A stretch of 64,000 bases of DNA from Dyella sp. S184. Its GTDB lineage: Bacteria; Pseudomonadota; Gammaproteobacteria; Xanthomonadales; Rhodanobacteraceae. The stretch spans positions 124,001 to 188,000 of the forward strand of contig NZ_LMUE01000012.1 of assembly GCF_009766065.1 (NCBI RefSeq), in the 5' to 3' direction. Positions 1 through 64,000 of the stretch are shown here, piece after piece. The translations under genes and the position numbers were made by a program. The notes beneath the pieces are model-generated. The model saw nothing but the letters and a program-made list of their open reading frames with translations, did not search any database and was not told the origin of the DNA. How positions within the stretch are numbered: position 1 is the stretch's first letter; each line of letters starts with the position of its first letter.

Positions 1-1065
1 TATTTCTTTGCACCTGATCGCACGAACGCGCGACTGGATGCGGCGAAGACCGCCGCCGATCGCGCCCTGGAGCTGCAACCGAATCTGGGCCAGGGACATT
101 ACGCGCTGGGGTTGTATGACTACTGGGGGCATCGGGACTATGCCGGTGCCACCACCCAACTGGAGCTGGCTCGGCGCGCATTACCCAGCAGTGCCACCGT
201 GGAACTCATTATCGCCGCGATCGCCCGGCGCCAGGGTCACTGGGATGAGGCGGTGGCGCTGTTTCACACCGCCACCGTACTTGATCCACATAGTGAATTT
301 GCGTTCGACCAACTCGCCGTGACCTATGAAAGCATGCATCGCTACGCAGATGCCGACCTGGCCTATGCCGGTGCCATCGCGGTGAGCCGGGATCCCGTCG
401 CCAATCGCGTGGCGCAGGCCTTCAATCGCCTGATGTGGAAGGGTGATCCGACACCGCTGCACGCCGCGCTGGCCGCGCTCGCGCCGGGCAGCGATGCCTA
501 CACCAGCAATATCATGACCATGTATTTCGAGCACTGGTTGGCGCGCGATTATGCCGGTGCCATCAAGATAGCCGAGGCGGACAAGGCCGATGACTGGGCC
601 GACCCGAACAACATTGTTCTGCCCCGACACCTGTATGTGGCGTGGGCCTTGCAGGCGGCGGGAGACACGGCCAAGGCGACGGCGACGTATGCCGAGGTTG
701 CGGCGCGCATGCGCACCGCCCTCGTCGAGCGACCGGACGACGCGGACCTGCATCTGGCTCTGGGATTTGCGTATGCCGGGCTCGGCCGAAAACCCGAGGC
801 TGTCGCTGAAGGTGAGCGTGCCGTCGCCTTGATGCCGGTCAGCAAGGATGCCCTCACCGGACCGGATATGCTCGCGGCGCAAGCGCAACTGTATGTGCGG
901 GTTGGTCAGCCCGAGCAGGCCATTGCCCTGATTGGGCATGTGCTGTCCATACCTAATGGCGCCCCCCTCTCGAGTGCGTTGCTCCGGCTCGACCCAGCCT
1001 GGGATCTGCTGCGCGACGATCCACGCTTCAAGGCGCTGCTGTTGAAGTACCCCAGCAGCGGCTAG
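1..1065 (+). CDS. TPR-repeat protein, C-terminal part (5' end outside window)
   Basis: The reading frame is open from the first base and ends at TAG 1063-1065, leaving about 354 residues. The sequence is a chain of helical TPR-type repeats (A-x-x-LE-L/A-P patterns, for example near residues 24-60, 64-100 and 235-265). It ends in a segment of the form LLRLDPAWDLLRDDPRFKAL, which is common at the C-terminus of TPR proteins fused to an N-terminal winged-helix (CadC-like) or kinase/cyclase domain. The N-terminal domain is missing here, so the effector function cannot be told. Both the fold and the fusion idea rest on family knowledge. It may be a regulator of the receptor locus that follows, but only its position suggests this. 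Confidence 0.8.
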   Translation, partial: YFFAPDRTNARLDAAKTAADRALELQPNLGQGHYALGLYDYWGHRDYAGATTQLELARRALPSSATVELIIAAIARRQGHWDEAVALFHTATVLDPHSEFAFDQLAVTYESMHRYADADLAYAGAIAVSRDPVANRVAQAFNRLMWKGDPTPLHAALAALAPGSDAYTSNIMTMYFEHWLARDYAGAIKIAEADKADDWADPNNIVLPRHLYVAWALQAAGDTAKATATYAEVAARMRTALVERPDDADLHLALGFAYAGLGRKPEAVAEGERAVALMPVSKDALTGPDMLAAQAQLYVRVGQPEQAIALIGHVLSIPNGAPLSSALLRLDPAWDLLRDDPRFKALLLKYPSSG

Positions 1066-1176
1066 CCTGCCGTTCGCACCGCTCCACACCACACCACACC
1101 AATCCAGGCCAGTGCGTGGACACCCTTCTGATGGACCTCCAGGTTCTTGGTTTGGGCCTCGAAAACCTCCCAGGGA

Positions 1177-1214
1177 CGTTATCCCGGCCGCTATCAACAA
1201 CCGCCGGGATAACG
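1177..1214. repeat. Inverted repeat, 12-bp perfect stem
   Basis: CGTTATCCCGGC (1177-1188) pairs exactly with GCCGGGATAACG (1203-1214) across a 14-nt loop. Outer arms AAAACCT (1162-1168) and AGGTTTT (1226-1232) can extend the structure. There is no run of T after it, so it is not a classical intrinsic terminator. It could still end the upstream TPR transcript or bind a protein. Confidence 0.6.
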
Positions 1215-1297
1215 CGCCTGATAAAAGGTTTTGGAGGCTCCTTGCCATGAAAAATTCAAGCTTCCTCCTTCCCGGCAGTTATTCCGTTTTTCCGGTC

Positions 1298-1444
1298 TAG
1301 TGGTCATGGAAAACTTGAAGAAAAGTGGTTATATCGAACTTTGTCTCACTTGGGTCAGGTTGCCTGCCATTAATGGAAACTGGTCCTATCCGAACCGAGT
1401 CAAAGTGGATATATGAAATCACTTTTCGTTTAGATATCGTGAAT
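1298..1444 (+). repeat. Duplicated upstream element, copy A (before TBDR1)
   Basis: Aligns without gaps to 4951-5097 at a constant offset of 3653. The left end (from TAGTGGTCAT) and the right end (AAAGTGGATATATGAAATCA, then a TTTAGATATCGT block) are the best conserved. The middle ~35 nt keep their length but not their sequence. Each copy contains the motif AGTGG(A/T or C)TATAT twice, about 78 nt apart. Because both copies precede a TBDR, a shared promoter or operator cassette is the simplest reading. That is inference. Confidence 0.75.
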
Positions 1445-1546
1445 ACCTGTTAAAAATGATATTAAGCGTTTTGAATAATTGGTGATAAGTCTATTGAGCC
1501 GCCGTTCTCGACAATTGCTGCTTTATTAGAAGTGGGATAGGGGGCG

Positions 1547-1636
1547 ATGGCGGATCATATTTCAAGTAATTACGCGGCTCGCGAATATTCGAAAATGATT
1601 TTGTTTGCGAGAATGTCTTGTGGTCGGCTTTTCTGA
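1547..1636 (+). pseudogene. 29-codon ORF, possible decayed HTH ORF or leader peptide
   Basis: ATG 1547 follows a purine-rich GATAGGGGGC ribosome-binding-like sequence and the frame closes at TGA 1634-1636. Its place (about 100 nt after element copy A, before TBDR1) mirrors that of the intact 87-aa HTH gene after copy B. Common DNA anchors (GGGGC, CATATT, AAAATG) keep nearly constant offsets of 3690-3694 between the two. It may therefore be a degenerate copy of that gene, or alternatively a leader peptide. The alignment was made by eye only. Confidence 0.3.
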
Positions 1637-1820
1637 TATCGAACAGAGCATGGCTTTATTGTGTCGACATTAAATGCCTGCATCAGAAACTCGCTTGCAC
1701 AAAATAAAATCGACAATGAGACTGCATCGACTCCGCATTGAAAATGCGTGCTGGTGGGGATTGTTCAAGGTGCGTGCACCGGCCTCAATCATCTTTCCTA
1801 AATCCGGGGGAATATGGATA

Positions 1821-4670
1821 ATGATCAAGTCGAAATTGACGGTTGCCGTGATGGCAACCCTGGCGCTTGGCTATACCTCTGCCTATGCGCAGTCGGCCCA
1901 GACCGATGCATCCCAGCAGAGCACATCCCAGCAGAGCACCGATCAAGCGCCGGACACCGCCAACGCCAAGAAGCTGCAGGCGGTCACCGTAACCGGCTCG
2001 CTGATTCCGCAGACGCAAATTGAGACGGCAACGCCCACAGTGACCATCACGGCGGACCAATTGAAGGCGCGTGGATTTGCCACGGTGGCACAGGCGCTAC
2101 AGCAATCTTCCAATGCGGTGGGCAGCGTGACAGGCCCTGAGGCTGTAGGAACTTTCACACAGGGCGCGCAGACGCTTAGCTTGTTTGGTCTATCACCCGG
2201 CTACGTGAAGTACCTGATCGACGGCCGCCCGATGGGCAATTTCCCCGCGCTCTACAACGGCAGCGATGTTTTCAACAATCTGAGCAGCATTCCGGTCGAG
2301 ATGGTCGACCACATCGACATCCTGCCGGGCGGGCAGTCGTCATTGTACGGTTCGGACGCGATTGCGGGCGTGATAAATATCGTGCTCAAGAAAAAGATCG
2401 ACGCACCGGTGCTGGACGTGCGCTATGGCTGGAACAGCAACGGCGGCGGTGCGGCGCGCCGGGGCTATCTGGCCGATAGTTTCAATGTCGGCAAATTCAA
2501 CCTGATTGCCGGCGTGCAATTCGAGAGTACACAGCCTATCTGGGCCTACGATCGGCCGCTGACCGCCCAGGCTGATCTTGATGCCGTTGGCGGACCCATC
2601 GCGGAGCGGGATTATTTGGCCACTGATCCCACGCTGGGCATTGATAGCTATAAATTCGCGGATCCCAACAATTGCGCCAACACGACGGCTGGGTTCGGCG
2701 GAACGACGGGGTACAGGTATCGCGCCAATAGCGGAAATTATTGCGGGTCGTACTACGGGGAACAGGCTTACGTCACGCTGGCCAATGAAAGCAAGACCGC
2801 AAACCTGTATACACACGCAACCTTTGACGTCAACGATAACCTGCAGTTGTACAGCGACCTGCTCTACAACTACCAGGAGCAGAAATACCAGCCGGGAGGG
2901 GCCGCCGACTGGCTGACTTCAAGTTCAGGCCTGACATTTTACGACCCCATCCGGGCTCAGTATACGGATCTGCAGCGTATCTTCTCGCCGGAAGAAGTGG
3001 GTGGCTACCAGAACTCCATGAACAAGCAGATTGAAAACGCCTATATGTTCAGTCTGGGTGGAAAAGGCACGTTCGGGCAGTCGAACTGGGACTACGATCT
3101 GGGCTTTACGCATTCCAACGACAAGACCGACGAACGTGATTACGTCGCTTTCACGAATCCCATCAATACCTTCTTTACCAATCGTGTGCTGGGCCCGGAC
3201 TTGACATCGACCCTGGGGCCGGATCCCGATGGTTATGGGGTACCCGTCTTCGAGCCCAACTACGCCGCTTTCTATACCCCGATTACGCCAGCGGAATATC
3301 ATAGCTTCACCGGTTATGCCACGACATTGGGCAAGACCTGGGACAATATGTTGCGCGGACAGGTGACTAATGCCTCGCTATTCACCTTGCCAGGCGGCGA
3401 TGCCGGCCTCGCGGTCGTGCTGGAAGGAGGCAACCAGGGCTGGGGCTATGTGCCGGACCCGGGTTATTTCAATGGAGATATCTACAATTATACCGCGGAC
3501 CAGGGTGCGGGGCATCGCTCGCGCTATGCCGCCACGACCGAGTTGAATTTTCCTCTGCTGCAGCAGCTGACCGTGGATGTATCCGGTCGTCAGGACGGAT
3601 ACGAAGTATCCGGCCACCAGGTTAAGCACAATACGTATACGGTGTCACTGGAATATCGCCCTTTCGAGAGTCTGTTGCTCAGGGGCAAATACGGCACGGC
3701 GTTCAAGGTGCCCACCTTGGCTGATGAGTATTCCGGGCCGAGCGGCTACTACAGCACGGTCACCGATTACTACAACTGCGCTAAGTTGGGGTTCACGGGC
3801 CCCACCTTGGGCCAGTGCCCGGGCGTCTATTCTCAAGCAAGCTATTTCAATAGCACCTCGGGCAATGTCAATCTGAAGCCGATCACGGCGAAAGACTGGA
3901 ATTATGGCGTCGTATGGGCGCCGACATCGAAGCTCTCGGTGACCGTCGATTATCTGCACTTCGACATCCGCAACGAAGTGGGGACGGTGCCACCGGACAC
4001 GATTTCACAGGAGAATTCCCTTTGTCTGCAGGGGATTCTTAATCCCACTACGCCGAGTTGCATCAATGCGATCAACGCGATTACGCGCAATCAATTCGGT
4101 ACGATTGAGGATATCTACACGCCGAATCAGAACATAGCGCGGGAACGGGTCAATGCCATCACCGCCAATCTGAATTATCAAGTAGATATTGGCATCTATG
4201 GCAGCTTGTCGTTCTCCGGTAGTTACAGCGACGAGCTGAAGCATGAAGAGCAGCCGCTCGCGGGCGACCCGTTCATCAACTACCTGGACAGCCCGCTGTA
4301 CAGTACCGACTTCAAGACCAAAGCCAATGCCTCGGTGACCTGGAGCCTAGGTGAATGGACCGCCACGTTGTTTGCCAACCGTGATGGTCGTTCGCCTAAC
4401 TATCTGGCAACCACTCTTGATAATTATTCATCGCCCGGTACGGGTTATCTGGCAGCTTGGGTTACCTATAACGGCAGCGTGCAATACAACCCGACGAAAA
4501 ATCTGACGCTGTCCTTCCTGGTGAACAACTTGTTCAACAAGATGCCGCCAGTGGATAACAGTTATCCGGGCTATGTATTCGGCCCCTACAACTCAGCGAA
4601 TTACAGCGTATATGGGCGCCAGTTGTATCTGGAGGCGACGTACAAGTTCGGCAACCGCTCTGCCCAGTAA
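1821..4670 (+). CDS. TonB-dependent outer-membrane receptor (TBDR1)
   Basis: A 949-residue receptor. An N-terminal signal peptide (MIKSKLTVAVMATLALG, predicted cleavage after AYA near residue 23) leads into a Gln/Ser-rich spacer. Then comes VTVTGSLI and a plug domain (about residues 45-190) with the typical DILPGGQSSLYGSDAIAGVI stretch, followed by a long beta-barrel domain. The ATG at 1821 is preferred because the frame upstream (open to 1674) would bury the signal peptide; GGGGG at 1806-1810 can serve as ribosome-binding site. It acts as an active importer in the outer membrane, powered by TonB-ExbBD. The substrate is unknown; the VTGSLI class in Xanthomonadales and Caulobacter takes up sugars, peptides or chelates. 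An intrinsic terminator follows. Confidence 0.93.
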   Translation: MIKSKLTVAVMATLALGYTSAYAQSAQTDASQQSTSQQSTDQAPDTANAKKLQAVTVTGSLIPQTQIETATPTVTITADQLKARGFATVAQALQQSSNAVGSVTGPEAVGTFTQGAQTLSLFGLSPGYVKYLIDGRPMGNFPALYNGSDVFNNLSSIPVEMVDHIDILPGGQSSLYGSDAIAGVINIVLKKKIDAPVLDVRYGWNSNGGGAARRGYLADSFNVGKFNLIAGVQFESTQPIWAYDRPLTAQADLDAVGGPIAERDYLATDPTLGIDSYKFADPNNCANTTAGFGGTTGYRYRANSGNYCGSYYGEQAYVTLANESKTANLYTHATFDVNDNLQLYSDLLYNYQEQKYQPGGAADWLTSSSGLTFYDPIRAQYTDLQRIFSPEEVGGYQNSMNKQIENAYMFSLGGKGTFGQSNWDYDLGFTHSNDKTDERDYVAFTNPINTFFTNRVLGPDLTSTLGPDPDGYGVPVFEPNYAAFYTPITPAEYHSFTGYATTLGKTWDNMLRGQVTNASLFTLPGGDAGLAVVLEGGNQGWGYVPDPGYFNGDIYNYTADQGAGHRSRYAATTELNFPLLQQLTVDVSGRQDGYEVSGHQVKHNTYTVSLEYRPFESLLLRGKYGTAFKVPTLADEYSGPSGYYSTVTDYYNCAKLGFTGPTLGQCPGVYSQASYFNSTSGNVNLKPITAKDWNYGVVWAPTSKLSVTVDYLHFDIRNEVGTVPPDTISQENSLCLQGILNPTTPSCINAINAITRNQFGTIEDIYTPNQNIARERVNAITANLNYQVDIGIYGSLSFSGSYSDELKHEEQPLAGDPFINYLDSPLYSTDFKTKANASVTWSLGEWTATLFANRDGRSPNYLATTLDNYSSPGTGYLAAWVTYNGSVQYNPTKNLTLSFLVNNLFNKMPPVDNSYPGYVFGPYNSANYSVYGRQLYLEATYKFGNRSAQ

Positions 4671-4693
4671 TTGCCAGAGTCTGATTGCAATTC

Positions 4694-4722
4694 AAATGGC
4701 CCGGCCTTCGCGGGCCATTTTT
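4694..4722 (+). terminator. Rho-independent terminator after TBDR1
   Basis: ATGGCCCG (4696-4703) pairs with CGGGCCAT (4711-4718) around a 7-nt loop, followed by TTTT. AA/TT pairs extend the stem outward. It starts 23 bp after the TBDR1 stop codon. Confidence 0.85.
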
Positions 4723-4804
4723 ATGCATGTGTATTGGCCTCTATAGCTTGTGAGATGCCCATCTACCAGCCCACCCCCTCGACAGTGACCCCTGCCTCGG
4801 ACTG

Positions 4805-4849
4805 CTACAGATTGAACGCAATCTGCTCTTCGGTGAACTTCGACTTCTT
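4805..4849 (-). pseudogene. IS3-family orfA relic (N-terminal 14 codons)
   Basis: On the minus strand the sequence reads KKSKFTEEQIAFNL followed by a stop. KKSKFTEEQIA is the characteristic N-terminus of OrfA proteins of IS3-family (IS407/IS1136-like) transposases; the frame is then lost and the start codon position carries ATA. No OrfB or terminal inverted repeats were found. It is a scar of an old insertion, identified from a short match, so confidence is moderate. Confidence 0.45.
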
Positions 4850-4950
4850 TATGGCGGCAGACTTCCTTTGGGCCTGAGTATCGCCGAATCTCTCTACTTC
4901 CGGGTCGTGATATTTCGAGGGGCGGTACCTAATGGTATTCGGCTGTCTGA

Positions 4951-5097
4951 TAGTGGTCATAACGAAATTGAAGAAGAGTGGCTATATAGGACTTTGCCCG
5001 ACGTTGTTCCGGGTGCCTTTACTTTTTGATGACTGGTCATACCCAGACTGAATCAAAGTGGATATATGAAATCACTGTTCGTTTAGATATCGTAAAT
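4951..5097 (+). repeat. Duplicated upstream element, copy B (before HTH gene and TBDR2)
   Basis: Second copy of the element at 1298-1444, colinear over ~147 bp with conserved ends. The block from 5053 to 5096 (TCAAAGTGGATATATGAAAT onward) is nearly identical to copy A. It lies about 140 nt before the HTH ORF and about 600 nt before TBDR2. Confidence 0.75.
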
Positions 5098-5239
5098 GCG
5101 AGGTAACAACGAAAGAAATGCATTTCAAGTGAATCATTATCTCGTGATCAAGCCCAATTTGCGTCCGGCATCAATGGTCACGATATAAGCGCTTAATCGA
5201 ATAGTTGCTTGCTGCCGGTTGATAAGGAAGGGGGCATGA

Positions 5240-5503
5240 ATGCGTCCGACATATTATCCAGAAGAACTGAAGGCTGAAGCCATAAAAATGGTTGTGGAGC
5301 GCCATCTCCCCGCGTCCGTGGTTGCGTCGAGACTTAATGTTCGAACCGACGCGGTTCGAGTATGGGTGAGAAGGTTTCGTTTCAGCAGTAGGCCATTGCC
5401 TGGCGCCGAATTTCACCGCCTGAAGGTAGATCTTCATGAGGTGGCTGTCGAGCGCGATGCTTTAGTTAGTCTGGCGGCCCGCTTGCTTGCCAAGTTTGGT
5501 TGA
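5240..5503 (+). CDS. Orphan OrfA-like helix-turn-helix protein (IS3/HTH_Tnp_1 type)
   Basis: An 87-residue protein. The first ~45 residues match the transposase OrfA HTH pattern (YYPEELKAEAIKMVVE, then ASRLNVRTDAVRVWVRRFR). Residues ~55-87 form a heptad-like helix (HRLKVDLHEVAVERDALVSL) resembling the leucine-zipper tail of OrfA. The ATG at 5240 has AAGGAAGGGGG a few bases upstream. Size and architecture are those of a complete OrfA, yet no OrfB and no IS ends follow; TBDR2 begins 193 bp later. It is either a stranded transposase fragment or a domesticated DNA-binding protein for the receptor locus. Synteny with the decayed ORF at 1547 favours a stable module, which is inference. Confidence 0.7.
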   Translation: MRPTYYPEELKAEAIKMVVERHLPASVVASRLNVRTDAVRVWVRRFRFSSRPLPGAEFHRLKVDLHEVAVERDALVSLAARLLAKFG

Positions 5504-5696
5504 CGGCTTGCCAGTGCCGGCCTGCATTAACGATCTGGCTGCCCGTTATCAATGATGGCTGCTCCGGCTGAAGCAGCCAGGTATCGATGACGGCCGCAAC
5601 CACATTTACTTTACTGATATATGGCTTCGATGAAGAGGCCGAAAAACGATCAGGGTGGCAGCTATTCCTGGTTCATGAAAATCATCGGAGGGTGTC

Positions 5697-8600
5697 ATGA
5701 AATTTGGGGTCAAGAGACTTTCTTCGGCAGTTCGGATCGCCCTTTCTCTCGGCGCGGTTACTGCCATGGGTATCACCACCAGCGCATTTGCCCAGACCGT
5801 CGGCAATCAGCCTGCGACGCAGAATTCCAGCAACGCGCAAACGTCGGATCAAGCCAATCCTCCAAAAAAAGTAGCTACCTTGCAGACGGTTGTGGTCACC
5901 GGTTCGCTGATCCGCCGCGTGGATCTGGAAACCTCCAATCCGGTGGTCACGATTGACCGCGCGCAGATCGAGGCGACTGGCAAGATGACGCTGGGCGACC
6001 TGGTACAGGATCTGCCGGCGATGACAGGCGGCAACACCAATCCGCAGGTCAACAACGGCGGCGGTACTGGCGCTTCCACCATCAACCTGCGTGGTCTTGG
6101 TGCAAAACGTACCCTGATTTTGGTCGATGGTCAGCGTGTGATTAGTTCCATCGGCACGGTTACTTCGACCGAAGGTGAATCGCCGGATGTGAACGCCATC
6201 CCGGCTGCCATGATCGATCGCATCGAAGTATTGACCGACGGCGCTTCGGCGACCTATGGCTCTGATGCGATCGGCGGCGTGGTGAACTTCATCCTGCGCA
6301 AGGACTACCAGGGCGCGCAGTTCACGGCCAACGTCGGCGAATCCGACCACAACGACGGTGACCAGTCGGGCTACAGCTTCACTTTCGGACAGACGTCCGA
6401 CAAGGGAAGCATCATGGGCGGCATCGAATACAACAAGCAGGACGGCGTGGAAGCGGGCAACCGCAGTTTCTCCAAGAACGCGGTGTCGATCTATGGCACC
6501 AATGGCACGGGCCCGAGCGCGCCGCAGCCGGTGACCGCCCACGTCGGTGGATCATCGTCTTCACCCTACGGTCATATCCAGGTCACCGGCACCCCCGTGC
6601 AGGGACTTTTTGGTTGCAGCTTCGTGGCGCTTAACCCGGGTGGCAACAGCGCAGACGTCAACACTTCCAACTACCACTGCTACCAGGACAACGGCCCGAA
6701 CAGCGACAAGTACAACTACGCGGCGGTCAACCTGATCCTGACCCCGCAGGAGCGCACCAACGCGTTCCTGATGGGCACCTACAACCTGAGCGACAACGTT
6801 CAGGCCTACATGAATGCCTACTTCAACAAGACCTCGTCGAATTTTCAGCTGGCCCCTGGCGTCTACGGCGACCAGCCTTATGTCGCCGCCAACACGATCA
6901 TCGATGTCAACAATTACTTTAACCATTTTGGCGCCACCTTCAGCAGCGCCGGCCCGACCTACAACGCTCGTCTGGCCTCCCTCGGCAACCGTGTGGCGAC
7001 GTTTGGTTCCAACACCGGTCAGGTCAATCTCGGCTTGAAGGGCACTTTCTCGTTATTCAGCCAGGACTGGAACTGGGATGCCGGCCTTGACTATGGCCAT
7101 TCGGGCGCGGTCACCACGACCTTGAATCTGCCGAATGCAGGCAAGCTGTACACGGGCCCCTCCTACATGTCAGCCACAGGCCTGGCGTGCGGAACGGCGG
7201 CGGCTCCTATCGCCTGCCCGGCTGGAATCACTTCGACGGCTTTGGGGTTCAATCCGTTCGACCTGTACTCACCGGGTTCGGTCGCTGCGCTGAAGGCAGC
7301 CGCGGCACCGGCCGTCACCAATGAATATTCGAGCCTCAAGGAGTGGCACGCAGGCATCAATGGTGGCCTGTTCAGCCTGCCCGCGGGCACGGTGCAATTG
7401 GCGGCTGGTGTCGACTATCGCCAGGAATACCTCAACTCGAACGTGGATCCACTGCTGGCATTCGACCCGGTCGCCGGTACCTGTGTGCTGGGTAGCCAAT
7501 GTGTCTCGGCCACGCGTGGCGGCTATAACGTGAAGGAGGTCTTTGCGGAAACCTTGATTCCCATTCTTAGCGAGCTGCCGCTTATCAAGTCGCTGAACGC
7601 AACCATCGGCGATCGCTACTCGCGTTACGACAATGGCTACGGGAGCACCAACAACTTCAAGTTCGCGGTGGAGTACAAGCCGATCGACGATCTGTTGCTG
7701 CGTGGCACCCTGGCGAACGTGTTTCGTGCCCCCAATCTCGCGGAGGCATTCAATGGGGCGGCGGCCGACGCACCGAAGCTGTCAAACGATCCCTGCAATG
7801 GCTATACCGGCACGCCGGTCAACCCCGCCTGCGTCAATGTGCCGACGAATGGCACTTTCATCAACCAGGCCGTCGCCGCCAACAACCAGATCACCGGCAT
7901 TCTGTCAGGCGCCCAATTCGCCGGTATCCAGCTCAAGCCTGAGCAGGGCAAGTCGTTTGACTTCGGCGCGGTCTACAGCCCGTCGTGGGCACCAGGCCTG
8001 TCAACCACGGTTGATTTCTGGCATGTGTATCTCAACAACACCATCACCACGGTTGATGCGCAGAGCGTCCTCGATGTCTGCGCCGCTGGCAACCTCGCGT
8101 TCTGCTCGCAGATTCATCGCAATCCGGTCGTCGGACCCAACCAGGGCCAGATCCTGACTATCGGCGAGCCAACCGCCAACTTGGGTACGCTGAATACCGG
8201 CGGCGTCGACTGGTCGGTAGCCTACAAGTTGCCCGAATTCTCCTTCGGTAAATTCACGCTCGGCATCAACGCCACCTACCTCAAGTATTACAACCTGCAG
8301 ACTGCCCCGGGTACGGCGGGCAACACGACCTATACCGATGCGGGCCATTTCCTGTCATACGGTTCGGCGCAGGAAGCGGCCTGCCCGGGCGAGGGCACCT
8401 GCCTGTTCCCGCGCTGGCGTGCCCAGGGTTTCGTGAACTGGCAGCTGGGTAATTGGGATGCCTCCTGGCGCATGCGTTACATCGGTCGCTTCCAGATGGG
8501 TTCGGCGAGTCCGTCGCAGGATGTGTTCCCGGATGGCCAGTGCTATTACCAGGGCAAGCCGAATCCGGCGGGCGGCGTTTATCACTGCACCATCACCGGT

Positions 8601-8816
8601 GCGGAGTTCAAGTACGGCGCCACCGTCTACAATGACGTGTCGTTTGGCTACAACATCGAACCGTTGAACACGCGCATCGACTTCGGTGTGAACAACGTCT
8701 TCGACAAGCAGCCGCCCGTGCTGTACGCGAACAACTCGCTCAACGCCGACACCGACCCGAGCGATTTCGACCTGATGGGTCGTTACTTCTGGGCCCGCGT
8801 GACGGTCAAGTTCTGA
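5697..8816 (+). CDS. TonB-dependent outer-membrane receptor (TBDR2)
   Basis: A 1039-residue receptor. The signal peptide ends in TSAFA|Q near residue 33, followed by an Asn/Gln/Ser linker and TVVVTGSLIRR. The plug domain (about 60-220) contains STINLRGLGAKRTLILVDGQ and EVLTDGASATYGSDAIGGVV; the barrel ends in a C-terminal aromatic (ARVTVKF), the usual signal for BAM recognition. The start is set by GGAGGG (about 5687-5692), 4-5 nt before ATG. It is much larger than siderophore receptors (~700 aa) and matches the large oligopeptide/oligosaccharide-type TBDRs of Xanthomonadales. The ligand is unknown. A strong terminator follows, with the TPR-sulfotransferase gene immediately after it. Confidence 0.94.
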   Translation: MKFGVKRLSSAVRIALSLGAVTAMGITTSAFAQTVGNQPATQNSSNAQTSDQANPPKKVATLQTVVVTGSLIRRVDLETSNPVVTIDRAQIEATGKMTLGDLVQDLPAMTGGNTNPQVNNGGGTGASTINLRGLGAKRTLILVDGQRVISSIGTVTSTEGESPDVNAIPAAMIDRIEVLTDGASATYGSDAIGGVVNFILRKDYQGAQFTANVGESDHNDGDQSGYSFTFGQTSDKGSIMGGIEYNKQDGVEAGNRSFSKNAVSIYGTNGTGPSAPQPVTAHVGGSSSSPYGHIQVTGTPVQGLFGCSFVALNPGGNSADVNTSNYHCYQDNGPNSDKYNYAAVNLILTPQERTNAFLMGTYNLSDNVQAYMNAYFNKTSSNFQLAPGVYGDQPYVAANTIIDVNNYFNHFGATFSSAGPTYNARLASLGNRVATFGSNTGQVNLGLKGTFSLFSQDWNWDAGLDYGHSGAVTTTLNLPNAGKLYTGPSYMSATGLACGTAAAPIACPAGITSTALGFNPFDLYSPGSVAALKAAAAPAVTNEYSSLKEWHAGINGGLFSLPAGTVQLAAGVDYRQEYLNSNVDPLLAFDPVAGTCVLGSQCVSATRGGYNVKEVFAETLIPILSELPLIKSLNATIGDRYSRYDNGYGSTNNFKFAVEYKPIDDLLLRGTLANVFRAPNLAEAFNGAAADAPKLSNDPCNGYTGTPVNPACVNVPTNGTFINQAVAANNQITGILSGAQFAGIQLKPEQGKSFDFGAVYSPSWAPGLSTTVDFWHVYLNNTITTVDAQSVLDVCAAGNLAFCSQIHRNPVVGPNQGQILTIGEPTANLGTLNTGGVDWSVAYKLPEFSFGKFTLGINATYLKYYNLQTAPGTAGNTTYTDAGHFLSYGSAQEAACPGEGTCLFPRWRAQGFVNWQLGNWDASWRMRYIGRFQMGSASPSQDVFPDGQCYYQGKPNPAGGVYHCTITGAEFKYGATVYNDVSFGYNIEPLNTRIDFGVNNVFDKQPPVLYANNSLNADTDPSDFDLMGRYFWARVTVKF

Positions 8817-8843
8817 GCGTCAAGCGAGTGCGTTAACCTTGAA

Positions 8844-8878
8844 GGGCCGCGTGAGTCGATCACGCGGCCCTTTTTATT
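8844..8878 (+). terminator. Rho-independent terminator between TBDR2 and TPR-sulfotransferase
   Basis: GGGCCGCGTG (8844-8853) pairs perfectly with CACGCGGCCC (8861-8870), loop of 7 nt, followed by TTTTTATT. The next gene's ATG lies only 6 nt after the T tract, so the hairpin occupies the whole translation-initiation region of that gene. Confidence 0.92.
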
Positions 8879-8884
8879 GATGTC

Positions 8885-10717
8885 ATGACTACTGAAACCA
8901 CCACCCTGATCGTTCAGGCCCTGCAGGCAGCGAGACCAGCCGATGCGGAACGACTCTGTCGTGCGCAACTGGCCGATAACCCCAATGACGAGCAAGTAGT
9001 GCAGTTGCTTGCCCTCAGCCTGCATTTTCAGCGCCGCCTTGCCGAAGCCCTTGCGGCTTACGCCCGCTTGACCGAGTTGCAGCCAGAGTGCAGTGCCTAT
9101 TGGTGCAACTACGGCACCGCATTGCTGGAAAGTGGCGTGACACCGGAAGCAGAGCGCGCGTACGCGATTGCGATCAGGCTGGATCAGGGCAATCTCATGC
9201 CCAAGGTCCAGCTGGGTTTGCTGTTGCTCGCGCGCAAGGACTGCCTGGCCGCGCGCGAGACATTGCTTGACGCGTTCGAACTCGACAAGAATTTGCCGCT
9301 GACGCGAATCCATGCGGCAAACGCCTGTTGCCTGTGCCAGGATTTTCATGGCGCCGCGGACTTGCTGAAGCCTTGGCGAACATGGTTGCCGCTGGAGAGC
9401 GAACCGCTGCAGCTGGAGCTGGCCAAATTGCTGCAGCTGATGGGCGATACGCCGTCCACCGCCGTACTTTTCGAGGATCTGATTGCCCGCAACCCGTCCC
9501 ATCTGGAGGCACGATTGCTGCTGGCGAAGGTGTACGAAAGAATGAACGAACTCGCCCGCAGCGAGATCATGGCGCGCGCTCTGCTTGGGGACCCCATTGT
9601 CTCGACCGAGGCGGCAAGGAGCGACGTCCACCACCTGCTCGCTACACTGGCCCTGAGAAACGGCGACCTCGCAAACGCGCGATCCGTGCTGGAACAATGC
9701 GGACCGCGGCACGCCAGCGACTACGCGCATTATTTCGAGTTGGGGGAGACATACGACAAGCTCGGCGCGCCGGGCCAGGCAATGCAGGCCTTGCGGACGG
9801 CGCACGAATGGCAGGTGCAGGAGCTACGGATAGCGTCGCCTGAGTTCTTCCTGCCGGAGTGCCCGGCGCTGCCCGCAGCACTTCCACTGGTGACTCCCGA
9901 TGCCTATCGCCGGTGGTCGACAACGAAGGTGCCCGACTCAAGGGATTCGCCAGTCTTCATCGTGGGCTTCCCCCGTTCCGGAACGACCCTGCTTGAACAG
10001 ATGCTGGACGCACATCCGGGCCTGCAGTCGATGGACGAGAACCCTTTCTTCAACCGGCTTGCCGACAAGCTGAAGAGTCATGACGAGGGGATCATGGACA
10101 AGCTGGAACTGCTCCAGCAACGCGATTGCGACGAGCTGCGCAAGCTCTATCTGGTCATGGTTTCCGAGAAGATCCCGCGGCGCTGGGATGCGCAACTGGT
10201 GGACAAGAACCCGCTGAACATGCTCTGGGTGCCGCTGATATACCGGCTGTTTCCCCGGGCGAAGTTCATTCTTGCGGTGCGCCACCCGTGCGACGTGATC
10301 CTGAGTTGCTATATGCAGAACTTCCGTTCCGGCATCCTGGGTGCCGCCTGCGCCAACCTGCCGCGGCTGGCTTCCGCTTACGTGGGTGCGATGGATTACT
10401 GGCTGCAGAATATGGGTATCTTTCAGCCTGATGTGCTGGTGTCACGCTATGAGGATCTTGTGGCAGATTTTCCCGGGCATACTGCGCGTATCGCCCAATT
10501 CTTGGGACTGGATGATGCGACGCCGATGTTGCGGTTCGACCAGCACGCGCGCAACAAGGGATACATAGCCACCCCGAGTTACAACCAGGTCATTGAGCCA
10601 GTGAACAGAAAGGGCTTGAATCGCTGGACGCGGTACCAGCAGGAGTTCGAGCTGGTGCTCCCCACGCTCGAACCCATGCTGCGACACTGGGGCTATTCGG
10701 TTGAGGCTGACGATTGA
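8885..10717 (+). CDS. TPR-sulfotransferase fusion protein
   Basis: A 610-residue protein. Residues ~1-310 are TPR repeats. Residues ~350-600 are a Sulfotransfer_3-type PAPS-dependent sulfotransferase domain. The 5'-phosphosulfate loop FIVGFPRSGTTLLEQML is near residue 355 and the 3'-phosphate motif RHPCDVILSCY near residue 465. Family members move sulfate from PAPS to hydroxyl or tyrosine-like acceptors; the acceptor cannot be read from the sequence. No Shine-Dalgarno sequence precedes ATG 8885 because the upstream terminator sits there, so expression may depend on read-through or a leaderless message. Such fusions often neighbour TBDR genes in Xanthomonadales and sphingomonads (family knowledge). 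The TPR part probably recruits a protein partner or substrate. Confidence 0.9.
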   Translation: MTTETTTLIVQALQAARPADAERLCRAQLADNPNDEQVVQLLALSLHFQRRLAEALAAYARLTELQPECSAYWCNYGTALLESGVTPEAERAYAIAIRLDQGNLMPKVQLGLLLLARKDCLAARETLLDAFELDKNLPLTRIHAANACCLCQDFHGAADLLKPWRTWLPLESEPLQLELAKLLQLMGDTPSTAVLFEDLIARNPSHLEARLLLAKVYERMNELARSEIMARALLGDPIVSTEAARSDVHHLLATLALRNGDLANARSVLEQCGPRHASDYAHYFELGETYDKLGAPGQAMQALRTAHEWQVQELRIASPEFFLPECPALPAALPLVTPDAYRRWSTTKVPDSRDSPVFIVGFPRSGTTLLEQMLDAHPGLQSMDENPFFNRLADKLKSHDEGIMDKLELLQQRDCDELRKLYLVMVSEKIPRRWDAQLVDKNPLNMLWVPLIYRLFPRAKFILAVRHPCDVILSCYMQNFRSGILGAACANLPRLASAYVGAMDYWLQNMGIFQPDVLVSRYEDLVADFPGHTARIAQFLGLDDATPMLRFDQHARNKGYIATPSYNQVIEPVNRKGLNRWTRYQQEFELVLPTLEPMLRHWGYSVEADD

Positions 10718-11054
10718 GAACTCGCTATGCCAATACCGGATGATGTGACACTGCAAGCCAGGCGGGCACCCCATAATCGGCTGACTCAGCTTGGGAATCG
10801 AGCCGCGCTGTTCCCGGAATACTTCTCCCGTAATTGCCAGATGCTGCGGCAGCGCAGCGAGCCTGCAACCACCTGCTCGTAGTAGCGTCTGCTCCAAGGG
10901 GGCGGGGTCTTGTGCTGCCTTTCAGAGGGCGGACGTCGCAAGAGGTGATGGGGTGCCACGGTGAAAGCCGCGGGACATGCCACTGTCATGCACGGCCGAC
11001 AACATGTCCGGTCATGCTCGTCTCGAGCGGGCCATGCGGTATCAGGGGAAGTGC
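10718..11054. other. Intergenic region before TBDR3
   Basis: About 337 bp. No gene or clear terminator is visible. A weak inverted repeat GGACATG/CATGTCC (10973-10979 and 11003-11009) is the only structure seen. The ribosome-binding site AGGGGAAG of TBDR3 lies at 11044-11051. Confidence 0.5.
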
Positions 11055-13481
11055 ATGTCGAATTCCAAAGCAGACGTTGGTGTGCTGGCGTCACGCCGCA
11101 CCTGGCTGTCCTGGTCCATCCAGTGCCTGTTGCTGGGTATGGCGCCGCTGGCTGTGCAGGCGCAGGACCAGCCGTCTGCCAATACACCAGCGCCAGCCAG
11201 TACGCCGGCGCCGACCAGCGCGGTCAACCTCAACCGGATCGTGGTGACCGCGCAGAAGCGCGAGCAGCAGGAAAAGGATGTGCCGATCTCGATCTCGGCG
11301 TATTCCGGCAATTTCCTGAAGACGCTCGGCATCACGCATATGGATGATCTGGGCCGCTACGCGCCGGGCGTGCAGATACAGGTGCAAAGCCCGAACACAC
11401 CCAGCATCGCGATACGCGGCATCACCACCGACGACACATCGGCCAATACGCCCGGGCGTGTGTCGGTCTTTCAGGATGGCGTGGACATCAGCCGCGCGGT
11501 TGGCTCGATCGTGGCCCTGTACGACATGGATCGCATCGAGGTGTTGCGGGGCCCACAGGGCACGCTGTTCGGTCGTGGCGCCGAGAGCGGTGCGCTCTCG
11601 CTGATCGACAACAAGGCGAATGACACCACTTCGGGCGGCTTCACCACCGAGTTCGGCAATTACGACAGCCGCATGTTCACCGGTTTCTTCAATACCCCGC
11701 TCAGCGCCGACGTGGATGCGCGCGTGGCGGTCTACGACAGCGAGCACGAGGGCTACATCCAGAACCTCGCCGGCGGCACGCTCGATGGCGAGGACACCAA
11801 GGCGGTGCGCGCCAGCCTGCACGTGAAGACCGGCGAGCAGAGCAGCATCGATCTGGTCGCCAACTACCAGTACGACACGCCTCCGGGCACCGATTTCCGC
11901 AGCCTGCTGCCGGACAGCCAGGGCTCGACCAACGTGTTCGGTGCCGCCGACCTCAACGAAGGCGGTGCACTCGGCATTCGCCGCAAGGTCTACAGTCTCG
12001 CCGCGCTGGGCAGCTTCCAGCTCAGCGACGACTGGACTCTGAACACCACCACCGGCTTGCGCAGACTCGATTCCAACGAAGAGTTTGACGCGGACGGCTC
12101 GCAGCTCGATATGCTCAACTTCGGCAATCATTCGCGGACCCACCAGGCCAGCCAGGAAATCCGCTTCAACTACGACAGTGGTGGGCGCTTCACAGGTTTC
12201 TTCGGCGCCAACTTCTTCTACGAGAACGGCAGCCAGGCGGTACCGTTCAACACCGACGAGCGCAGCCTGCTGATCGACCTGATCCCGCTGGCGCGCAGCC
12301 TCGATCCCGGTGTGGTCAATCTTCTTTTCGGCCCGACGGATCCGCCGTTGCTGACCCCGAATTTCCAGCCGAACCAGCCCTACAGCGTCATTCCATTGCT
12401 CAACACCCCGCTTAATCCGGATGAGAAAGAAGGCTTCGAGAACTACGGCAGCACACGCTCGTACGAGGTGTTTGCCGACGGTACCTTCCACATCAACGAC
12501 AGCTTCGATATCACTGGCGGCTTGCGCGCGTCGCGCGAGGACATCACCGCGGGCTATCAGGTGTTCAACGCCACTGGCCCCAATGCGGCCAGTATCGGGC
12601 CGGCCTTTGCGCTGTTTGGAGCCGGTGTCAACGGTATTACCGCGCCCAACGACCTGTTCGCGCCGACCAACGGCAAGCTCATCGGCGCGAAGAGCACCAA
12701 TTCGGTGGTGGGCCGCCTGATCGGCAGCTGGCGCGTCAACGACGACATCAATGCCTATGTCAGCGTCTCGCGTGGTCGCCGGCCGGATGCGCTGACCTTC
12801 AACGTCAATCCCAATGGCAGCTATACCAAGGAGGTGTTGCCGGCGGAAACCTTGTGGAACTACGAGGTTGGCGTCAAGGGTTCGGCGGATGAGGGCAAGT
12901 TCGTCTACGACCTCTCCGCGTTCTATTACAAGTACACCAATTTCCAGAGTCAGGTGTATCAGAACGGGCAATACATCGCGGTGAATTCCGGCCGCGCGCA
13001 CGCGCCGGGTTTCGAGACTTCGCTGCAGCAGGAGTTCACCTCCGAGCTGAGCGCTTTCCTCAATTACAGCTACCTGCATGCGCGTTTCGACGACACTGAC
13101 CAGAACGGCAACCCGCAACAGTACGCGGGCAACCATCTGCGGCTGGCGCCGGACAACACGGTGTCGCTAGGCCTGTTGTGGAATGTTCCGTTGGCCGCCG
13201 ATCGGGCGTTCTACTTCCGCCCCAGCTACACCTGGCGCTCGAAGGTGTACTTCGAGGACGACAACAATCCCAACTACGTGCAGGCCGGCTATGGCCTGCT
13301 CAACCTGCGCACCGGCGTGACGTTCGACAAGGGACGCTGGGACCTGGGCATCTGGGGCAGCAACCTCGCCAACAAGAAATACCTGATCGATGCAGGCAAC
13401 ACCGGCGAGGACTTCAATCTGCCGACGTATATCCCCGGCGCGCCGCGAACCTATGGCATCAGCATCAGCGGCAAGTTCTGA
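11055..13481 (+). CDS. TonB-dependent receptor of the iron-complex/pesticin type (TBDR3)
   Basis: An 808-residue receptor. The signal peptide ends near residue 35 (VQA|QD), followed by an Ala/Pro/Thr linker and the TonB-box-like IVVTAQKREQ with EKDVPISISAYSG. The plug includes SIAIRGITTDD and DRIEVLRGPQGTLFGRGAESGAL; the barrel ends in ISISGKF. This N-terminal pattern marks the FecA/pesticin-like receptor family, different from the VTGSLI pattern of TBDR1 and TBDR2. ATG 11055 is chosen for the AGGGGAAG ribosome-binding site and because the signal peptide follows directly; earlier in-frame ATGs at 10977, 11004 and 11034 lack these. A bidirectional terminator follows. Confidence 0.93.
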   Translation: MSNSKADVGVLASRRTWLSWSIQCLLLGMAPLAVQAQDQPSANTPAPASTPAPTSAVNLNRIVVTAQKREQQEKDVPISISAYSGNFLKTLGITHMDDLGRYAPGVQIQVQSPNTPSIAIRGITTDDTSANTPGRVSVFQDGVDISRAVGSIVALYDMDRIEVLRGPQGTLFGRGAESGALSLIDNKANDTTSGGFTTEFGNYDSRMFTGFFNTPLSADVDARVAVYDSEHEGYIQNLAGGTLDGEDTKAVRASLHVKTGEQSSIDLVANYQYDTPPGTDFRSLLPDSQGSTNVFGAADLNEGGALGIRRKVYSLAALGSFQLSDDWTLNTTTGLRRLDSNEEFDADGSQLDMLNFGNHSRTHQASQEIRFNYDSGGRFTGFFGANFFYENGSQAVPFNTDERSLLIDLIPLARSLDPGVVNLLFGPTDPPLLTPNFQPNQPYSVIPLLNTPLNPDEKEGFENYGSTRSYEVFADGTFHINDSFDITGGLRASREDITAGYQVFNATGPNAASIGPAFALFGAGVNGITAPNDLFAPTNGKLIGAKSTNSVVGRLIGSWRVNDDINAYVSVSRGRRPDALTFNVNPNGSYTKEVLPAETLWNYEVGVKGSADEGKFVYDLSAFYYKYTNFQSQVYQNGQYIAVNSGRAHAPGFETSLQQEFTSELSAFLNYSYLHARFDDTDQNGNPQQYAGNHLRLAPDNTVSLGLLWNVPLAADRAFYFRPSYTWRSKVYFEDDNNPNYVQAGYGLLNLRTGVTFDKGRWDLGIWGSNLANKKYLIDAGNTGEDFNLPTYIPGAPRTYGISISGKF

Positions 13482-13504
13482 GTGCGCTGCCACACCGCGT
13501 AGCT

Positions 13505-13543
13505 CAAATGCAGAAAGGGCCCAGCGGGCCCCTTCTGCATTTG
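13505..13543. terminator. Bidirectional terminator between TBDR3 and lipoprotein gene
   Basis: CAAATGCAGAA... (13505 onward) pairs with ...TTCTGCATTTG (ending 13543) with GGGCCC inner arms around a very short loop. It serves the convergent genes on both strands. Confidence 0.8.
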
Positions 13544-13559
13544 AAGCGGGAAGATCGGA

Positions 13560-14162
13560 TCAGTGCTTGCTGATCTCAAAGTTCTGCGTGGTGACCGGCT
13601 TGCCATCGAGCGAGATCTCGATCTTGTAATGGCCTTCCGGCCACAGATCCGGGTTCTGCACCATGAACGTGGTGACGGCCGGCCCATCGGTGGCGAGGGC
13701 CTGACTGATGCTGCTGATCAATTGGCCGTTGCCTTCCAGGTAACTCCATTTGGCGTTGAGCGTGGCACCGTCGCTGCGACCGGTGGTGGCGACGCTGGCG
13801 TAGATGATCTTGTCGCTGGCGGCAAAGCGGTTGCCAGCCTGGCTCACCTGATGCGCGGCATTGACGGCGTTGCCGAGCGTCACGCTGGCCACACTGAGCG
13901 CAGCGGTGGCAGAAGCGACAGGTATGTTGGCTACGGTGGCATGCACTGTTGTGTTGGCGATGGCTGGCGTGGGCGGTACGGTTGCAGCTTTCTTGCTGGT
14001 GCTGGCCGCAGTGGGCTTGGCAGCGGTTGGCGCAGTAGCGGTAGTCCTCGCAGCCGCCGGCGAACCGGCTGGCGGTGCCGGGGCGTGCTTGCCGCAGGCG
14101 CCGAGCAGCAGGCAGGCAAGACTGACGCTGTACAGCGCGACCGAGCGTATGGAACGTGTCAT
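13560..14162 (-). CDS. Putative lipoprotein, function unknown
   Basis: A 200-residue protein with an N-terminal signal sequence and lipobox LLGAC (Cys near residue 23), so probably lipid-anchored in the envelope. Residues ~28-75 are a low-complexity Ala/Thr/Pro/Lys linker. The C-terminal ~110 residues form a compact domain with KWSYLEGNGQLI and DLWPEGHYKIEISLDGKPV, resembling a beta-sandwich. GGAG about 7 nt before ATG 14162 supports the start. I do not recognise a family. It is convergent with TBDR3 and shares its terminator, so no functional link is implied. Confidence 0.75.
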   Translation of the reverse strand: MTRSIRSVALYSVSLACLLLGACGKHAPAPPAGSPAAARTTATAPTAAKPTAASTSKKAATVPPTPAIANTTVHATVANIPVASATAALSVASVTLGNAVNAAHQVSQAGNRFAASDKIIYASVATTGRSDGATLNAKWSYLEGNGQLISSISQALATDGPAVTTFMVQNPDLWPEGHYKIEISLDGKPVTTQNFEISKH

Positions 14163-14266
14163 GCGGAAACTCCACTGGCGTGACGCGGCGGTGGCCGCAG
14201 CGCTGTCCGGATACCTGGATCAAGGATACCGAGGCTAGCCCTGTCGATCTGAAGCGCCGATTACCG

Positions 14267-14290
14267 GGTGATCGCGCCACCGCGATCACC
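14267..14290. terminator. Hairpin after queF
   Basis: GGTGATCGCG (14267-14276) and CGCGATCACC (14281-14290) form a perfect 10-bp stem with a CCAC loop, 9 bp downstream of the queF stop codon on the minus strand. No T tract follows, so terminator activity is only likely. Confidence 0.5.
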
Positions 14291-14298
14291 GTGGGAAT

Positions 14299-15123
14299 CT
14301 ACTGGCGAACCGTGCGTGTATTGTTCGGTGTGGCCGGCATGCTGCTGCGGAAGGGGTTGATGTCCAGGCCGCCGCGGCGGGTGTAACGCGCATGCACGCT
14401 CAGCTGCTGTGGAGCGCAGCGCTGCATCAGGTCGACGAAGATGCGCTCCACGCATTGTTCGTGGAACTCGTTGTGATCACGGAACGAGACCAGGTAACGC
14501 AGCAGACCGGCGTGGGCGATCGGCGCGCCACGATAGACGATCTGCACGCTGCCCCAATCGGGCTGGCCGGTGACCGGGCAGTTCGAGCGCAACAGGTGCG
14601 AAACCAGGGTTTCCACGACCGGGTTGGCACCGGCATCCGCATGCAGGAAATCCGCCTGCGGTGGGCCGTAGTGGTCGATGGCAATGTCCTGGCCATCGAG
14701 CAGATGGCCGTCCAGATCGGCGACGGCGTATGCGGCCGCACTCGCGTCACGGAGTTGCACATCGACCAGGGCACCGGCGGCGGCGGACAGATCCCGTGTC
14801 AGCGTGGCGGCAAGCGTGGCAGCATCATTGACGCGCTCTTGCGCGAACCCGTTCAAGTACAGCTTGAGCGATTTCGACTCGATGATGTTCGGCGAAACTG
14901 CCGGTACGCGGAACTCGGCCAACGCCACCACAGGTTTTCCACGCACGTCGAGCCATGAAAGCTCGTAGGCGTTCCAGATGTCGACGCCGTGGAACGGCAG
15001 TGGCTCGGCCACACCGATTTCCGCGCGCTTGATTTCGCGCGGTATCGGAAACAGCAGACTGGGGTCGTAGCGGTCGGCATAGATGGTGCTCTTGCCGAGC
15101 GGTGAATGTTCAGGGGTACTCAT
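14299..15123 (-). CDS. queF: NADPH-dependent 7-cyano-7-deazaguanine reductase (preQ0 reductase)
   Basis: A 274-residue protein of the long (bimodular, E. coli-like) QueF type. It reduces preQ0 to preQ1 in queuosine biosynthesis. Landmarks: HSPLGKST at the N-terminus, [15 protein letters not shown] near residue 85 (NADPH-binding QueF motif), [13 protein letters not shown] near residue 185 with the catalytic Cys that forms the thioimide with preQ0, and [11 protein letters not shown] near 225. The frame is open further upstream, but [10 protein letters not shown] at 15123 fits family length. A hairpin without T tail lies just after the stop. Confidence 0.95.
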
Positions 15124-15148
15124 GCGGCGAAGTTTAGCGGTTTTGGCT

Positions 15149-15174
15149 GCTCTCCCTTCGGTCGCAGGGAGAGC
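15149..15174. terminator. Hairpin between queF and aldo/keto reductase
   Basis: GCTCTCCCT (15149-15157) pairs with AGGGAGAGC (15166-15174) over an 8-nt loop. It lies 15 bp downstream of the aldo/keto reductase stop on the minus strand; the T tract is weak. Confidence 0.45.
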
Positions 15175-15188
15175 AACAAGAGCAGACG

Positions 15189-16181
15189 TTACACGTTGAC
15201 CATCTTCATCATGGCTCCGGCATATCGCTCGCCGGCCACGGCATCCGGCGGAAACACCGCATCGATCGCCTTGAGTTCGGCAGCGCTGAGTTGCACGTCG
15301 AGCGCACCGAGGTTCTCGTCCAGCCGCGAACGCTGCTTGGTGCCGGGTATCGCCAGCACATCCTGGCCCTGCGCCAGCACCCAGGCCAAGGCCAGCTGAG
15401 CCGGCGAGCAGCCCTTGTCCGCGGCCAGCGCCTTCACCTGTTCGACCAGTTGCAGGTTGCGGGTGAAGTTGTCGCCCATGAAGCGCGGACTGCTGCGACG
15501 GTAGTCGTCGGCATCGAAATCCTCCGGCGTGCGGATCGCGCCGGTGAGGAAGCCGCGGCCCAGCGGCGAGTAGGCGACCAGGCTCACACCTAACTTGCGG
15601 CAGGCGGCGAGCATGCCGTTCTGCTGTGGGTCGCGGGTCCACAGCGAGAACTCACTCTGCAGCGCGGCGATTGGATGCACCTTGTAGGCGCGTTCCAGCG
15701 TGCCGCCGGATGCTTCGCTCATGCCGAGATGACGCACCTTGCCGGCATGCACCAGTTCGGCCATGGCACCGATGGTTTCCTCGATCGGCACGTTCGGATC
15801 GACGCGGTGCTGGTAGTACAGGTCGATGGTTTCGATGCCGAGCCGCTTCAGGCTGGCGTCGCAGGAGGCGCGCACATACTCCGGACGGCCGTCGACGCCG
15901 CGTGCCTGCGGATTCGCCGGATCACGCACGATACCGAACTTGGTGGCGATGAAGGCCTGCTGGCGACGGCCCTTGATCGCCTTGCCAACCAGCTCCTCGT
16001 TGGTATGCGGGCCATACACATCGGCGGTATCGAGCAGGTTGAGGCCGCGCTCCAGCGCGTGGTGGATGGTGGCGATCGATTCGACATCGTCACGCTGGCC
16101 GTAGAACGCGCTCATGCCCATGCAGCCGAGGCCGAGGGCGGAAACCTGAGGACCGTTCTTTCCAAGAGTGCGGGTCTGCAT
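15189..16181 (-). CDS. Aldo/keto reductase
   Basis: A 330-residue NADPH-dependent oxidoreductase of the TIM-barrel AKR family (YajO/YakC-like, AKR11/13 type). The N-terminus [24 protein letters not shown] and [18 protein letters not shown] carry the catalytic Asp and Tyr. The catalytic Lys is in FIATKFGI and the His in YYQHRVDP. C-terminal [17 protein letters not shown] binds the cofactor phosphate. The start at 16181 has CGGAG about 8 nt upstream; 22 in-frame codons further upstream lack family similarity. It is divergent from a LysR regulator 104 bp away, with an inverted repeat between them, so it is probably that regulator's target. The substrate is unknown. Confidence 0.93.
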
Positions 16182-16256
16182 GGCGTTGCTCCGGTGGGTG
16201 AAGGTGGGTGCATGGTGCGCCGTGCCGGCATTCGGATAAATGCTCAATAATGGCCA

Positions 16257-16274
16257 TCACTATTTCATTAGTGA
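16257..16274. promoter_or_regulatory. Candidate LysR operator between aldo/keto reductase and lysR
   Basis: TCACTA (16257-16262) and TAGTGA (16269-16274) form an inverted repeat with 6-nt spacing and fit the T-N11-A LysR-box form. It lies 11 bp before the lysR start and about 75 bp before the aldo/keto reductase start, suited to autoregulation and divergent activation. Binding is inferred. Confidence 0.5.
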
Positions 16275-16285
16275 CAACAATCATC

Positions 16286-17185
16286 ATGGATCGTCTCGAA
16301 GCGATGCGGTTGTATACGCGGATTGTCGAACTGGGCAGCTTCACCGCTGCCGCGGACGACCAGAACCTGCCGCGTGCCACCGTCACCCACGCGATCAAGC
16401 GGCTGGAAGTACGGCTCGGCGCACAACTGTTGCAACGAACCACCCGTCGTGTGCGCACCACCCGCGACGGCGAGGTGTATTACGGCCACTGCGTGCGCCT
16501 GCTGGCCGATATGGACGAAGTCGAAACCGATTTCCGCGAGGCTGCGGTACAGCCGAAAGGGCGCTTGCGAATCGATCTTTCCGCCGCGCTGGCGCGACTG
16601 CTGGTGATCCCGGCACTGCCCGCATTCTGCGCGCGCTTTCCGCAGATCGAACTGGATATCGGTACCGGTGATCGTTACGTTGACCTGGTGCGCGAAGGCG
16701 TCGACTGCGCGGTACGGGTCGGTGAGCTGGGCGATACGGGGATGATCGGTCGGCGCGTCGCCCTGTTGGCGCAGGTCACCACAGCCAGCGCCGATTACGT
16801 ACGCCGACACGGGCGGCCGGAATCGCTGGTGGCCTTGCATGAGGGTCACTACGCAGTGAACTGGGCCTCGCCGACGACGCGCCGTGCCGAACCGCTGGAA
16901 TTCATGGTCGGTCGCAAGCGTCGCGAGGTGAGCCTGCCCGGAAAAATCACCGTCAGTGGAGCGGATGCCTATCTTGGATGCTGCAAGGCTGGTCTCGGTA
17001 TCGCACAGTTCTCGCGCTATCGGATCGAACAGGAGCTGGCCAGCGGCACGATGTGCGACCTGCTGCCGGCAACACCGCCGCCACCATTGCCGATGACCGT
17101 GCTGTATCCACCGCAGCGGCAGATGCCCGCGCGGCTGCGCGTGTTCGTCGACTGGCTGGTCGAGCTGACGGCCGGGCAGCGTTGA
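16286..17185 (+). CDS. LysR-family transcriptional regulator
   Basis: A 299-residue protein. The winged HTH (residues ~1-60) starts MDRLEAMRLYTRIVELGSFT and carries ATVTHAIKRLEVRLGAQLLQR. The effector-binding domain of periplasmic-binding fold spans ~90-295. The sequence is typical of the CrgA/YafC branch, which often controls a divergent oxidoreductase. ATG 16286 aligns with the family start; the frame upstream runs through the intergenic operator and is not used. Confidence 0.93.
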   Translation: MDRLEAMRLYTRIVELGSFTAAADDQNLPRATVTHAIKRLEVRLGAQLLQRTTRRVRTTRDGEVYYGHCVRLLADMDEVETDFREAAVQPKGRLRIDLSAALARLLVIPALPAFCARFPQIELDIGTGDRYVDLVREGVDCAVRVGELGDTGMIGRRVALLAQVTTASADYVRRHGRPESLVALHEGHYAVNWASPTTRRAEPLEFMVGRKRREVSLPGKITVSGADAYLGCCKAGLGIAQFSRYRIEQELASGTMCDLLPATPPPPLPMTVLYPPQRQMPARLRVFVDWLVELTAGQR

Positions 17186-17224
17186 GGTTGCTCGCAAGCC
17201 AAGGAAGCGACTGCAGCAGCATGA

Positions 17225-17977
17225 TTAAGACTCGCGCGATGTACCACGCCGGGGCGTACTGGTTCCGAGTGTGTCACTGGTCAGTGGTGCGCCGGCAGTG
17301 ATCAGCGCGCCACGTTGCTCGGCCAGCGGCAGGCGCAGCATGCAGTCCTCGAAGCGGGCGAGTTTCTGGAATGCCGCAAGAGCCTGGACCTGCGCGACGA
17401 GCGCTGCGCAGCGTGGCCAGCGCACAGCATCAATCGCGTAGCGCACGAATGAGGCCGTGCGGAAAAAGCTGGCGATGCTGATGTCGGCGATCGACAACGG
17501 GCCGAACAGGAAACCGTCTTCCGGCAGCTGGCTTTCCAGGTAGTCCAGCGTGGCGGGAATATCCACTTCGCGCGCGTGCTTCACCACGGCTTCATCGGTG
17601 GTTTCGCCGAAGATATGGCGCCTGATCGCCAACTGATAGAACAGCCGCCAGATCAGCCCGTCGGCCAGACGCGTGTCGGTGTATTCCTCCAGCCAGCGTG
17701 CCTGTGCACGGTCGGCAATGTCAGCCGGATACAACGCTGGCGCGGGATACCTTTCTTCCAGGTACTGGCAGATCACCGAGGAATCATTCAGCACGAAACC
17801 GTCGTCGATCAGCACCGGGATGCGCCGCAGCGGGCTGAGCCGCGAGAACTGGTCGTTGCCGACGAAGGGTGCGATCGGATCGATCTCGTAGTCGATCTCC
17901 TTCAGCTCCAGGCACACCAGCACCTTGCGCACATAGGGCGAGATGTAATTGCCGATGATTCTCAGGCGAGCAGGCAT
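17225..17977 (-). CDS. Glutathione S-transferase family protein
   Basis: A 250-residue protein. The N-terminal thioredoxin-fold domain (MPARLRIIGNYISPYVRKVLVCLELK, ~1-80) holds RRIPVLIDDGFVLNDSSVIC, where IPVL and the D-S pair bind glutathione. The C-terminal all-helical domain is ~90-215. The last ~25 residues are a Thr/Ser/Arg-rich tail. A GGAG-containing site (ACGGAGTC) precedes ATG 17977 by about 8 nt. The substrate is unknown. A palindromic tandem repeat lies directly upstream. Confidence 0.9.
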   Translation of the reverse strand: MPARLRIIGNYISPYVRKVLVCLELKEIDYEIDPIAPFVGNDQFSRLSPLRRIPVLIDDGFVLNDSSVICQYLEERYPAPALYPADIADRAQARWLEEYTDTRLADGLIWRLFYQLAIRRHIFGETTDEAVVKHAREVDIPATLDYLESQLPEDGFLFGPLSIADISIASFFRTASFVRYAIDAVRWPRCAALVAQVQALAAFQKLARFEDCMLRLPLAEQRGALITAGAPLTSDTLGTSTPRRGTSRES

Positions 17978-17988
17978 CGAACGACTCC

Positions 17989-18105
17989 GTTTACGGCAAG
18001 CAAAGGTAGAGCTGCACTGCTTGCGGCAAGCAAGACATGGTTACGCCGCTTGCGGCCAGCAAGATATGGCTTTGCCGCTTGTGGCAAGCAGAATGTGGTT
18101 TCGCT
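17989..18105. repeat. Four imperfect 29-30-bp tandem repeats with palindromic core
   Basis: Units at 17989-18018, 18019-18047, 18048-18076 and 18077-18105. Each carries a GCTTGCGGCAAGCA-like core, and in the second unit TGCTTGC-G-GCAAGCA is a perfect palindrome; a divergent ATGGTTTCGCC-like half follows. Repeats are directly adjacent with no spacers. They occupy the leader or promoter of the GST gene (start 17977). Confidence 0.8.
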
Positions 18106-18168
18106 GCGTGTTACAGGGCAATCAGCCTGAGCGAGGTCGCGGCCAGACGTCAAGCGGAAGACTATGCT

Positions 18169-18573
18169 TCAAGAATTTACGTTTAGATGTACGACAGGCA
18201 GCGCCGGGATCGGCGTCGGCGAGCCGTTGGAATCCAGCGCGATCATCACGAAGCGACCGGTGGTGCACACACGGCGATCGCCGCTGAGCAGATCTTCGGC
18301 GGTCATCTCTACCTCGACGTGCATCGAGCTGCGGCCGACATTGACCACGCTGGCGACCAGTTCCACCAGTTGGCCCGTACGCACCGGCACGCGGAAGCTC
18401 ACCTCTTCGGATCGCGCGGTGACCACGGTGCGTCGTGCGTAACGCGAGGCGACGATGAAGGCGGCCTTGTCCATCCACGCCAGTGCCTGGCCGCCGAACA
18501 GCGTGCCGAGGTGGTTGGTGTGGTCCGGGAAAACCATTTCGAGCAGGCGGGCTTCGGTTTGGGCAGTCGTCAT
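18169..18573 (-). CDS. Acyl-CoA thioesterase, hotdog fold (YciA-like)
   Basis: A 134-residue single hotdog domain. MVFPDHTNHLGTLFGGQALAWMDKAAFIVA is the catalytic region (conserved N/H, then GG and D), followed by ARSEEVSFRVPVRTGQLVEL. It hydrolyses acyl-CoA to free acid and CoA in the cytoplasm. The chosen start is MTTAQTEARL at 18573; an ATG 15 bp upstream (18588) is possible and neither has a clear ribosome-binding site. Confidence 0.92.
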   Translation of the reverse strand: MTTAQTEARLLEMVFPDHTNHLGTLFGGQALAWMDKAAFIVASRYARRTVVTARSEEVSFRVPVRTGQLVELVASVVNVGRSSMHVEVEMTAEDLLSGDRRVCTTGRFVMIALDSNGSPTPIPALPVVHLNVNS

Positions 18574-18802
18574 GGGGTCGCATTGCATGGTGGGAAGTGT
18601 GGCTGGCGGCAGTACTTGGTGGCGCCAGCGGAGAAGTGCGGCGCCAGTCTAGTTTGTTTGCGGCAAACGGCGTGATCGCGTAGTCGCATGGACCTCTGGC
18701 ATGGGTAGCCGGGGGCCGTATCGCGTTAGCATCGTGCGGATAGGGTGCGGAGCCGGCCATCGGGCCGCTCTGACGCCATCCGGTTTCCCGTGGGAGAAAT
18801 GC

Positions 18803-21142
18803 ATGCATTCGATGATCGGCAAGTCGTGTCTGTCCGGTATGGTGGTGATGGGGTTGTTCTCGAGTGGCGTGGTCGCCGCGCAGGGCAGCACCTTGAGTGC
18901 GAGCGACTACGCGCAGGCGGAACGCTTCATGGTTTACAACACCGCGCCGCTGGTCGATCACGACGTGCACCGAGTGAAGTGGCTGGACGACACCCACTTC
19001 TGGTATCGCGACCACGATGTCCGTGGCGATCACGTCATGCTGATGGACGCGACCACCGGCAAGGTCGCGCCGGCGTTCGACCAGGCCAAGCTGGCCGCCG
19101 CGCTGGGCAAGGCCAGCGGCCAGCCGCTAGACACGAAGAAACTTCCACCGCTGCTCGATTACAGCGTGAAGCCGGATGGACGTTACGACGTCGACCTCGG
19201 CGGCAAGCATTACCTGTGCGACCTCAAGGGCACCGGCGAGTGCACCGACGCGGCGAAACTGGTGAAGACCGGCAGCGAGCCGGGGCTGCTGTCGCCGGAC
19301 AAGAAGACCGAAGCCTTCATCCGCGACTGGAACCTGTGGCTGCGTGACGTAGCGACCGGCAAGGAAACCCAGCTGACCACCGACGGCGTGAAGGACTTCG
19401 GTTACGCCACCGACAATGCCGGCTGGATCCATACCGACCGTTCCGTGCTGAACTGGTCGCCGGACTCGACCAAGATCGCCACCTACCAGCAGGACCAGCG
19501 CGGCGTGGGCGAGATGTACACCGTGCGCACGAAGGTCGGCCACCCTGAGCTGGACGCGTGGAAATATCCGCTGCCCGGCGACAAGAAGGTGTTCATGATC
19601 GAGCCGGTGGTGATCGACGTGGCCTCGCGCAAGATGGTGCGCCTGCAACTGCCGCCGCAACAGCGCCTGTCCAGCCTGTGCGACGACATCAGCTGCAGCA
19701 GCGACGGCCATTGGGACGACCTGCAGTGGGCGCCGGACAGCCGGACCCTGGCGCTGGTGACCACCTCGCGCGACCGCAAGCACGAATGGTTCCGCGTGGC
19801 CGATGCCGCGACCGGCGCCGTGCGCACCGCGTTCGACGAGAGCGTCAAGGATTACTTCGAAAGCGGCATGGACACCGCCAACTGGCAGTACCTGCCCAAG
19901 ACCAACGAGGCGATCTGGTTCTCCGAGCGCAACGATTGGGGCAACCTGTACCTGTACAGCCTCGCCAGCGGCAAGCTCGAGCATGCGATCACCAGCGGCG
20001 AGGGCAACGTCGTCGACGTGCTGCACCTCGACCGCAAGGCGCGCACGCTGTGGTTCACCGGTGTGGGCCGCGTGTCGGGCGTGAATCCGTACTACCGGCA
20101 GTTCTGGAAAGTCGGTCTCGATGGCGGCCAGTCGGTGCTGCTGACGCCCGAGGACGCCGACCACATCATCAGCATGTCGCCCGACGGCAAGACCTTCGTC
20201 GACAGCTATTCCACGCCCACCGTGCCACCGGTGACCGTGCTGCGTTCGTCGGATGATGGCCACATCATCGCCACCGTGGCGAAGGCCGACATCACGCGCC
20301 TGAAGGCAGCCGGCTGGGTGCCGCCGATCCCGATCACGGTGAAGGCGCGCGACGGCAAGACCGATCTGTACGGCATGATGTTCAAGCCGACGAGCTTCGA
20401 CCCGCACAAGAAGTACCCGATCATCGACTATGTCTATCCCGGCCCGCAGACCGGCTCGGTGCGCGGACGCAGCTTCTTGCCTTCGCGCGGCGACAACCAG
20501 GCGCTGGCCGAGCTCGGCTTCATCGTGGTGGCGATCGACGGCATGGGTACGCCGTGGCGCTCGGCCAGCTTCCATCACACCTGGTACGGCGACATGGGCG
20601 ACAACACGCTGCCCGATCAGGTCAAGGGCATCCAGGAGCTGGCGCAGCGCTATTCGTGGATCGACATCAACCGTGTTGGCATCTGGGGCCATTCCGGTGG
20701 CGGCAACACCACCGCCGACGCGATGTTCCGCTACCCCGACTTCTTCAAGGTCGGTTGGGCCGAGAGTGGCAACCACGACAACCGCAACTACGAGAACGAC
20801 TGGGGCGAGAAGTACCAGGGTCTGCTGGTGACCAACAAGGACGGCAGCACCAACTACGACAACCAGGCCAACCAGGACATGGCGAAGAACCTCAAGGGGC
20901 GCCTGATGCTGGTGCACGGCACGATCGATGACAACGTACCGCTGGGCGAGACCATGCTGGTGGCCGATGCGCTGATCAAGGCCAACAAGGATTTCGACAT
21001 GCTGATCATCCCCAACGTCCACCACGGTTATGCGGCCGCCACGCCGTACGCCACGCGCCGGCGCTGGGACTACTTCGTGCACAACCTCGCCGGTGACACC
21101 CCGCCGAAAGAGTACGAATTGAAGGCGTGGCCCTGGATGTGA
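18803..21142 (+). CDS. Secreted S9 prolyl oligopeptidase, dipeptidyl-peptidase IV-like
   Basis: A 779-residue exported serine peptidase. The signal peptide spans ~1-28 (ending GVVAAQG). The beta-propeller DPP4_N domain is ~70-510. The alpha/beta hydrolase peptidase domain (~560-779) has nucleophile GHSGGG near residue 630, Asp in HGTIDDNVP near 710 and His in VHHGYAAA near 740. It cleaves X-Pro/X-Ala dipeptides from peptide N-termini in the periplasm. ATG 18803 follows GGGAGA and is the start before the signal peptide; an earlier in-frame ATG at 18701 is not used. Peptide degradation would suit a TBDR-rich organism. Confidence 0.95.
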   Translation: MHSMIGKSCLSGMVVMGLFSSGVVAAQGSTLSASDYAQAERFMVYNTAPLVDHDVHRVKWLDDTHFWYRDHDVRGDHVMLMDATTGKVAPAFDQAKLAAALGKASGQPLDTKKLPPLLDYSVKPDGRYDVDLGGKHYLCDLKGTGECTDAAKLVKTGSEPGLLSPDKKTEAFIRDWNLWLRDVATGKETQLTTDGVKDFGYATDNAGWIHTDRSVLNWSPDSTKIATYQQDQRGVGEMYTVRTKVGHPELDAWKYPLPGDKKVFMIEPVVIDVASRKMVRLQLPPQQRLSSLCDDISCSSDGHWDDLQWAPDSRTLALVTTSRDRKHEWFRVADAATGAVRTAFDESVKDYFESGMDTANWQYLPKTNEAIWFSERNDWGNLYLYSLASGKLEHAITSGEGNVVDVLHLDRKARTLWFTGVGRVSGVNPYYRQFWKVGLDGGQSVLLTPEDADHIISMSPDGKTFVDSYSTPTVPPVTVLRSSDDGHIIATVAKADITRLKAAGWVPPIPITVKARDGKTDLYGMMFKPTSFDPHKKYPIIDYVYPGPQTGSVRGRSFLPSRGDNQALAELGFIVVAIDGMGTPWRSASFHHTWYGDMGDNTLPDQVKGIQELAQRYSWIDINRVGIWGHSGGGNTTADAMFRYPDFFKVGWAESGNHDNRNYENDWGEKYQGLLVTNKDGSTNYDNQANQDMAKNLKGRLMLVHGTIDDNVPLGETMLVADALIKANKDFDMLIIPNVHHGYAAATPYATRRRWDYFVHNLAGDTPPKEYELKAWPWM

Positions 21143-21224
21143 GTTCGCCAGTGAGAGCATCAGTATCAGCGGAAGCCTGAGCGGTTCCGCTGATGCTTCA
21201 CCCGGCTGACGCACGCCCTGCCGG

Positions 21225-22439
21225 TCAGTCCGCCCGGGTGGCCACCACCGGCGGTACCGCTGCCGCGCGCAGCGCCGGGCCGAGCACCGCGCCTTGGCCG
21301 AGCAGCCACAGCAGGACGGCGCCGATCGGCAGGTAGAGGAACGGCAGTCGCGGCAGTTCGTAATGCGTCATCAACCACAGGTTGACTGCATAGGCCAGCA
21401 GCATGCCCAGCACGGTGCCACCGCTGACGATCAGGAAATTCTCGGTCTGCACATAACGCAGGATGTCGCCGCGAGTGGCGCCGATGGCGCGGCGAATGCC
21501 GATCGAGCGCCGTCGTTGCTGCACCCAGAAACTGGCGAGGCCGGCGATACCCAGCGCGGTGACGAACAGCAGCCCGGCCGCCGCCGCCAGCAGCAGGCCG
21601 ATCATGGTGCGGTTGCGGCGGAAGTAGTCGTCGCGCAACTGGGTGAAGGTCTGCGATTTTCGCAGGATACGATTGCCATCGAGTTGGTTCAGCACGTCGC
21701 TCGCCTGTTGCAGCACGCGCTCGCGTTCCTGCGGCGCGGTGCGCAGGACATAGCTGATATCCACGGTGTCCGGCAACAGCGGAAGCAGGGTGCTGTACTC
21801 GTTGCCCACGGCCTCGCGCAGCTGCGGCCGCAGCAGATGATCGACCACGCCGACGACGCGTACCGGATTGTCGCCGGGATAGATCTCCTTGCCCAGCGCG
21901 CTCTGACCCGGAAACAACCGCTCGGCCAGCGCGCGGGTAATGATGGTGACCGGTACATGGTTGATGCCGGCCCAGTCATGCGCACTGTCCATCGGCAGGT
22001 ATTCGTCAGGCAGGAAATCGCGCCCCCCGACCAGATGCAGACCCAGCGTTCCGAGCTCGCCCGGGGTGCCGTTGTAGGCGGTGGCGGTGAGGTCGGTTTC
22101 GGCGTTCGGCGTGGTGGCGATGCCATTGCTCCAGTCGTTGCCGTTGAACGGCAGCGCATCGACCGCGGCCACGGATCTCACGCCGGGGATCTGGCGCAGG
22201 GCGGCCACGTCGGCGGCATGTCGGGTCAGTGGATTTTCGTTCTCGTCCAGGCCGATGCTTTCGACCGTCACCAGCTCATCCTCGGCCAGTCCGCTGGGCT
22301 GACGCAGCTGGGCGGTGCGGTTGACGATCATGAACACCACATTGCAGACGATGGCGCAGGTCAGGCCGACCTGCAGCACCAGCAGCAGCACGGTGAGCTT
22401 GTGGCGGGTAAGGCTGGATAGCAGCGGTCGCAGTGGCAT
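21225..22439 (-). CDS. ABC transporter permease, MacB/FtsX type (second of pair)
   Basis: A 404-residue membrane protein with the MacB-type topology: one N-terminal TM helix (~17-38), a periplasmic MacB_PCD domain (~40-265), then three C-terminal TM helices of the FtsX domain (~285-310, 330-355, 370-395). The FtsX signature RRRSIGIRRAIGATRGDILR is near residue 315. A GAGGTGATCC site precedes the ATG, 8 bp after the previous gene. In this family permeases work with a LolD/MacB-like ATPase and often an HlyD adaptor; neither is present here. The operon ends with this gene, facing the convergent S9 peptidase. Confidence 0.9.
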   Translation of the reverse strand: MPLRPLLSSLTRHKLTVLLLVLQVGLTCAIVCNVVFMIVNRTAQLRQPSGLAEDELVTVESIGLDENENPLTRHAADVAALRQIPGVRSVAAVDALPFNGNDWSNGIATTPNAETDLTATAYNGTPGELGTLGLHLVGGRDFLPDEYLPMDSAHDWAGINHVPVTIITRALAERLFPGQSALGKEIYPGDNPVRVVGVVDHLLRPQLREAVGNEYSTLLPLLPDTVDISYVLRTAPQERERVLQQASDVLNQLDGNRILRKSQTFTQLRDDYFRRNRTMIGLLLAAAAGLLFVTALGIAGLASFWVQQRRRSIGIRRAIGATRGDILRYVQTENFLIVSGGTVLGMLLAYAVNLWLMTHYELPRLPFLYLPIGAVLLWLLGQGAVLGPALRAAAVPPVVATRAD

Positions 22440-22447
22440 GGATCACC

Positions 22448-23752
22448 TCATTGGGTCTTGAGCTGCAGGGCGGGAGCGATGTGGCAGGCGCGCCAGGCCG
22501 GCAGCAGTCCGGCCAGCACGCTGGCGCATACCGCCAGCGCAAACGTGCCGAGCAACATGGCGGCATCCATCTGAGCCAGTTGCGCGTAGCCGTCGGGACG
22601 CTGGCGCACGCTCCACAGGCCGAGCTCGGCGATACCGAGGCCCAGCACGCCGCCGGCCAGCCCGATCACCGACGACTCGATGCCGAACTGCAGGAAGATG
22701 TCACGTCGCCGTGCACCCAAGGCCCGGCGCACGCTGACCTCGCCGCTGCGGCGCAGGAATTTCGCCAGCAGCAGGCCGACGATGTTGAGCATGCATACGC
22801 CGAGAAAACCCAGCGCCAGCCACAGCTGCAGGCGCAGGTCGGAGGGGATCACCTGCTGCCTGGTGAGCCAGTCCATCAGGCCGTAGAGCCGGGCATCTAC
22901 GGGGCGTGGAAAGCGGCCATGCGCCTGCTGATCGCGCCAGTAGTCGCCGAGGAAATCCCGATAGGCGCGTGCCTTGGCCGGGTTGTCCAGCTGAACCCAG
23001 AACTGCAACCAGTTGCAGTGGTCGCTGGTACGGGCATCGCCGCCGTTGCCCCAGCACATGAAATTGCCGACGAAATTGAGCTGCAGATCCAGCGCCGTCT
23101 GCAGCGGCAGGAAAAACTCGTCGGTCTTGCCGAAGGCGCGGTCGTTGACCTGGGTATAGAAGGTCGGCTGCGGATACCAGTCGTCCAGCACGCCGATCAC
23201 GCGGAAGTCGGTGTTCTTCAGTCGCACCGTGCGGCCGATGCTGGGCATGTCACCGAACAACTTGTGGCTGAGCTCGGCGTTGAGCACGATGACCCGCGCG
23301 CGCTGCTCGTCCTCCTGTGCGGTCCAGCCGCCGCCGGCACGGAACGGCACGTCGAACATCGGAAAGAAGTCTGCCGTGACATAGTGTCCGGACTGGAAGA
23401 ACGGTCGCAGCGAACTCTGCAGGGGACGGATTGGCGCCGAACCCGAGGCCATCGCGGCCTGCCGATCCGCGCGATGGGCGCGCAGCAGATTCATCGCATC
23501 CGGCCAGGTCAGGTTGCCGTTGGGCGCACTGTCCTTGGTGGTCTTGCTGCGCACCAGCGGGCGGGCGTCGAGCTGTGGCACAAACAACTGCGCGCTGCGG
23601 CCGGGCAGCGGATCGCCCGACATCACATGCAGCACGGTGATCATGGTCATGCTGGCGCCGATGCCCAGGCCGATGGCGAGGATCATCAGCGCGGTAAGCA
23701 CCTTGCTGCGTTTCAGGCTGCGCAGCGCAAGAGCGAGGTAGTAGCCGAACAT
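22448..23752 (-). CDS. ABC transporter permease, MacB/FtsX type (first of pair)
   Basis: A 434-residue protein with the same layout as its neighbour: N-terminal TM (~15-40), periplasmic MacB_PCD (~45-300), and FtsX with three TMs (~310-430). It carries SGEVSVRRALGARRRDIFLQF, the conserved cytoplasmic loop that contacts the ATPase. ATG 23752 has AGGAGA about 7 nt upstream; 14 upstream codons are excluded. The pair probably forms a heterodimeric mechanotransmission-type transporter (lipoprotein, peptide or antibiotic export), but the ATPase must come from elsewhere. Confidence 0.9.
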   Translation of the reverse strand: MFGYYLALALRSLKRSKVLTALMILAIGLGIGASMTMITVLHVMSGDPLPGRSAQLFVPQLDARPLVRSKTTKDSAPNGNLTWPDAMNLLRAHRADRQAAMASGSAPIRPLQSSLRPFFQSGHYVTADFFPMFDVPFRAGGGWTAQEDEQRARVIVLNAELSHKLFGDMPSIGRTVRLKNTDFRVIGVLDDWYPQPTFYTQVNDRAFGKTDEFFLPLQTALDLQLNFVGNFMCWGNGGDARTSDHCNWLQFWVQLDNPAKARAYRDFLGDYWRDQQAHGRFPRPVDARLYGLMDWLTRQQVIPSDLRLQLWLALGFLGVCMLNIVGLLLAKFLRRSGEVSVRRALGARRRDIFLQFGIESSVIGLAGGVLGLGIAELGLWSVRQRPDGYAQLAQMDAAMLLGTFALAVCASVLAGLLPAWRACHIAPALQLKTQ

Positions 23753-23906
23753 CGTGGAATCTCCTGGCCATCTGCGGACGCAGTTTCCCGGCACCGCCTG
23801 CCGAAACAGGCGGCTCGTTGAGCCTTCGAACTGACTGCCGGCGAAATGGATGGCCGCGTGCGCCGGCAGCGCGCGGGTAACGGCAATCCGGTCGCTGCGG
23901 CGTTAC

Positions 23907-25835
23907 TCAGCGCCGGCTTACGTTCTCGGCCAGGCCTTTCGCCAGTGCTTCGTTCAGCAGCTTGTTCATCGCCTGCTCGGCGTCATGTGCGGCTTGTTGC
24001 TGGCGTTGCTCCAGCGCGTGCTGCTGTTTTTCAAGCCCTGCCTGCTGCGACTCCAAGGTGCGCTGACTGGCATCGAGTTCACTCCGCAATGCCGCGTGGC
24101 GTTGCTCGAGCCGCGCCTGTTCTGCCTCGAGTGTGCGCCGTTGCGCGTCGAGCGCTCGCTTGTCGTCGGTCGTTTGCACTGCCGCTTGTGCCGAGAATTG
24201 CGCCTGTCGCTGTGCTAGCTCGGCCTGCTCCTGGGCGAACCCGGCATCACGCGCGGCCAGGCCGGCCTGCTGGCCGGCAAGCCGGCCCTGTTCGCCCGCA
24301 AGCTGACCTTGCTGGCGTGCCAGTTCGGTCAGCGGTGCATAAATGTTCCTGGCGTGTTCGAGGAATGCCTTGTCGCGAATGATGTAGGCAGCGCTGCCGT
24401 GGCGGAACCACAGCATGGGGGCCTTGTTCGCCTGGTGCAGATCCTTGACCGCGGCGAGGTCGGTATCCGAACCGTTGATTGTGATGGTGTCGCCATCGAA
24501 CAGTGCAAAGCCATCGCTGGCATTGGCGCGGGTGTCGATGTCGATGTGCCGGGCCGAGAAGCCACCGAAGCTCGGCGGAACGGGAGGAGGTGGTGGTGCA
24601 GGGGGCGCCACAGGCGGAAGCGGCGGAAGCGGTGGTGGTGGCGGAGCCAGATGAGTTGGCAATGCGCCCGGCAGCGATGGCATGGCGGGGAGTGCTGCAG
24701 GAGCCGGAGCAGGGTGAGCAGCAGGGGCTGCTGTCACAGCCGTGTCCGGACTTGCCTGTGCCTGATCCGTACTACTTGCGGTGACGCGATAAGGAAGCAC
24801 GCCGGCAAGTGCGACGAGTGCGACGAGTATCCAGCCGCGCGTGCGCGACATGGCGTTGGTGTTTTGCTGCAACATGATCAGTCGCCTCCTGAGGTTCTGG
24901 AATGTTGGAGATGCACCGGCGAGGCCGGAGTGCATGGGATAGGCCACGCCGAGGCGCAACAGCAGGCGCCCGTAATCCTGCGGTGCCGCACTATGCTGCT
25001 GCAGCACCTGCGCATCACAGGCGGCTTCGCGATGAAGTGCGTACTCGCGCATCGCCCACGCCACCAGTGGGTGGAAAAAGAACAGCCGTTGCGCAATCGC
25101 CGGTGCCCAACCCAGCCAGAGATCGCCGCGACGCAGATGGGCTAGCTCGTGGGCGAGCGCCATCGATGATTCTTCCGGCGTCAGTACCTCGTTGGCTGGC
25201 AGCAGGACGCAGGGGTGCCACAGACCGGTTACCTGGGGCGACGTAATCGCATGTGACATGCGCAACTGAGGACAGTGGCGCAAGCCGAGCATGCGGACCT
25301 GCTGTACACACGCTGCCTGCAGCTTTGCATCGTGCAGTGGCGTGGATTCGCGTAGCACCTGGCGCGTTTTCCGCCATTGCCGCGCGACGAGCAGCAACTG
25401 TGCAAGCAGGCCGGCGAGCCACATGGTCACCACAAACGAACGCCAGGGGAACGGGCGCGTCGGCGTCGACGCGTGCGTTGTCGTCTGCGCGGTTGTCATC
25501 GTCGGAGCCGTTGGCAAGGACGGCACGGCAACCTCTGATGGCGTGGCGGCTTCGTCCGATGGCGCGATCGCGGCGATCTGTGGACTGGCCGTTGCTGCGA
25601 TGGGTGCGGGCGGCGATGCCGGAGACAGCAGCGGCAGTTCTACCGGTGTGCTGGCGACCAAGCCGACGATCAACTGCACGCTGAGTATCCACCACAGCAT
25701 GCAGCGGATCGCCGGTGACAATCGCGGCATCCAGCGACCCAGCAGCCATAGCGCGCCGATCAGCAATACCGCCTGCGCGGATGTCCAGGCGAGGCGGACC
25801 AGCAAGGTATCGGTCAGGGTGTGAATCGCGTTCAT
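23907..25835 (-). CDS. M56 (BlaR1/MecR1-like) membrane metallopeptidase with coiled-coil tail
   Basis: A 642-residue protein. TM helices are at ~12-33, ~40-62 and ~130-152, with an Ala/Pro/Thr-rich loop between. The zinc peptidase motif HELAH is near residue 229, with a second Glu ligand in REAACDAQ near 279 and another TM near 335-350. Unlike BlaR1, there is no penicillin-binding sensor domain. Instead comes a Pro-rich stretch (~395-430), a small periplasmic domain (~430-510) and an 130-residue Gln/Ala/Glu coiled coil (~510-640) made of QAGLxxRDAG-like repeats. It starts 1 bp after the blaI-like stop. The expected role is to cleave or inactivate the repressor on an envelope signal. Confidence 0.88.
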   Translation of the reverse strand: MNAIHTLTDTLLVRLAWTSAQAVLLIGALWLLGRWMPRLSPAIRCMLWWILSVQLIVGLVASTPVELPLLSPASPPAPIAATASPQIAAIAPSDEAATPSEVAVPSLPTAPTMTTAQTTTHASTPTRPFPWRSFVVTMWLAGLLAQLLLVARQWRKTRQVLRESTPLHDAKLQAACVQQVRMLGLRHCPQLRMSHAITSPQVTGLWHPCVLLPANEVLTPEESSMALAHELAHLRRGDLWLGWAPAIAQRLFFFHPLVAWAMREYALHREAACDAQVLQQHSAAPQDYGRLLLRLGVAYPMHSGLAGASPTFQNLRRRLIMLQQNTNAMSRTRGWILVALVALAGVLPYRVTASSTDQAQASPDTAVTAAPAAHPAPAPAALPAMPSLPGALPTHLAPPPPPLPPLPPVAPPAPPPPPVPPSFGGFSARHIDIDTRANASDGFALFDGDTITINGSDTDLAAVKDLHQANKAPMLWFRHGSAAYIIRDKAFLEHARNIYAPLTELARQQGQLAGEQGRLAGQQAGLAARDAGFAQEQAELAQRQAQFSAQAAVQTTDDKRALDAQRRTLEAEQARLEQRHAALRSELDASQRTLESQQAGLEKQQHALEQRQQQAAHDAEQAMNKLLNEALAKGLAENVSRR

Positions 25836-25836
25836 C

Positions 25837-26223
25837 TCACGACTCCTTGCGCTTGGACTGCAGCTGCGTGACCAGCGCTTCCAACTGCGCCAGTTCGGTG
25901 TCGGAGACCTCGGCGTGCTCGGACATCCAGGCCACGAACGGCGAGACCGAACCGCTCAGCGTTTTCTCGACAAAGCTGCCGACGGCGCTGCGCATTGCCT
26001 CACCGGGCCCGGTGGCGGTGCTGTAGCGGTACATGCCCTTGACCTGCCGGCGCTTGAGATATCCCTTGCTGCGCAGGCGTTCCATCATGGTCAGCACGGT
26101 GGAGCGCGCCAGTCCGCGCGGCTCGCCGTAGCCGATGGCCACTTCACCTACCGAGGCATGGCCGCATTCGTCGATGTGATGCAGCAGCGCCAGTTCCTGG
26201 TCGCCTATGGTGGATTTGCGCAT
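25837..26223 (-). CDS. BlaI/MecI/CopY-family repressor
   Basis: A 128-residue winged-helix repressor. DNA-binding residues ~1-70 include GLARSTVLTMMERLRSKGYLKRR; the C-terminal helix dimerises (~75-125). Family members bind TACA-N2-TGTA palindromes and are inactivated by the partner M56 protease. Two such palindromes occur just upstream of this gene. It is the first gene of the blaI-M56-permease-permease operon. Confidence 0.93.
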   Translation of the reverse strand: MRKSTIGDQELALLHHIDECGHASVGEVAIGYGEPRGLARSTVLTMMERLRSKGYLKRRQVKGMYRYSTATGPGEAMRSAVGSFVEKTLSGSVSPFVAWMSEHAEVSDTELAQLEALVTQLQSKRKES

Positions 26224-26238
26224 GGCCGGAGGTCCGCG

Positions 26239-26280
26239 TGACTACATATGTAGTCACGCTACGCCATGCTTACACGTGTA
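26239..26280. promoter_or_regulatory. Twin BlaI-type operators
   Basis: Site 1, TGACTACATATGTAGTCA (26239-26256), is a perfect 18-bp palindrome with the TACA-TA-TGTA core. Site 2, TACACGTGTA (26271-26280), is a perfect 10-bp palindrome overlapping a minus-strand TTGACT that could be the -35 box. Both match the known BlaI/MecI operator form TACA-N2-TGTA. They lie 16-57 bp before the repressor start, so autoregulation is expected. Confidence 0.82.
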
Positions 26281-26351
26281 GTCAATAGGCCGGGCGGCAC
26301 TCCCGGCGCTCGCTGCGTGGCACAGCCGGGCCAACCGGCGAACCAGGCGCG

Positions 26352-27398
26352 TCAGAACGCCACGTCGAACGCCACTTCCCCTTGCACGCCGACTTGATAC
26401 GCCGACACCCGGCGCTCGAAGAAATTGGTCACTTCCTGTACGTCCTGCAGATCCATGAAGTCGAACGGGTTCTTCGCGCCGTACTTCTTCGGCATGTCGA
26501 GCTGGGCCAGGCGCTGGTCGGCGCAGTATTCGAGGTACTGGCGCATGTCCTTCACCGACAGGCCGACCACGCCGCCGGAGAGCACGTCCTCGGCGAACAG
26601 GGTTTCGCAGGCGATCGCGTCTTCCATCATCTGCTCGACCTGCGCGCGCATGGTGTCGTCGAACAGCTCGGGCTCCTGTTCGCGCACCGTGCGCACGACA
26701 TCGAATGCGAAGGCCATGTGGCCGCTCTCGTCGCGGAACACCCAGTTGGTACCCGCGGCGAGGCCATGCAGCAGGCCGCGCGAGCGCAGGTAGTAGACGT
26801 AGGCGAATGCTGCATAGAAGAACAGGCCTTCGATGCAGGCGGCGAAGCAGATCAGGTTGAGCAGGAACTGCCGCCGCTGTTCGCGCGTTTCCAGTCGCTG
26901 CAGGCCCTGGATCGAATCGATCCACTTGAAGCAGAACTCGCCCTTGGCGCGGATCGAGGGGATGTTCTCGATCGCCGCGAACGCCTTGTTGCGCTCGGCC
27001 GGATCAGGAATATAGGTGTCGAGCAGGGTGAGGTAGAACTGCACATGCAGCGCCTCCTCGTACAGCTGGCGCGACAAATACATGCGTGCTTCGGGCGAAT
27101 TGATGTGCTGATACAGATTCAGCACCAGGTTGTTCGACACGATGGTGTCGCCGGTGGCGAAGAACGCTACCAGGCGATGGATCAGGTGGCGATCGGCGGC
27201 GGACATCTTCGACGAGAGGTCGGCCGTGTCCATCGAGAAATCCACTTCCTCGACCGTCCAGGTGTTCTTGATCGCGTTGCGGTACATCTCGTAGAAACCG
27301 GGATAACGCATCGGGCGCAGGGTGAGCTCGAATCCCGGGTCGAGGAGCGAAGGAGAGAGTGAAGAGGAGTGAGAAGTGAGAGACGATGTTTCGGACAT
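26352..27398 (-). CDS. nrdB: Class Ia ribonucleotide reductase, beta subunit
   Basis: A 348-residue protein of the ferritin-like R2 family. It houses the diiron centre and tyrosyl radical needed by NrdA. Ligand motifs: EEALHVQFY (Glu-x2-His and the radical Tyr three residues later), CIEGLFFY and DESGHMAF. The first ~18 residues (SETSSLTSHSSSLSPSLL) are Ser/Leu-rich and are encoded by the GAGTGAGA-type intergenic repeat, unlike the rest of the protein. The start at 27398 follows TAGGAACA; MHRNTS at 27416 is an alternative. It is separated from nrdA by an opposite-strand gene and so may depend on read-through over that antisense gene or on its own promoter. Confidence 0.96.
   Translation of the reverse strand: MSETSSLTSHSSSLSPSLLDPGFELTLRPMRYPGFYEMYRNAIKNTWTVEEVDFSMDTADLSSKMSAADRHLIHRLVAFFATGDTIVSNNLVLNLYQHINSPEARMYLSRQLYEEALHVQFYLTLLDTYIPDPAERNKAFAAIENIPSIRAKGEFCFKWIDSIQGLQRLETREQRRQFLLNLICFAACIEGLFFYAAFAYVYYLRSRGLLHGLAAGTNWVFRDESGHMAFAFDVVRTVREQEPELFDDTMRAQVEQMMEDAIACETLFAEDVLSGGVVGLSVKDMRQYLEYCADQRLAQLDMPKKYGAKNPFDFMDLQDVQEVTNFFERRVSAYQVGVQGEVAFDVAF
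27360..27383. repeat. GAGTGAGA-type inverted repeat, arm 1 (inside nrdB 5' end)
   Basis: This 24-bp arm matches the reverse complement of 27804-27827 with one mismatch. It lies within the nrdB N-terminal codons, and its GAGGAGTGAGAAGTGAGAGA core recurs at 40872-40891 with one difference. Confidence 0.75.
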
Positions 27399-27410
27399 GG
27401 AGGTGTTCCT

Positions 27411-27785
27411 ATGCATTATCGAGAGACGGTGGTCTGGAAGAGAGCCATGCAAGTCGCTCTGGAGGTCTATCGGCTCATGCGGTTCCTTCCGCGTGAAGAG
27501 ACGTATGGCATGCGTGCGCAAATGACCCGGGCGGCGGTATCTGTGCCAAGCAATATTGCTGAAGGCTGGACTCGGGAGTCGAAGGCGGAGAAACGCCAAT
27601 TCCTCACCATTGCGCAAGGCTCGCTTGCGGAATTGGAAACCCAGCTGACGCTGTGTGAAGAGATCGGTTGGATGGATGTTGCGCAAACGCATTCCCTTCG
27701 GGAATGCGTCGACGAAACCAGCCGCATGCTAACGACATTCCGCCAACGCCTGCGATCACAAGGCCGCCCTAGCAAAGAGGAGTGA
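27411..27785 (+). CDS. Four-helix-bundle protein (23S rRNA intervening-sequence protein family)
   Basis: A 124-residue protein: VVWKRAMQVALEVYRLM at the N-terminus, then RAAVSVPSNIAEGWTRESKAEKRQFLTIAQGSLAELETQL. This is the conserved signature of the S23/IVP four-helix-bundle family (TIGR02436), first seen in rRNA intervening sequences and thought to bind nucleic acid or act as a pentameric scaffold. GGAGGTG about 6 nt before ATG 27411 sets the start. It runs antisense to the nrdA-nrdB transcript, in the 444-bp gap between those genes, and its last codons and stop (KEE-stop) lie in the GAGGAGTGA repeat. The function is unknown. Confidence 0.9.
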   Translation: MHYRETVVWKRAMQVALEVYRLMRFLPREETYGMRAQMTRAAVSVPSNIAEGWTRESKAEKRQFLTIAQGSLAELETQLTLCEEIGWMDVAQTHSLRECVDETSRMLTTFRQRLRSQGRPSKEE

Positions 27786-27803
27786 GAAACGGGCTCTTTG
27801 CCT

Positions 27804-27827
27804 TCTCTCACTCCTCACTCCTCTTCA
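27804..27827. repeat. GAGTGAGA-type inverted repeat, arm 2 (after nrdA)
   Basis: Reverse-complement partner of 27360-27383 (23 of 24 bases). With the GAGGAGTGAGAAA at the end of the four-helix-bundle gene (about 27777-27789) it can also form a local hairpin. It lies 16 bp downstream of the nrdA stop codon. Confidence 0.75.
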
Positions 27828-27842
27828 TTCACTTCCTGCTCG

Positions 27843-30329
27843 TCACTGGCAAGCCTCGCAGTACTCGGGGTTTTCCAGCGAGCAGAACACCGCGGCATTG
27901 GCCTGCGCCTGATCCACGACCAGCACGGTCTTGTCCGTCGACACGGTGGTTTTGGTGATCTTGGTGGCGGGGCGCGAGCGCAGGTAATAGGTGGTCTTGA
28001 TGCCGGCCTTCCATGCGTACATGTACATCGAGCTGAGCTGGCCGATGTTCGGGTTTTCCATGAACAGGTTCAGCGACTGGCTCTGGTCGATGTAGGCACC
28101 ACGCGCGGCACCGAGTTCGATCAGTGCCTTCTGCGGCAGCTCCCACACCGTGCGATAGATCGCGCGCAGGCGTTCCGGAATCACGGTTATGCCCTGGATC
28201 GAGCCTTCCGCCAGTTTGATCGCGTCGCGAATTTCTGACGTCCACAGGCCGAGTGTCTTCAGTTCGTCGGCAAGGTAACGATTGACCTGCAGGAAATCGC
28301 CCGACAGCGTCTCGCGCTTGAACAGGTTGCTGACCTGCGGCTCGATGCACTCGTAGCAGCCGGCGATCGAGGCGATCGTGGCAGTCGGGGCAATCGCGAT
28401 CAGCAAAGAGTTGCGCAGGCCATGTTGCTTGATGCGTTCGCGCAGCGCATCCCAGCGCGCGCTGTCTTGCGGCGTGGCATTCGGCCAGTAGTCGAACTGC
28501 AGTTCACCGTTCGCCGCGCGGCTCTCGGCGAAGCCCGGGTGTGCGCCTTCGACCGCGGCCAGTTCGGTCGACATCGACAGCGCGTGGAAATAGATCTCCT
28601 CGGCGATGCGGGTGGACAGTGCCAGCGCTTCGGTTGAATCGAACGGCAGCCGCAGTTTGAAGAACACGTCCTGTAGGCCCATCACGCCGAGACCAACCGG
28701 CCGCCACTTCATGTTGGCAGTACGCGCGGTGTTGATCGGATAGAAGTTGAGATCGATCACCCGGTTGAGCTGGCGCACGGCGGTACGCACGGTCGAGGCG
28801 AGCTGTTCGAAATCGAACGCGTAGCTTTCATCGGCGGCGCGGACCACGTGCCGCGCCAGGTTCACCGAGCCCAGATTGCACACGGCCGTTTCGCTGGCCG
28901 AGCTCACTTCGAGAATCTCGGTGCACAGGTTGGACAGGTGGATCACATTGTCGGGATGAGCGGTCTGGTTGCTGGTGGCGTTGCAGCGATCCTTGAACGT
29001 CATCCAGCCGTTGCCGGTCTGTGCCAGCGTGCGCATCATGCGGGCATACAACTCGCGCGCTTTCACCGTCTTCACGGCGAGGCCGTTCGCTTCGGCTTCG
29101 CGATAGGCGCGATCGAACGTCTCGCCCCAGCTGTCGACCAGATGAGGCATCACCTTCGGATCGAACAGCGACCAGTCGCCATCGCTTTCGACGCGGCGCA
29201 TGAATTCGTCGGGAATCCAGTTCGCGATGTTGAGGTTATGCGCGCGACGTGCGTCATCGCCGGTGTTGTCGCGCAGCGCGAGAAAATCCTCGATGTCGGC
29301 GTGCCACGATTCGAGATACACGCAGGCCGCACCCTTGCGCTTGCCACCTTGGTTCACCGCGGCGACCGAGGCGTCCAGCGTCTTCAGCCACGGCAGCAGG
29401 CCATTCGAATGGCCGTTGGTACCCTTGATCAGCGAGCCACGCGAACGCACCCGCGAATAAGCCAGGCCGATGCCGCCGGCGAACTTGCTGAGCTTGGCGA
29501 CGTCGGCGTACTTGTCGTAGATCGACTCCAGCGAGTCGAGCGGCGAGTCGAGCAGGTAACACGAGCTCAGCTGCTCGTGTGCGGTGCCGGCGTTGAACAG
29601 GGTGGGCGAGCTGGCGATGTATTCCAACGAGGACAGCAGCCGATAGAGTTCCAGCGTTTCGCCGATCTCGTTGCCGCCGAGCGCGCAGGCGATGCGCATG
29701 AAGAAATGCTGCGGCGTCTCGATCACGAAACGCAGCTGCGGATGGCGCAGCAGGTAACGGTCGTACACCGTGCGCAGACCGAAGTATTCGAAGCGGCGCG
29801 TGGCGAGCGGATCGATCGCGTCGTTCAACTTGCGTGCGTTGATGGCGACGAAGTCGCGCAGGCGCGCGTTGAGGATGCCCAGTTCCGCGCCGCGCGCGAT
29901 CGACTGCGAGAAACTCTGGATTTCCTGGCCGCTCACTTCCTTGTCGATGTAGGCCCCGAGCAGGCGCGCGGCGAGCTGGCCGTACTCCGGCTCTTCAGCC
30001 GTCAATGCCGCGGCGGTGCGGATCGAAAGCTGGTCCAGCTCCTGGGTGGTGGCGCCGTCGTAAAGGCCGCCGATGGTCTTCAGCGCCACGCGCAGCGGGT
30101 CGACGCCATGCAGACCTTCGCTGCTGCGGGTCACCGCGCGCACGATCTTGTTGACGTCGACGGTTTCCTGGCCGCCGTTGCGCTTGGTCACGCGCATCTG
30201 GGCCGGGTTGTGCGGTGGGGTCAGGGCGAAGGTGTCGTCGGGTGACGCCGCTGCCTCGGTCACGGCTTCGGCGGGTGAATCGACGCGCGCGGCGGTGCGC
30301 TCGCGGGTAGCGGTGTTCTGAGGTTGCAT
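27843..30329 (-). CDS. nrdA: Class Ia ribonucleotide reductase, alpha (catalytic) subunit
   Basis: An 828-residue protein that reduces ribonucleoside diphosphates to deoxy forms. After a ~40-residue Ala/Thr/Pro leader comes an ATP-cone (MRVTKRNGGQETVDVNKIVRA, ~45-135). Active-site signatures: SSCYLLD, NLCTEI with the thiyl Cys between Asn and Glu, AVCNLGSVNLARH, and a C-terminal CEACQ redox pair that re-reduces the site. The length is slightly over the E. coli enzyme (761). Class I enzymes do not need B12, yet a cobalamin riboswitch and two NrdR-like boxes lie upstream, implying repression when B12 is available. The start ATG 30329 has GGGAG about 10 nt upstream. Confidence 0.96.
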   Translation of the reverse strand: MQPQNTATRERTAARVDSPAEAVTEAAASPDDTFALTPPHNPAQMRVTKRNGGQETVDVNKIVRAVTRSSEGLHGVDPLRVALKTIGGLYDGATTQELDQLSIRTAAALTAEEPEYGQLAARLLGAYIDKEVSGQEIQSFSQSIARGAELGILNARLRDFVAINARKLNDAIDPLATRRFEYFGLRTVYDRYLLRHPQLRFVIETPQHFFMRIACALGGNEIGETLELYRLLSSLEYIASSPTLFNAGTAHEQLSSCYLLDSPLDSLESIYDKYADVAKLSKFAGGIGLAYSRVRSRGSLIKGTNGHSNGLLPWLKTLDASVAAVNQGGKRKGAACVYLESWHADIEDFLALRDNTGDDARRAHNLNIANWIPDEFMRRVESDGDWSLFDPKVMPHLVDSWGETFDRAYREAEANGLAVKTVKARELYARMMRTLAQTGNGWMTFKDRCNATSNQTAHPDNVIHLSNLCTEILEVSSASETAVCNLGSVNLARHVVRAADESYAFDFEQLASTVRTAVRQLNRVIDLNFYPINTARTANMKWRPVGLGVMGLQDVFFKLRLPFDSTEALALSTRIAEEIYFHALSMSTELAAVEGAHPGFAESRAANGELQFDYWPNATPQDSARWDALRERIKQHGLRNSLLIAIAPTATIASIAGCYECIEPQVSNLFKRETLSGDFLQVNRYLADELKTLGLWTSEIRDAIKLAEGSIQGITVIPERLRAIYRTVWELPQKALIELGAARGAYIDQSQSLNLFMENPNIGQLSSMYMYAWKAGIKTTYYLRSRPATKITKTTVSTDKTVLVVDQAQANAAVFCSLENPEYCEACQ

Positions 30330-30409
30330 GGCTATTGGCTCCCGGCATGGACATCAAACACCTGCTCCCGCGCGCAGGGCCTGAAGCGATGGATTCCGGG
30401 AACGGGTCA

Positions 30410-30440
30410 CAGTGCAGGCGCCATGCGGCCTACTGCACTG
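30410..30440 (-). promoter_or_regulatory. Hairpin in the nrdA leader, possible riboswitch expression platform
   Basis: CAGTGCA (30410-30416) pairs with TGCACTG (30434-30440) with further GC pairs inside. It lies between the cobalamin aptamer and the nrdA start codon. No T tract follows, so translational control is more likely than termination. The role is inferred. Confidence 0.35.
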
Positions 30441-30476
30441 CGACGTGCCTCCCCGCGGAAGCCGTCACTACGCACC

Positions 30477-30685
30477 GGGACACGTTCGTCCCGATGTGCC
30501 GGCAGGTCTTCGGACTTGCGGACATGGATCTTGCGATCCGCCTACTTGTCCCCGCTTCCCAGTCGTTGACGACCAGTGCATGTGGCGACGTTCGTTTCCG
30601 CTTTACCGCTGCGGGGCAGTTCCGGAATTACACCGGATTCCCTTTTAAGCCCGACCGACGATCGCGTCTGGACGGGCACCGACGG
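30477..30685 (-). ncRNA. Cobalamin (AdoCbl) riboswitch upstream of nrdA
   Basis: Read on the minus strand, the region contains the hallmark cobalamin aptamer blocks in order: AAAAGGGAATCCGGTG (about 30634-30649), AATTCCGGAACTGCCCCGC next to it, ACTGGGAAGC in the middle, and the B12 box AGTCCGAAGACCTGCCGG (about 30499-30516). CGGGAC/GTCCCG (30476-30493) forms the following hairpin, where a P13-like element is expected. The exact 5' boundary is uncertain by about 20 nt. Ligand binding should lower nrdA expression, as described for nrdAB in Streptomyces, which also has a B12-dependent class II enzyme. Confidence 0.88.
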
Positions 30686-30733
30686 ACACAACATATCGGG
30701 TGCACCGGGCAGGGTCAACCCAACAAGTTGTGC
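30686..30733. promoter_or_regulatory. Tandem NrdR-box-like sites
   Basis: ACACAACATATCGGGT (30686-30701) matches 13 of 16 positions of the NrdR box (ACACWATATATWGTGT). ACCCAACAAGTTGTGC (30718-30733) matches 11 of 16. Their start-to-start distance of 32 bp equals the three-turn spacing known for functional NrdR box pairs. They sit directly upstream of the riboswitch, where the nrdA promoter is expected. The second site is weak on its own; the spacing is the main support. Confidence 0.5.
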
Positions 30734-30860
30734 ACAAGTCGGGGGATAAGCCGTGCGCGGCAAGGCGCGGCGCGGGCTGCCACGGGATTACTTTTTTTCG
30801 TGGCTTGAGGGTTACTGAGGGGCCGGAACCATCCGGCGCGTCAGGGTGCGCTGACAGGGA

Positions 30861-31208
<348 letters not shown>

Positions 31209-31292
31209 TCAGTCGGCAGGCATCGACACGACAGGCGATGCAGAAGCGCATTCTGCCTGCCTGGCTTGGTGTTGTCGCCTGATAACGGTGTG

Positions 31293-31310
31293 TGTAGGAC
31301 AATTCCTACA
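31293..31310. promoter_or_regulatory. 18-bp palindrome between glnB and ubiK
   Basis: TGTAGGA (31293-31299) and TCCTACA (31304-31310) form an inverted repeat with a CAAT centre, followed by GTTTTT on the plus strand. It could be an operator for one of the divergent genes or a small terminator-like hairpin in the ubiK leader. No gene ends just before it on the plus strand. Confidence 0.5.
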
Positions 31311-31392
31311 GTTTTTGACGGAGCGTACCGATGGCGTACTCACAATCCATTTATCTAGAATTCATTTCGACAAGCTTGAGGCGCTGTTCACG

Positions 31393-31647
31393 ATGAACAG
31401 GCAGGATATCGATCAGATTGCCCTGCGACTTGTGTCGTTGGTACCGCCAGGACTGGCACAGGCGCAACAGGATTTGCGCGCCAACTTCCAGGATGTTCTG
31501 GCGCAGGGACTGCGCCGCCTCGATCTGGTCACCCGCGAAGAATTCGAAGTCCAGACACAGGTGCTGGCGCGTACCCGCGCCAAGGTCGACGAATTGGAGC
31601 GACGCGTGGCCGAACTTGAGGCTGCCGTAGCTGCCCGCGGGGGCTAG
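31393..31647 (+). CDS. ubiK: Ubiquinone biosynthesis accessory factor UbiK (YqiC/BMFP family)
   Basis: An 84-residue helical protein: an amphipathic N-terminus (MNRQDIDQIALRLVSLVPPG) and a C-terminal coiled coil (LVTREEFEVQTQVLARTRAKVDELERRVAEL), the BMFP signature. UbiK forms a complex with the SCP2-domain protein UbiJ that supports aerobic ubiquinone synthesis and lipid binding; ubiJ is also in this window (43427-44077). The start is by alignment to family length; no strong ribosome-binding site is seen. Confidence 0.88.
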   Translation: MNRQDIDQIALRLVSLVPPGLAQAQQDLRANFQDVLAQGLRRLDLVTREEFEVQTQVLARTRAKVDELERRVAELEAAVAARGG

Positions 31648-31668
31648 CAACAACCAACCTCCCGGGAG

Positions 31669-31720
31669 CCGCCCCCGATCCGTCACCCTCACCCCGAGAA
31701 CGATCGGGGGCGGTTATTTA
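31669..31720 (+). terminator. Terminator after ubiK
   Basis: CCGCCCCCGATC (31669-31680) pairs perfectly with GATCGGGGGCGG (31702-31713), followed by TTATTTA. The loop of 21 nt is longer than usual. Confidence 0.7.
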
Positions 31721-31796
31721 TCCAGCACTGTCGATGGAGTCGCGTGATGTCCTTGCATATCAGCGACTCCTTCGTGCGTCAGCGGCCTGCGGTCGC

Positions 31797-33294
<1,498 letters not shown>

Positions 33295-33378
33295 ATGGGC
33301 TGCCGGTCGTTGCGCGACTGGCGTTCACTGCGGTCGGCTGGACGTATCCACCGGCACATGTTCCGATAGCCGCCAGAT

Positions 33379-33723
33379 ATGCACAAATTCCTACTTCTTG
33401 TAATGTTGTTCGCACTAGCCAGCTGCGTAAATGCAGTGAAAATGTGCGGTCTTGAGGCATCTCCCGAGTGGAGGCAGCTTCGCGCGGCTCCGCCTGAGCA
33501 AGCTGAACTTATGAGGCTTATCAAAAGCAAAGAATCTCCATTTCCCTCATACGATCAGCACAATCACTACTGGTTTCAACGCGCGGACGGAGCACTCTTG
33601 TTATGCCGTCAAGATCCGCAGCCGTCCTCAGATCCGTGTAGCAGCGACGGTTGGCAGTTCACACATCACGGTTCCGCTTGGCAGGCTCAAAATAAATGGA
33701 CTAACTTGTGTCCAATCGAATAA
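33379..33723 (+). CDS. Putative small lipoprotein, function unknown
   Basis: A 114-residue protein with a short hydrophobic signal (MHKFLLLVMLFALASC) ending in a lipobox-like LASC (Cys 16). The mature part has a further six Cys, which may form disulfides, and WFQRADGALLLCRQDP. I recognise no family. Base composition is noticeably more AT-rich than in the flanking comM and antiporter genes, hinting at foreign origin. No clear ribosome-binding site is seen before ATG 33379. Confidence 0.6.
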   Translation: MHKFLLLVMLFALASCVNAVKMCGLEASPEWRQLRAAPPEQAELMRLIKSKESPFPSYDQHNHYWFQRADGALLLCRQDPQPSSDPCSSDGWQFTHHGSAWQAQNKWTNLCPIE

Positions 33724-33803
33724 TTCCGTGAGCGCATAACTACTCGTTCAAGGCGGACGCTTCGCCACCACTAAACTCCATCGATATTTTCCCAGGGATT
33801 GCG

Positions 33804-35621
33804 ATGACTATCGAGCTCGGCCTGATGCTCGCCGGCATGCTGATGATCGGCTTCCTGTCGCAATGGCTGGCGTGGCGCGTGAAGCTGCCGGCGATCCTGT
33901 TCCTGCTGCTGGCCGGCATCGTGCTGGGGCCGGTCAGTGGCGTGCTCGATCCGGACAAGCTGCTGGGCGATCTGCTGTTCCCGATCGTGTCGCTGGCAGT
34001 GGCTCTGATCCTGTTCGAAGGCAGCCTCACTTTGCGCTTCCACGAGTTGCCGGGCATCGGCCACGTGGTACGCGGACTGGTCAGCTACGGCGCGGTGACC
34101 GCGCTGTTGCTGCTGGCGCTGGCGGCGCACTTCGTGGCTGGGCTGAGCTGGTCGATCGCCTTGCTGTTCGGTGCGCTGGCCTGCGTGACCGGGCCGACGG
34201 TGATTGCACCGATGCTGCGCACGCTGCGGCCAAATGCGCGCATCGCCAACACGTTGCGCTGGGAAGGCATCGTGATCGATCCGCTCGGCGCGCTGTTCGC
34301 GGTGCTGATCTTCGAGGCGATCGTGTCGCGCCAAGAAGGCCACACCATCGGCATCTTCATCGCCACGATCGGTTGCGGCACGGTGATCGGTGCGCTGAGT
34401 GCGTGGCTGACAGGATCCCTGCTGCGCCGACAAATGATTCCCGAATACCTGCAGAACTACGCGGTGCTGGCGGCGGTGCTGTTTGCCTTCAGTGTCTCCA
34501 ACGTGATCACCCATGAATCGGGATTGCTGGCGGTGACCATCATGGGCATCGCGCTGGGCAATATGCGCGGCGTGCACATCGACGACATCCTCGACTTCAA
34601 GGAAAGCCTGACCACGGTGCTGGTGTCGGTGCTGTTCATCCTGTTGGCGGCGCGCCTGCACTGGCCGCTGCCGGACGGCATGCTGGGCGCCGGCATCGCG
34701 CTGTTTGTGATTGCCCAGTTGGTGGTGCGGCCGCTGACCGTGTTGCTGTCGAGTCTGGGCAGCGCACTGACCTGGCGCGAGCGCGCCCTAATCGGCTGGG
34801 TGGCGCCGCGCGGTATCGTGGCGGCGTCGGTGTCGGCGCTGTTTGCACTACGCCTCAATGCGCTGGGTGTGGCGGGTGCCGGAGCTCTGGTGCCGCTGGT
34901 CTTCATCCTGATCATCGGCACCGTGGTGTTGCAGAGCGCGACCGCGCGGCCGCTGGCGAAGTGGCTGAAGGTGGCCGAGCCGGAGCCGCGCGGCCTGTTG
35001 ATCTTCGGTTCCGACGAGGTGGCGCGGGCGATCGGCAGGGCGCTGGACGAGGCGGGCTTTCGCGTAATGCTGGCCGATGATGACTGGGAAGGCATCCGCC
35101 GGGCGCGCATGGAGGGACTCACCACGTTCTTCGGCAACCCCGCCTCGCCGCATGCCGAGCGCCATCTGGATTTGACCGGGATCGGCCGGCTGCTGGCCGT
35201 GTCCACTCATCGCGAGCGCAATTCGCTGGCCTGCGTGCATTACCGGCAGGAGTTTGGCCGCGACAAGGTGTATCGGTTACGCAACCTGACGCCACAGGAA
35301 AGCACGGATCGAGCGGCCTTGTCCGGCACGCTGTTGGCGCCGCCGCTGTTCGACGAGGAGATGACCCACGGCCGTTTTGCCGAAATGCTCGGGCACGGCT
35401 GGCGCATCAAGACGACCCGGCTCAGTGCCACGTTTGACTGGCCGCACTTCATCGAGCAATACGGTTCGAATACGGTGCTGATGTTCGGGGTGGAGGAAAA
35501 GGGCGCGTTGCGCGTGGCCTCGACGAAGCGAGAGTTGGAACCGAAGCCGGGCTGGACGGTGATTGCGCTGGTGCCACCGGCATTGCCGGAAGCGAGCGTG
35601 GCTACGCCCGTTTCCGCCTGA
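33804..35621 (+). CDS. CPA1-type sodium/proton antiporter with C-terminal nucleotide-binding-like domain
   Basis: A 605-residue inner-membrane protein. About 12 TM helices lie in residues 1-395, with the CPA antiporter features ALILFEGSLTLR, ACVTGPTVIAPML, RWEGIVIDPLGALFAV (acidic ion-binding residues) and GWVAPRGIVAASVSALFAL. Residues ~405-520 are a TrkA-N-like Rossmann domain (GLLIFGSDEVARAIGRALDEAGF), without the canonical GxGxxG. It exchanges Na+ or K+ for H+ in pH and ion homeostasis. The start ATG 33804 is preceded by CAGGGATTGCG, a moderate ribosome-binding site. It is transcribed alone. Confidence 0.92.
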   Translation: MTIELGLMLAGMLMIGFLSQWLAWRVKLPAILFLLLAGIVLGPVSGVLDPDKLLGDLLFPIVSLAVALILFEGSLTLRFHELPGIGHVVRGLVSYGAVTALLLLALAAHFVAGLSWSIALLFGALACVTGPTVIAPMLRTLRPNARIANTLRWEGIVIDPLGALFAVLIFEAIVSRQEGHTIGIFIATIGCGTVIGALSAWLTGSLLRRQMIPEYLQNYAVLAAVLFAFSVSNVITHESGLLAVTIMGIALGNMRGVHIDDILDFKESLTTVLVSVLFILLAARLHWPLPDGMLGAGIALFVIAQLVVRPLTVLLSSLGSALTWRERALIGWVAPRGIVAASVSALFALRLNALGVAGAGALVPLVFILIIGTVVLQSATARPLAKWLKVAEPEPRGLLIFGSDEVARAIGRALDEAGFRVMLADDDWEGIRRARMEGLTTFFGNPASPHAERHLDLTGIGRLLAVSTHRERNSLACVHYRQEFGRDKVYRLRNLTPQESTDRAALSGTLLAPPLFDEEMTHGRFAEMLGHGWRIKTTRLSATFDWPHFIEQYGSNTVLMFGVEEKGALRVASTKRELEPKPGWTVIALVPPALPEASVATPVSA

Positions 35622-35655
35622 GTGCACCGCCCTGCGGGCAGGGCGGCGCGTACTG

Positions 35656-36957
35656 TCAGCCGACCGCGTGCCGCGGCGCGAACTGTGCTTCCTCGGTCGA
35701 ACCGGTCAGCGCGGTGGTCGAGGACTGGCCCTGCTGGATCGCCTGGGTCACCGCGTCGAAGTAACCGGTACCCACTTCGCGCTGATGCTTCACTGCGGTG
35801 AAGCCACGCTCGGCCGCAGCGAATTCCTTCTCCTGCAGTTCGACGAACGCGCTCATCTGACGGCGCGCGTAGCCGTGAGCCAGGTCGAACATGCCGTAGT
35901 TCAGGCTGTGGAAACCGGCCAGCGTGATGAACTGGAATTTGTAGCCCATCGCGCCCAGTTCCGTCTGGAACTTCGCGATGGTGGCGTCGTCCAGATTCTT
36001 CTTCCAGTTGAAGCTGGGTGAGCAGTTGTAGGCGAGCATCTTGCACGGGAATTTCGCGTGGATGGCCTCGGCGAACTTGCGTGCATCCTCCAGGTTCGGC
36101 TTGCTGGTCTCGCACCAGATCAGGTCGGCGTACGGCGCATAGGCGAGGCCGCGGCTGATCGCCTGGTCCAGGCCTGGATGCACGCGATAAAAGCCTTCGA
36201 CGGTACGCTCGCCGGTGACGAAGGCCTTGTCGTTCTCGTCAATGTCGGAAGTGAGCAGGTCGGCGGCGTCGGCATCGGTGCGTGCTACCAGCAGGGTCGG
36301 CACGCCGGCGACGTCGGCGGCGAGGCGCGCGGCGTTCAGCTTGTCCACCGCTTCGCGCGTCGGCACCAGCACCTTGCCGCCCATGTGACCGCACTTCTTC
36401 ACCGAGGCCAGCTGGTCCTCGAAGTGCACGCCGGCGGCACCGGCCTCGATCATCGCCTTCATCAGCTCGAATGCGTTCAGCACGCCACCGAAACCAGCCT
36501 CGGCGTCGGCCACGATCGGCACCAGCCAGTCCATGTCGTCCTTGCCCTCGGCGTGATGCAGCTGGTCGGCGCGCAGCAAGGTGTTGTTGATGCGCTTGAC
36601 CACCAGTGGCACCGAGTTCGCCGGATACAGCGACTGGTCCGGATACATCTCGCCGGCGACGTTGGCGTCGGCCGCGACCTGCCAGCCGCTGAGGTAGATC
36701 GCCTGCAGGCCGGCCTTGACCTGCTGCATCGCCTGATTGCCGGTGAGGGCACCGAGCGCGTTGACGAAGTCTTCCTTGTGCAGCGACTTCCACAGTCGTT
36801 CGGCGCCGCGGCGTGCCAGCGAATGTTCGATGGCGACGGTGCCGCGCAGACGCACCACATCCTCGGCGGTGTAGTTGCGCTGGATGCCGGTCCAGCGGGT
36901 GTTGTTGTTCCAGTCCAGGGTGATCTGTTCGGCAGTGGGCAGCGTGGTGTTTTTCAT
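35656..36957 (-). CDS. aceA: Isocitrate lyase
   Basis: A 433-residue enzyme that splits isocitrate into glyoxylate and succinate, the first step of the glyoxylate bypass. The catalytic motif is KKCGHMGGK near residue 190 (active Cys). Others are [21 protein letters not shown] for Mg2+/substrate binding and [13 protein letters not shown] for substrate. The length equals the E. coli enzyme (434). CGGAG lies 8 nt before ATG 36957. It is the second gene of the aceB-aceA operon, 49 bp after aceB, and probably controlled by the divergent LysR. Confidence 0.97.
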
Positions 36958-37006
36958 GGCGTGGCTCCGTGGAATCGAAGGTGGTGCGAGGCTCGGCCGG
37001 CGGGCG

Positions 37007-38635
37007 TCAACCGAGCTGGTCGTAGGCAGGCAGGGTGAGGAAGTTGCCGAGCTGGTCGGCATGGGTCAGGGCAGACAGCAGGGCAGCGGCAGCATCGACG
37101 CGACGTGCGCCGGGTACATCGCTGTCGCGCAGGCGATGGGCATGTGCCGCGAGTGCGTGATCGAACAGAGCGAAGTCGATCGGTGCGTGGTCGGCGAACT
37201 CCAGCGGCCCCCCGGCCGGCGTCCCGTCGGCCGGAACGTCGGCATGGTGCAGCCACTGCCACAGCTGCGCGCGGGCGATCTCGGCAGTGGCGGCGTCTTC
37301 CATCAGGTGGTGGATCGGCACGCAGCCGAGGCCGCCCAGCCATGCCGCGGTGTAGCGCAGGCAGACTTCGACGTTGTTGTCGAAGCCGGCACGGCTGATG
37401 GTGCCGTTCGGCGCGACAAGCAACTGTTCGCGGCTCACCTGCACATCCGTGCGCAGCACATCGAGCTGGTTCGGTGTCGGCATGTACTGGTCGAAGATCT
37501 GCTGCGCCACCGGCACCAGTGCCGGATGCGCGACCCAGGTACCATCATGGCCGGCCTGCACCTCGCGCAGCTTGTCGGTACGCACCTTGGCCAGTGCAGC
37601 TTCGTTCGCAGCGTCATCGCCCTTGATCGGAATCTGCGCCGCCATGCCGCCCATCGCGAATGCGCCGCGGCGGTGGCAGGTCTGGATCAGGAGCTCCGAA
37701 TACGCCTTCAGGAACGGCACGGTCATCAGCACTTGGCCGCGTTCCGGCAGCAGGCGGTCGCGATGGCCGCGCAGGGTTTTCAGATACGAGAAGATGTAAT
37801 CCCAGCGACCGCAGTTGAGGCCGACGATGCGGCCACGCAACGCGTGCAGGATTTCGTGCATCTGGAACGCTGCTGGCAGCGTCTCGATCAGCACGGTGGC
37901 CTTCATGCAGCCGGTCGGCAGGTTCAGCTCGCTCTCGGCCAGCGCCATCACCTCGTCCCACAGCGCTGCTTCTTCCATCGCCTCCAGCTTGGGCAGGTAG
38001 AAGTACGGGCCGCGGTCGCGCGTCTGCAGAGCGTGGGCGTTGTGGAACACGAACAGGCCGAAATCGACCAGCGCGCCGGCCATCGGTTCGCCATCCACGC
38101 TGAGGTGCTTGTCGATCAGGTGCCAGCCGCGCGGGCGCACCACCAGCACGGCGGGATTGGCATTGACGCGGTAGTGCTTGCCTTCGGCCGTGGTGAGTTC
38201 GATCGTGCCGTTCACTGCGTCGCGCAGGTTGAGCTGGCCGTCGAGCTGGTTGGCGAAGGTCGGTGCCGAGGAATCCTCGAAGTCAGCCATGAACACCTTC
38301 GCGCCGGAGTTCAGCGCGTTGATGATCATCTTGCGCTCGACCGGGCCGGTGATCTCGACGCGGCGATCCTGCAGTGCCGCCGGAATTGGTGCCACGCGCC
38401 AGTCCGACTCGCGGATCGCGGCCGTGTCGGCACGGAAATCCGGCAGCTCGCCGGCGTCGTAACCCGCCTGGCGGACGCGTCGGGCCTGCAGCAGGCGCTG
38501 CCGTGTGGACTCGAACTGACGATGCAGTTGCGTCAGGAAACCCAGTGCGGCGGGCGTCAGGATGCTTTCGTAACCGCTGCGGTCGGCGTGGATCTCGATC
38601 GTGCCCGACTCGAGTCGTTCCCTGGGTACTGCCAT
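37007..38635 (-). CDS. aceB: Malate synthase A
   Basis: A 542-residue enzyme condensing glyoxylate with acetyl-CoA to malate. Class A signatures: [15 protein letters not shown] near residue 115, [37 protein letters not shown], and [12 protein letters not shown] with the catalytic Arg/Asp environment. GGAG lies 7 nt before the start codon. It is the first gene of aceBA; the ~120-bp divergent region to lysR holds an operator-like palindrome. Confidence 0.97.
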
Positions 38636-38722
38636 GACTTCGCTCCGTTCTCTTGGGACTCCGAAGCTAGGTCACGAATCATGTGTTTGACAAAGTGAAT
38701 GTTTCAATCATTCCTATGAGCG

Positions 38723-38751
38723 TTGACAATGTTATGTCTAACATATTGAAT
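38723..38751 (+). promoter_or_regulatory. lysR promoter with embedded LysR-type palindrome
   Basis: TTGACA (38723-38728) and TATTGA (38745-38750) form a candidate -35/-10 pair with 16-bp spacing. The spacer holds ATGTTA-TGTC-TAACAT (38729-38744), an inverted repeat fitting T-N11-A. Transcription would start about where ATG 38759 lies, so the message may be leaderless. Position suits autoregulation and control of aceBA. Confidence 0.5.
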
Positions 38752-38758
38752 TGGAAAC

Positions 38759-39799
38759 ATGAAAAGACCGGTTGAATCGCTGAACAAACCCAAAAAAGTG
38801 CGCCGCAGCGCAACAAAAAAGCCGACCGGCGGCGAACCGGCGAATGAAAGCGGTGCCCGTTACTACTACAAAGGCAATCGCCACAAGCAGTTACGGGCAT
38901 TTGTGACGGTGGTGAAACTGGGCACGCTGACCCGTGCCGCCGAAGCGTTGTACCTGTCGCAACCGACGATCAGCCTGCAGCTGCAGGCACTGGAACGGGA
39001 ACTCGGGGTGAGCCTGGTCGAGCGTCGGCGCCGGCGCATCAACCTCACCAATGCCGGCGAGGCGCTGTATGAGCTGGCGCGGCCACTGGTCGAGGGCTGG
39101 GAAACCCTCGATCGCGACTTCCAGAGTCGGGTGCAGGGACTGCAGGGTGGCCGGCTGACCATCGCGGCCGGTACCTCGACCATCCAGTACCTGCTGCCCG
39201 AGCTGGTGCGTCGTTTTCGCGAGCGCTTTCCTGCCGTGCAGCTTCAGCTGGCCAATGTCACCGGCAAGGACGGCATGGCGCTGCTGCGTGCGGACGATGC
39301 CGACTTCGCGGTCGGCTCGATGCTGGACGTGCCGAACGACATCGCCTGGGCACCGGTGCATCACTACGACCCGATGCTGATCATGCCGCCGGATCATCCG
39401 CTGGCGGCGAAGGAGAAGATCACGCTGGAGGATCTGTCACCGTACGGGCTGATCCTGCCGCCGCAGCGCCTGTCCACTTACCGGCTGGTCGACCTGGTGT
39501 TCCAGCAGCGCCAGGTGCCGTACCACGTCGCGATCGAGGTGGGCGGCTGGGACGTGATCAAGGAATACGTGGCGATGGGCATGGGCATCTCGATCGTCAC
39601 CGGCATCTGCATCACCGAGGCCGATCGTGGACGTCTGGCCGTGCGCAACATGAAGCAATACTTCCCGCAGCGCAGCTATGGCGTGGTTATGCGCAAGGGC
39701 AAGTTCCTCAGTGCGGAGGCGCGCGCCTTCATCGACCTGATTCGTCCCGGCCTGCTGACTCATCGCGATTACGACGAGTCCGGGCACTCGCAGCGCTGA
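38759..39799 (+). CDS. LysR-family regulator, probable controller of aceBA
   Basis: A 346-residue protein. A basic N-terminal extension of ~40 residues (KKVRRSATKKPTGG) precedes the HTH: HKQLRAFVTVVKLGTLTRAA and LSQPTISLQLQALERELGVSL. The effector-binding domain of CysB-like type covers ~130-330. It is divergent from aceB, with the palindrome described between them; LysR-type control of the glyoxylate bypass is therefore likely, though not proven. No ribosome-binding site is visible, in line with a leaderless transcript. Confidence 0.92.
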   Translation: MKRPVESLNKPKKVRRSATKKPTGGEPANESGARYYYKGNRHKQLRAFVTVVKLGTLTRAAEALYLSQPTISLQLQALERELGVSLVERRRRRINLTNAGEALYELARPLVEGWETLDRDFQSRVQGLQGGRLTIAAGTSTIQYLLPELVRRFRERFPAVQLQLANVTGKDGMALLRADDADFAVGSMLDVPNDIAWAPVHHYDPMLIMPPDHPLAAKEKITLEDLSPYGLILPPQRLSTYRLVDLVFQQRQVPYHVAIEVGGWDVIKEYVAMGMGISIVTGICITEADRGRLAVRNMKQYFPQRSYGVVMRKGKFLSAEARAFIDLIRPGLLTHRDYDESGHSQR

Positions 39800-39817
39800 T
39801 GTGCCGATGAAGACGGT

Positions 39818-40414
39818 TCAAACGTTGCGGTGCTTGCCCTTGAACGGCGCGTAGAACGCGCGCAGACGGGCGATGTCCGCTTCCATATCGTCGCTGGTCG
39901 GAAACAGCGTACCGAGCTGGATGGTCTTGTCGGGATAATGGAACGCCACAGGGAAAATCGGCACGCCGGCGTCATGGGCGATGTGCCAGAAGCCGCTCTT
40001 CCAGCGCACGACTGGTTTGCGCGTGCCTTCCGGTGCAATGCCAAGCCAGAGTTTTTCGCGCTGGCGGAACTGGTCGATCATCTGCTCGACGATGCCCTTG
40101 GTGGCGCCGCGATCGATGGCCATGCCGCCGAGCCGGCGCAGCAAGCCACCGAGCGGTCCGTGGAACAGCTCCTGCTTGGCCATGAAATGCACGTCGGCGC
40201 CGATCGCCACTTTGATCAGCAGGCCCCAGACGCCGTCCCACCATGACGAATGCGGGGCGGCGATCAGCACCAGCCGGGGGACGTCGGGGAACTCGCCGGC
40301 CAGTCGCCAGCCGGCCACGCGCAGCACGGCGCGGCAGGCCCGGCGCTGTAGTCCATTGTGCAGATGCGGCATCTGCGATGGCAGTTGCGCCGGTGTTGGC
40401 AGATATCCCTTCAT
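39818..40414 (-). CDS. 1-acyl-glycerol-3-phosphate acyltransferase-like protein
   Basis: A 198-residue PlsC-type acyltransferase. The HX4D catalytic motif is APHSSWWDG near residue 53; PEGTRK near residue 131 is the substrate-binding block. It lacks the N-terminal TM of PlsC and is short, like the family that acylates lysophospholipids or other glycerolipids. It overlaps arfB by 4 bp (ATGA), so the two are translationally coupled. ATG 40414 begins MKGYLPTPAQ. Confidence 0.85.
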   Translation of the reverse strand: MKGYLPTPAQLPSQMPHLHNGLQRRACRAVLRVAGWRLAGEFPDVPRLVLIAAPHSSWWDGVWGLLIKVAIGADVHFMAKQELFHGPLGGLLRRLGGMAIDRGATKGIVEQMIDQFRQREKLWLGIAPEGTRKPVVRWKSGFWHIAHDAGVPIFPVAFHYPDKTIQLGTLFPTSDDMEADIARLRAFYAPFKGKHRNV

Positions 40415-40833
40415 TCGAGATCCGGTTTGCGCGAACGGGCCTGCTTGATCTTGCCACGCTGTTGCTTGCCGACCAGGCGGCGCTCTTTCGAGGCGCGCGT
40501 AGGTTTGGTGGCAACGCGTTTCTTCGGCGGCATCAGGACGCCGCGGATGATCTCGACCAGGCGTTCGCGCACGTCGTCGCGGTTGCGCGCCTGGTCGCGG
40601 AATCGGCGTGCCTGGATGACCAGCACGCCTTCGCTGGTCAACCGGCGATCGCGCCGCGCCAGCAGGCGAGTGCGGATTTCTTCCGGCAGCGACGGCGAGT
40701 TGATCACGTCGAAGCGCAGCTCCACCGCGCTCTCGGTGCGGTTCACATGCTGCCCGCCGGGGCCGTCCGCGCGCAGGAAGCGCTCGAACAGTTCGGATTC
40801 GGGCAGGGTGATGCTGGGGCTGACGATCAACAT
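40411..40833 (-). CDS. arfB: Alternative ribosome-rescue peptidyl-tRNA hydrolase ArfB
   Basis: A 140-residue protein with the class I release factor catalytic motif GGQ in RADGPGGQHVNRTESAVELR near residue 27. The basic C-terminal tail (KKRVATKPTRASKERRLVGKQQRGKIKQARSRK) inserts in the empty mRNA channel. It frees stalled ribosomes by hydrolysing peptidyl-tRNA. Length and architecture equal E. coli YaeJ (140 aa). The start at 40833 is by similarity; upstream codons derive from an intergenic repeat. Confidence 0.94.
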   Translation of the reverse strand: MLIVSPSITLPESELFERFLRADGPGGQHVNRTESAVELRFDVINSPSLPEEIRTRLLARRDRRLTSEGVLVIQARRFRDQARNRDDVRERLVEIIRGVLMPPKKRVATKPTRASKERRLVGKQQRGKIKQARSRKPDLE

Positions 40834-40871
40834 GCAGGGAGTGTAGAGGGCTAGAAGTGAGTAGGTGAAGC

Positions 40872-40891
40872 GAGGAGTGAGAGGTGAGAGA
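40872..40891. repeat. GAGTGAGA-type dispersed repeat, third occurrence
   Basis: Matches the core of 27364-27383 at 19 of 20 bases. It lies in the 89-bp gap between truC and arfB, with related bases extending into both gene ends (about 40848-40930). Confidence 0.7.
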
Positions 40892-40922
40892 AAACGGCCG
40901 CGCGTCCCGCCCCTGCTTTCGC

Positions 40923-41636
40923 TCACGCCTCTTCACTGACTCCTGGCAATATCCAGCCGAAACGCTCAAGCAGTGCGGTGTACTCCTGGTCGAGCGGCGC
41001 CTCGATTTGCATCGCCTGACCGCTGAGTGGATGCGAGAAACGCAGCCGCAACGCATGCAGCAGCATCCGATGACAGCCGAAGTGCTGTTTGTATAGCCGG
41101 TTATGATCGCCGCGACCGTGCTGGCAGTCGCCGATTACCGGGTGATGGATGTGCGCCAGATGCTTGCGGATCTGCCGGAAGCGGCCGCTTTCCGGCTCGG
41201 CCAGCACCAGCGCATAACGCTGCTGCGGATAGCGGCCCAGCTCGATCGGTACTTCGATCGTGGCCAGTCGTTGGTACTGCGTGCGTGCTTCGCGCCGCGG
41301 CCCGGTTTCGCGCGAGCCGGGCAGCGGATAGTCGATCACGCCTTCCAGCGGGTCGGGCCAGCCACGTACCACCACCAGATACTGCTTGTGTACCGAGCGG
41401 CCCATGAACTGTTCGCCGAGCGTGGCGGCGACGTTCTTGCTGCGCGCGATCAGCAGCACGCCGCTGGTGGCACGATCGAGCCGGTGCGCCAGATACACAC
41501 TGTCGCCAATCTGCTCCCGCATCTGGTCGATCAGGAATTCCTCGGCGTTGCCGACCATCTTCGAGCGATGCACGGCGAGATTCGCCGGCTTGTTCACCGC
41601 GATCAGCGCGTCGTCCTGGTAGAGAATTTCAAGCAT
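40923..41636 (-). CDS. truC: RNA pseudouridine synthase, TruC-like (RluA family)
   Basis: A 237-residue enzyme. The catalytic Asp is in LAHRLDRATSGVLLIARS near residue 54. AVNKPANLAVHRS near residue 15 and RFRQIRKHLAHIHHPVIGD near 153 are typical RluA/TruC blocks. TruC modifies U65 of tRNA. Length (E. coli TruC 260) and the lack of an S4 domain support TruC rather than RluA/C/D. It lies downstream of ubiB, separated by a long REP-like hairpin. Confidence 0.88.
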   Translation of the reverse strand: MLEILYQDDALIAVNKPANLAVHRSKMVGNAEEFLIDQMREQIGDSVYLAHRLDRATSGVLLIARSKNVAATLGEQFMGRSVHKQYLVVVRGWPDPLEGVIDYPLPGSRETGPRREARTQYQRLATIEVPIELGRYPQQRYALVLAEPESGRFRQIRKHLAHIHHPVIGDCQHGRGDHNRLYKQHFGCHRMLLHALRLRFSHPLSGQAMQIEAPLDQEYTALLERFGWILPGVSEEA

Positions 41637-41650
41637 GTGTGTTGTTCATG

Positions 41651-41709
41651 TAGGAGCCCGCTGGCGGGCGATGGATCGCGCAAGAGTATCGCCCGCCAGC
41701 GGGCTCCTA
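41651..41709. repeat. REP-like palindromic element with a perfect 22-bp stem
   Basis: 41651-41672 is the exact reverse complement of 41688-41709, with a 15-nt loop. The arms begin TAGGAGCCCGC. This form of GTAGGAGC palindrome is widespread in intergenic DNA of Xanthomonadales and pseudomonads, usually mobilised by REP-associated tyrosine transposases. It lies between the ubiB stop and the truC start and could also terminate or stabilise the message. Confidence 0.85.
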
Positions 41710-41720
41710 TATGGCCGTGA

Positions 41721-43430
41721 TCAGCGGCGCGGCCAGCCGATGGCGAAGGAGAGCAGCCCGGCAACAGCGACGAGCAGCGGTGACCACACGTCATGCTGGG
41801 GAGTGAGCGTCCACAACAGCGCGGCGGCGATCAGTAGTGCTGCGCCGAGGAAGCTGCAGGCGAGCAGTTTGTGCTGGCGTTTTGCGTTATCCAGGGTCAG
41901 CTTCAGCGCCATGGGATCGCTCACGCTGCGTTGTTCACCGCGGCCGATCTGACGCAAGGCATCGCGCACGAGTTCCGGGAGTTGCGGGGCGATGTGCAGC
42001 CACTCAGGTAGCCGCTTGCGCACATCGCGCAAGGTGCGCAGCGGACTGTAGCGTTCGCGCAGGATGCGCTTCAGCACGGGATGTGCCACCGCCCAGATGT
42101 CGATCTCCGGATCGAGCATGCGGCCGACGCCTTCGATGTTGAGCAGGGTCTTCTGCAGCAGGATCAGCTGTGGCTGCAACGTCAGCTCGAAGCGGCGCGC
42201 GGTCTGGAACAGCTTCACCACCAGCTCGGCCAGCGAGATCTGCGACAGAGGGCGGGTGAAGTACGGCTCGCACACGGTGCGAACCGCCGCTTCCAGTTCG
42301 TCCATTCGCACGTCAGCTGGCATCCAGCCGGCGGCGACATGCAGCTGCGCGATGCGCGCGTAGTCGCGTTCGAACAGGGCGATGAAGTTCTGCGCAAGCC
42401 AGTACTGGTCGGCCTCCGGCAGCGAACCCATGATGCCGAAATCCAGCGCGATGAAACGCGGCTCGCCGGTGCGCGTCGGGTCGACCCAGATATTGCCGGG
42501 GTGGGCATCGGCGTGGAAGAAGTTGTCGCGGAACACCTGCTCGTAGAACACGCGCACGCCTTTCGCGGCGAGTGCCTTGCGGTCGAGGCCGGCGGCGTCG
42601 ATCGCGGCGATGTCGTCGCTGCTGATGCCGTGCACGCGCTCCAGCGTCAGCACGCGCTGCGCGGTCAGTTCCCAGTGCACCGCTGGCACGTACAGATCCA
42701 CGCCGCTGTCGAAGTTGCGCTTGAGCAGACTGGCGCTGGCGCCTTCGCGCTGCAGGTCCAGCTCGTTCTCCAGCATCTTCTCGACTTCGGCCACCACGTC
42801 GAGCGGGCGGATCTTGTCGGCGTTCGGATGCCAGCGCTGGGCCAGCTCGCCGAGCGAGTGCAGCAGTTTCACGTCGCGCGCGATCTGCGCATCGATGCCG
42901 GGGCGCAGCACTTTCACCACGACCTCGCGACCGTCGTGCAGCGTGGCCGCGTGCACTTGGGCGATCGAGGCGGAGGCCAGCGGCGTTTCGTCGAACCGGG
43001 CGTACAGCTGGCCAACCGGCGATTTCAGTTCGCGCTCGACGATCGCGCGCGCTTCGCTGCCGGGGAACGGCGCGACCTGATCCTGCAGCAACGACAATTC
43101 GTCGGCGATGTCGGCCGGTATCAGGTCGCGTCGGGTCGACAGCACCTGGCCGGCCTTGACGAAGATCGGCCCCAGTTCGGTCAGCGCCAGCCGCAGTCGT
43201 TCGCCGCGCGACAGCTGCGCCACGTTCGCGCGCGGCCGCGTCAGCAGCGCCAGCCGCAGTCGTTCGCCGCGCGACAGCTGCGCCACGTTCGCGCGCGGCC
43301 GCGTCAGCAGCGGCCGCAGCAGTTTCAACGGACGGTACAGATGCGCAGCGTCGACCAGTTCGTCGAGGCGGTACGCCAGCAGGACCGAGGCGACCCGCAG
43401 CAGCCGTGGCACCACCTTTAGCGGCGTCAC
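41721..43430 (-). CDS. ubiB: Ubiquinone biosynthesis kinase-like protein UbiB
   Basis: A 569-residue ABC1/ADCK-family atypical kinase. [20 protein letters not shown] is the KxGQ motif. [15 protein letters not shown] and [12 protein letters not shown] carry the catalytic and Mg2+-binding residues. Two C-terminal TM helices are at ~515-560. It supports ubiquinone synthesis, probably by extracting membrane intermediates. A segment starting [20 protein letters not shown] occurs twice in a row near residues 42-83, from a perfect 63-bp tandem duplication; without it the length (548) equals E. coli UbiB (546). It overlaps ubiJ by 4 bp. The first copy lies before the KxGQ lid region, so function may persist. 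Confidence 0.95.
43183..43308. repeat. Perfect 63-bp tandem duplication within ubiB
   Basis: 43183-43245 and 43246-43308 are identical over 63 bp, giving an in-frame repeat of 21 residues. The complete identity points to a very recent event or an assembly artefact. Confidence 0.95.
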
Positions 43431-44077
43431 GCGGCGTTGCCTTGCAGGCGTTGAATCAATCGTTGTACGCGCGACTCCAGCCGCTCGCTGCGTTCGCGCA
43501 GGTGGTCTACGCCATCGAGGAAGCCCTCGACTTCGCCCGGCGCCAGCGCGATGCGTGCTTCATCGCGAAGCCAGTCGGCGCTGTCTTCGGTGAGATGTGT
43601 CGCGGTTTCGCGGGCGTGAGCGAGACCTTTGCGCACGGCCTTCGCCAGCGGCACGCCGAGCACGTCGCCGAATGTGCGGGCGAACGCCTCCTCGAAATCC
43701 GGGGCGAACTTGCTGGCGAGTTTTTCCAACCGGCGTGCCAGCTCGGCGTCACCGGCGATCTCCACCTTGCCCGGTGCGATGCCGTCGTCGTCGCGGCGGA
43801 ACATCATCGCCAGCAGGCTGCCCGGGGTGGCGGCGACGCGCAGCTGGCTATCGTCTTGCGGCGGCCCGACGTGCAGACGGGCGTCTTCAACGGTCACTGC
43901 CAGTGCGATTTCCGGTCCGCGCAGATGCAGTTGCACGCTGCGGCCGTTCAGCGCGGCCAGCCGCTGCTGCGTGTCCGGATCCAGCGACAAGGTGTGGTTC
44001 AGCGCGGTTTCCAGCGCGCGGCCGGCGAGTTTGCGCAGTGGTTGCGGCAACCAGGAGTTGGGAGTGGCGGCATTCAT
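43427..44077 (-). CDS. ubiJ: Ubiquinone biosynthesis accessory factor UbiJ (SCP2-domain)
   Basis: A 216-residue protein. The N-terminal SCP2 lipid-binding domain covers ~1-120 ([33 protein letters not shown]). The C-terminal region is helical and ends in a coiled coil ([23 protein letters not shown]). UbiJ acts with UbiK as a lipid-binding scaffold for the ubiquinone synthesis complex. It is the first gene of ubiJ-ubiB with an ATGA overlap; unlike E. coli, ubiE does not precede it. The start MNAATPN at 44077 is by family length. Confidence 0.9.
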
Positions 44078-44103
44078 CCGGCGATTGTAGCCGGCCGCCG
44101 GGG

Positions 44104-44574
44104 TTAGACGTTCGCGGCGCCAGGGAAGCCGAGCTGGCGCCAGGCCTCGTACACCGCTACGGCGACCGTGTTCGACAGGTTCAGGCTGCGGCTGTCCGGG
44201 CGCATCGGCAGGCGCAGGCGTTGTTCGGTGGGGATCGTTTCCAGCACCTCCGCCGGCAAGCCCGCAGTCTCGCACCCGAACAGCAGTGCATCATCGTCGG
44301 CAAATTGTGCATCGACATGGGCGACCCGACCGCGGGTGGTGAAGGCGAATACGCGTGGCGCGCCGATCAAAGCGAGGCAACCGGCCAGGTCGTCATGCAC
44401 CGTGACGCGGGCGTACTCGTGGTAGTCCAGGCCGGCGCGGCGCAACCGTGCATCGTCGAGCTCGAAACCGAGCGGTCGGATCAGGTGCAGCGCGGCGCCG
44501 GTATTCGCACAAAGGCGAATCACGTTGCCGGTATTCGGCGGGATCTCAGGGCGGAACAGGATGACATGCAGCAT
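44104..44574 (-). CDS. trmL: tRNA (cytidine/uridine-34-2'-O)-methyltransferase
   Basis: A 156-residue SPOUT methyltransferase, the length of E. coli TrmL (157). [26 protein letters not shown] at the N-terminus, [10 protein letters not shown] near residue 100, and [18 protein letters not shown] at the C-terminal trefoil knot that binds S-adenosylmethionine. It methylates the wobble ribose of tRNA-Leu. Confidence 0.95.
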
Positions 44575-44625
44575 CCGGTCATTATCGCGTGCCCGCGCAC
44601 TCCGGCGGTAATTTGCGTTGCGTGC

Positions 44626-44829
44626 TCAACCATTCAGTCGCGGGCAGACCACGCCATCCGCCGGTAGCGCGCAGGCAGTCGGCGCGGTCGGCAGGATGGA
44701 GCTGACGCTGCGGCTGCTGGCTAGCTGCACGGCCGGTGGGGTGGCAGTCACCATGGCGCCCATGACCAGTGAGCAAACGGCCATGCAGGCAACGAAGAGA
44801 GTGCGCAACATAAAGGTTTCGAATTTCAT
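44626..44829 (-). CDS. Small putative secreted protein, function unknown
   Basis: 67 residues starting MKFETFMLRTLFVACMAVCS, a good signal peptide or TM helix (~8-28). A Ser/Pro/Val-rich remainder with two Cys (~53 and ~63) ends in LNG. CGGAG lies 8-9 nt before ATG 44829. No family is recognised. The AT-rich stretch upstream (44895-44945) could be its promoter. Confidence 0.5.
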   Translation of the reverse strand: MKFETFMLRTLFVACMAVCSLVMGAMVTATPPAVQLASSRSVSSILPTAPTACALPADGVVCPRLNG

Positions 44830-45165
44830 GATCATGTCTCCGATGAAGGGGTGGGTTCCTGTAGCCATATCGGAGCAAGTGCCATGCCAAGGGCGATATT
44901 AAATATAAGATGTTGATATATAAGCAATAGATGTGCGTGCACATGGCGATTTTGACTGTCCGCGGACAACCGGACGGGCACGACCCGGACAGTTGGATGA
45001 GAGGCGCCGGGGTGATTGGGATTGCGATCAGCAGCTCACGGTGATCGGCGTTTCGGATTCGTTGGGGGACGCGCTGGCGTCCTCGCGTTAGGATGGAGGC
45101 GAGTTGGCACGGTCTAGTTCGTTTCCCCCAAACGCCCCTTTCCAGTTACTGCTGCGGAGCCATCC
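44830..45165. other. Intergenic region between two small envelope genes
   Basis: About 336 bp between divergent genes. An AT-rich block (44895-44930) looks like a promoter for the minus-strand gene. An inverted repeat ATGTGC-GT-GCACAT (44931-44944) beside it could be an operator. GGACGC-GCTG-GCGTCC (45067-45082) is a short hairpin. No gene is seen. Confidence 0.45.
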
Positions 45166-45579
45166 ATGCGTAAAACCCTGTTGTTGCTCGTTCCCGTCCT
45201 GTTGCTCGGTGCATGCGCCTGGGGCATCACCCTGGACGATGCCGCCAGGAACGTCCACACCGCGTGGAATGGCGATGTCTCCGGTTGCCGCGATCTGGGC
45301 AAGGTCACCGTCTCGGTGATGGACCACGTCGGTCCGGTCGATCGCAACAACATCACCGTGCGCGACGAGCTGGAAGTACTGGCGCGCAATCAGGCGGCGC
45401 AGATGCACGCCGATACAATCAAGCCATTGGCCGACCCAGCCGATGGTTCGCAGCCGTGGGGCGCGTATCAGTGCGGCTCGCGCCAGATCAACCCGATGCA
45501 CTCGCCGAATGCGCCGGTCAATCCCAATCCCAACGCCGCGCCCGGCGACACGCAAACCTTCCCGGTACACAGCGGCTGA
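45166..45579 (+). CDS. DUF4156 family lipoprotein
   Basis: A 137-residue protein. The signal peptide with lipobox LLLGAC (Cys near residue 17) indicates an outer-membrane or periplasmic lipoprotein. The mature domain has VSGCRDLGKVTVSV near residue 38, DELEVLARNQAAQMHADTI and YQCGS, the pattern of DUF4156 (YjeI-like). The C-terminus is Pro/Asn-rich. CGGAG stands 7 nt before ATG. It is monocistronic with a strong terminator. The function is unknown. Confidence 0.85.
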   Translation: MRKTLLLLVPVLLLGACAWGITLDDAARNVHTAWNGDVSGCRDLGKVTVSVMDHVGPVDRNNITVRDELEVLARNQAAQMHADTIKPLADPADGSQPWGAYQCGSRQINPMHSPNAPVNPNPNAAPGDTQTFPVHSG

Positions 45580-45602
45580 GCCAAGCCACGGGTTCGGGAT
45601 GG

Positions 45603-45629
45603 AAAAAGGCGCCCTTGGGGCGCCTTTTT
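45603..45629. terminator. Bidirectional terminator after the DUF4156 gene and doxX
   Basis: AAAAAGGCGCCC (45603-45614) pairs with GGGCGCCTTTTT (45618-45629), loop of 3 nt. A and T tracts on both sides make it work for both convergent genes. Confidence 0.92.
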
Positions 45630-45663
45630 CGTAAGCATCCACGTCGTGGCGACCAGCGGCTAT

Positions 45664-46077
45664 CTATCTCCGATCGATGGAATACTTCCCTGCTCCAGTG
45701 ACCGACAGCAACAGCAGGCCGCCCACGATGCTCACGTTCTTGTAGAAGTTGATCATGTTTTCCATGCGCGCGGCGTCGACCATCGTCCAGTAGTGATGTC
45801 CGATCATGGCGGTGGCCAGGGTATAGACAGCGAGTAGGAGTGCCACTGGCCGCGTATAGAAACCGATCACGATGGCAATGCCGAGGAAGAATTCCGCGAC
45901 GACCGCGATGACGGCTGATACCTCAGGAAGCGGCACTCCCTGTGCGGCCATATAGCCGACCGTACCGGAGAAACCCGTGAGCTTGCTCCAGCCGAAGATC
46001 ACGAACAGAACCATGAGCAACACCCGGGCAATCAGGATCAGTTCGTCCTTGCGGTTCTCGAAGAGTGTGTATCGCAT
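45664..46077 (-). CDS. DoxX family membrane protein
   Basis: A 137-residue protein with four TM helices (~17-35, ~55-78, ~82-100, ~115-132) and the DoxX signature LLMVLFVIFGWSKLTGFSGTVGYM. Members are small quinone- or redox-associated membrane proteins of unclear role. AAGGAGA lies 8 nt before the ATG. It follows poxB by 93 bp on the same strand and may be co-transcribed with this quinone-linked enzyme. Confidence 0.9.
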   Translation of the reverse strand: MRYTLFENRKDELILIARVLLMVLFVIFGWSKLTGFSGTVGYMAAQGVPLPEVSAVIAVVAEFFLGIAIVIGFYTRPVALLLAVYTLATAMIGHHYWTMVDAARMENMINFYKNVSIVGGLLLLSVTGAGKYSIDRR

Positions 46078-46170
46078 GACTATTCTCCTTGGTTTGAAGT
46101 ACGCACCACGAAAGCTGAGGTGAGTGAACCAGATCCATTTGCGAGCCTGAGTGAGGGGCAGGCAACGATT

Positions 46171-47889
46171 TCACTTGAGGAAGTTCGATTCAATCAAGTC
46201 GATCACGTCATGCGCACGGCCGCTGAGCACAGCCTTGGCGCCATACAGCACGGTCCCAAGCACCATGCCCGGCTCGATACGCGGCGGCATCACCAACTCC
46301 GTGCGATTGACGTGCACATCAAGCAACGCCGGACCGGGATGCGCGAGGAACTCGAGGATGGCCGGCTCCAGCTTTTCGTTGTGGTCGACGGTCCAGCCGC
46401 GGAAGCCAATGATTTCCGCCAGTTTGCCGAAGTCGGGATTCTGCAGATCGGTAAACGCATTGAGCAGGCCCTCGACCTTCATTTCCAGTTCGACGAAGCC
46501 GAGCGTGCCGTTGTTGAACACGACGATCTTGAGCGGGATCTTCTCCTGGATCGCCGTCAGCAAGTCACCCAGCAGCATCGCAATACCGCCATCGCCCGAC
46601 AGCGCGATCACCTGCCGCTCGGGCAGCGCCTTCTGGATGCCCAGCGCCTGTGGCATCGCGTTGGCCATGGTTCCGTGCAGCAGGCTGGTGAGAGTGCGGC
46701 GTTTTCCATTGACGCGGATATGCCGCAACAGCCAGACCATCGGGCTGCCGCCATCGGCGACAAAGATCGCATCGTCGGTCGCGTGCTGATCCAGCAGCGA
46801 TGCCAGCTGCTGCGGATGGATCAGGCCATCGCCGCCCGGCCTGGCCTGATGCTCAAGATCCGCCAACGCCTCACGGAACAGTGCCAGACATTCGTCCAGG
46901 TAAGCGTGCTCCGCGCGTGGATTCAGGCGCGACTGCAGCGCGTCCAGGGTCGCAGCGATGTCGCCGACCGCGCCGATCTCGACCGGGTGGCGCCGGCCCA
47001 GATGGGTCGCGTCGATATCGATCTGGATCACGCGTGCATCTTTCGGATAGAACTGCCGCCACGCGAAGTCGCAGCCCAGCAGGATCAGCGTGTCGCAGCT
47101 CGTCACGGTGTGGAAGCCGGCCTTCGAACCGAACACACCGGTCATGCCGACATTGAACGGGTTGTCCGGCTCCAGATAATCCTTCGCCCGCGAGGTGTGG
47201 GCCATCGGTGCCTTCACGGTGTCGCAGAAACGCACGACCTGGTCATGGGCATCTTCACAACCGGCGCCGGCATAGACCGCAATACGGCCACCTTCGTTGA
47301 TCAGCGCGGCGATGCGGTCCAGTTCGGCATCCGCGGGGCGCGTCACCGGCGTCGGCACATGTACTGCATAGGCCAGACCGTCCTCCACTTCCAGCGCCGA
47401 GATATCGCCGGGCACGATCAGCACGGCGACGCCGCGTTTGTTGAGGGCGGTCTGCGCTGCCAGCGTGGCGAGCCGGCGTGCTTCAGTTGGATTGATCAGC
47501 ACCTCGCAGAACACACTGCAATGACTGTAGATCGGTTTGAATTCGACTTCCTGTGGAAAGTCGATGCCGAGTTCGTTGGTCGCCACCTGGCTCGCGATCA
47601 GCACCAGCGGCGCACGGTTGCGGTTCGATTCGTAGATGCCGTTGATGAAATGCAGGCTGCCCGGCCCGCAACTGCCCGCACAGGCGGTGAGTGTGCCGGT
47701 CATATAGGCCTCGCCGCCGGCCGCGAACGCACCGGCTTCCTCATGCCGCATATGCACCCAGTCGATCCCGCTGCGGCGGATCGCGTCGGTGACGTGGTTC
47801 AAGGTGTCACCGACCACGCCGTAGCAACGCTTCACGCCGGCCTTTTCGAGTACGTCGACGATGATGTCCGCCACTTTCTTCTTTGCCAT
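46171..47889 (-). CDS. poxB: Pyruvate:quinone oxidoreductase (pyruvate oxidase, TPP-dependent)
   Basis: A 572-residue ThDP enzyme of PoxB length (E. coli 572). The N-terminal pyrimidine-binding domain (~1-180) has VVGDTLNHVTDAIRRS and HEEAGAFAAGGEA with the catalytic Glu. The FAD-binding domain is ~190-340. The C-terminal PP domain has the ThDP motif GDGGIAMLLGDLLTAIQEKIPLKIVVFNN (split here by its Mg2+-binding D and NN). The C-terminal helical tail is the lipid-activation segment. It decarboxylates pyruvate to acetate and CO2 and passes electrons to ubiquinone at the membrane. Confidence 0.92.
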   Translation of the reverse strand: MAKKKVADIIVDVLEKAGVKRCYGVVGDTLNHVTDAIRRSGIDWVHMRHEEAGAFAAGGEAYMTGTLTACAGSCGPGSLHFINGIYESNRNRAPLVLIASQVATNELGIDFPQEVEFKPIYSHCSVFCEVLINPTEARRLATLAAQTALNKRGVAVLIVPGDISALEVEDGLAYAVHVPTPVTRPADAELDRIAALINEGGRIAVYAGAGCEDAHDQVVRFCDTVKAPMAHTSRAKDYLEPDNPFNVGMTGVFGSKAGFHTVTSCDTLILLGCDFAWRQFYPKDARVIQIDIDATHLGRRHPVEIGAVGDIAATLDALQSRLNPRAEHAYLDECLALFREALADLEHQARPGGDGLIHPQQLASLLDQHATDDAIFVADGGSPMVWLLRHIRVNGKRRTLTSLLHGTMANAMPQALGIQKALPERQVIALSGDGGIAMLLGDLLTAIQEKIPLKIVVFNNGTLGFVELEMKVEGLLNAFTDLQNPDFGKLAEIIGFRGWTVDHNEKLEPAILEFLAHPGPALLDVHVNRTELVMPPRIEPGMVLGTVLYGAKAVLSGRAHDVIDLIESNFLK

Positions 47890-48084
47890 GACAACACTCC
47901 GGGGTTGTATTGACGCTAGCAGCGTGCGTCGACGCTACGGGGCAATGGGGCATATTGCCGTAAACCGTACTCCTCTCTCTGGATCAGGGCATCCAACAGA
48001 CGGCGATCGAGAACCGTGCCCGCGATCCCTTGCATCGGATATTGCCGATTTCATGCGACGCGGATAAGATTCACATATAGATAT

Positions 48085-48096
48085 TACATTTATGTA
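48085..48096. promoter_or_regulatory. Candidate MarR operator
   Basis: TACAT-TT-ATGTA is a 12-bp inverted repeat in a very AT-rich stretch (48071-48102) just before marR, overlapping any promoter there. MarR proteins usually bind such AT-rich palindromes in their own promoter. Inferred. Confidence 0.5.
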
Positions 48097-48124
48097 TTAA
48101 ATGATCGCGGATCAGGCCAAGGCC

Positions 48125-48619
48125 ATGAGCAGCTTCCTTCCTACCGAACAGCGCCTGCAGATCACTTGCCGGCAGCATCCCGCGTTTCCGCGTGAGCCGG
48201 CCGTGCTGGTGCGCTTGATCAAGCACATCTACAAGCGAGTGCATGACGATGCCAATGCGCTGCTCAAGCCATGGGGCATCAATCATCCGGAATACAACTT
48301 GCTGATGATGCTGTACGGCACCGAGAGGTATACGCTGAACCCGTCACAGCTGGCGGAGGCGGCGGGGGAGAAATCCGCCAACATCACCCGGCTGACTAAC
48401 GAGCTGTGCGACAAGGGGTTGATCGAACGCACCGCCAGCGACGAAGATCGTCGCAAGATCGCACTCACCTTGAGCAAGGCAGGCATTGCGATGATCGAGA
48501 GCTTTCTGCCCGACATCTGTACCTTGCTGGAGCGCCAGACCGCCGGTCTGCAGCCGCGCGAAATGCTGCAGCTGGAAAAGCTGCTGAAGAAATTCCTGGG
48601 TCAACTCGAGCTGGCCTGA
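48125..48619 (+). CDS. MarR-family regulator
   Basis: A 164-residue protein in this start choice. The winged HTH covers ~60-130 (NPSQLAEAAGEKSANITRLTNELCDKGLIERTASDEDRRKIALTLSKAG) with dimerisation helices at both ends. MSSFLPTEQR at 48125 has AAGG close by; ATG 48101, 24 bp upstream, is also possible but would be leaderless. It is the first gene of an efflux operon (FUSC, DUF1656, HlyD) 3 bp further on, like emrR before emrAB, so it probably represses it. Confidence 0.9.
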   Translation: MSSFLPTEQRLQITCRQHPAFPREPAVLVRLIKHIYKRVHDDANALLKPWGINHPEYNLLMMLYGTERYTLNPSQLAEAAGEKSANITRLTNELCDKGLIERTASDEDRRKIALTLSKAGIAMIESFLPDICTLLERQTAGLQPREMLQLEKLLKKFLGQLELA

Positions 48620-48622
48620 GCG

Positions 48623-50740
48623 ATGTCGACTGTCCCCGCCATCGATTCCGTGCCGGCCATGTCGCGCTGGCCGTGGCTGGCCGAGTTTCTTGCCGGTGAG
48701 CGGCGCGCGTGGATCTTCGTGGGCAAGTCGCTGCTGGCGATCTACACCGCCGCGTGGCTGGCGATGTGGCTGCAGCTGGAACAGCCGGCGACCACCATGA
48801 TCACGGTGACAATCGTGATGAATCCGCACAGCGGCATGGTGCTGGCGAAGAGCTTCTATCGTGCGATCGGCACGCTGGCCGGCAGTCTGTTCGGATTGGC
48901 GCTGATGTCAGTGTTCCCGCAACAGCGCGAGCTGTTCCTGCTGAGCCTGTCGCTGTGGGTAGGGCTATGTGCCGGCGGCGCTACGCTGTATCGCAACTTC
49001 ATGTCCTACGGTTTCGTGCTGGCCGGTTACACCGCCGCGATCGTCACGTTGCCGGCGATAAATAATCCGCTCAACGTGTTCGACTCGGCCGTGATGCGCG
49101 TGAGCGAGGTGCTGCTCGGCCTGCTGGTGGCTGCGGTCGTCAGTGACCTGGTTTTGCCACAGCGGCTGCGCATGGTGCTGCGCCAGGGCGCGCGCGAGCA
49201 GTTCGCGAAGTTCACCGACTTCGTGCGGGGTAGCACCGGCGGCCTGATTCCACGCGCGCAGATGGAGCAGGTGCACTTGGCTTCGGTGCGTACTGCCGTG
49301 CACTTGGAGGACATGCGCGCGTCGGTGATCTTCGAGGATCCGGAGGCGAACGTGCGGAGCACGCGCATGCGGCTCCTCAATCAGCGCTACATGGCCGCCG
49401 GCACCAGCTTCCAGTCGCTGCACCACCTGATCAATCGGCTGCAACGCGGTGGCAACCCGGCGGTCGCCAATACCTTGATCACGCTGTATCGGCCGATCGG
49501 TGTCGCCTTGTCGCCCGAACCCGTACAGCAGCACGATCCAGCAGTACTCGCGGCACGCTTGGCGGAATGCGTGGCGCAGTTGCCGGCGCAAGTCGCGGCC
49601 TCGCGCGCATCGCTGGTCGAGCCGGCGGTGCTGCTGGAATTCGACACCGGCGCCGCCCTGTTGCAGCGCTTTGCCACCGAGTTGCGTGATTTTTCTGCGC
49701 TGGAAGTGTCGCTGCGTGGAAAGCAGGCGCGCGGCACGGTGGAGCGGGTGCACTTTCGCCGCGCCAACGACATCGCCGGCGCGGCGATTGCGGTATTGCG
49801 CACGTTCCTCACCATGGGCGTACTCAGCATGTTCTGGCTCGCCAGCGGCTGGGCGTATGGTGCCAGCGCGATGCTGCTGGCAACGATCTTCAGCGGCCTG
49901 CTGGCGGCTTCGCCGAATCCGATCAGCGCCGCCACGCACACCTTGTTCGGCTATGTAGCCGGCATGCTGGCCGCGTTCGTCGTGGTGTACGGGTTGCTGC
50001 CGGGAAGTGACGACTTCGCCGCGCTGATCGCCGCCAGCGCGGCATTCCTGCTGATCGGGCCATACCTGACTACGCGTGACACGCTGCCGGGTGTCGGCGC
50101 CGGCTACTCGCTGGGCTTTGTCTACATCCTCGCGCTGAAGAATCCGATGGTGTATGACCCGACACATGCCTTCAACGACGCGATCGCGCAGGTCGCCGGT
50201 ATCGTCTTGGCCGGCCTCGCCTTCGTGTTCGTACCGACAGTGATCGGCAGCGCCTGGCAGCGTGCGCGCCAGGTGCGCCGGATGCGTGAACTGGTGGCGC
50301 TGGTGGCGAATGCGCCTCTGGACGGGTTGGCGTGGCGTTTCGAGAGCCTCAGCCGCGACCTGTTCCAGCAGGTGGTGACGCATACGCGGCCAGGCAGTGA
50401 CGAATCGCGCAGCCTGTTGGCGTGGGGGCTGGCGGTGCAGGAGAGTGGTCGCGCGGTATTGGAGTTGCGTCGGGAGTTGGCCGACAGCCACGACCTTGCT
50501 CCGGCCGCGCGCGCTGCCGCGACCGCGGCGGTGCAGGCCGTGGGACGGCTGTATCACCAGCCTGATGCAGTGCGATGGCATGACGCCGATGCTGCGGTGC
50601 GCGAGGCGATCATCGCCACGGCTGCCGTGCCGGCGGTGCGCCAATATCTGTATCAACTGCACAGTGCGTTGCGCGATGACGAATCACCGTTCGCCATGTA
50701 CATCCCGCCATCCTCGCCGGAGTCCGTCCATGCCACATGA
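48623..50740 (+). CDS. FUSC-family inner-membrane exporter (AaeB-like)
   Basis: A 705-residue protein. Two sets of ~5-6 TM helices (~30-180 and ~395-560) bracket a cytoplasmic domain (~190-390). The C-terminal ~130 residues are soluble. This is the fusaric acid resistance/AaeB architecture. It exports aromatic carboxylic acids or related toxins together with an HlyD-type adaptor. It begins 3 bp after marR. Its end overlaps the DUF1656 gene by 11 bp. Confidence 0.93.
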   Translation: MSTVPAIDSVPAMSRWPWLAEFLAGERRAWIFVGKSLLAIYTAAWLAMWLQLEQPATTMITVTIVMNPHSGMVLAKSFYRAIGTLAGSLFGLALMSVFPQQRELFLLSLSLWVGLCAGGATLYRNFMSYGFVLAGYTAAIVTLPAINNPLNVFDSAVMRVSEVLLGLLVAAVVSDLVLPQRLRMVLRQGAREQFAKFTDFVRGSTGGLIPRAQMEQVHLASVRTAVHLEDMRASVIFEDPEANVRSTRMRLLNQRYMAAGTSFQSLHHLINRLQRGGNPAVANTLITLYRPIGVALSPEPVQQHDPAVLAARLAECVAQLPAQVAASRASLVEPAVLLEFDTGAALLQRFATELRDFSALEVSLRGKQARGTVERVHFRRANDIAGAAIAVLRTFLTMGVLSMFWLASGWAYGASAMLLATIFSGLLAASPNPISAATHTLFGYVAGMLAAFVVVYGLLPGSDDFAALIAASAAFLLIGPYLTTRDTLPGVGAGYSLGFVYILALKNPMVYDPTHAFNDAIAQVAGIVLAGLAFVFVPTVIGSAWQRARQVRRMRELVALVANAPLDGLAWRFESLSRDLFQQVVTHTRPGSDESRSLLAWGLAVQESGRAVLELRRELADSHDLAPAARAAATAAVQAVGRLYHQPDAVRWHDADAAVREAIIATAAVPAVRQYLYQLHSALRDDESPFAMYIPPSSPESVHAT

Positions 50741-50930
50741 AGTCGCCATCTATGGCGTGCTCGTGCCCGGACTGCTGCCGGTGTTCCTCGGTTGCCTGTT
50801 GCTGATGGTTCTGCTGGATCTGGTGGTGGGTCGCCTCGGTCTGTATCGCCATGTGTGGCATCCGGCGTTGTTCCGGTTTGCCGTGTTCGTCTGTCTGTTC
50901 GGCGCCGCCGGACTGTTGCTGATCCATTGA
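50730..50930 (+). CDS. DUF1656 (AaeX-like) small membrane protein
   Basis: A 66-residue protein with two TM helices (~12-32, ~45-64) and MPHEVAIYGVLVPGLLP, typical of DUF1656/AaeX. It is always found between a FUSC protein and an HlyD adaptor, as here, overlapping the first by 11 bp. The role in efflux assembly is unknown. Confidence 0.92.
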   Translation: MPHEVAIYGVLVPGLLPVFLGCLLLMVLLDLVVGRLGLYRHVWHPALFRFAVFVCLFGAAGLLLIH

Positions 50931-50938
50931 GTCATCTC

Positions 50939-51976
50939 ATGAAAACCCAGTCATTGCTGCGCTTCCTGTTCACTGCCGTGGTGGTCGTCATCGCGCTGCT
51001 GCTTGGTCATGCGCTATGGAAGCACTACCTGTACGCACCGTGGACGCGTGATGGCCGCGTGCGTGCGGAAGTGGTGCGCATCGCGCCGGATGTGTCTGGA
51101 CTGGTGACGAAGGTGGCCGTGGTCGACAACCAGACCGTGCACAAGGGCGATGTGTTGTTCACGATCGATCCGGACCGCTACAAGTACGCGATGGCGCAGG
51201 CTGAGGCGAACCTTGCTGCCGCCGAGGCCAGTGCGCGTGCTGCCGGGGCCAACATCAATGCCGCACTAGCCGCGGCCAACGCGCGCAAGACCGAGTTCGA
51301 GATGCGCCAGGAGCAGGCCGCACGACGCCAGCAGCTCAGCGATGTGATCGCCAAGGAGTCGCGCACCGACGCGGCCGCCGCCGCCGAGGTCGCCCGTGCC
51401 AGCTGGCAGCAGGCGCAGGCCAGTGGCAGCCAGGCCAGTGCCGCGCGCGAGCAAGCGCAGGCCGCGGTGGAGCAGGCACAGGTGGCGCTGGATACCGCCC
51501 GGCTCAACCTCGCGCGCACCAAAGTGCTGGCGCCGACGGATGGCTATGTTACCAACCTCGACGTCCGCGTCGGCGACTATGCCGCAGTCGGTAGCCCGCG
51601 TCTCGCGCTGATCGACAGCCACAGCTATTACATCTATGGCTACTTCGAGGAAACCAAGCTGCCGCAGTTGCACATCGGCGATCCAGTCGACATCCGTCTG
51701 ATGGCCGGTGGCGTGCACCTCAAGGGCACTATTGCCGGCATCGCGCGTGGCATCAGCGATCGGGACAACCCCAGCGGCAGCAACCTGCTGGCCGACGTCA
51801 ATCCCACCTTCAACTGGGTGCGTCTGGCCCAGCGCGTGCCGGTGTACATCGCGATCGATACCAGCGACTTGCCGCCGGATACCGTACTCGCCGCCGGCAT
51901 GACCGCCACGATCGAGGTGCACCCGCACCAGACGGACCATGCGGCGGCTGACAAGTCGCCGCGCGTCGGCATGTAA
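50939..51976 (+). CDS. HlyD/AaeA-type membrane-fusion adaptor
   Basis: A 345-residue periplasmic adaptor. One N-terminal TM helix (~8-28), a split biotinyl-lipoyl domain (VRIAPDVSGLVTKVAVVDNQTVHKGDVLFTID at ~48-75; LAPTDGYVTNLDVRVGDYAAVG at ~197-220), an Ala/Gln-rich coiled-coil hairpin (~80-190) and a beta-barrel C-terminus. It links the FUSC exporter to an outer-membrane channel, which is not encoded nearby. It starts 8 bp after the DUF1656 stop. Confidence 0.94.
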   Translation: MKTQSLLRFLFTAVVVVIALLLGHALWKHYLYAPWTRDGRVRAEVVRIAPDVSGLVTKVAVVDNQTVHKGDVLFTIDPDRYKYAMAQAEANLAAAEASARAAGANINAALAAANARKTEFEMRQEQAARRQQLSDVIAKESRTDAAAAAEVARASWQQAQASGSQASAAREQAQAAVEQAQVALDTARLNLARTKVLAPTDGYVTNLDVRVGDYAAVGSPRLALIDSHSYYIYGYFEETKLPQLHIGDPVDIRLMAGGVHLKGTIAGIARGISDRDNPSGSNLLADVNPTFNWVRLAQRVPVYIAIDTSDLPPDTVLAAGMTATIEVHPHQTDHAAADKSPRVGM

Positions 51977-52045
51977 GAGCCTGTCATGGGCTTCAGGTAG
52001 GCGCATCCGCAACAGTTTGCGATGATGGGGGATGTTGCGGATGCC

Positions 52046-53455
52046 ATGCCCCCCATGAACAAGTTGATGACCACGCCCCGTCGCCTGGCGCGACGCATTC
52101 TTTCGCCGCTGCGTAGACCCAAGGCGCAGGCGTTGCTGGATGCGCTGCCGGCGTTCGCCGTAGCAGCCGCAGCGATCGAGGTGCTGCCCGATCCGGCAGC
52201 GTTCCGGCACATGCTGTTGCAGCAGATCGCGCAGGCCACCCGGCGCATCGTGATCGTGACCTTGTACCTGGAGGATGACGAAGGCGGCCGCGAGGTGCTG
52301 GACGCGTTGTATGCGGCGAAGGCCACGCAGCCGGCGCTGCAGATTTCGGTGTTCGTCGACTGGCATCGGGCGCAGCGCGGACTGATCGGCAAGCAGAAAA
52401 GTGCCGGCAATGCGGGTATGTACCGCGAGTACGCCGCGCGGCTCGGGCCCGGCGTCGACATCTACGGCGTGCCGGTGCAGAACCGCGAGCTGTTCGGCGT
52501 GCTGCACCTGAAGGGCTTCGTGATCGACGATGCGTTGCTGTATAGCGGCGCGAGTCTCAATGACGTCTATCTGCAGCGGCATGGGCGTTATCGGCTGGAT
52601 CGTTACCATCTGTTGCGGCATCGCGGACTGGCCGATGCAATGGCAGCTTTCGTGCAGCGTTGTTTCGTCGGGAGCGAGGCGGTGCGCCGCTTGAATGTGC
52701 CGGACGTTCCCGCCACGCGCACGCTGCAGGCACCGATCCGCGACTTCCGCCAGGCCTTGCAGCAGGCCCACTATGAAGTGCCGCACGACGCGCCGGGGCC
52801 AGCTGACGTGGCGGTGACGCCGCTGCTCGGTTTCGGTCGCAGCGACAACGCGCTCAACGACATCCTGCTGGCGCTGTTGCGCAGCACACGCGAGCGGGTG
52901 ATCCTGCTGACACCATATTTCAATCTGCCGCGTCCGGTGCGTATCGTGCTCGGTCAGTTGCTGCGGCGCGGCTGCACGATCGACATCATGGTCGGCGACA
53001 AGACGGCGAACGATTTCTATATTCCGCCGGGGCAGCCGTTCAAGACGATCGGGCTGTTGCCGTATTTGTACGAAAACAATCTGCGGCGTTTCGCGCGGGC
53101 GCATCGTCAACAGATGATCAGCGGCCAGCTCAACCTGCATCTGTGGCACGACGGCAACAACAGCTATCACTTGAAAGGCCTGTTCGTCGATGACGACATG
53201 GCCGTGCTCACCGGCAACAACCTCAACCCGCGTGCGTGGGCGCTGGATCTGGAAAATGGCCTGCTGCTGCGCGACCCCGCGCGCTTGCTGCATGCAAAGC
53301 ATCAGGCCGAATGGGCGGCCTTGAAACGACATGCCACCAGGTTGCCTGACCACCGCGCGCTGGAAAGTCCGCGGCACTACCCCGCGGAGGTGCGCAAGCA
53401 ATTGAAGCGATTGAACCGCACCCGCCTCGACCGGCTGGTCAATCGCCTGCTGTAG
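52046..53455 (+). CDS. pssA: CDP-diacylglycerol-serine O-phosphatidyltransferase (PLD type)
   Basis: A 469-residue enzyme in this start choice, colinear with E. coli PssA (451). Two phospholipase-D motifs occur: LHLKGFVIDDALLYSG near residue 155 and YHLKGLFVDDDMAVLTGN near 373. VDWHRAQRGLIG and GDKTANDFYIP are family hallmarks. It makes phosphatidylserine from CDP-diacylglycerol and serine, the first step to phosphatidylethanolamine. The start among ATGs at 52022, 52046 and 52055 is uncertain; 52046 has GCGGA just upstream. It is convergent with, and overlaps, the GNAT gene by 17 bp. Confidence 0.94.
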   Translation: MPPMNKLMTTPRRLARRILSPLRRPKAQALLDALPAFAVAAAAIEVLPDPAAFRHMLLQQIAQATRRIVIVTLYLEDDEGGREVLDALYAAKATQPALQISVFVDWHRAQRGLIGKQKSAGNAGMYREYAARLGPGVDIYGVPVQNRELFGVLHLKGFVIDDALLYSGASLNDVYLQRHGRYRLDRYHLLRHRGLADAMAAFVQRCFVGSEAVRRLNVPDVPATRTLQAPIRDFRQALQQAHYEVPHDAPGPADVAVTPLLGFGRSDNALNDILLALLRSTRERVILLTPYFNLPRPVRIVLGQLLRRGCTIDIMVGDKTANDFYIPPGQPFKTIGLLPYLYENNLRRFARAHRQQMISGQLNLHLWHDGNNSYHLKGLFVDDDMAVLTGNNLNPRAWALDLENGLLLRDPARLLHAKHQAEWAALKRHATRLPDHRALESPRHYPAEVRKQLKRLNRTRLDRLVNRLL

Positions 53456-54059
53456 TGGCCTGTGCACCGCTCAGGCGCTGCAGTCGCAAGCCAAGCCAGC
53501 GATCAACGTCCGGCCATTCGCTGGCGAGAATGGAATAGCAGACGGTGTCGCGCAGCGTGCCATCGGGACGTCGCTTGTGGGCACGCAGCAGCCCGTCGCG
53601 ATGTGCGCCGAGGCGCTCGATCGCGCGCTGCGAATCGAGATTGCGATGATCGGTGTGGAACTCCACCGCCACGCAGTCCAGTGTCTCGAACGCGTGCTTG
53701 AGCAGCAGCCGTTTGCACGCGGTGTTGAGGTGGCTTTTCTGCCAGCGTTTCGCGTACCAGGTGTAGCCGATCGCGAGGCGCGGCAACTTGGCTACGAAGT
53801 CGTAATAGCGGGTGGTGCCGACGATTTCGCCGCTGGATTTCTCGCGTACGGCGAATGGCAGCATCAGGCCATCGGCATGACCTTGCAGTGCTTTTTCGAC
53901 ATAGGCGCGCGCGTGGCCCGGTGCCGGTGCACTGGTGAACCACAGGTTCCATAGTTCGCCATCGGCGGCGGCGGCTTCCAGTGCGGCCACGTGATCGAGG
54001 CTCAGCGGTTCCAGCACGACGTATTCGTCCTGCAGGCAGGTCAGGGTAAGGGGATTCAT
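53439..54059 (-). CDS. GNAT-family N-acetyltransferase (RimJ-like)
   Basis: A 206-residue protein with GNAT domain ~12-175. LEPLSLDHVAALEAAAADGELW at the start, IGYTWYAKRWQKSHLNTACKRLLLKHAF as the acetyl-CoA pyrophosphate-binding region, and VEFHTDHRNLDSQRAIERLGAHRDG as the final strands. It resembles the RimJ/YjdJ-like group acting on proteins or small molecules; the acceptor is unknown. The 3' end overlaps pssA on the other strand. Confidence 0.88.
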   Translation of the reverse strand: MNPLTLTCLQDEYVVLEPLSLDHVAALEAAAADGELWNLWFTSAPAPGHARAYVEKALQGHADGLMLPFAVREKSSGEIVGTTRYYDFVAKLPRLAIGYTWYAKRWQKSHLNTACKRLLLKHAFETLDCVAVEFHTDHRNLDSQRAIERLGAHRDGLLRAHKRRPDGTLRDTVCYSILASEWPDVDRWLGLRLQRLSGAQATTAGD

Positions 54060-54089
54060 CGGTAGTCCGGCGGGAGAGGCAGATGACGC

Positions 54090-54296
54090 TCAGGCGTCGA
54101 GATCGGGAATCAGCTTGCTTTCGAGCCGCGCGATGTGATCTTTCAGCAGCAGCTTGCGCTTCTTCAGCCGGGTCAACTGCAGTTCGTCGCGGCCGATCGC
54201 GGTGGCCAGCTGTTCGATCACCAGATCGAGATCGCGATGCTCCATCCTCAGCTCGGCGAGCAGATGGACGATTTCGGCGTGATCCTGAACCTGCAT
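54090..54296 (-). CDS. YdcH family protein (DUF465)
   Basis: A 68-residue fully helical protein beginning MQVQDHAEIVHLLAELRMEH, with LKKRKLLLKDHIARLE as the conserved DUF465 end. It forms a helical hairpin. The function is unknown. The frame stays open on this strand for another ~285 codons upstream, but only this part has family similarity, and the longer frame is antisense to ttcA. Confidence 0.85.
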   Translation of the reverse strand: MQVQDHAEIVHLLAELRMEHRDLDLVIEQLATAIGRDELQLTRLKKRKLLLKDHIARLESKLIPDLDA

Positions 54297-54407
54297 GGCG
54301 GCGGCGATGGCTAGGGAGAACCCTCCTAGTCTAGCGCCGTTTGGCATCTCCGGAAGTTGATCGGCCAGCCGGCTACAATGGGGGTCGTCTCCACCTGCTT
54401 GGCCATC

Positions 54408-55274
54408 ATGTCCGCCCATCCTGCCCATACCCGCACGCCAGCCGCCGAGGCCGACAGGCTGGCCCGGCGCCTGCGCCACCAGGTGGGGCAGGCGATCATG
54501 GATTTCGGCATGATTGAGGACGGTGACCGGGTGATGGTGTGCCTGTCCGGCGGCAAGGACTCCTACACCTTGCTGGACATGCTGCTGCAGCTGCAGGCGA
54601 AGGCGCCGGTGCGCTTCGAGCTGATCGCGGTGAACCTGGACCAGAAGCAGCCGGACTTTCCCGAGCACGTGCTGCCGGAATATCTCAGCGCGCGCGGCGT
54701 GCCGTTCCATATCATCGAGCAGGACACCTACAGCACGGTGACGCGGGTGATCCCGGCCGGCAAGACCATGTGCAGCCTGTGTTCGCGGCTGCGTCGTGGT
54801 GCGCTGTACAGCTGGGCGGCAGCCAATGGCATCACGAAGATCGCGCTCGGCCACCATCGCGACGACATCCTTGCCACCTTCTTCCTCAACATGTTCTTCC
54901 AGGCACAGCTGAAGGCGATGCCACCGAAGCTGCGTTCGGACGACGGCCGTCACGTGGTGATCCGGCCGCTGGCGTATTGCTGCGAAAGTGACATTGCCGC
55001 CTATGCGCTGAATGAAAATTTTCCGATCATCCCGTGCAATCTGTGCGGCTCGCAGGACAACCTGCAGCGCAAGGCGGTGCAGCGCATGCTGGCCGAGTGG
55101 GAGCAACTTCAGCCCGGCCGCAGCGAGAACATTTTCCGCGCGCTGGCCCATGTGTCACCCTCGCAGTTGGCCGATCGCATGTTGTTCGATTTTGCCGCGC
55201 TGGGCGCGCAGTCGAGTGTGTCTTCTCCGTGGCCAGTCGACGCAGCGGATGAGACCGCCGCCACGCAAGCTTGA
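54408..55274 (+). CDS. ttcA: tRNA 2-thiocytidine(32) synthetase
   Basis: A 288-residue PP-loop ATPase. [13 protein letters not shown] near residue 48 is the PP-loop. Cys pairs [11 protein letters not shown] near residue 125 and CNLCGSQ near 212 hold the Fe-S cluster. It thiolates C32 of certain tRNAs. Length is slightly under E. coli TtcA (311). [10 protein letters not shown] at 54408 is taken as start; the 17 codons upstream are not conserved. Confidence 0.95.
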
Positions 55275-55311
55275 ACCTTTTCATCCCCACATCACCTGTC
55301 GAGTAACCGCC

Positions 55312-56514
55312 GTGTCCTTCTTTGTATCCGTTGAAATGGCCCCGGGCGATCCGATCCTGGGTTTGACCGAGACCTACCTGGCCGACCCGCGCCCGGGCAA
55401 GATCAATCTGGGCGTGGGCATCTACATCGACGAGCAGGGCCGCATCCCGCTGTTGCCGACGGTGCACGAAGTCGAACAGGCGCTGGTCGCGGCCGGCAAG
55501 CCGCGCGGCTACCTGCCGATCGACGGCCTGCCGGCGTACAACCAGCTCACCCAGCAGCTGCTGTTCGGGGCCGAATCGCCGCTGCTGGTTGCCGGTCGGG
55601 TAGCCACCGCGCAGACCATCGGCGGCAGCGCGGCATTGCGCGTGGCGGCGGATCTGCTGAAGCAGGTGGCCGGCGCCGGCGCGAAGATCGCGATCAGCAA
55701 CCCGAGCTGGGGCAACCATCATGTGGTGTTCCGCACGGCTGGCTTCGAACTGCTTGAGTACCGCTATTACGATCCGGCCAGCCATGGCCTGGATTTCGCC
55801 GGCATGCTGGAGGATCTGGGCAAACTGGAGCCGGGCACCGTGGTGTTGCTGCACGCGTGTTGCCACAACCCGACCGGCGTGGACCTGGATGCAGCGCAAT
55901 GGCGGCAGGTGATCGCACTGCTGAAGGAGCGCCGGCTGCTGCCGTTCATCGACATGGCCTATCAGGGTTTTGACCAGGGCATCGAGCAGGACGCCCTCGC
56001 CGTGCGTCTGCTCGAGGCGTCAGGGATCGAGGCGTTCGTGGTGGCCAACTCGTATTCCAAGTCGTTCTCGCTCTACGGCGAGCGCGTGGGCGCGCTGTCG
56101 ATGGTCGGCGCCGATCGCGACGAGGCGGCGCGGCTGCTGTCGAAGATCAAGCAGACCATTCGCGCGAACTATTCCAGCCCGTCCACGCATGGCGCCAGTC
56201 TGGTCGCCGGCGTGCTCGGCAGTGTCGAGCTGCGCGCGCGCTGGGAGCAGGAGCTGGGCGAGATGCGCTCGCGCATCCATGCGATGCGTGCCGGTTTTGT
56301 CGACAAGCTGGCTGCGCTCGGTGCGCCGGATTTCAGCTTCATCAACAAGCAGGCCGGGATGTTCTCCTATTCGGGCCTGAGCAAGGCGCAGGTGCACCGG
56401 CTGCGTGATGAGTACGCGATCTACGCGCTCGACAGTGGTCGCATCTGCGTGGCGGCGCTGAATCGCGCAAACCTCGATACGGTGGCCGCGGCAGTCGCTG
56501 CCGTTAGCCGCTGA
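55312..56514 (+). CDS. tyrB: Aromatic/aspartate aminotransferase (class I), GTG start
   Basis: A 400-residue PLP enzyme of the AspC/TyrB type. The Schiff-base Lys is in VANSYSKSFSLYGERVG near residue 250. HACCHNPTGVDLD near residue 185 and the terminal GRICVAALNRAN carry substrate Asn and Arg residues. It transaminates aspartate or aromatic amino acids with 2-oxoglutarate. The GTG start (55312) is chosen because MSFFVSVEMAPGDPILGL is the conserved N-terminus and no ATG lies near. aspC or tyrB cannot be told apart by eye. Confidence 0.88.
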   Translation: MSFFVSVEMAPGDPILGLTETYLADPRPGKINLGVGIYIDEQGRIPLLPTVHEVEQALVAAGKPRGYLPIDGLPAYNQLTQQLLFGAESPLLVAGRVATAQTIGGSAALRVAADLLKQVAGAGAKIAISNPSWGNHHVVFRTAGFELLEYRYYDPASHGLDFAGMLEDLGKLEPGTVVLLHACCHNPTGVDLDAAQWRQVIALLKERRLLPFIDMAYQGFDQGIEQDALAVRLLEASGIEAFVVANSYSKSFSLYGERVGALSMVGADRDEAARLLSKIKQTIRANYSSPSTHGASLVAGVLGSVELRARWEQELGEMRSRIHAMRAGFVDKLAALGAPDFSFINKQAGMFSYSGLSKAQVHRLRDEYAIYALDSGRICVAALNRANLDTVAAAVAAVSR

Positions 56515-56530
56515 CACCCTCATGACCGTC

Positions 56531-56625
56531 ATCCCGGCGAAAACCGGGATCCAGCGTCTTTGCCCTTCTCAAGGCACTGGCTGACCAGCTTCGCTGTTAT
56601 AAGGCACCTCCGGCTTTTGCCGGAG
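56531..56625. repeat. Pair of opposed REP-like hairpins between tyrB and rdgC
   Basis: ATCCCGG/CCGGGAT (56531-56537, 56544-56550) with flank CGTC, and CTCCGGC/GCCGGAG (56608-56614, 56619-56625) with flank GTGACG. The second is a diverged reverse complement of the first. This is the layout of a REP doublet (BIME-like). They lie in a tandem gene pair and may also stop transcription. Confidence 0.7.
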
Positions 56626-56673
56626 TGACGACGAAACCACCTGCCTTCGGGCCGTACCTCATCCGGATATTGA

Positions 56674-57591
56674 ATGTTCTTTCGCAATCTCACGCTATTC
56701 CGTTTTTCTCCTACCGTTGCCACCGATCTGAAGCGCCTCGATGACGCGCTGGCCGAACATCGGCTGCGCCCGTGTGGTCCGCTGGAGATGTTCACCAAGG
56801 GTTTCGTGCCGCCGGTCGGGCGTGGCGAAGGCGAGCCACTCACACATACCGTGAAGCACTGCACCCTGTTCACCGTTGGCGGCGAAGACAAGCTGCTGCC
56901 GGCCGCGGTGATCAATGACGAACTGCATCGCAAGGTACAGAAGATCGCCGAGGAAGAAGGCCGCAAGGTCGGTGGTCGCGAGCGCAAGCGGATCAAGGAG
57001 GATCTGCTGAACGAGCTGTTGCCGCGCGCCTTCGTGCGCAACTCGCGGATGTCCGCCTATGTCGACACCAAACATGGCTGGCTGGTGCTGGATACCTCAA
57101 GCCGCAAGTCGGCCGAGAACGCCTTGACCCAGGTCCGCGAGGCGCTGGGCAGCTTCCCGGCTGTACCGCTGGCGCCCGAGGAAGGCCCGCGCGTGCTGAT
57201 GACCGACTGGCTGGCCAACGGCAACCTGCCGGCTGGGCTGGCCCTGGGCGACGAGTGCGAGCTGCGCGACCCGGCCACCGCCACCGGCGCGATCGCTCGC
57301 TGCCGCCGGCAGGACCTGGATGCCGAGGAGGTCAAGGAGCACCTGCGCAACGGTAAACAGGTCTTCCTGCTTGGTCTCACCTTCGATGAGCGGATCAGCT
57401 TCGTGCTGGGTGAGGATCTGGTCATCCGCAAGCTGAAGTTCCTCGATGTGGTGATGGACGAGCTGGGCGACAGCCAACAGGACGCCCAGGCCGAGCTGGA
57501 CGCCAGTTTTGCCTTGTTGACGCTGGAACTAGAGCGGCTGCTGGGCAAGCTGGAGGAGTGGTTCGGGTTGCCACGCCCGGCCGACAGCTGA
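56674..57591 (+). CDS. rdgC: Recombination-associated protein RdgC
   Basis: A 305-residue protein, the length of E. coli RdgC (303). MFFRNLTLFRFSPTV at the start, PCGPLEMFTKGFVPPVG and KLKFLDVVMDELGD are family blocks. It forms a ring around DNA and limits RecA filament activity. CGGA lies about 8 nt before the ATG. Confidence 0.96.
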   Translation: MFFRNLTLFRFSPTVATDLKRLDDALAEHRLRPCGPLEMFTKGFVPPVGRGEGEPLTHTVKHCTLFTVGGEDKLLPAAVINDELHRKVQKIAEEEGRKVGGRERKRIKEDLLNELLPRAFVRNSRMSAYVDTKHGWLVLDTSSRKSAENALTQVREALGSFPAVPLAPEEGPRVLMTDWLANGNLPAGLALGDECELRDPATATGAIARCRRQDLDAEEVKEHLRNGKQVFLLGLTFDERISFVLGEDLVIRKLKFLDVVMDELGDSQQDAQAELDASFALLTLELERLLGKLEEWFGLPRPADS

Positions 57592-57709
57592 ACGAAAAAC
57601 CATTCCCGTTTGACCTGCCGGAGCGCCATACTGGTCGTCCGCCCGCTTGCGGGCGGCGCGGAATCCCCCACTGATATCCGAACAGGCCTTGGTACGAACG
57701 GGCAGGCTT

Positions 57710-58480
57710 ATGGCGCAGCATCTGGAAGGCGATTGGCTGGAACTGGCGACGGTTGGCGGCAGCATCATTCGGGTGCTGAAGGCCGCCCATCCGCGCGCGC
57801 GCCGGCTGCGCCTCACGGTCACTCCGACGGGTGCGCGGGTGACCTATCCGTACGGCACCCATCCGGCCCAGGTCAACGCGTTCCTGCGCAGTCACGCCGA
57901 GTGGCTGGAGCAGAAGCTCGACGAGTTGCACCTGATCGTCAAGCCACTGCCGCCGTTGCGCATGGGCTATCCGTGCAACTTCCCGTTGCGCGGCGAGAAG
58001 GCGGAACTGGACTGGGCTGAAGGTGCCTATCCGAAGATCGAACCGCACGCGGCCGGGTTGACCCTGGTGATTCCGCGTCCGCATACCCGCGCGTTGCCGA
58101 TTGCCCGTGGCCTGCTCGCTTCGCATCTGGAAGTGTTGATTCGCCGTGACGTCTCGCGCTGGCTGGCCATCTATGTGCCGCAGCTTGGGCTGGCGCCGAC
58201 CGCGTTGAAGATCCGTCCCATGAAGAGCCTGTGGGGCAGCCTCGATACCCGTGACCGCATCAATCTCGATCTCGCGCTGGCGCTGGCACCACCGGCTGCG
58301 TTGCGTTACGTGCTGGTGCACGAGCTGTGTCATCTCAAGGTGCGCAACCACTCGCCGCGGTTCTGGGCACAGGTCGGCAATCTGCTGCCGGAATGGCGTG
58401 AGCAGCGCGACTGGCTGCGCCAGCATGGTGCGATCCTCAAGGCCGAACTCGATCGTCTGGTGGGCGACGTCGCCGATTGA
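57710..58480 (+). CDS. YgjP-type SprT-like metal-dependent hydrolase (DUF45)
   Basis: A 256-residue protein. The zinc peptidase motif HELCHLKVRNHSPRFW is near residue 204, with WGSLDTRDRINLDLALALAPP just before it: the DUF45/YgjP family. It is predicted as a cytoplasmic metalloprotease of unclear substrate. ATG 57710 begins MAQHLEGDWL with GGGCAGGCTT upstream; the frame is open 63 bp more. The C-terminal end is close to, but separate from, the next gene. Confidence 0.88.
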   Translation: MAQHLEGDWLELATVGGSIIRVLKAAHPRARRLRLTVTPTGARVTYPYGTHPAQVNAFLRSHAEWLEQKLDELHLIVKPLPPLRMGYPCNFPLRGEKAELDWAEGAYPKIEPHAAGLTLVIPRPHTRALPIARGLLASHLEVLIRRDVSRWLAIYVPQLGLAPTALKIRPMKSLWGSLDTRDRINLDLALALAPPAALRYVLVHELCHLKVRNHSPRFWAQVGNLLPEWREQRDWLRQHGAILKAELDRLVGDVAD

Positions 58481-58581
58481 GCAGGCGCCGCTGAAGGAAC
58501 GGCCGATCAAGCCGGTCTATCGGAAACCTGAAAAAGCGCGAGAATGAGCGCGCCTGACGACTTCATCATCCAGGGGTGATC

Positions 58582-59160
58582 ATGGATATCTCGTTCACTA
58601 CGTTGGCCGTGGCGGCATGGCTGTTCTTTCTGGGCTACTGGCTGTGGAGTGCGCGTCGGCTGAAGCCGTCCACGCGCGCGGAGCCGGCGCTGCCGCGCTT
58701 CTTCAAGTACTGGCTGCCAATCATCCTGGCGATCCTGCTGATGTGGCCCTCAACCTGGCTTGATGGCACGCCCCTTGGCGATCGTTTGCTGCCAGATACC
58801 TATGCGACGGCGCTAACCGGCCTGCTGCTGATCGTGGCCGGCGTGGTGTTCGCGTGCTGGGCGCGTTACATCCTCGGCAGCAACTGGAGCAGCGAGGTGC
58901 AACTCAAACAGGACCACGAACTGATCGAACGCGGGCCTTATCGCTACGTGCGCCACCCGATTTACACCGGCATCCTGCTCGCGCTGCTGGGCACCGTCGT
59001 GCTGCTTGGCGAATGGCGCGCCCTGGTGGGCTTCGTCATCATGTTCGTCTCGTTCTGGCGCAAGTTGCGGCTCGAGGAAGCCTGGCTGAGCGAGCACTTT
59101 GGCCCGGCTTACGGCGAATACATGACCAGGGTGAAGGCACTCGTGCCCGGGATACTATGA
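58582..59160 (+). CDS. Isoprenylcysteine carboxyl methyltransferase-family membrane protein
   Basis: A 192-residue protein with four to five TM helices (~5-25, ~45-62, ~75-97, ~130-155). The ICMT/PEMT motif LIERGPYRYVRHPIYTGILLALLG is near residue 115. Such bacterial proteins methylate lipids or other small acceptors with S-adenosylmethionine. AGGGGTGATC precedes ATG 58582. The substrate is unknown. Confidence 0.88.
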   Translation: MDISFTTLAVAAWLFFLGYWLWSARRLKPSTRAEPALPRFFKYWLPIILAILLMWPSTWLDGTPLGDRLLPDTYATALTGLLLIVAGVVFACWARYILGSNWSSEVQLKQDHELIERGPYRYVRHPIYTGILLALLGTVVLLGEWRALVGFVIMFVSFWRKLRLEEAWLSEHFGPAYGEYMTRVKALVPGIL

Positions 59161-59248
59161 GAGGCGGCATGCCTGCGGGCGTGACGTATCAACCGGTACC
59201 GGGTTCGCGCGTTCTCGACTCTTGCCACTCAATCACAAGGAAAGTCAG

Positions 59249-59974
59249 ATGCTGCGTCTGCTGATCGCTTCAAGCTTGTTGTTGCTGTCCGTTTCGGTCG
59301 TGGCTGAAACCATTGATGCGCCGATGGTGAAGGCCGGGGACAGCTGGGTTTACAAGGTGACTGTTGAACGGGGGCCGCAGGGTTGGGCCCAGCACAATGA
59401 GGATTTCTCGGTAGCGCACGCCGATGCATCCACGATTTTCGTATCTGTCAAACAGAGCGGATCGCAACAGGCGCCGACCGAGGAGTTGGCCGGTGCGGAC
59501 TGGAGCCGTTCGCGTGACATCAACGGCAAGCAGCAGGTAGTCAGTCGCCCGTTTGCCTTCCCGCTGGAGGTGGGCAAGAAGTGGGAGCTCAAATACACCG
59601 AGGCCAATCCCAACCCGAAGCATCTGAGCGAGACTTTGCAAACCGGATATACCGTCGTCGGCTGGGAGGATGTCGAAGTGCCGGCCGGCAAGTTCAAGGC
59701 CTTGAAGATCGAGGCCGAAGGCAACTGGACGGCTGTAGTGGCACCGATGAATCAGGCTTCAGCGCAAGCGGTTAACACGACAGGTGGTTCGGCCGCGCTG
59801 GTCCAGACCAACCGCGTGACGCCGCACACCGTCTCGGGCCGTACCTACCGGGCTTTCTGGTACGTGCCCAGCGTCAAGCGCCTAGTCAAGTCAGTCGAGG
59901 AGTCCTACAGCTCCAACGGCATCCGCAGCGAGCGTTTCACCTACGAGCTGGTGTCGGACAAAGTCTCAAGCTGA
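59249..59974 (+). CDS. Periplasmic protein of unknown function
   Basis: A 241-residue protein with a signal peptide (MLRLLIASSLLLLSVSVVAE, cleavage near residue 20) and a beta-rich mature domain: KAGDSWVYKVTVE, PLEVGKKWELKYTE, VEVPAGKFKALKIEAEG, and FWYVPSVKRLVKSVEES. These WxY and AGxFxAL patterns resemble the DUF3108/TapB-like beta-sheet proteins, but I do not assign a family. AAGGAAA lies 9 nt before the ATG. It appears monocistronic. Confidence 0.75.
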   Translation: MLRLLIASSLLLLSVSVVAETIDAPMVKAGDSWVYKVTVERGPQGWAQHNEDFSVAHADASTIFVSVKQSGSQQAPTEELAGADWSRSRDINGKQQVVSRPFAFPLEVGKKWELKYTEANPNPKHLSETLQTGYTVVGWEDVEVPAGKFKALKIEAEGNWTAVVAPMNQASAQAVNTTGGSAALVQTNRVTPHTVSGRTYRAFWYVPSVKRLVKSVEESYSSNGIRSERFTYELVSDKVSS

Positions 59975-60071
59975 CTCCGTCATCGGGCACCTCGCTGATA
60001 CCTGTACGACTGCTGCAGGTGCCGGGGGTGCCTGATCTACCGGGAAATCCGGCAGCAGCCGTCAGATCGGT

Positions 60072-60671
60072 TCAGAACTTCCGAGGCTGCCGCGTGTAGC
60101 GTGTGCCCAGCAACACGTCCCACAGCGGCGTGGTGACGCCGAAGTTGCTGTCCGGGTGGTAATGGTGCACGTGGTGGGCGCCAGCCCAGCGCCGCAGCAG
60201 CGGGTGCTTGAAGCGGACATGGTGGATGGTGAAGTGGCTCAGTCCGTAGGCGATGTAGCCGAAGGTCACCGAGCCCATCATCAGGTAGGCAAACCCGGTG
60301 GGCATGACCAGCACGCACAGGCCCGTCAGGATGAGCAACACGGCTCCCGGCAGGAAGAACGGCAACGAATCGTAGCCAAGCGGCCGCTCGTGATGCATGC
60401 GGTGCCCCTGCTCGAACAGCGGGATCCGCGTGTGGAACATCCAGCGGTGAAAGAAATATTCGACGAAGCTGAAGGCAAACAGCCCCAGCGCAATCGCCAA
60501 CAAGGCGGTCAGGGGGCCACCGGCATTCAGGCGCCAACCCTCGACAATGAGCAGCAGGCCCAGGGTGACGTCCACGCCGACCTCGACCCAGTAATTGGTC
60601 TGCGTACTGGACATGCGCACGATGGAATCCACACCCGCCCGCATGAGGTTTCGCGTCATCGGTCGCTGCAT
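60072..60671 (-). CDS. Fatty acid hydroxylase / sterol desaturase family protein
   Basis: A 199-residue membrane di-iron enzyme. Histidine boxes HRWMFH, HRMHH, HFTIHH and HHVHHYH occur in order, with hydrophobic segments between. The family hydroxylates fatty acids, ceramides or sterol precursors. The 2-hydroxy fatty acids of Xanthomonadales lipids would be a possible product, which is inference. ATG 60671 has GACGGAA nearby; an upstream TTG start (60689) is less likely. Confidence 0.9.
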   Translation of the reverse strand: MQRPMTRNLMRAGVDSIVRMSSTQTNYWVEVGVDVTLGLLLIVEGWRLNAGGPLTALLAIALGLFAFSFVEYFFHRWMFHTRIPLFEQGHRMHHERPLGYDSLPFFLPGAVLLILTGLCVLVMPTGFAYLMMGSVTFGYIAYGLSHFTIHHVRFKHPLLRRWAGAHHVHHYHPDSNFGVTTPLWDVLLGTRYTRQPRKF

Positions 60672-60823
60672 GTTTCCGTCATCTTGCAAGAAAACACTCC
60701 AATCTCCAGAGTCATGGCCTTATTGTCACATGTTGTCATGCGCAATTCACAATGATGTGTCACGGGCAGCTGACTCGCAGCTGACCCGCGCGCGCAGGTT
60801 GGCGCCGGGTGCGTGGCTCAAGC

Positions 60824-61813
60824 TCAATGTGACAACGCGAATCCGCTGAGGATCTGCGCGGTTTCCTCAGGCTTCTCCAGCATCGGCATGTGGTTGCAGC
60901 CGATCAGGGTACTGGTGCTGATCGAACTGGCATGGGTCAGGCCATTGCGCAGGCTGTCCAGCGCCGAAATGTCGACGATCTTGTCGTCATGGCACCACAG
61001 GCCGAGTACCGGCATTTCGAACTGGCCCAGGCGGTTCTGCAGTGCGAGGTATTGCGACGGGTCACGCAGCTCGTTGAAATTGCTTTCGATGAAGGCGCGA
61101 TCCAGCTGGTTGCGCTTGATGAGCACATCGATGATGCGGCCTGGCATATCGAGTGGTTTCTCGAAGGCCAGCGCGGTGGCGCGCGCAAAGCCGACGCGGT
61201 CGTCGAACAGGAATGGGTCCTTGCCGGCCATGGCCTCGCGGGTAAACGCGTTTTCCTGAGCCTTCAGGCCATACGCATCGACCAGCGCCAGCTCGGTGAC
61301 ATGCTCCGGGTGCTCGGCCGCATAGACCCCGGCAATGGCGCCGCCCAGCGAATGGCCGACCAGTACAAAGCGCTGCAACCTGAGCGTTTCCACGAAGGCC
61401 TGCAGCCGAGCGGCCTGGGCATCGACGTTGTAGCTGGCACCGGCCATGCGCGAGGACTCGCCCCAACCGGGCATATCGGGAATGATCAGGTGGAAGTGCG
61501 GCGTGAGCAGTTTGGCGACCGGTAGCCAGACCTCCTTGTTCGCGGCAAAACCGTGTAGCAGCACGATGACCGGGCCGTCACCGCCCTCGTAGTAGACCCA
61601 GCGGGTGTCCCCGGCCTGCACCGAATGCTTCTCGAGATGCGCGGTCATTGCCTCGCGCATGTAGTTCGCGCGCAGCAGCAACTGCGGCGCGAACAGGTAA
61701 CTGCCACCCAGCACGATGATCAGGATTCCGCCGAGCCACGCCAGGAATTTCAGCCGGCGCAGCAGCATGCGTTTCCAGAGTGGGGTGGCGGTGACGTTTG
61801 TTGATGGCGGCAT
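60824..61813 (-). CDS. Membrane-anchored alpha/beta hydrolase
   Basis: A 329-residue protein. One N-terminal TM helix (~24-42) anchors an alpha/beta hydrolase domain (~70-325). VLLHGFAANKEVW carries the oxyanion hole, LVGHSLGGAIAG the nucleophile Ser near residue 152, GLWCHDDKIVDI the Asp, and GCNHMPMLEKPEE the His. It resembles lipases/esterases of the LipA/monoacylglycerol type. The start MPPSTNVTAT at 61813 replaces a non-ATG start upstream. Confidence 0.88.
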   Translation of the reverse strand: MPPSTNVTATPLWKRMLLRRLKFLAWLGGILIIVLGGSYLFAPQLLLRANYMREAMTAHLEKHSVQAGDTRWVYYEGGDGPVIVLLHGFAANKEVWLPVAKLLTPHFHLIIPDMPGWGESSRMAGASYNVDAQAARLQAFVETLRLQRFVLVGHSLGGAIAGVYAAEHPEHVTELALVDAYGLKAQENAFTREAMAGKDPFLFDDRVGFARATALAFEKPLDMPGRIIDVLIKRNQLDRAFIESNFNELRDPSQYLALQNRLGQFEMPVLGLWCHDDKIVDISALDSLRNGLTHASSISTSTLIGCNHMPMLEKPEETAQILSGFALSH

Positions 61814-61905
61814 GATGGTTTCTTGATGGGTCGTGACTGGCAATGCTCCCTCCCCTGCGACCTAAGGGAGTCCCTTTTCGGGGCACACAGGGGGAGGAGC
61901 TGTGA

Positions 61906-63759
61906 TTACTGCGCTTTCTTTGCCTTGGCGATCAGATCTTCCACCACCTGCTGGGTCAGTGGGTGGTAGCCGGCCTTGGCCTTGGCGTAGACCTGTTCGG
62001 CATAGGCCAGACCTCCCGGTGTCCCAACCAAGGCCTTGTACAACGGCACGGTCAGATACAGCCGGCCGATGCGGATCATGTGCTCGGCGGCAGCCGGCCA
62101 CACGGCCTTGTCACCGGCAGTGATCGCATGGCTGTACCAGCGCATGCCGATCTCGGCGTTCGGCGTGCCGGTAAGATGCCAGGCGGCGTCGAGCTGCTGG
62201 ATCTTGGCCAGCGGGGTGACGTCCGGCAGGCGGTCGAGGAAGTACATCCATTCCTGCGTGTTCCAGTCTTTGGCGCCGAGCTTGTCGGCCGCCATCTGGC
62301 CGGCGAGAAAGGCGCTGCGCTCCTGATCGATGGTGTCGAAATGCGGTGAATCGGGCAGCAGCGCATCCTTCGGGATGCCGCTGCCGTAGACCCAGTCCTG
62401 CACCTCGGCCCAGCTCATCTTGCCGGGATACTTCTCGATCAGGTTCGGCTTCATGTAGTTGAGCATCTGCTCGGTGGTGATGCTCTGGAACGCGAAGTGG
62501 TTGAAGTAGCTCTTGAGGTAGTTGTCGAACGTGGCACGACCGAAACGCTGTTCCAGCGTGCGCAGGAACCACGAGCCCTTGTCATAGGCAACGTCGGACA
62601 GCGAATCGTCGGCGTCGATGCCGCGCGGGTCCGGTGCCAGCTTCTGCGAGTTGGCCGGCATTGCACCGATCTCCTTCTGCAGTGCGCGGGCCGACAGCAA
62701 TGCTTCCTCATCGGCCAGGCCCTTGCCGTACAGCGCTTCGGTGATGCGCCCCTGCACGTAGGTAGTGACACCTTCGTTGAGCCAGATGTCGCGCCACGAC
62801 GCGGCGGTGACCAGGTTGCCCGACCACGAATGCGCCAGCTCATGCGCGACCAGCGAGACCAGGCTCTTGTCGCCGACCAGCACGGTCGGCGTGGCGAACG
62901 TCATGTCCGGGTTTTCCATGCCGCCGTACGGAAACGACGGCGGCAGCACCAGGATGTCGTAGCGGCCCCAGCGATACGGACCGTACAGCTTCTCCGCGGT
63001 GGCGATCATCTGTTCGGTGTCTTCGAACTCGTGCGCCGCCTTGCCGACCACCGAGGGCTCGGCATAGACGGCCGAACGCGGGCCGGTTTCCTTCACCGCG
63101 ATGTCGCCGGCGCCGATCGCCAGCAGGTAGGACGGGATTGGATGCGGCTGGTCGAACGAGTAGTCGCCATTCAACGGATGCTTCGCATCGTTGAGCGCGC
63201 TCATCACCACGCGCACATTCTTCGGCGCGGAGACGTGGGCGGTATAGGAGAAACGGATCGCCGGTGAATCCTGCAGTGGCACCCACGAACGCGCGTGGAT
63301 CGACTCGGATTGCGAGAACATGAAGGGCAGCTTCTTGTCCGCCGTCTGCGCCGGGGTCAACCACTGCAGGCCGGACGCGTCCGGCGATGTGGTATAGACG
63401 ATGCGCACCTGCGCCGGATGCGTCGGCGTGGCGATCGTGAGCTTCTCGCCGAGCTGCTTGTCGCGCGGCGCCAGCGCATATTTCAGCGGCGTGGTTTTGC
63501 CATCGGCGCCGAGCGCTTCGATCTTCGCGATCTTCAGGTCGCGCGTGTCCAGCACCAGCGACGGCGCCTGCGGGTTCTTCCATTCCAGTTTCAGCGTGGC
63601 CTGGCCATCCAGCTGCTTGTGCGGGAAGTCCAACTTCAGGTCGAGGTCGAGATGGGTGATGACCACCTGGTCGGGCTGCGCATAGGAATGCGGTTCGCTG
63701 GCGTAGGCTGCCAATGGCAGCAACAACGCGCCAAAGGCGAAGGATGGCAGGAGGCGCAT
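61906..63759 (-). CDS. M1-family zinc aminopeptidase, exported
   Basis: A 617-residue exported protein. Signal peptide ~1-20 (ending AYAS). The N-terminal beta domain covers ~25-210. The catalytic domain has the exopeptidase motif PYGGMENPDMTF near residue 278, zinc motif HELAHSWSGN near 305 with the third ligand Glu in WLNEGVTTY near 329, and Tyr ~18 residues after YDKGSW. The C-terminal armadillo-like helical domain gives the leukotriene A4 hydrolase layout. It trims amino acids from peptides in the periplasm. Confidence 0.94.
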   Translation of the reverse strand: MRLLPSFAFGALLLPLAAYASEPHSYAQPDQVVITHLDLDLKLDFPHKQLDGQATLKLEWKNPQAPSLVLDTRDLKIAKIEALGADGKTTPLKYALAPRDKQLGEKLTIATPTHPAQVRIVYTTSPDASGLQWLTPAQTADKKLPFMFSQSESIHARSWVPLQDSPAIRFSYTAHVSAPKNVRVVMSALNDAKHPLNGDYSFDQPHPIPSYLLAIGAGDIAVKETGPRSAVYAEPSVVGKAAHEFEDTEQMIATAEKLYGPYRWGRYDILVLPPSFPYGGMENPDMTFATPTVLVGDKSLVSLVAHELAHSWSGNLVTAASWRDIWLNEGVTTYVQGRITEALYGKGLADEEALLSARALQKEIGAMPANSQKLAPDPRGIDADDSLSDVAYDKGSWFLRTLEQRFGRATFDNYLKSYFNHFAFQSITTEQMLNYMKPNLIEKYPGKMSWAEVQDWVYGSGIPKDALLPDSPHFDTIDQERSAFLAGQMAADKLGAKDWNTQEWMYFLDRLPDVTPLAKIQQLDAAWHLTGTPNAEIGMRWYSHAITAGDKAVWPAAAEHMIRIGRLYLTVPLYKALVGTPGGLAYAEQVYAKAKAGYHPLTQQVVEDLIAKAKKAQ

Positions 63760-63832
63760 GGGGAAATCTCGAACCGGAAAACCCCGAGTATGCCACTGCC
63801 CTTGTTCCGCTCGCCCGTGGCGAAAGCTGGGG

Positions 63833-64000
63833 TTACGGCAATTCGTTCACCGAATGCGGGTCGATCGCATACGGATGCATGGCGGCGAGGAAGCCCGGCT
63901 GAGCCTCAATCCACGCGATCCACGTACGAAAATGTGGATAGGCATCCAGCGCCAATCCGGCTTCCCCGGCGCGGCTGGCATAGGCGAATACCGCCATGTC
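63833..64000 (-). CDS. Glutathione S-transferase, C-terminal end (5' part outside window)
   Basis: The minus strand is open from the window edge to a TAA stop at 63835-63833, giving 55 residues. ADMAVFAYASRAGEAGL-like and FRTWIAWIEAQPGFLAAMHPY match the last two helices of the GST C-terminal domain. It is convergent with nothing and lies upstream of the M1 peptidase on the same strand. Confidence 0.8.
   Translation of the reverse strand, partial: DMAVFAYASRAGEAGLALDAYPHFRTWIAWIEAQPGFLAAMHPYAIDPHSVNELP

What the first reader, a model, noticed from the sequence alone, without database searches (positions are those of the whole stretch)
1298..5097. A 147-bp element duplicated upstream of two TBDR genes
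1298-1444 and 4951-5097 align without gaps at a constant offset of 3653, with near-identical ends and a length-conserved but diverged middle. Selection thus seems to keep spacing between two conserved ends. Each copy also repeats AGTGGNTATAT internally about 78 nt apart. This looks like a common promoter/operator cassette that could co-regulate or switch the two receptors, and no regulator for it is known to me.
Basis: partly seen in the sequence, partly recalled or inferred. Interest (0 to 1): 0.72.

Follow-up and report, generated by a model that had tools for sequence, protein, structure and literature searches.

The report
Duplicated MocR operator before TonB receptors
Two outer-membrane nutrient receptor genes in a Rhodanobacter-like bacterium share a copied control region that is most likely read by a nearby vitamin-B6-binding (MocR/PdxR-type) regulator, a kind of regulator for which I found no report of control over such receptors.

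Summary
In detail: 1298-1444 and 4951-5097 are 113/147 identical without gaps and are the only two copies found in the genome. The element is not one unit. It is two pairs of direct-repeat boxes (about A[T/G]TGG[T/C/A][T/C]AT[A/G], 25 bp apart within a pair), followed after 14 bp by a conserved -10-like GTTTAGATATCG.

The same paired boxes lie before related receptor modules of other Rhodanobacter genomes. They also lie in the divergent promoter of a second MocR regulator (43 of 43 genes examined, always 24 bp apart). A MocR/PdxR-type gene (GntR winged helix plus PLP-binding aminotransferase fold) sits 4 kb from the first copy; its orthologs lie within 0.4-8 kb of the HTH gene in all ten HTH-receptor modules, and box hits in four more genomes led to further orthologs. 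The published PdxR box AAAGTGGW(-/T)CTA closely resembles the window's fourth box, AAAGTGGATATA.

Best explanation: a duplicated MocR operator-promoter puts two dissimilar TonB receptors (24% identical) under one local PLP-dependent regulator. The 'switch' idea and a fixed middle length are not supported. Binding, effector, substrate and sign of regulation are untested.

The parts
1299..1333 (+). Copy 1, distal operator pair: AGTGGTCATG (1299) and AGTGGTTATA (1324), 25 bp apart
   Evidence: Box scan and shuffles, R1 and R2 models
1379..1413 (+). Copy 1, proximal operator pair: ACTGGTCCTA (1379) and AGTGGATATA (1404), 25 bp apart
1428..1439 (+). Copy 1, -10-like GTTTAGATATCG, 14 bp after the proximal box
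   Evidence: Ungapped from proximal box to this motif in 11 of 12 aligned promoters; function inferred, no start mapped
1821..4670 (+). TBDR1, TonB-dependent receptor (Plug + barrel), first target
   Evidence: Pfam PF07715, PF00593
4952..4986 (+). Copy 2, distal operator pair: AGTGGTCATA (4952) and AGTGGCTATA (4977)
5032..5066 (+). Copy 2, proximal operator pair: ACTGGTCATA (5032) and AGTGGATATA (5057)
5081..5092 (+). Copy 2, -10-like GTTTAGATATCG
   Evidence: function inferred
5240..5503 (+). 87-aa IS3-OrfA-like HTH protein gene, first gene after copy 2; a TonB receptor, not OrfB, follows
   Evidence: PF01527; purifying selection in 7 of 7 pairs compared; close kin (E below 1e-20) at ten places in 233 family genomes, all with box pairs upstream
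5697..8816 (+). TBDR2, TonB-dependent receptor, second target
   Evidence: PF07715, PF00593
8885..10717 (+). TPR-sulfotransferase gene following TBDR2; also follows it in G013, G016, G017
   Evidence: PF13469, synteny
1..1065 (+). 3' part of a Trans_reg_C-TPR regulator gene (begins before the window), between the MocR gene and copy 1. The MocR gene itself lies outside, 2.7-4.2 kb left of the window start (C6:119774-121258, minus strand)

Best explanation
Each 147-bp copy is a promoter carrying an array of two MocR-type operators. A MocR operator here is a pair of direct TGG boxes 23-25 bp apart, which fits a head-to-tail dimer. The proximal pair abuts the promoter: its second box lies about where a -35 element would be, 14 bp before a conserved -10-like sequence. 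The regulator is most likely the PdxR/MocR-type protein encoded 4 kb to the left of copy 1 (GntR winged helix plus PLP-binding aminotransferase fold). Shown: the array, its recurrence and spacing, its presence chiefly at MocR genes and TonB-receptor modules, and the constant company of a MocR gene. Inferred: binding, co-regulation of TBDR1 and the HTH-TBDR2(-sulfotransferase) unit, and activation in the presence of PLP and perhaps an amine or B6-like ligand, as in GabR. The operator, not the receptor gene, was duplicated.
For: (1) Boxes and the proximal-box to -10 distance recur in 12 promoters of nine genomes. (2) A pair exactly 24 bp apart lies upstream of, and points away from, a second MocR type in 43 of 43 genes examined, out of 66 matches of 394 bits or more; 40 of 43 by the strict pattern, against 0 of 4300 shuffles. 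(3) A model built only from receptor-module pairs (R2) finds those MocR operators in 27 of 43 loci at E up to 1 (24 in register, 3 on one box only; 21 at E up to 0.01) and nothing in 54 HTH-less receptor loci, 307 kb. (4) MocR-B lies within 0.4-8 kb of the HTH gene in all 10 HTH-receptor modules. (5) Of 9 further weak hits of model R1 outside known modules, 8 lie within 8 kb of a MocR-A or MocR-B gene; those in G009, G042, G005 and G112 led to MocR-B orthologs. (6) In G197, G200, G201, G202 and G005 a pair sits 12-13 bp from the MocR-B start codon, an autoregulatory position. (7) PLP lysine kept in 12 of 12 MocR-B compared; NCBIfam PdxR 420 bits, cut-off 320. (8) Published PdxR direct repeats AAAGTGGW(-/T)CTA and GabR ATACCA (passage of PMC4494728).
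Against: No binding or expression data. R2 missed 16 of 43 MocR-A operators at E up to 1, among them the MocR-A operator of this genome, so its finding of only two target promoters here is limited by sensitivity. The MocR-B gene of this genome has no box pair at its own start; only 5 of the 19 MocR-B genes looked at have one 12-13 bp from the start. Three further MocR-B-like paralogs (G197, G201, G202) have no strict pair within 7 kb. Spacing of 24-25 bp is not a whole number of helix turns. About 12 chance hits would be expected for R1 at E up to 0.05 in 233 genomes, so the nine weak hits carry weight only through their position. Standard sigma-70 scans show no promoter at the proposed site.
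Confidence: 0.83

Rival explanations
1. The 87-aa OrfA-like HTH protein encoded after copy 2 is the regulator: a domesticated transposase subunit that binds the boxes and controls itself and both receptors.
For: It is under purifying selection (dN/dS 0.08-0.25 in 7 pairs), and all 10 places with close kin have box pairs upstream. A weak homolog in G005 also starts 149 nt after the start of a pair. I held this view until.
Against: The same kind of pair stands at 43 of 43 MocR-A genes, whose genomes mostly have no HTH match at E up to 1e-9, and about 1 kb before an Oar-like receptor in G009 and G042, which have MocR-B but no HTH match. TBDR1 has boxes but no HTH gene.
Confidence: 0.06
2. The boxes are MocR operators, but the regulator is the other MocR type (MocR-A, C13:210588-212009) acting in trans.
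For: Its own promoter carries similar boxes; it exists in G000, G013, G016, G025 and the four g23 genomes.
Against: G017 has four pairs at two receptor promoters but no MocR-A (best match 41% identical, which is MocR-B). MocR-B, not MocR-A, is near the modules. In G016 and G017 the three-pair array goes with MocR-b and its HTH type.
Confidence: 0.08
3. The element is the end or remnant of an insertion sequence or other repeat, carried in with the OrfA-like gene.
For: A transposase-like ORF lies between copy 2 and TBDR2.
Against: Only two copies found in the genome, no OrfB beside the gene, no inverted repeat of 20 nt or more bordering the element, close HTH kin found only in ten receptor-module places in 233 family genomes, and the same kind of pair at MocR genes. 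Rfam gives no match either.
Confidence: 0.02
4. The two copies are recombination sites that delete or switch TBDR1.
For: They are direct repeats flanking one receptor gene; G013 lacks TBDR1 between the same neighbours.
Against: 77% identity over 147 bp; G013's element and right flank match copy 2 best (81% over 186 bp), and its left flank shows no match to copy 1's beyond the upstream gene's end.
Confidence: 0.02

Closest known systems
PdxR of Corynebacterium glutamicum (MocR subfamily, positive control of pdxST)
   Same: Published direct repeats AAAGTGGW(-/T)CTA (passage of PMC4494728) resemble AAAGTGGATATA, the fourth box here; the local regulator passes the NCBIfam PdxR cut-off.
   Different: Targets here are TonB receptors, an OrfA-like HTH gene and perhaps a TPR-sulfotransferase; no pair was found at any other place of this genome, within the model's limited sensitivity; two or three tandem pairs per promoter.
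GabR of Bacillus subtilis
   Same: Closest solved relative of MocR-B (4n0b, E 8.4e-63); direct-repeat operators; autorepressor and ligand-dependent activator (passages of PMC6917764).
   Different: Box sequence differs; a GABA ligand is not implied here.
MocR regulons reconstructed by Suvorova and Rodionov 2016 (PMC5320631)
   Same: Two or three direct boxes, TGG or TGT group, slightly variable spacing (section 9 read).
   Different: The main text does not contain 'TonB', 'outer membrane', 'receptor', 'Rhodanobacter' or 'Xanthomonad'; supplements not seen.
IS629 OrfA (2rn7) / IS3 OrfA
   Same: The one transposase part among two solved sequences that match the small HTH protein (E 0.0086); Pfam HTH_Tnp_1 in 6 of 6.
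   Different: No OrfB beside it, close kin only at receptor modules.

Membership tests
MocR-type operator | Two or more direct (or direct plus inverted) boxes with a conserved TGG or TGT group | tested here: met
   24 pairs aligned: TGG and a following T invariant in both boxes (the pairs were picked by TGG, so the TGG part is partly by construction); definition from PMC5320631 section 9
MocR-type operator | Distance between boxes constant within an orthologous group, with slight variation | tested here: met
   23-25 bp in the pairs at receptor modules; 24 bp in all 43 MocR-A operators examined
MocR-type operator | Distance equals one or several helix turns | tested here: inconclusive
   24-25 bp is about 2.3-2.4 turns
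MocR-type operator | Lies near a MocR gene and its targets | tested here: met
   10 of 10 HTH-receptor modules; 16 of 19 MocR-B loci have a pair within about 7 kb, 14 by strict pattern (G016's two MocR-B genes share the same pairs) plus G009 and G042 by model; 3 paralogs have none
MocR-type operator | Autoregulatory site at the MocR gene | tested here: inconclusive
   Present 12-13 bp from the start in G197, G200, G201, G202, G005; absent at the MocR-B gene of this genome
MocR-type operator | Bound by the MocR protein | not testable with these tools
   needs EMSA or footprinting
MocR/PdxR protein (the local regulator) | GntR wHTH plus class I aminotransferase domain with PLP lysine | tested here: met
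   PF00392 and PF00155; GT[FLY][ST]K in 12 of 12
PdxR regulon in the functional sense | Controls PLP synthesis, salvage or transport genes (pdxST, pdxK, pdxU) | tested here: inconclusive
   Own-genome search with the pair model finds only the four pairs at the two receptor promoters, but the model also misses this genome's MocR-A operator, and pdx promoters were not read one by one; so it is filed as MocR-type with PdxR-like sequence, not as a PdxR regulon
IS3 insertion sequence | OrfA followed by OrfB and terminal inverted repeats | tested here: not met
   A TonB receptor follows the OrfA-like gene in the 9 of 10 modules whose contig continues; no inverted repeat of 20 nt or more borders the element; shorter ones not tested

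The most novel reading that the evidence does not exclude
A local PLP-sensing PdxR/MocR regulator controls TonB-dependent receptors of otherwise dissimilar types (TBDR1, TBDR2, Oar-like) in Rhodanobacter through portable operator arrays, marking an undescribed outer-membrane uptake route for B6 vitamers or amine compounds, with an OrfA-derived small HTH protein recruited as a co-regulator.
Probability: 0.2. Interest if true: 0.68.

Novelty: new variant of a known kind. Interest (0 to 1): 0.47.

Why it matters
The receptors here have no known substrate: no NCBIfam receptor model reaches its cut-off for TBDR1, TBDR2 or TBDR3. Tying two of them to a regulator class that senses PLP and, in the best-known case, an amine ligand gives a testable handle on what they import. 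It also adds, as far as my searches reach, a new target class to the MocR family and a case in which an operator array, not a gene, was duplicated to recruit a second receptor. The OrfA-like HTH gene looks like a former transposase part fixed as a regulon member.

Tried and rejected
First working idea: the OrfA-like HTH protein binds the boxes. It was dropped when the same kind of pair appeared at MocR genes without any HTH.

BLAST of the whole element in the genus found, besides the window's genome, only G013 and a 36-bp part in G017; the motif had to be carried by models and a box pattern. Sigma-70 scans gave one hit at 1450-1479 (1.2 expected by shuffling) and none near copy 2. Rfam gave no match. 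L113 (G109) is the one of nine weak R1 hits without a MocR neighbour; I count it as chance. The L115 pair (G112) lies 185 bp beyond the 3' end of a MocR-B gene, so its meaning is open; it counts in the '8 of 9' by position only. In G005 several of the 8 pairs have no target that I identified.

In one search I scanned minus-strand loci in the wrong orientation; redid it. One search (two of three terms) was uninformative: the 25 rows listed had no MocR. One search returned nothing.

So '16 of 19' comes from loci reached through boxes, HTH or and is not a census. Of the 66 MocR-A matches I examined 43: 30 returned as loci and 13 that I chose. Five of the 54 control receptor loci have under 150 nt of upstream sequence. 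No structure was predicted.
Full report
WHAT IS THERE. The two stretches align without gaps at 113 of 147 positions and no other copy is found in the 4.23-Mb genome by BLAST. Four boxes lie in each copy: 1299 AGTGGTCATG, 1324 AGTGGTTATA, 1379 ACTGGTCCTA, 1404 AGTGGATATA, and the same places +3653. Two boxes form a pair 25 bp apart; the pairs are 80 bp apart. Two pairs per 300-bp region were never reached in 2000 shuffles of either region; one pair or more was reached in 2 of 2000 (copy 1) and 0 of 2000 (copy 2). The window holds no other such pair on either strand.

SURROUNDINGS. Copy 1 precedes TBDR1 (1821-4670). Copy 2 precedes an 87-aa HTH gene (5240-5503), then TBDR2 (5697-8816) and a TPR-sulfotransferase (8885-10717). 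TBDR1 and TBDR2 are 24% identical, so the operator and not the gene was duplicated. In G013 the upstream regulator gene is followed directly by a copy-2-like element and HTH-TBDR2, with no TBDR1 there. In G017 a TBDR1 97% identical to the window's keeps only the proximal pair.

RECURRENCE. Of 45 genus genomes BLAST finds the element in three, the window's own included. The HTH protein led further: ten close kin in nine genomes, all with box pairs before the HTH gene and, in the nine places where the contig continues, a TonB receptor after it. Each has two or three pairs if degenerate boxes are allowed, one to three by the strict pattern, spaced 23-25 bp within and 13 to 193 bp between pairs. 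From the proximal box to a GTTYA..TA motif the alignment is ungapped in 11 of 12 promoters. HTH-less TBDR1 and TBDR2 homologs have no pairs: 0 in 54 loci, 306,805 bases, by model and by pattern; five of the 54 have under 150 nt of upstream sequence.

THE REGULATOR. A sequence model of the proximal promoter (R1), searched in 233 family genomes, returned 29 rows: 12 training promoters, 8 distal or autoregulatory pairs of known modules, and 9 others. About 12 chance rows at E up to 0.05 would be expected, so position decides. Three of the nine (G093, G105, G145) lie in the divergent promoter of a MocR-type gene, MocR-A. The family search gave 66 MocR-A matches of 394 bits or more (my cut); I examined 43, and all 43 have a pair of AGTGG or GGTGG boxes exactly 24 bp apart upstream, pointing away from the gene, 40 by the strict pattern against 0 of 4300 shuffles. 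A pair model built only from receptor modules (R2) recovers 27 of the 43 at E up to 1, 24 in register, and misses 16. Then a second MocR type, MocR-B, was found near all ten HTH-receptor modules. In this genome it is C6:119774-121258, minus strand, 494 aa, 2.7-4.2 kb left of the window, with GntR and aminotransferase domains, the PLP lysine, GabR as closest solved structure and a PdxR score above NCBIfam's cut-off.

TESTS OF THE LINK. Of the nine other R1 hits, five more lie in MocR-B neighbourhoods: G009 and G042 (pair about 1 kb before an Oar-like receptor, no HTH match; MocR-B about 4.5 kb on, 65% identical to the window's), G005 (8 strict pairs in the 54 kb scanned around a MocR-B, one 13 bp from its start codon), G112 (pair 185 bp past the 3' end of a MocR-B) and G017. 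Only G109 is unexplained. Sixteen of 19 MocR-B loci held have a pair within about 7 kb (14 by strict pattern; G009 and G042 by R2); G016's two MocR-B genes share the same pairs, and three paralogs in G197, G201 and G202 have none. Modules seem to be exchanged whole: G016's TBDR2 is 96% that of the window, but its HTH (55%), its MocR-b (89% to G017's, 61% to the window's) and its three-pair array are of G017's type; both genomes also keep a MocR-a 94-95% like the window's. In this genome R2 finds only the four pairs; since it misses the genome's own MocR-A operator, further weak targets cannot be excluded.

HOW IT LIKELY WORKS. From passages seen (PMC6917764 and PMC4494728), MocR proteins probably dimerise head to tail and bind direct repeats; GabR needs PLP and GABA to activate and represses its own gene. 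The second box of the proximal pair sits about where a -35 element would be and the scans show no standard promoter there, which fits an activator-dependent promoter; this step is inference. The distal pairs may add a second dimer or, where MocR-B is immediately divergent, serve autoregulation. The role of the OrfA-like HTH protein is open; it is under purifying selection and stands downstream of a pair in all ten modules and, as a weak homolog, 149 nt after a pair in G005.

LITERATURE. In the PMC library 'MocR' with 'TonB-dependent receptor' occurs in one paper, where passages show MocR in a reference title and the receptor in a table row. The MocR regulon paper PMC5320631 (abstract and sections 9 and 11 read) lacks 'TonB' and 'outer membrane' in its main text; its supplements were not seen. 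'MocR' with 'Rhodanobacter' gives two papers, seen as a listing only. Most subscription papers are not covered.

VERDICT. The finding is a duplicated MocR-type operator-promoter: a known kind of operator with a target class and an array form that I could not find described. Specialists in MocR proteins or TonB receptors would find it useful and testable rather than astonishing.

Noticed in passing
L168:1390-2484 (minus), G000:C13 about 209.4-210.5 kb: The protein encoded divergently from MocR-A (364 aa here, with DDAWWTGPMLANSAETLPPGHFLIEPYLYDV) has no Pfam or NCBIfam match. The motif was seen beside MocR-A in 13 of 13 loci, in two of them as second gene; a dedicated target of unknown function.
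   Followed up: partly
window 5240-5503: An IS3-OrfA-like 87-aa protein without OrfB; close kin (E below 1e-20) at ten places in 233 family genomes, all beside box pairs. It looks like a domesticated transposase part.
   Followed up: partly
L017 (G016:C11:262821-265307): The G016 homolog of TBDR1 is 98% identical but has an in-frame TAA and its match begins at residue 121; it looks like a broken gene.
   Followed up: no
L132 and L226 (G005:C34): Eight strict box pairs between about 137.7 and 153.9 kb around one MocR-B gene, with a second MocR fragment and a receptor fragment nearby: a larger regulon or an expanding set of operators.
   Followed up: partly
window 8885-10717: TPR-sulfotransferase gene directly after TBDR2, also in G013, G016 and G017; possibly linked to the receptor's substrate.
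   Followed up: no
window 4703-4716: Terminator-like hairpin with T run just after TBDR1 (0.7 expected by shuffling), so TBDR1 and the HTH-TBDR2 unit may be separate transcripts.
   Followed up: no
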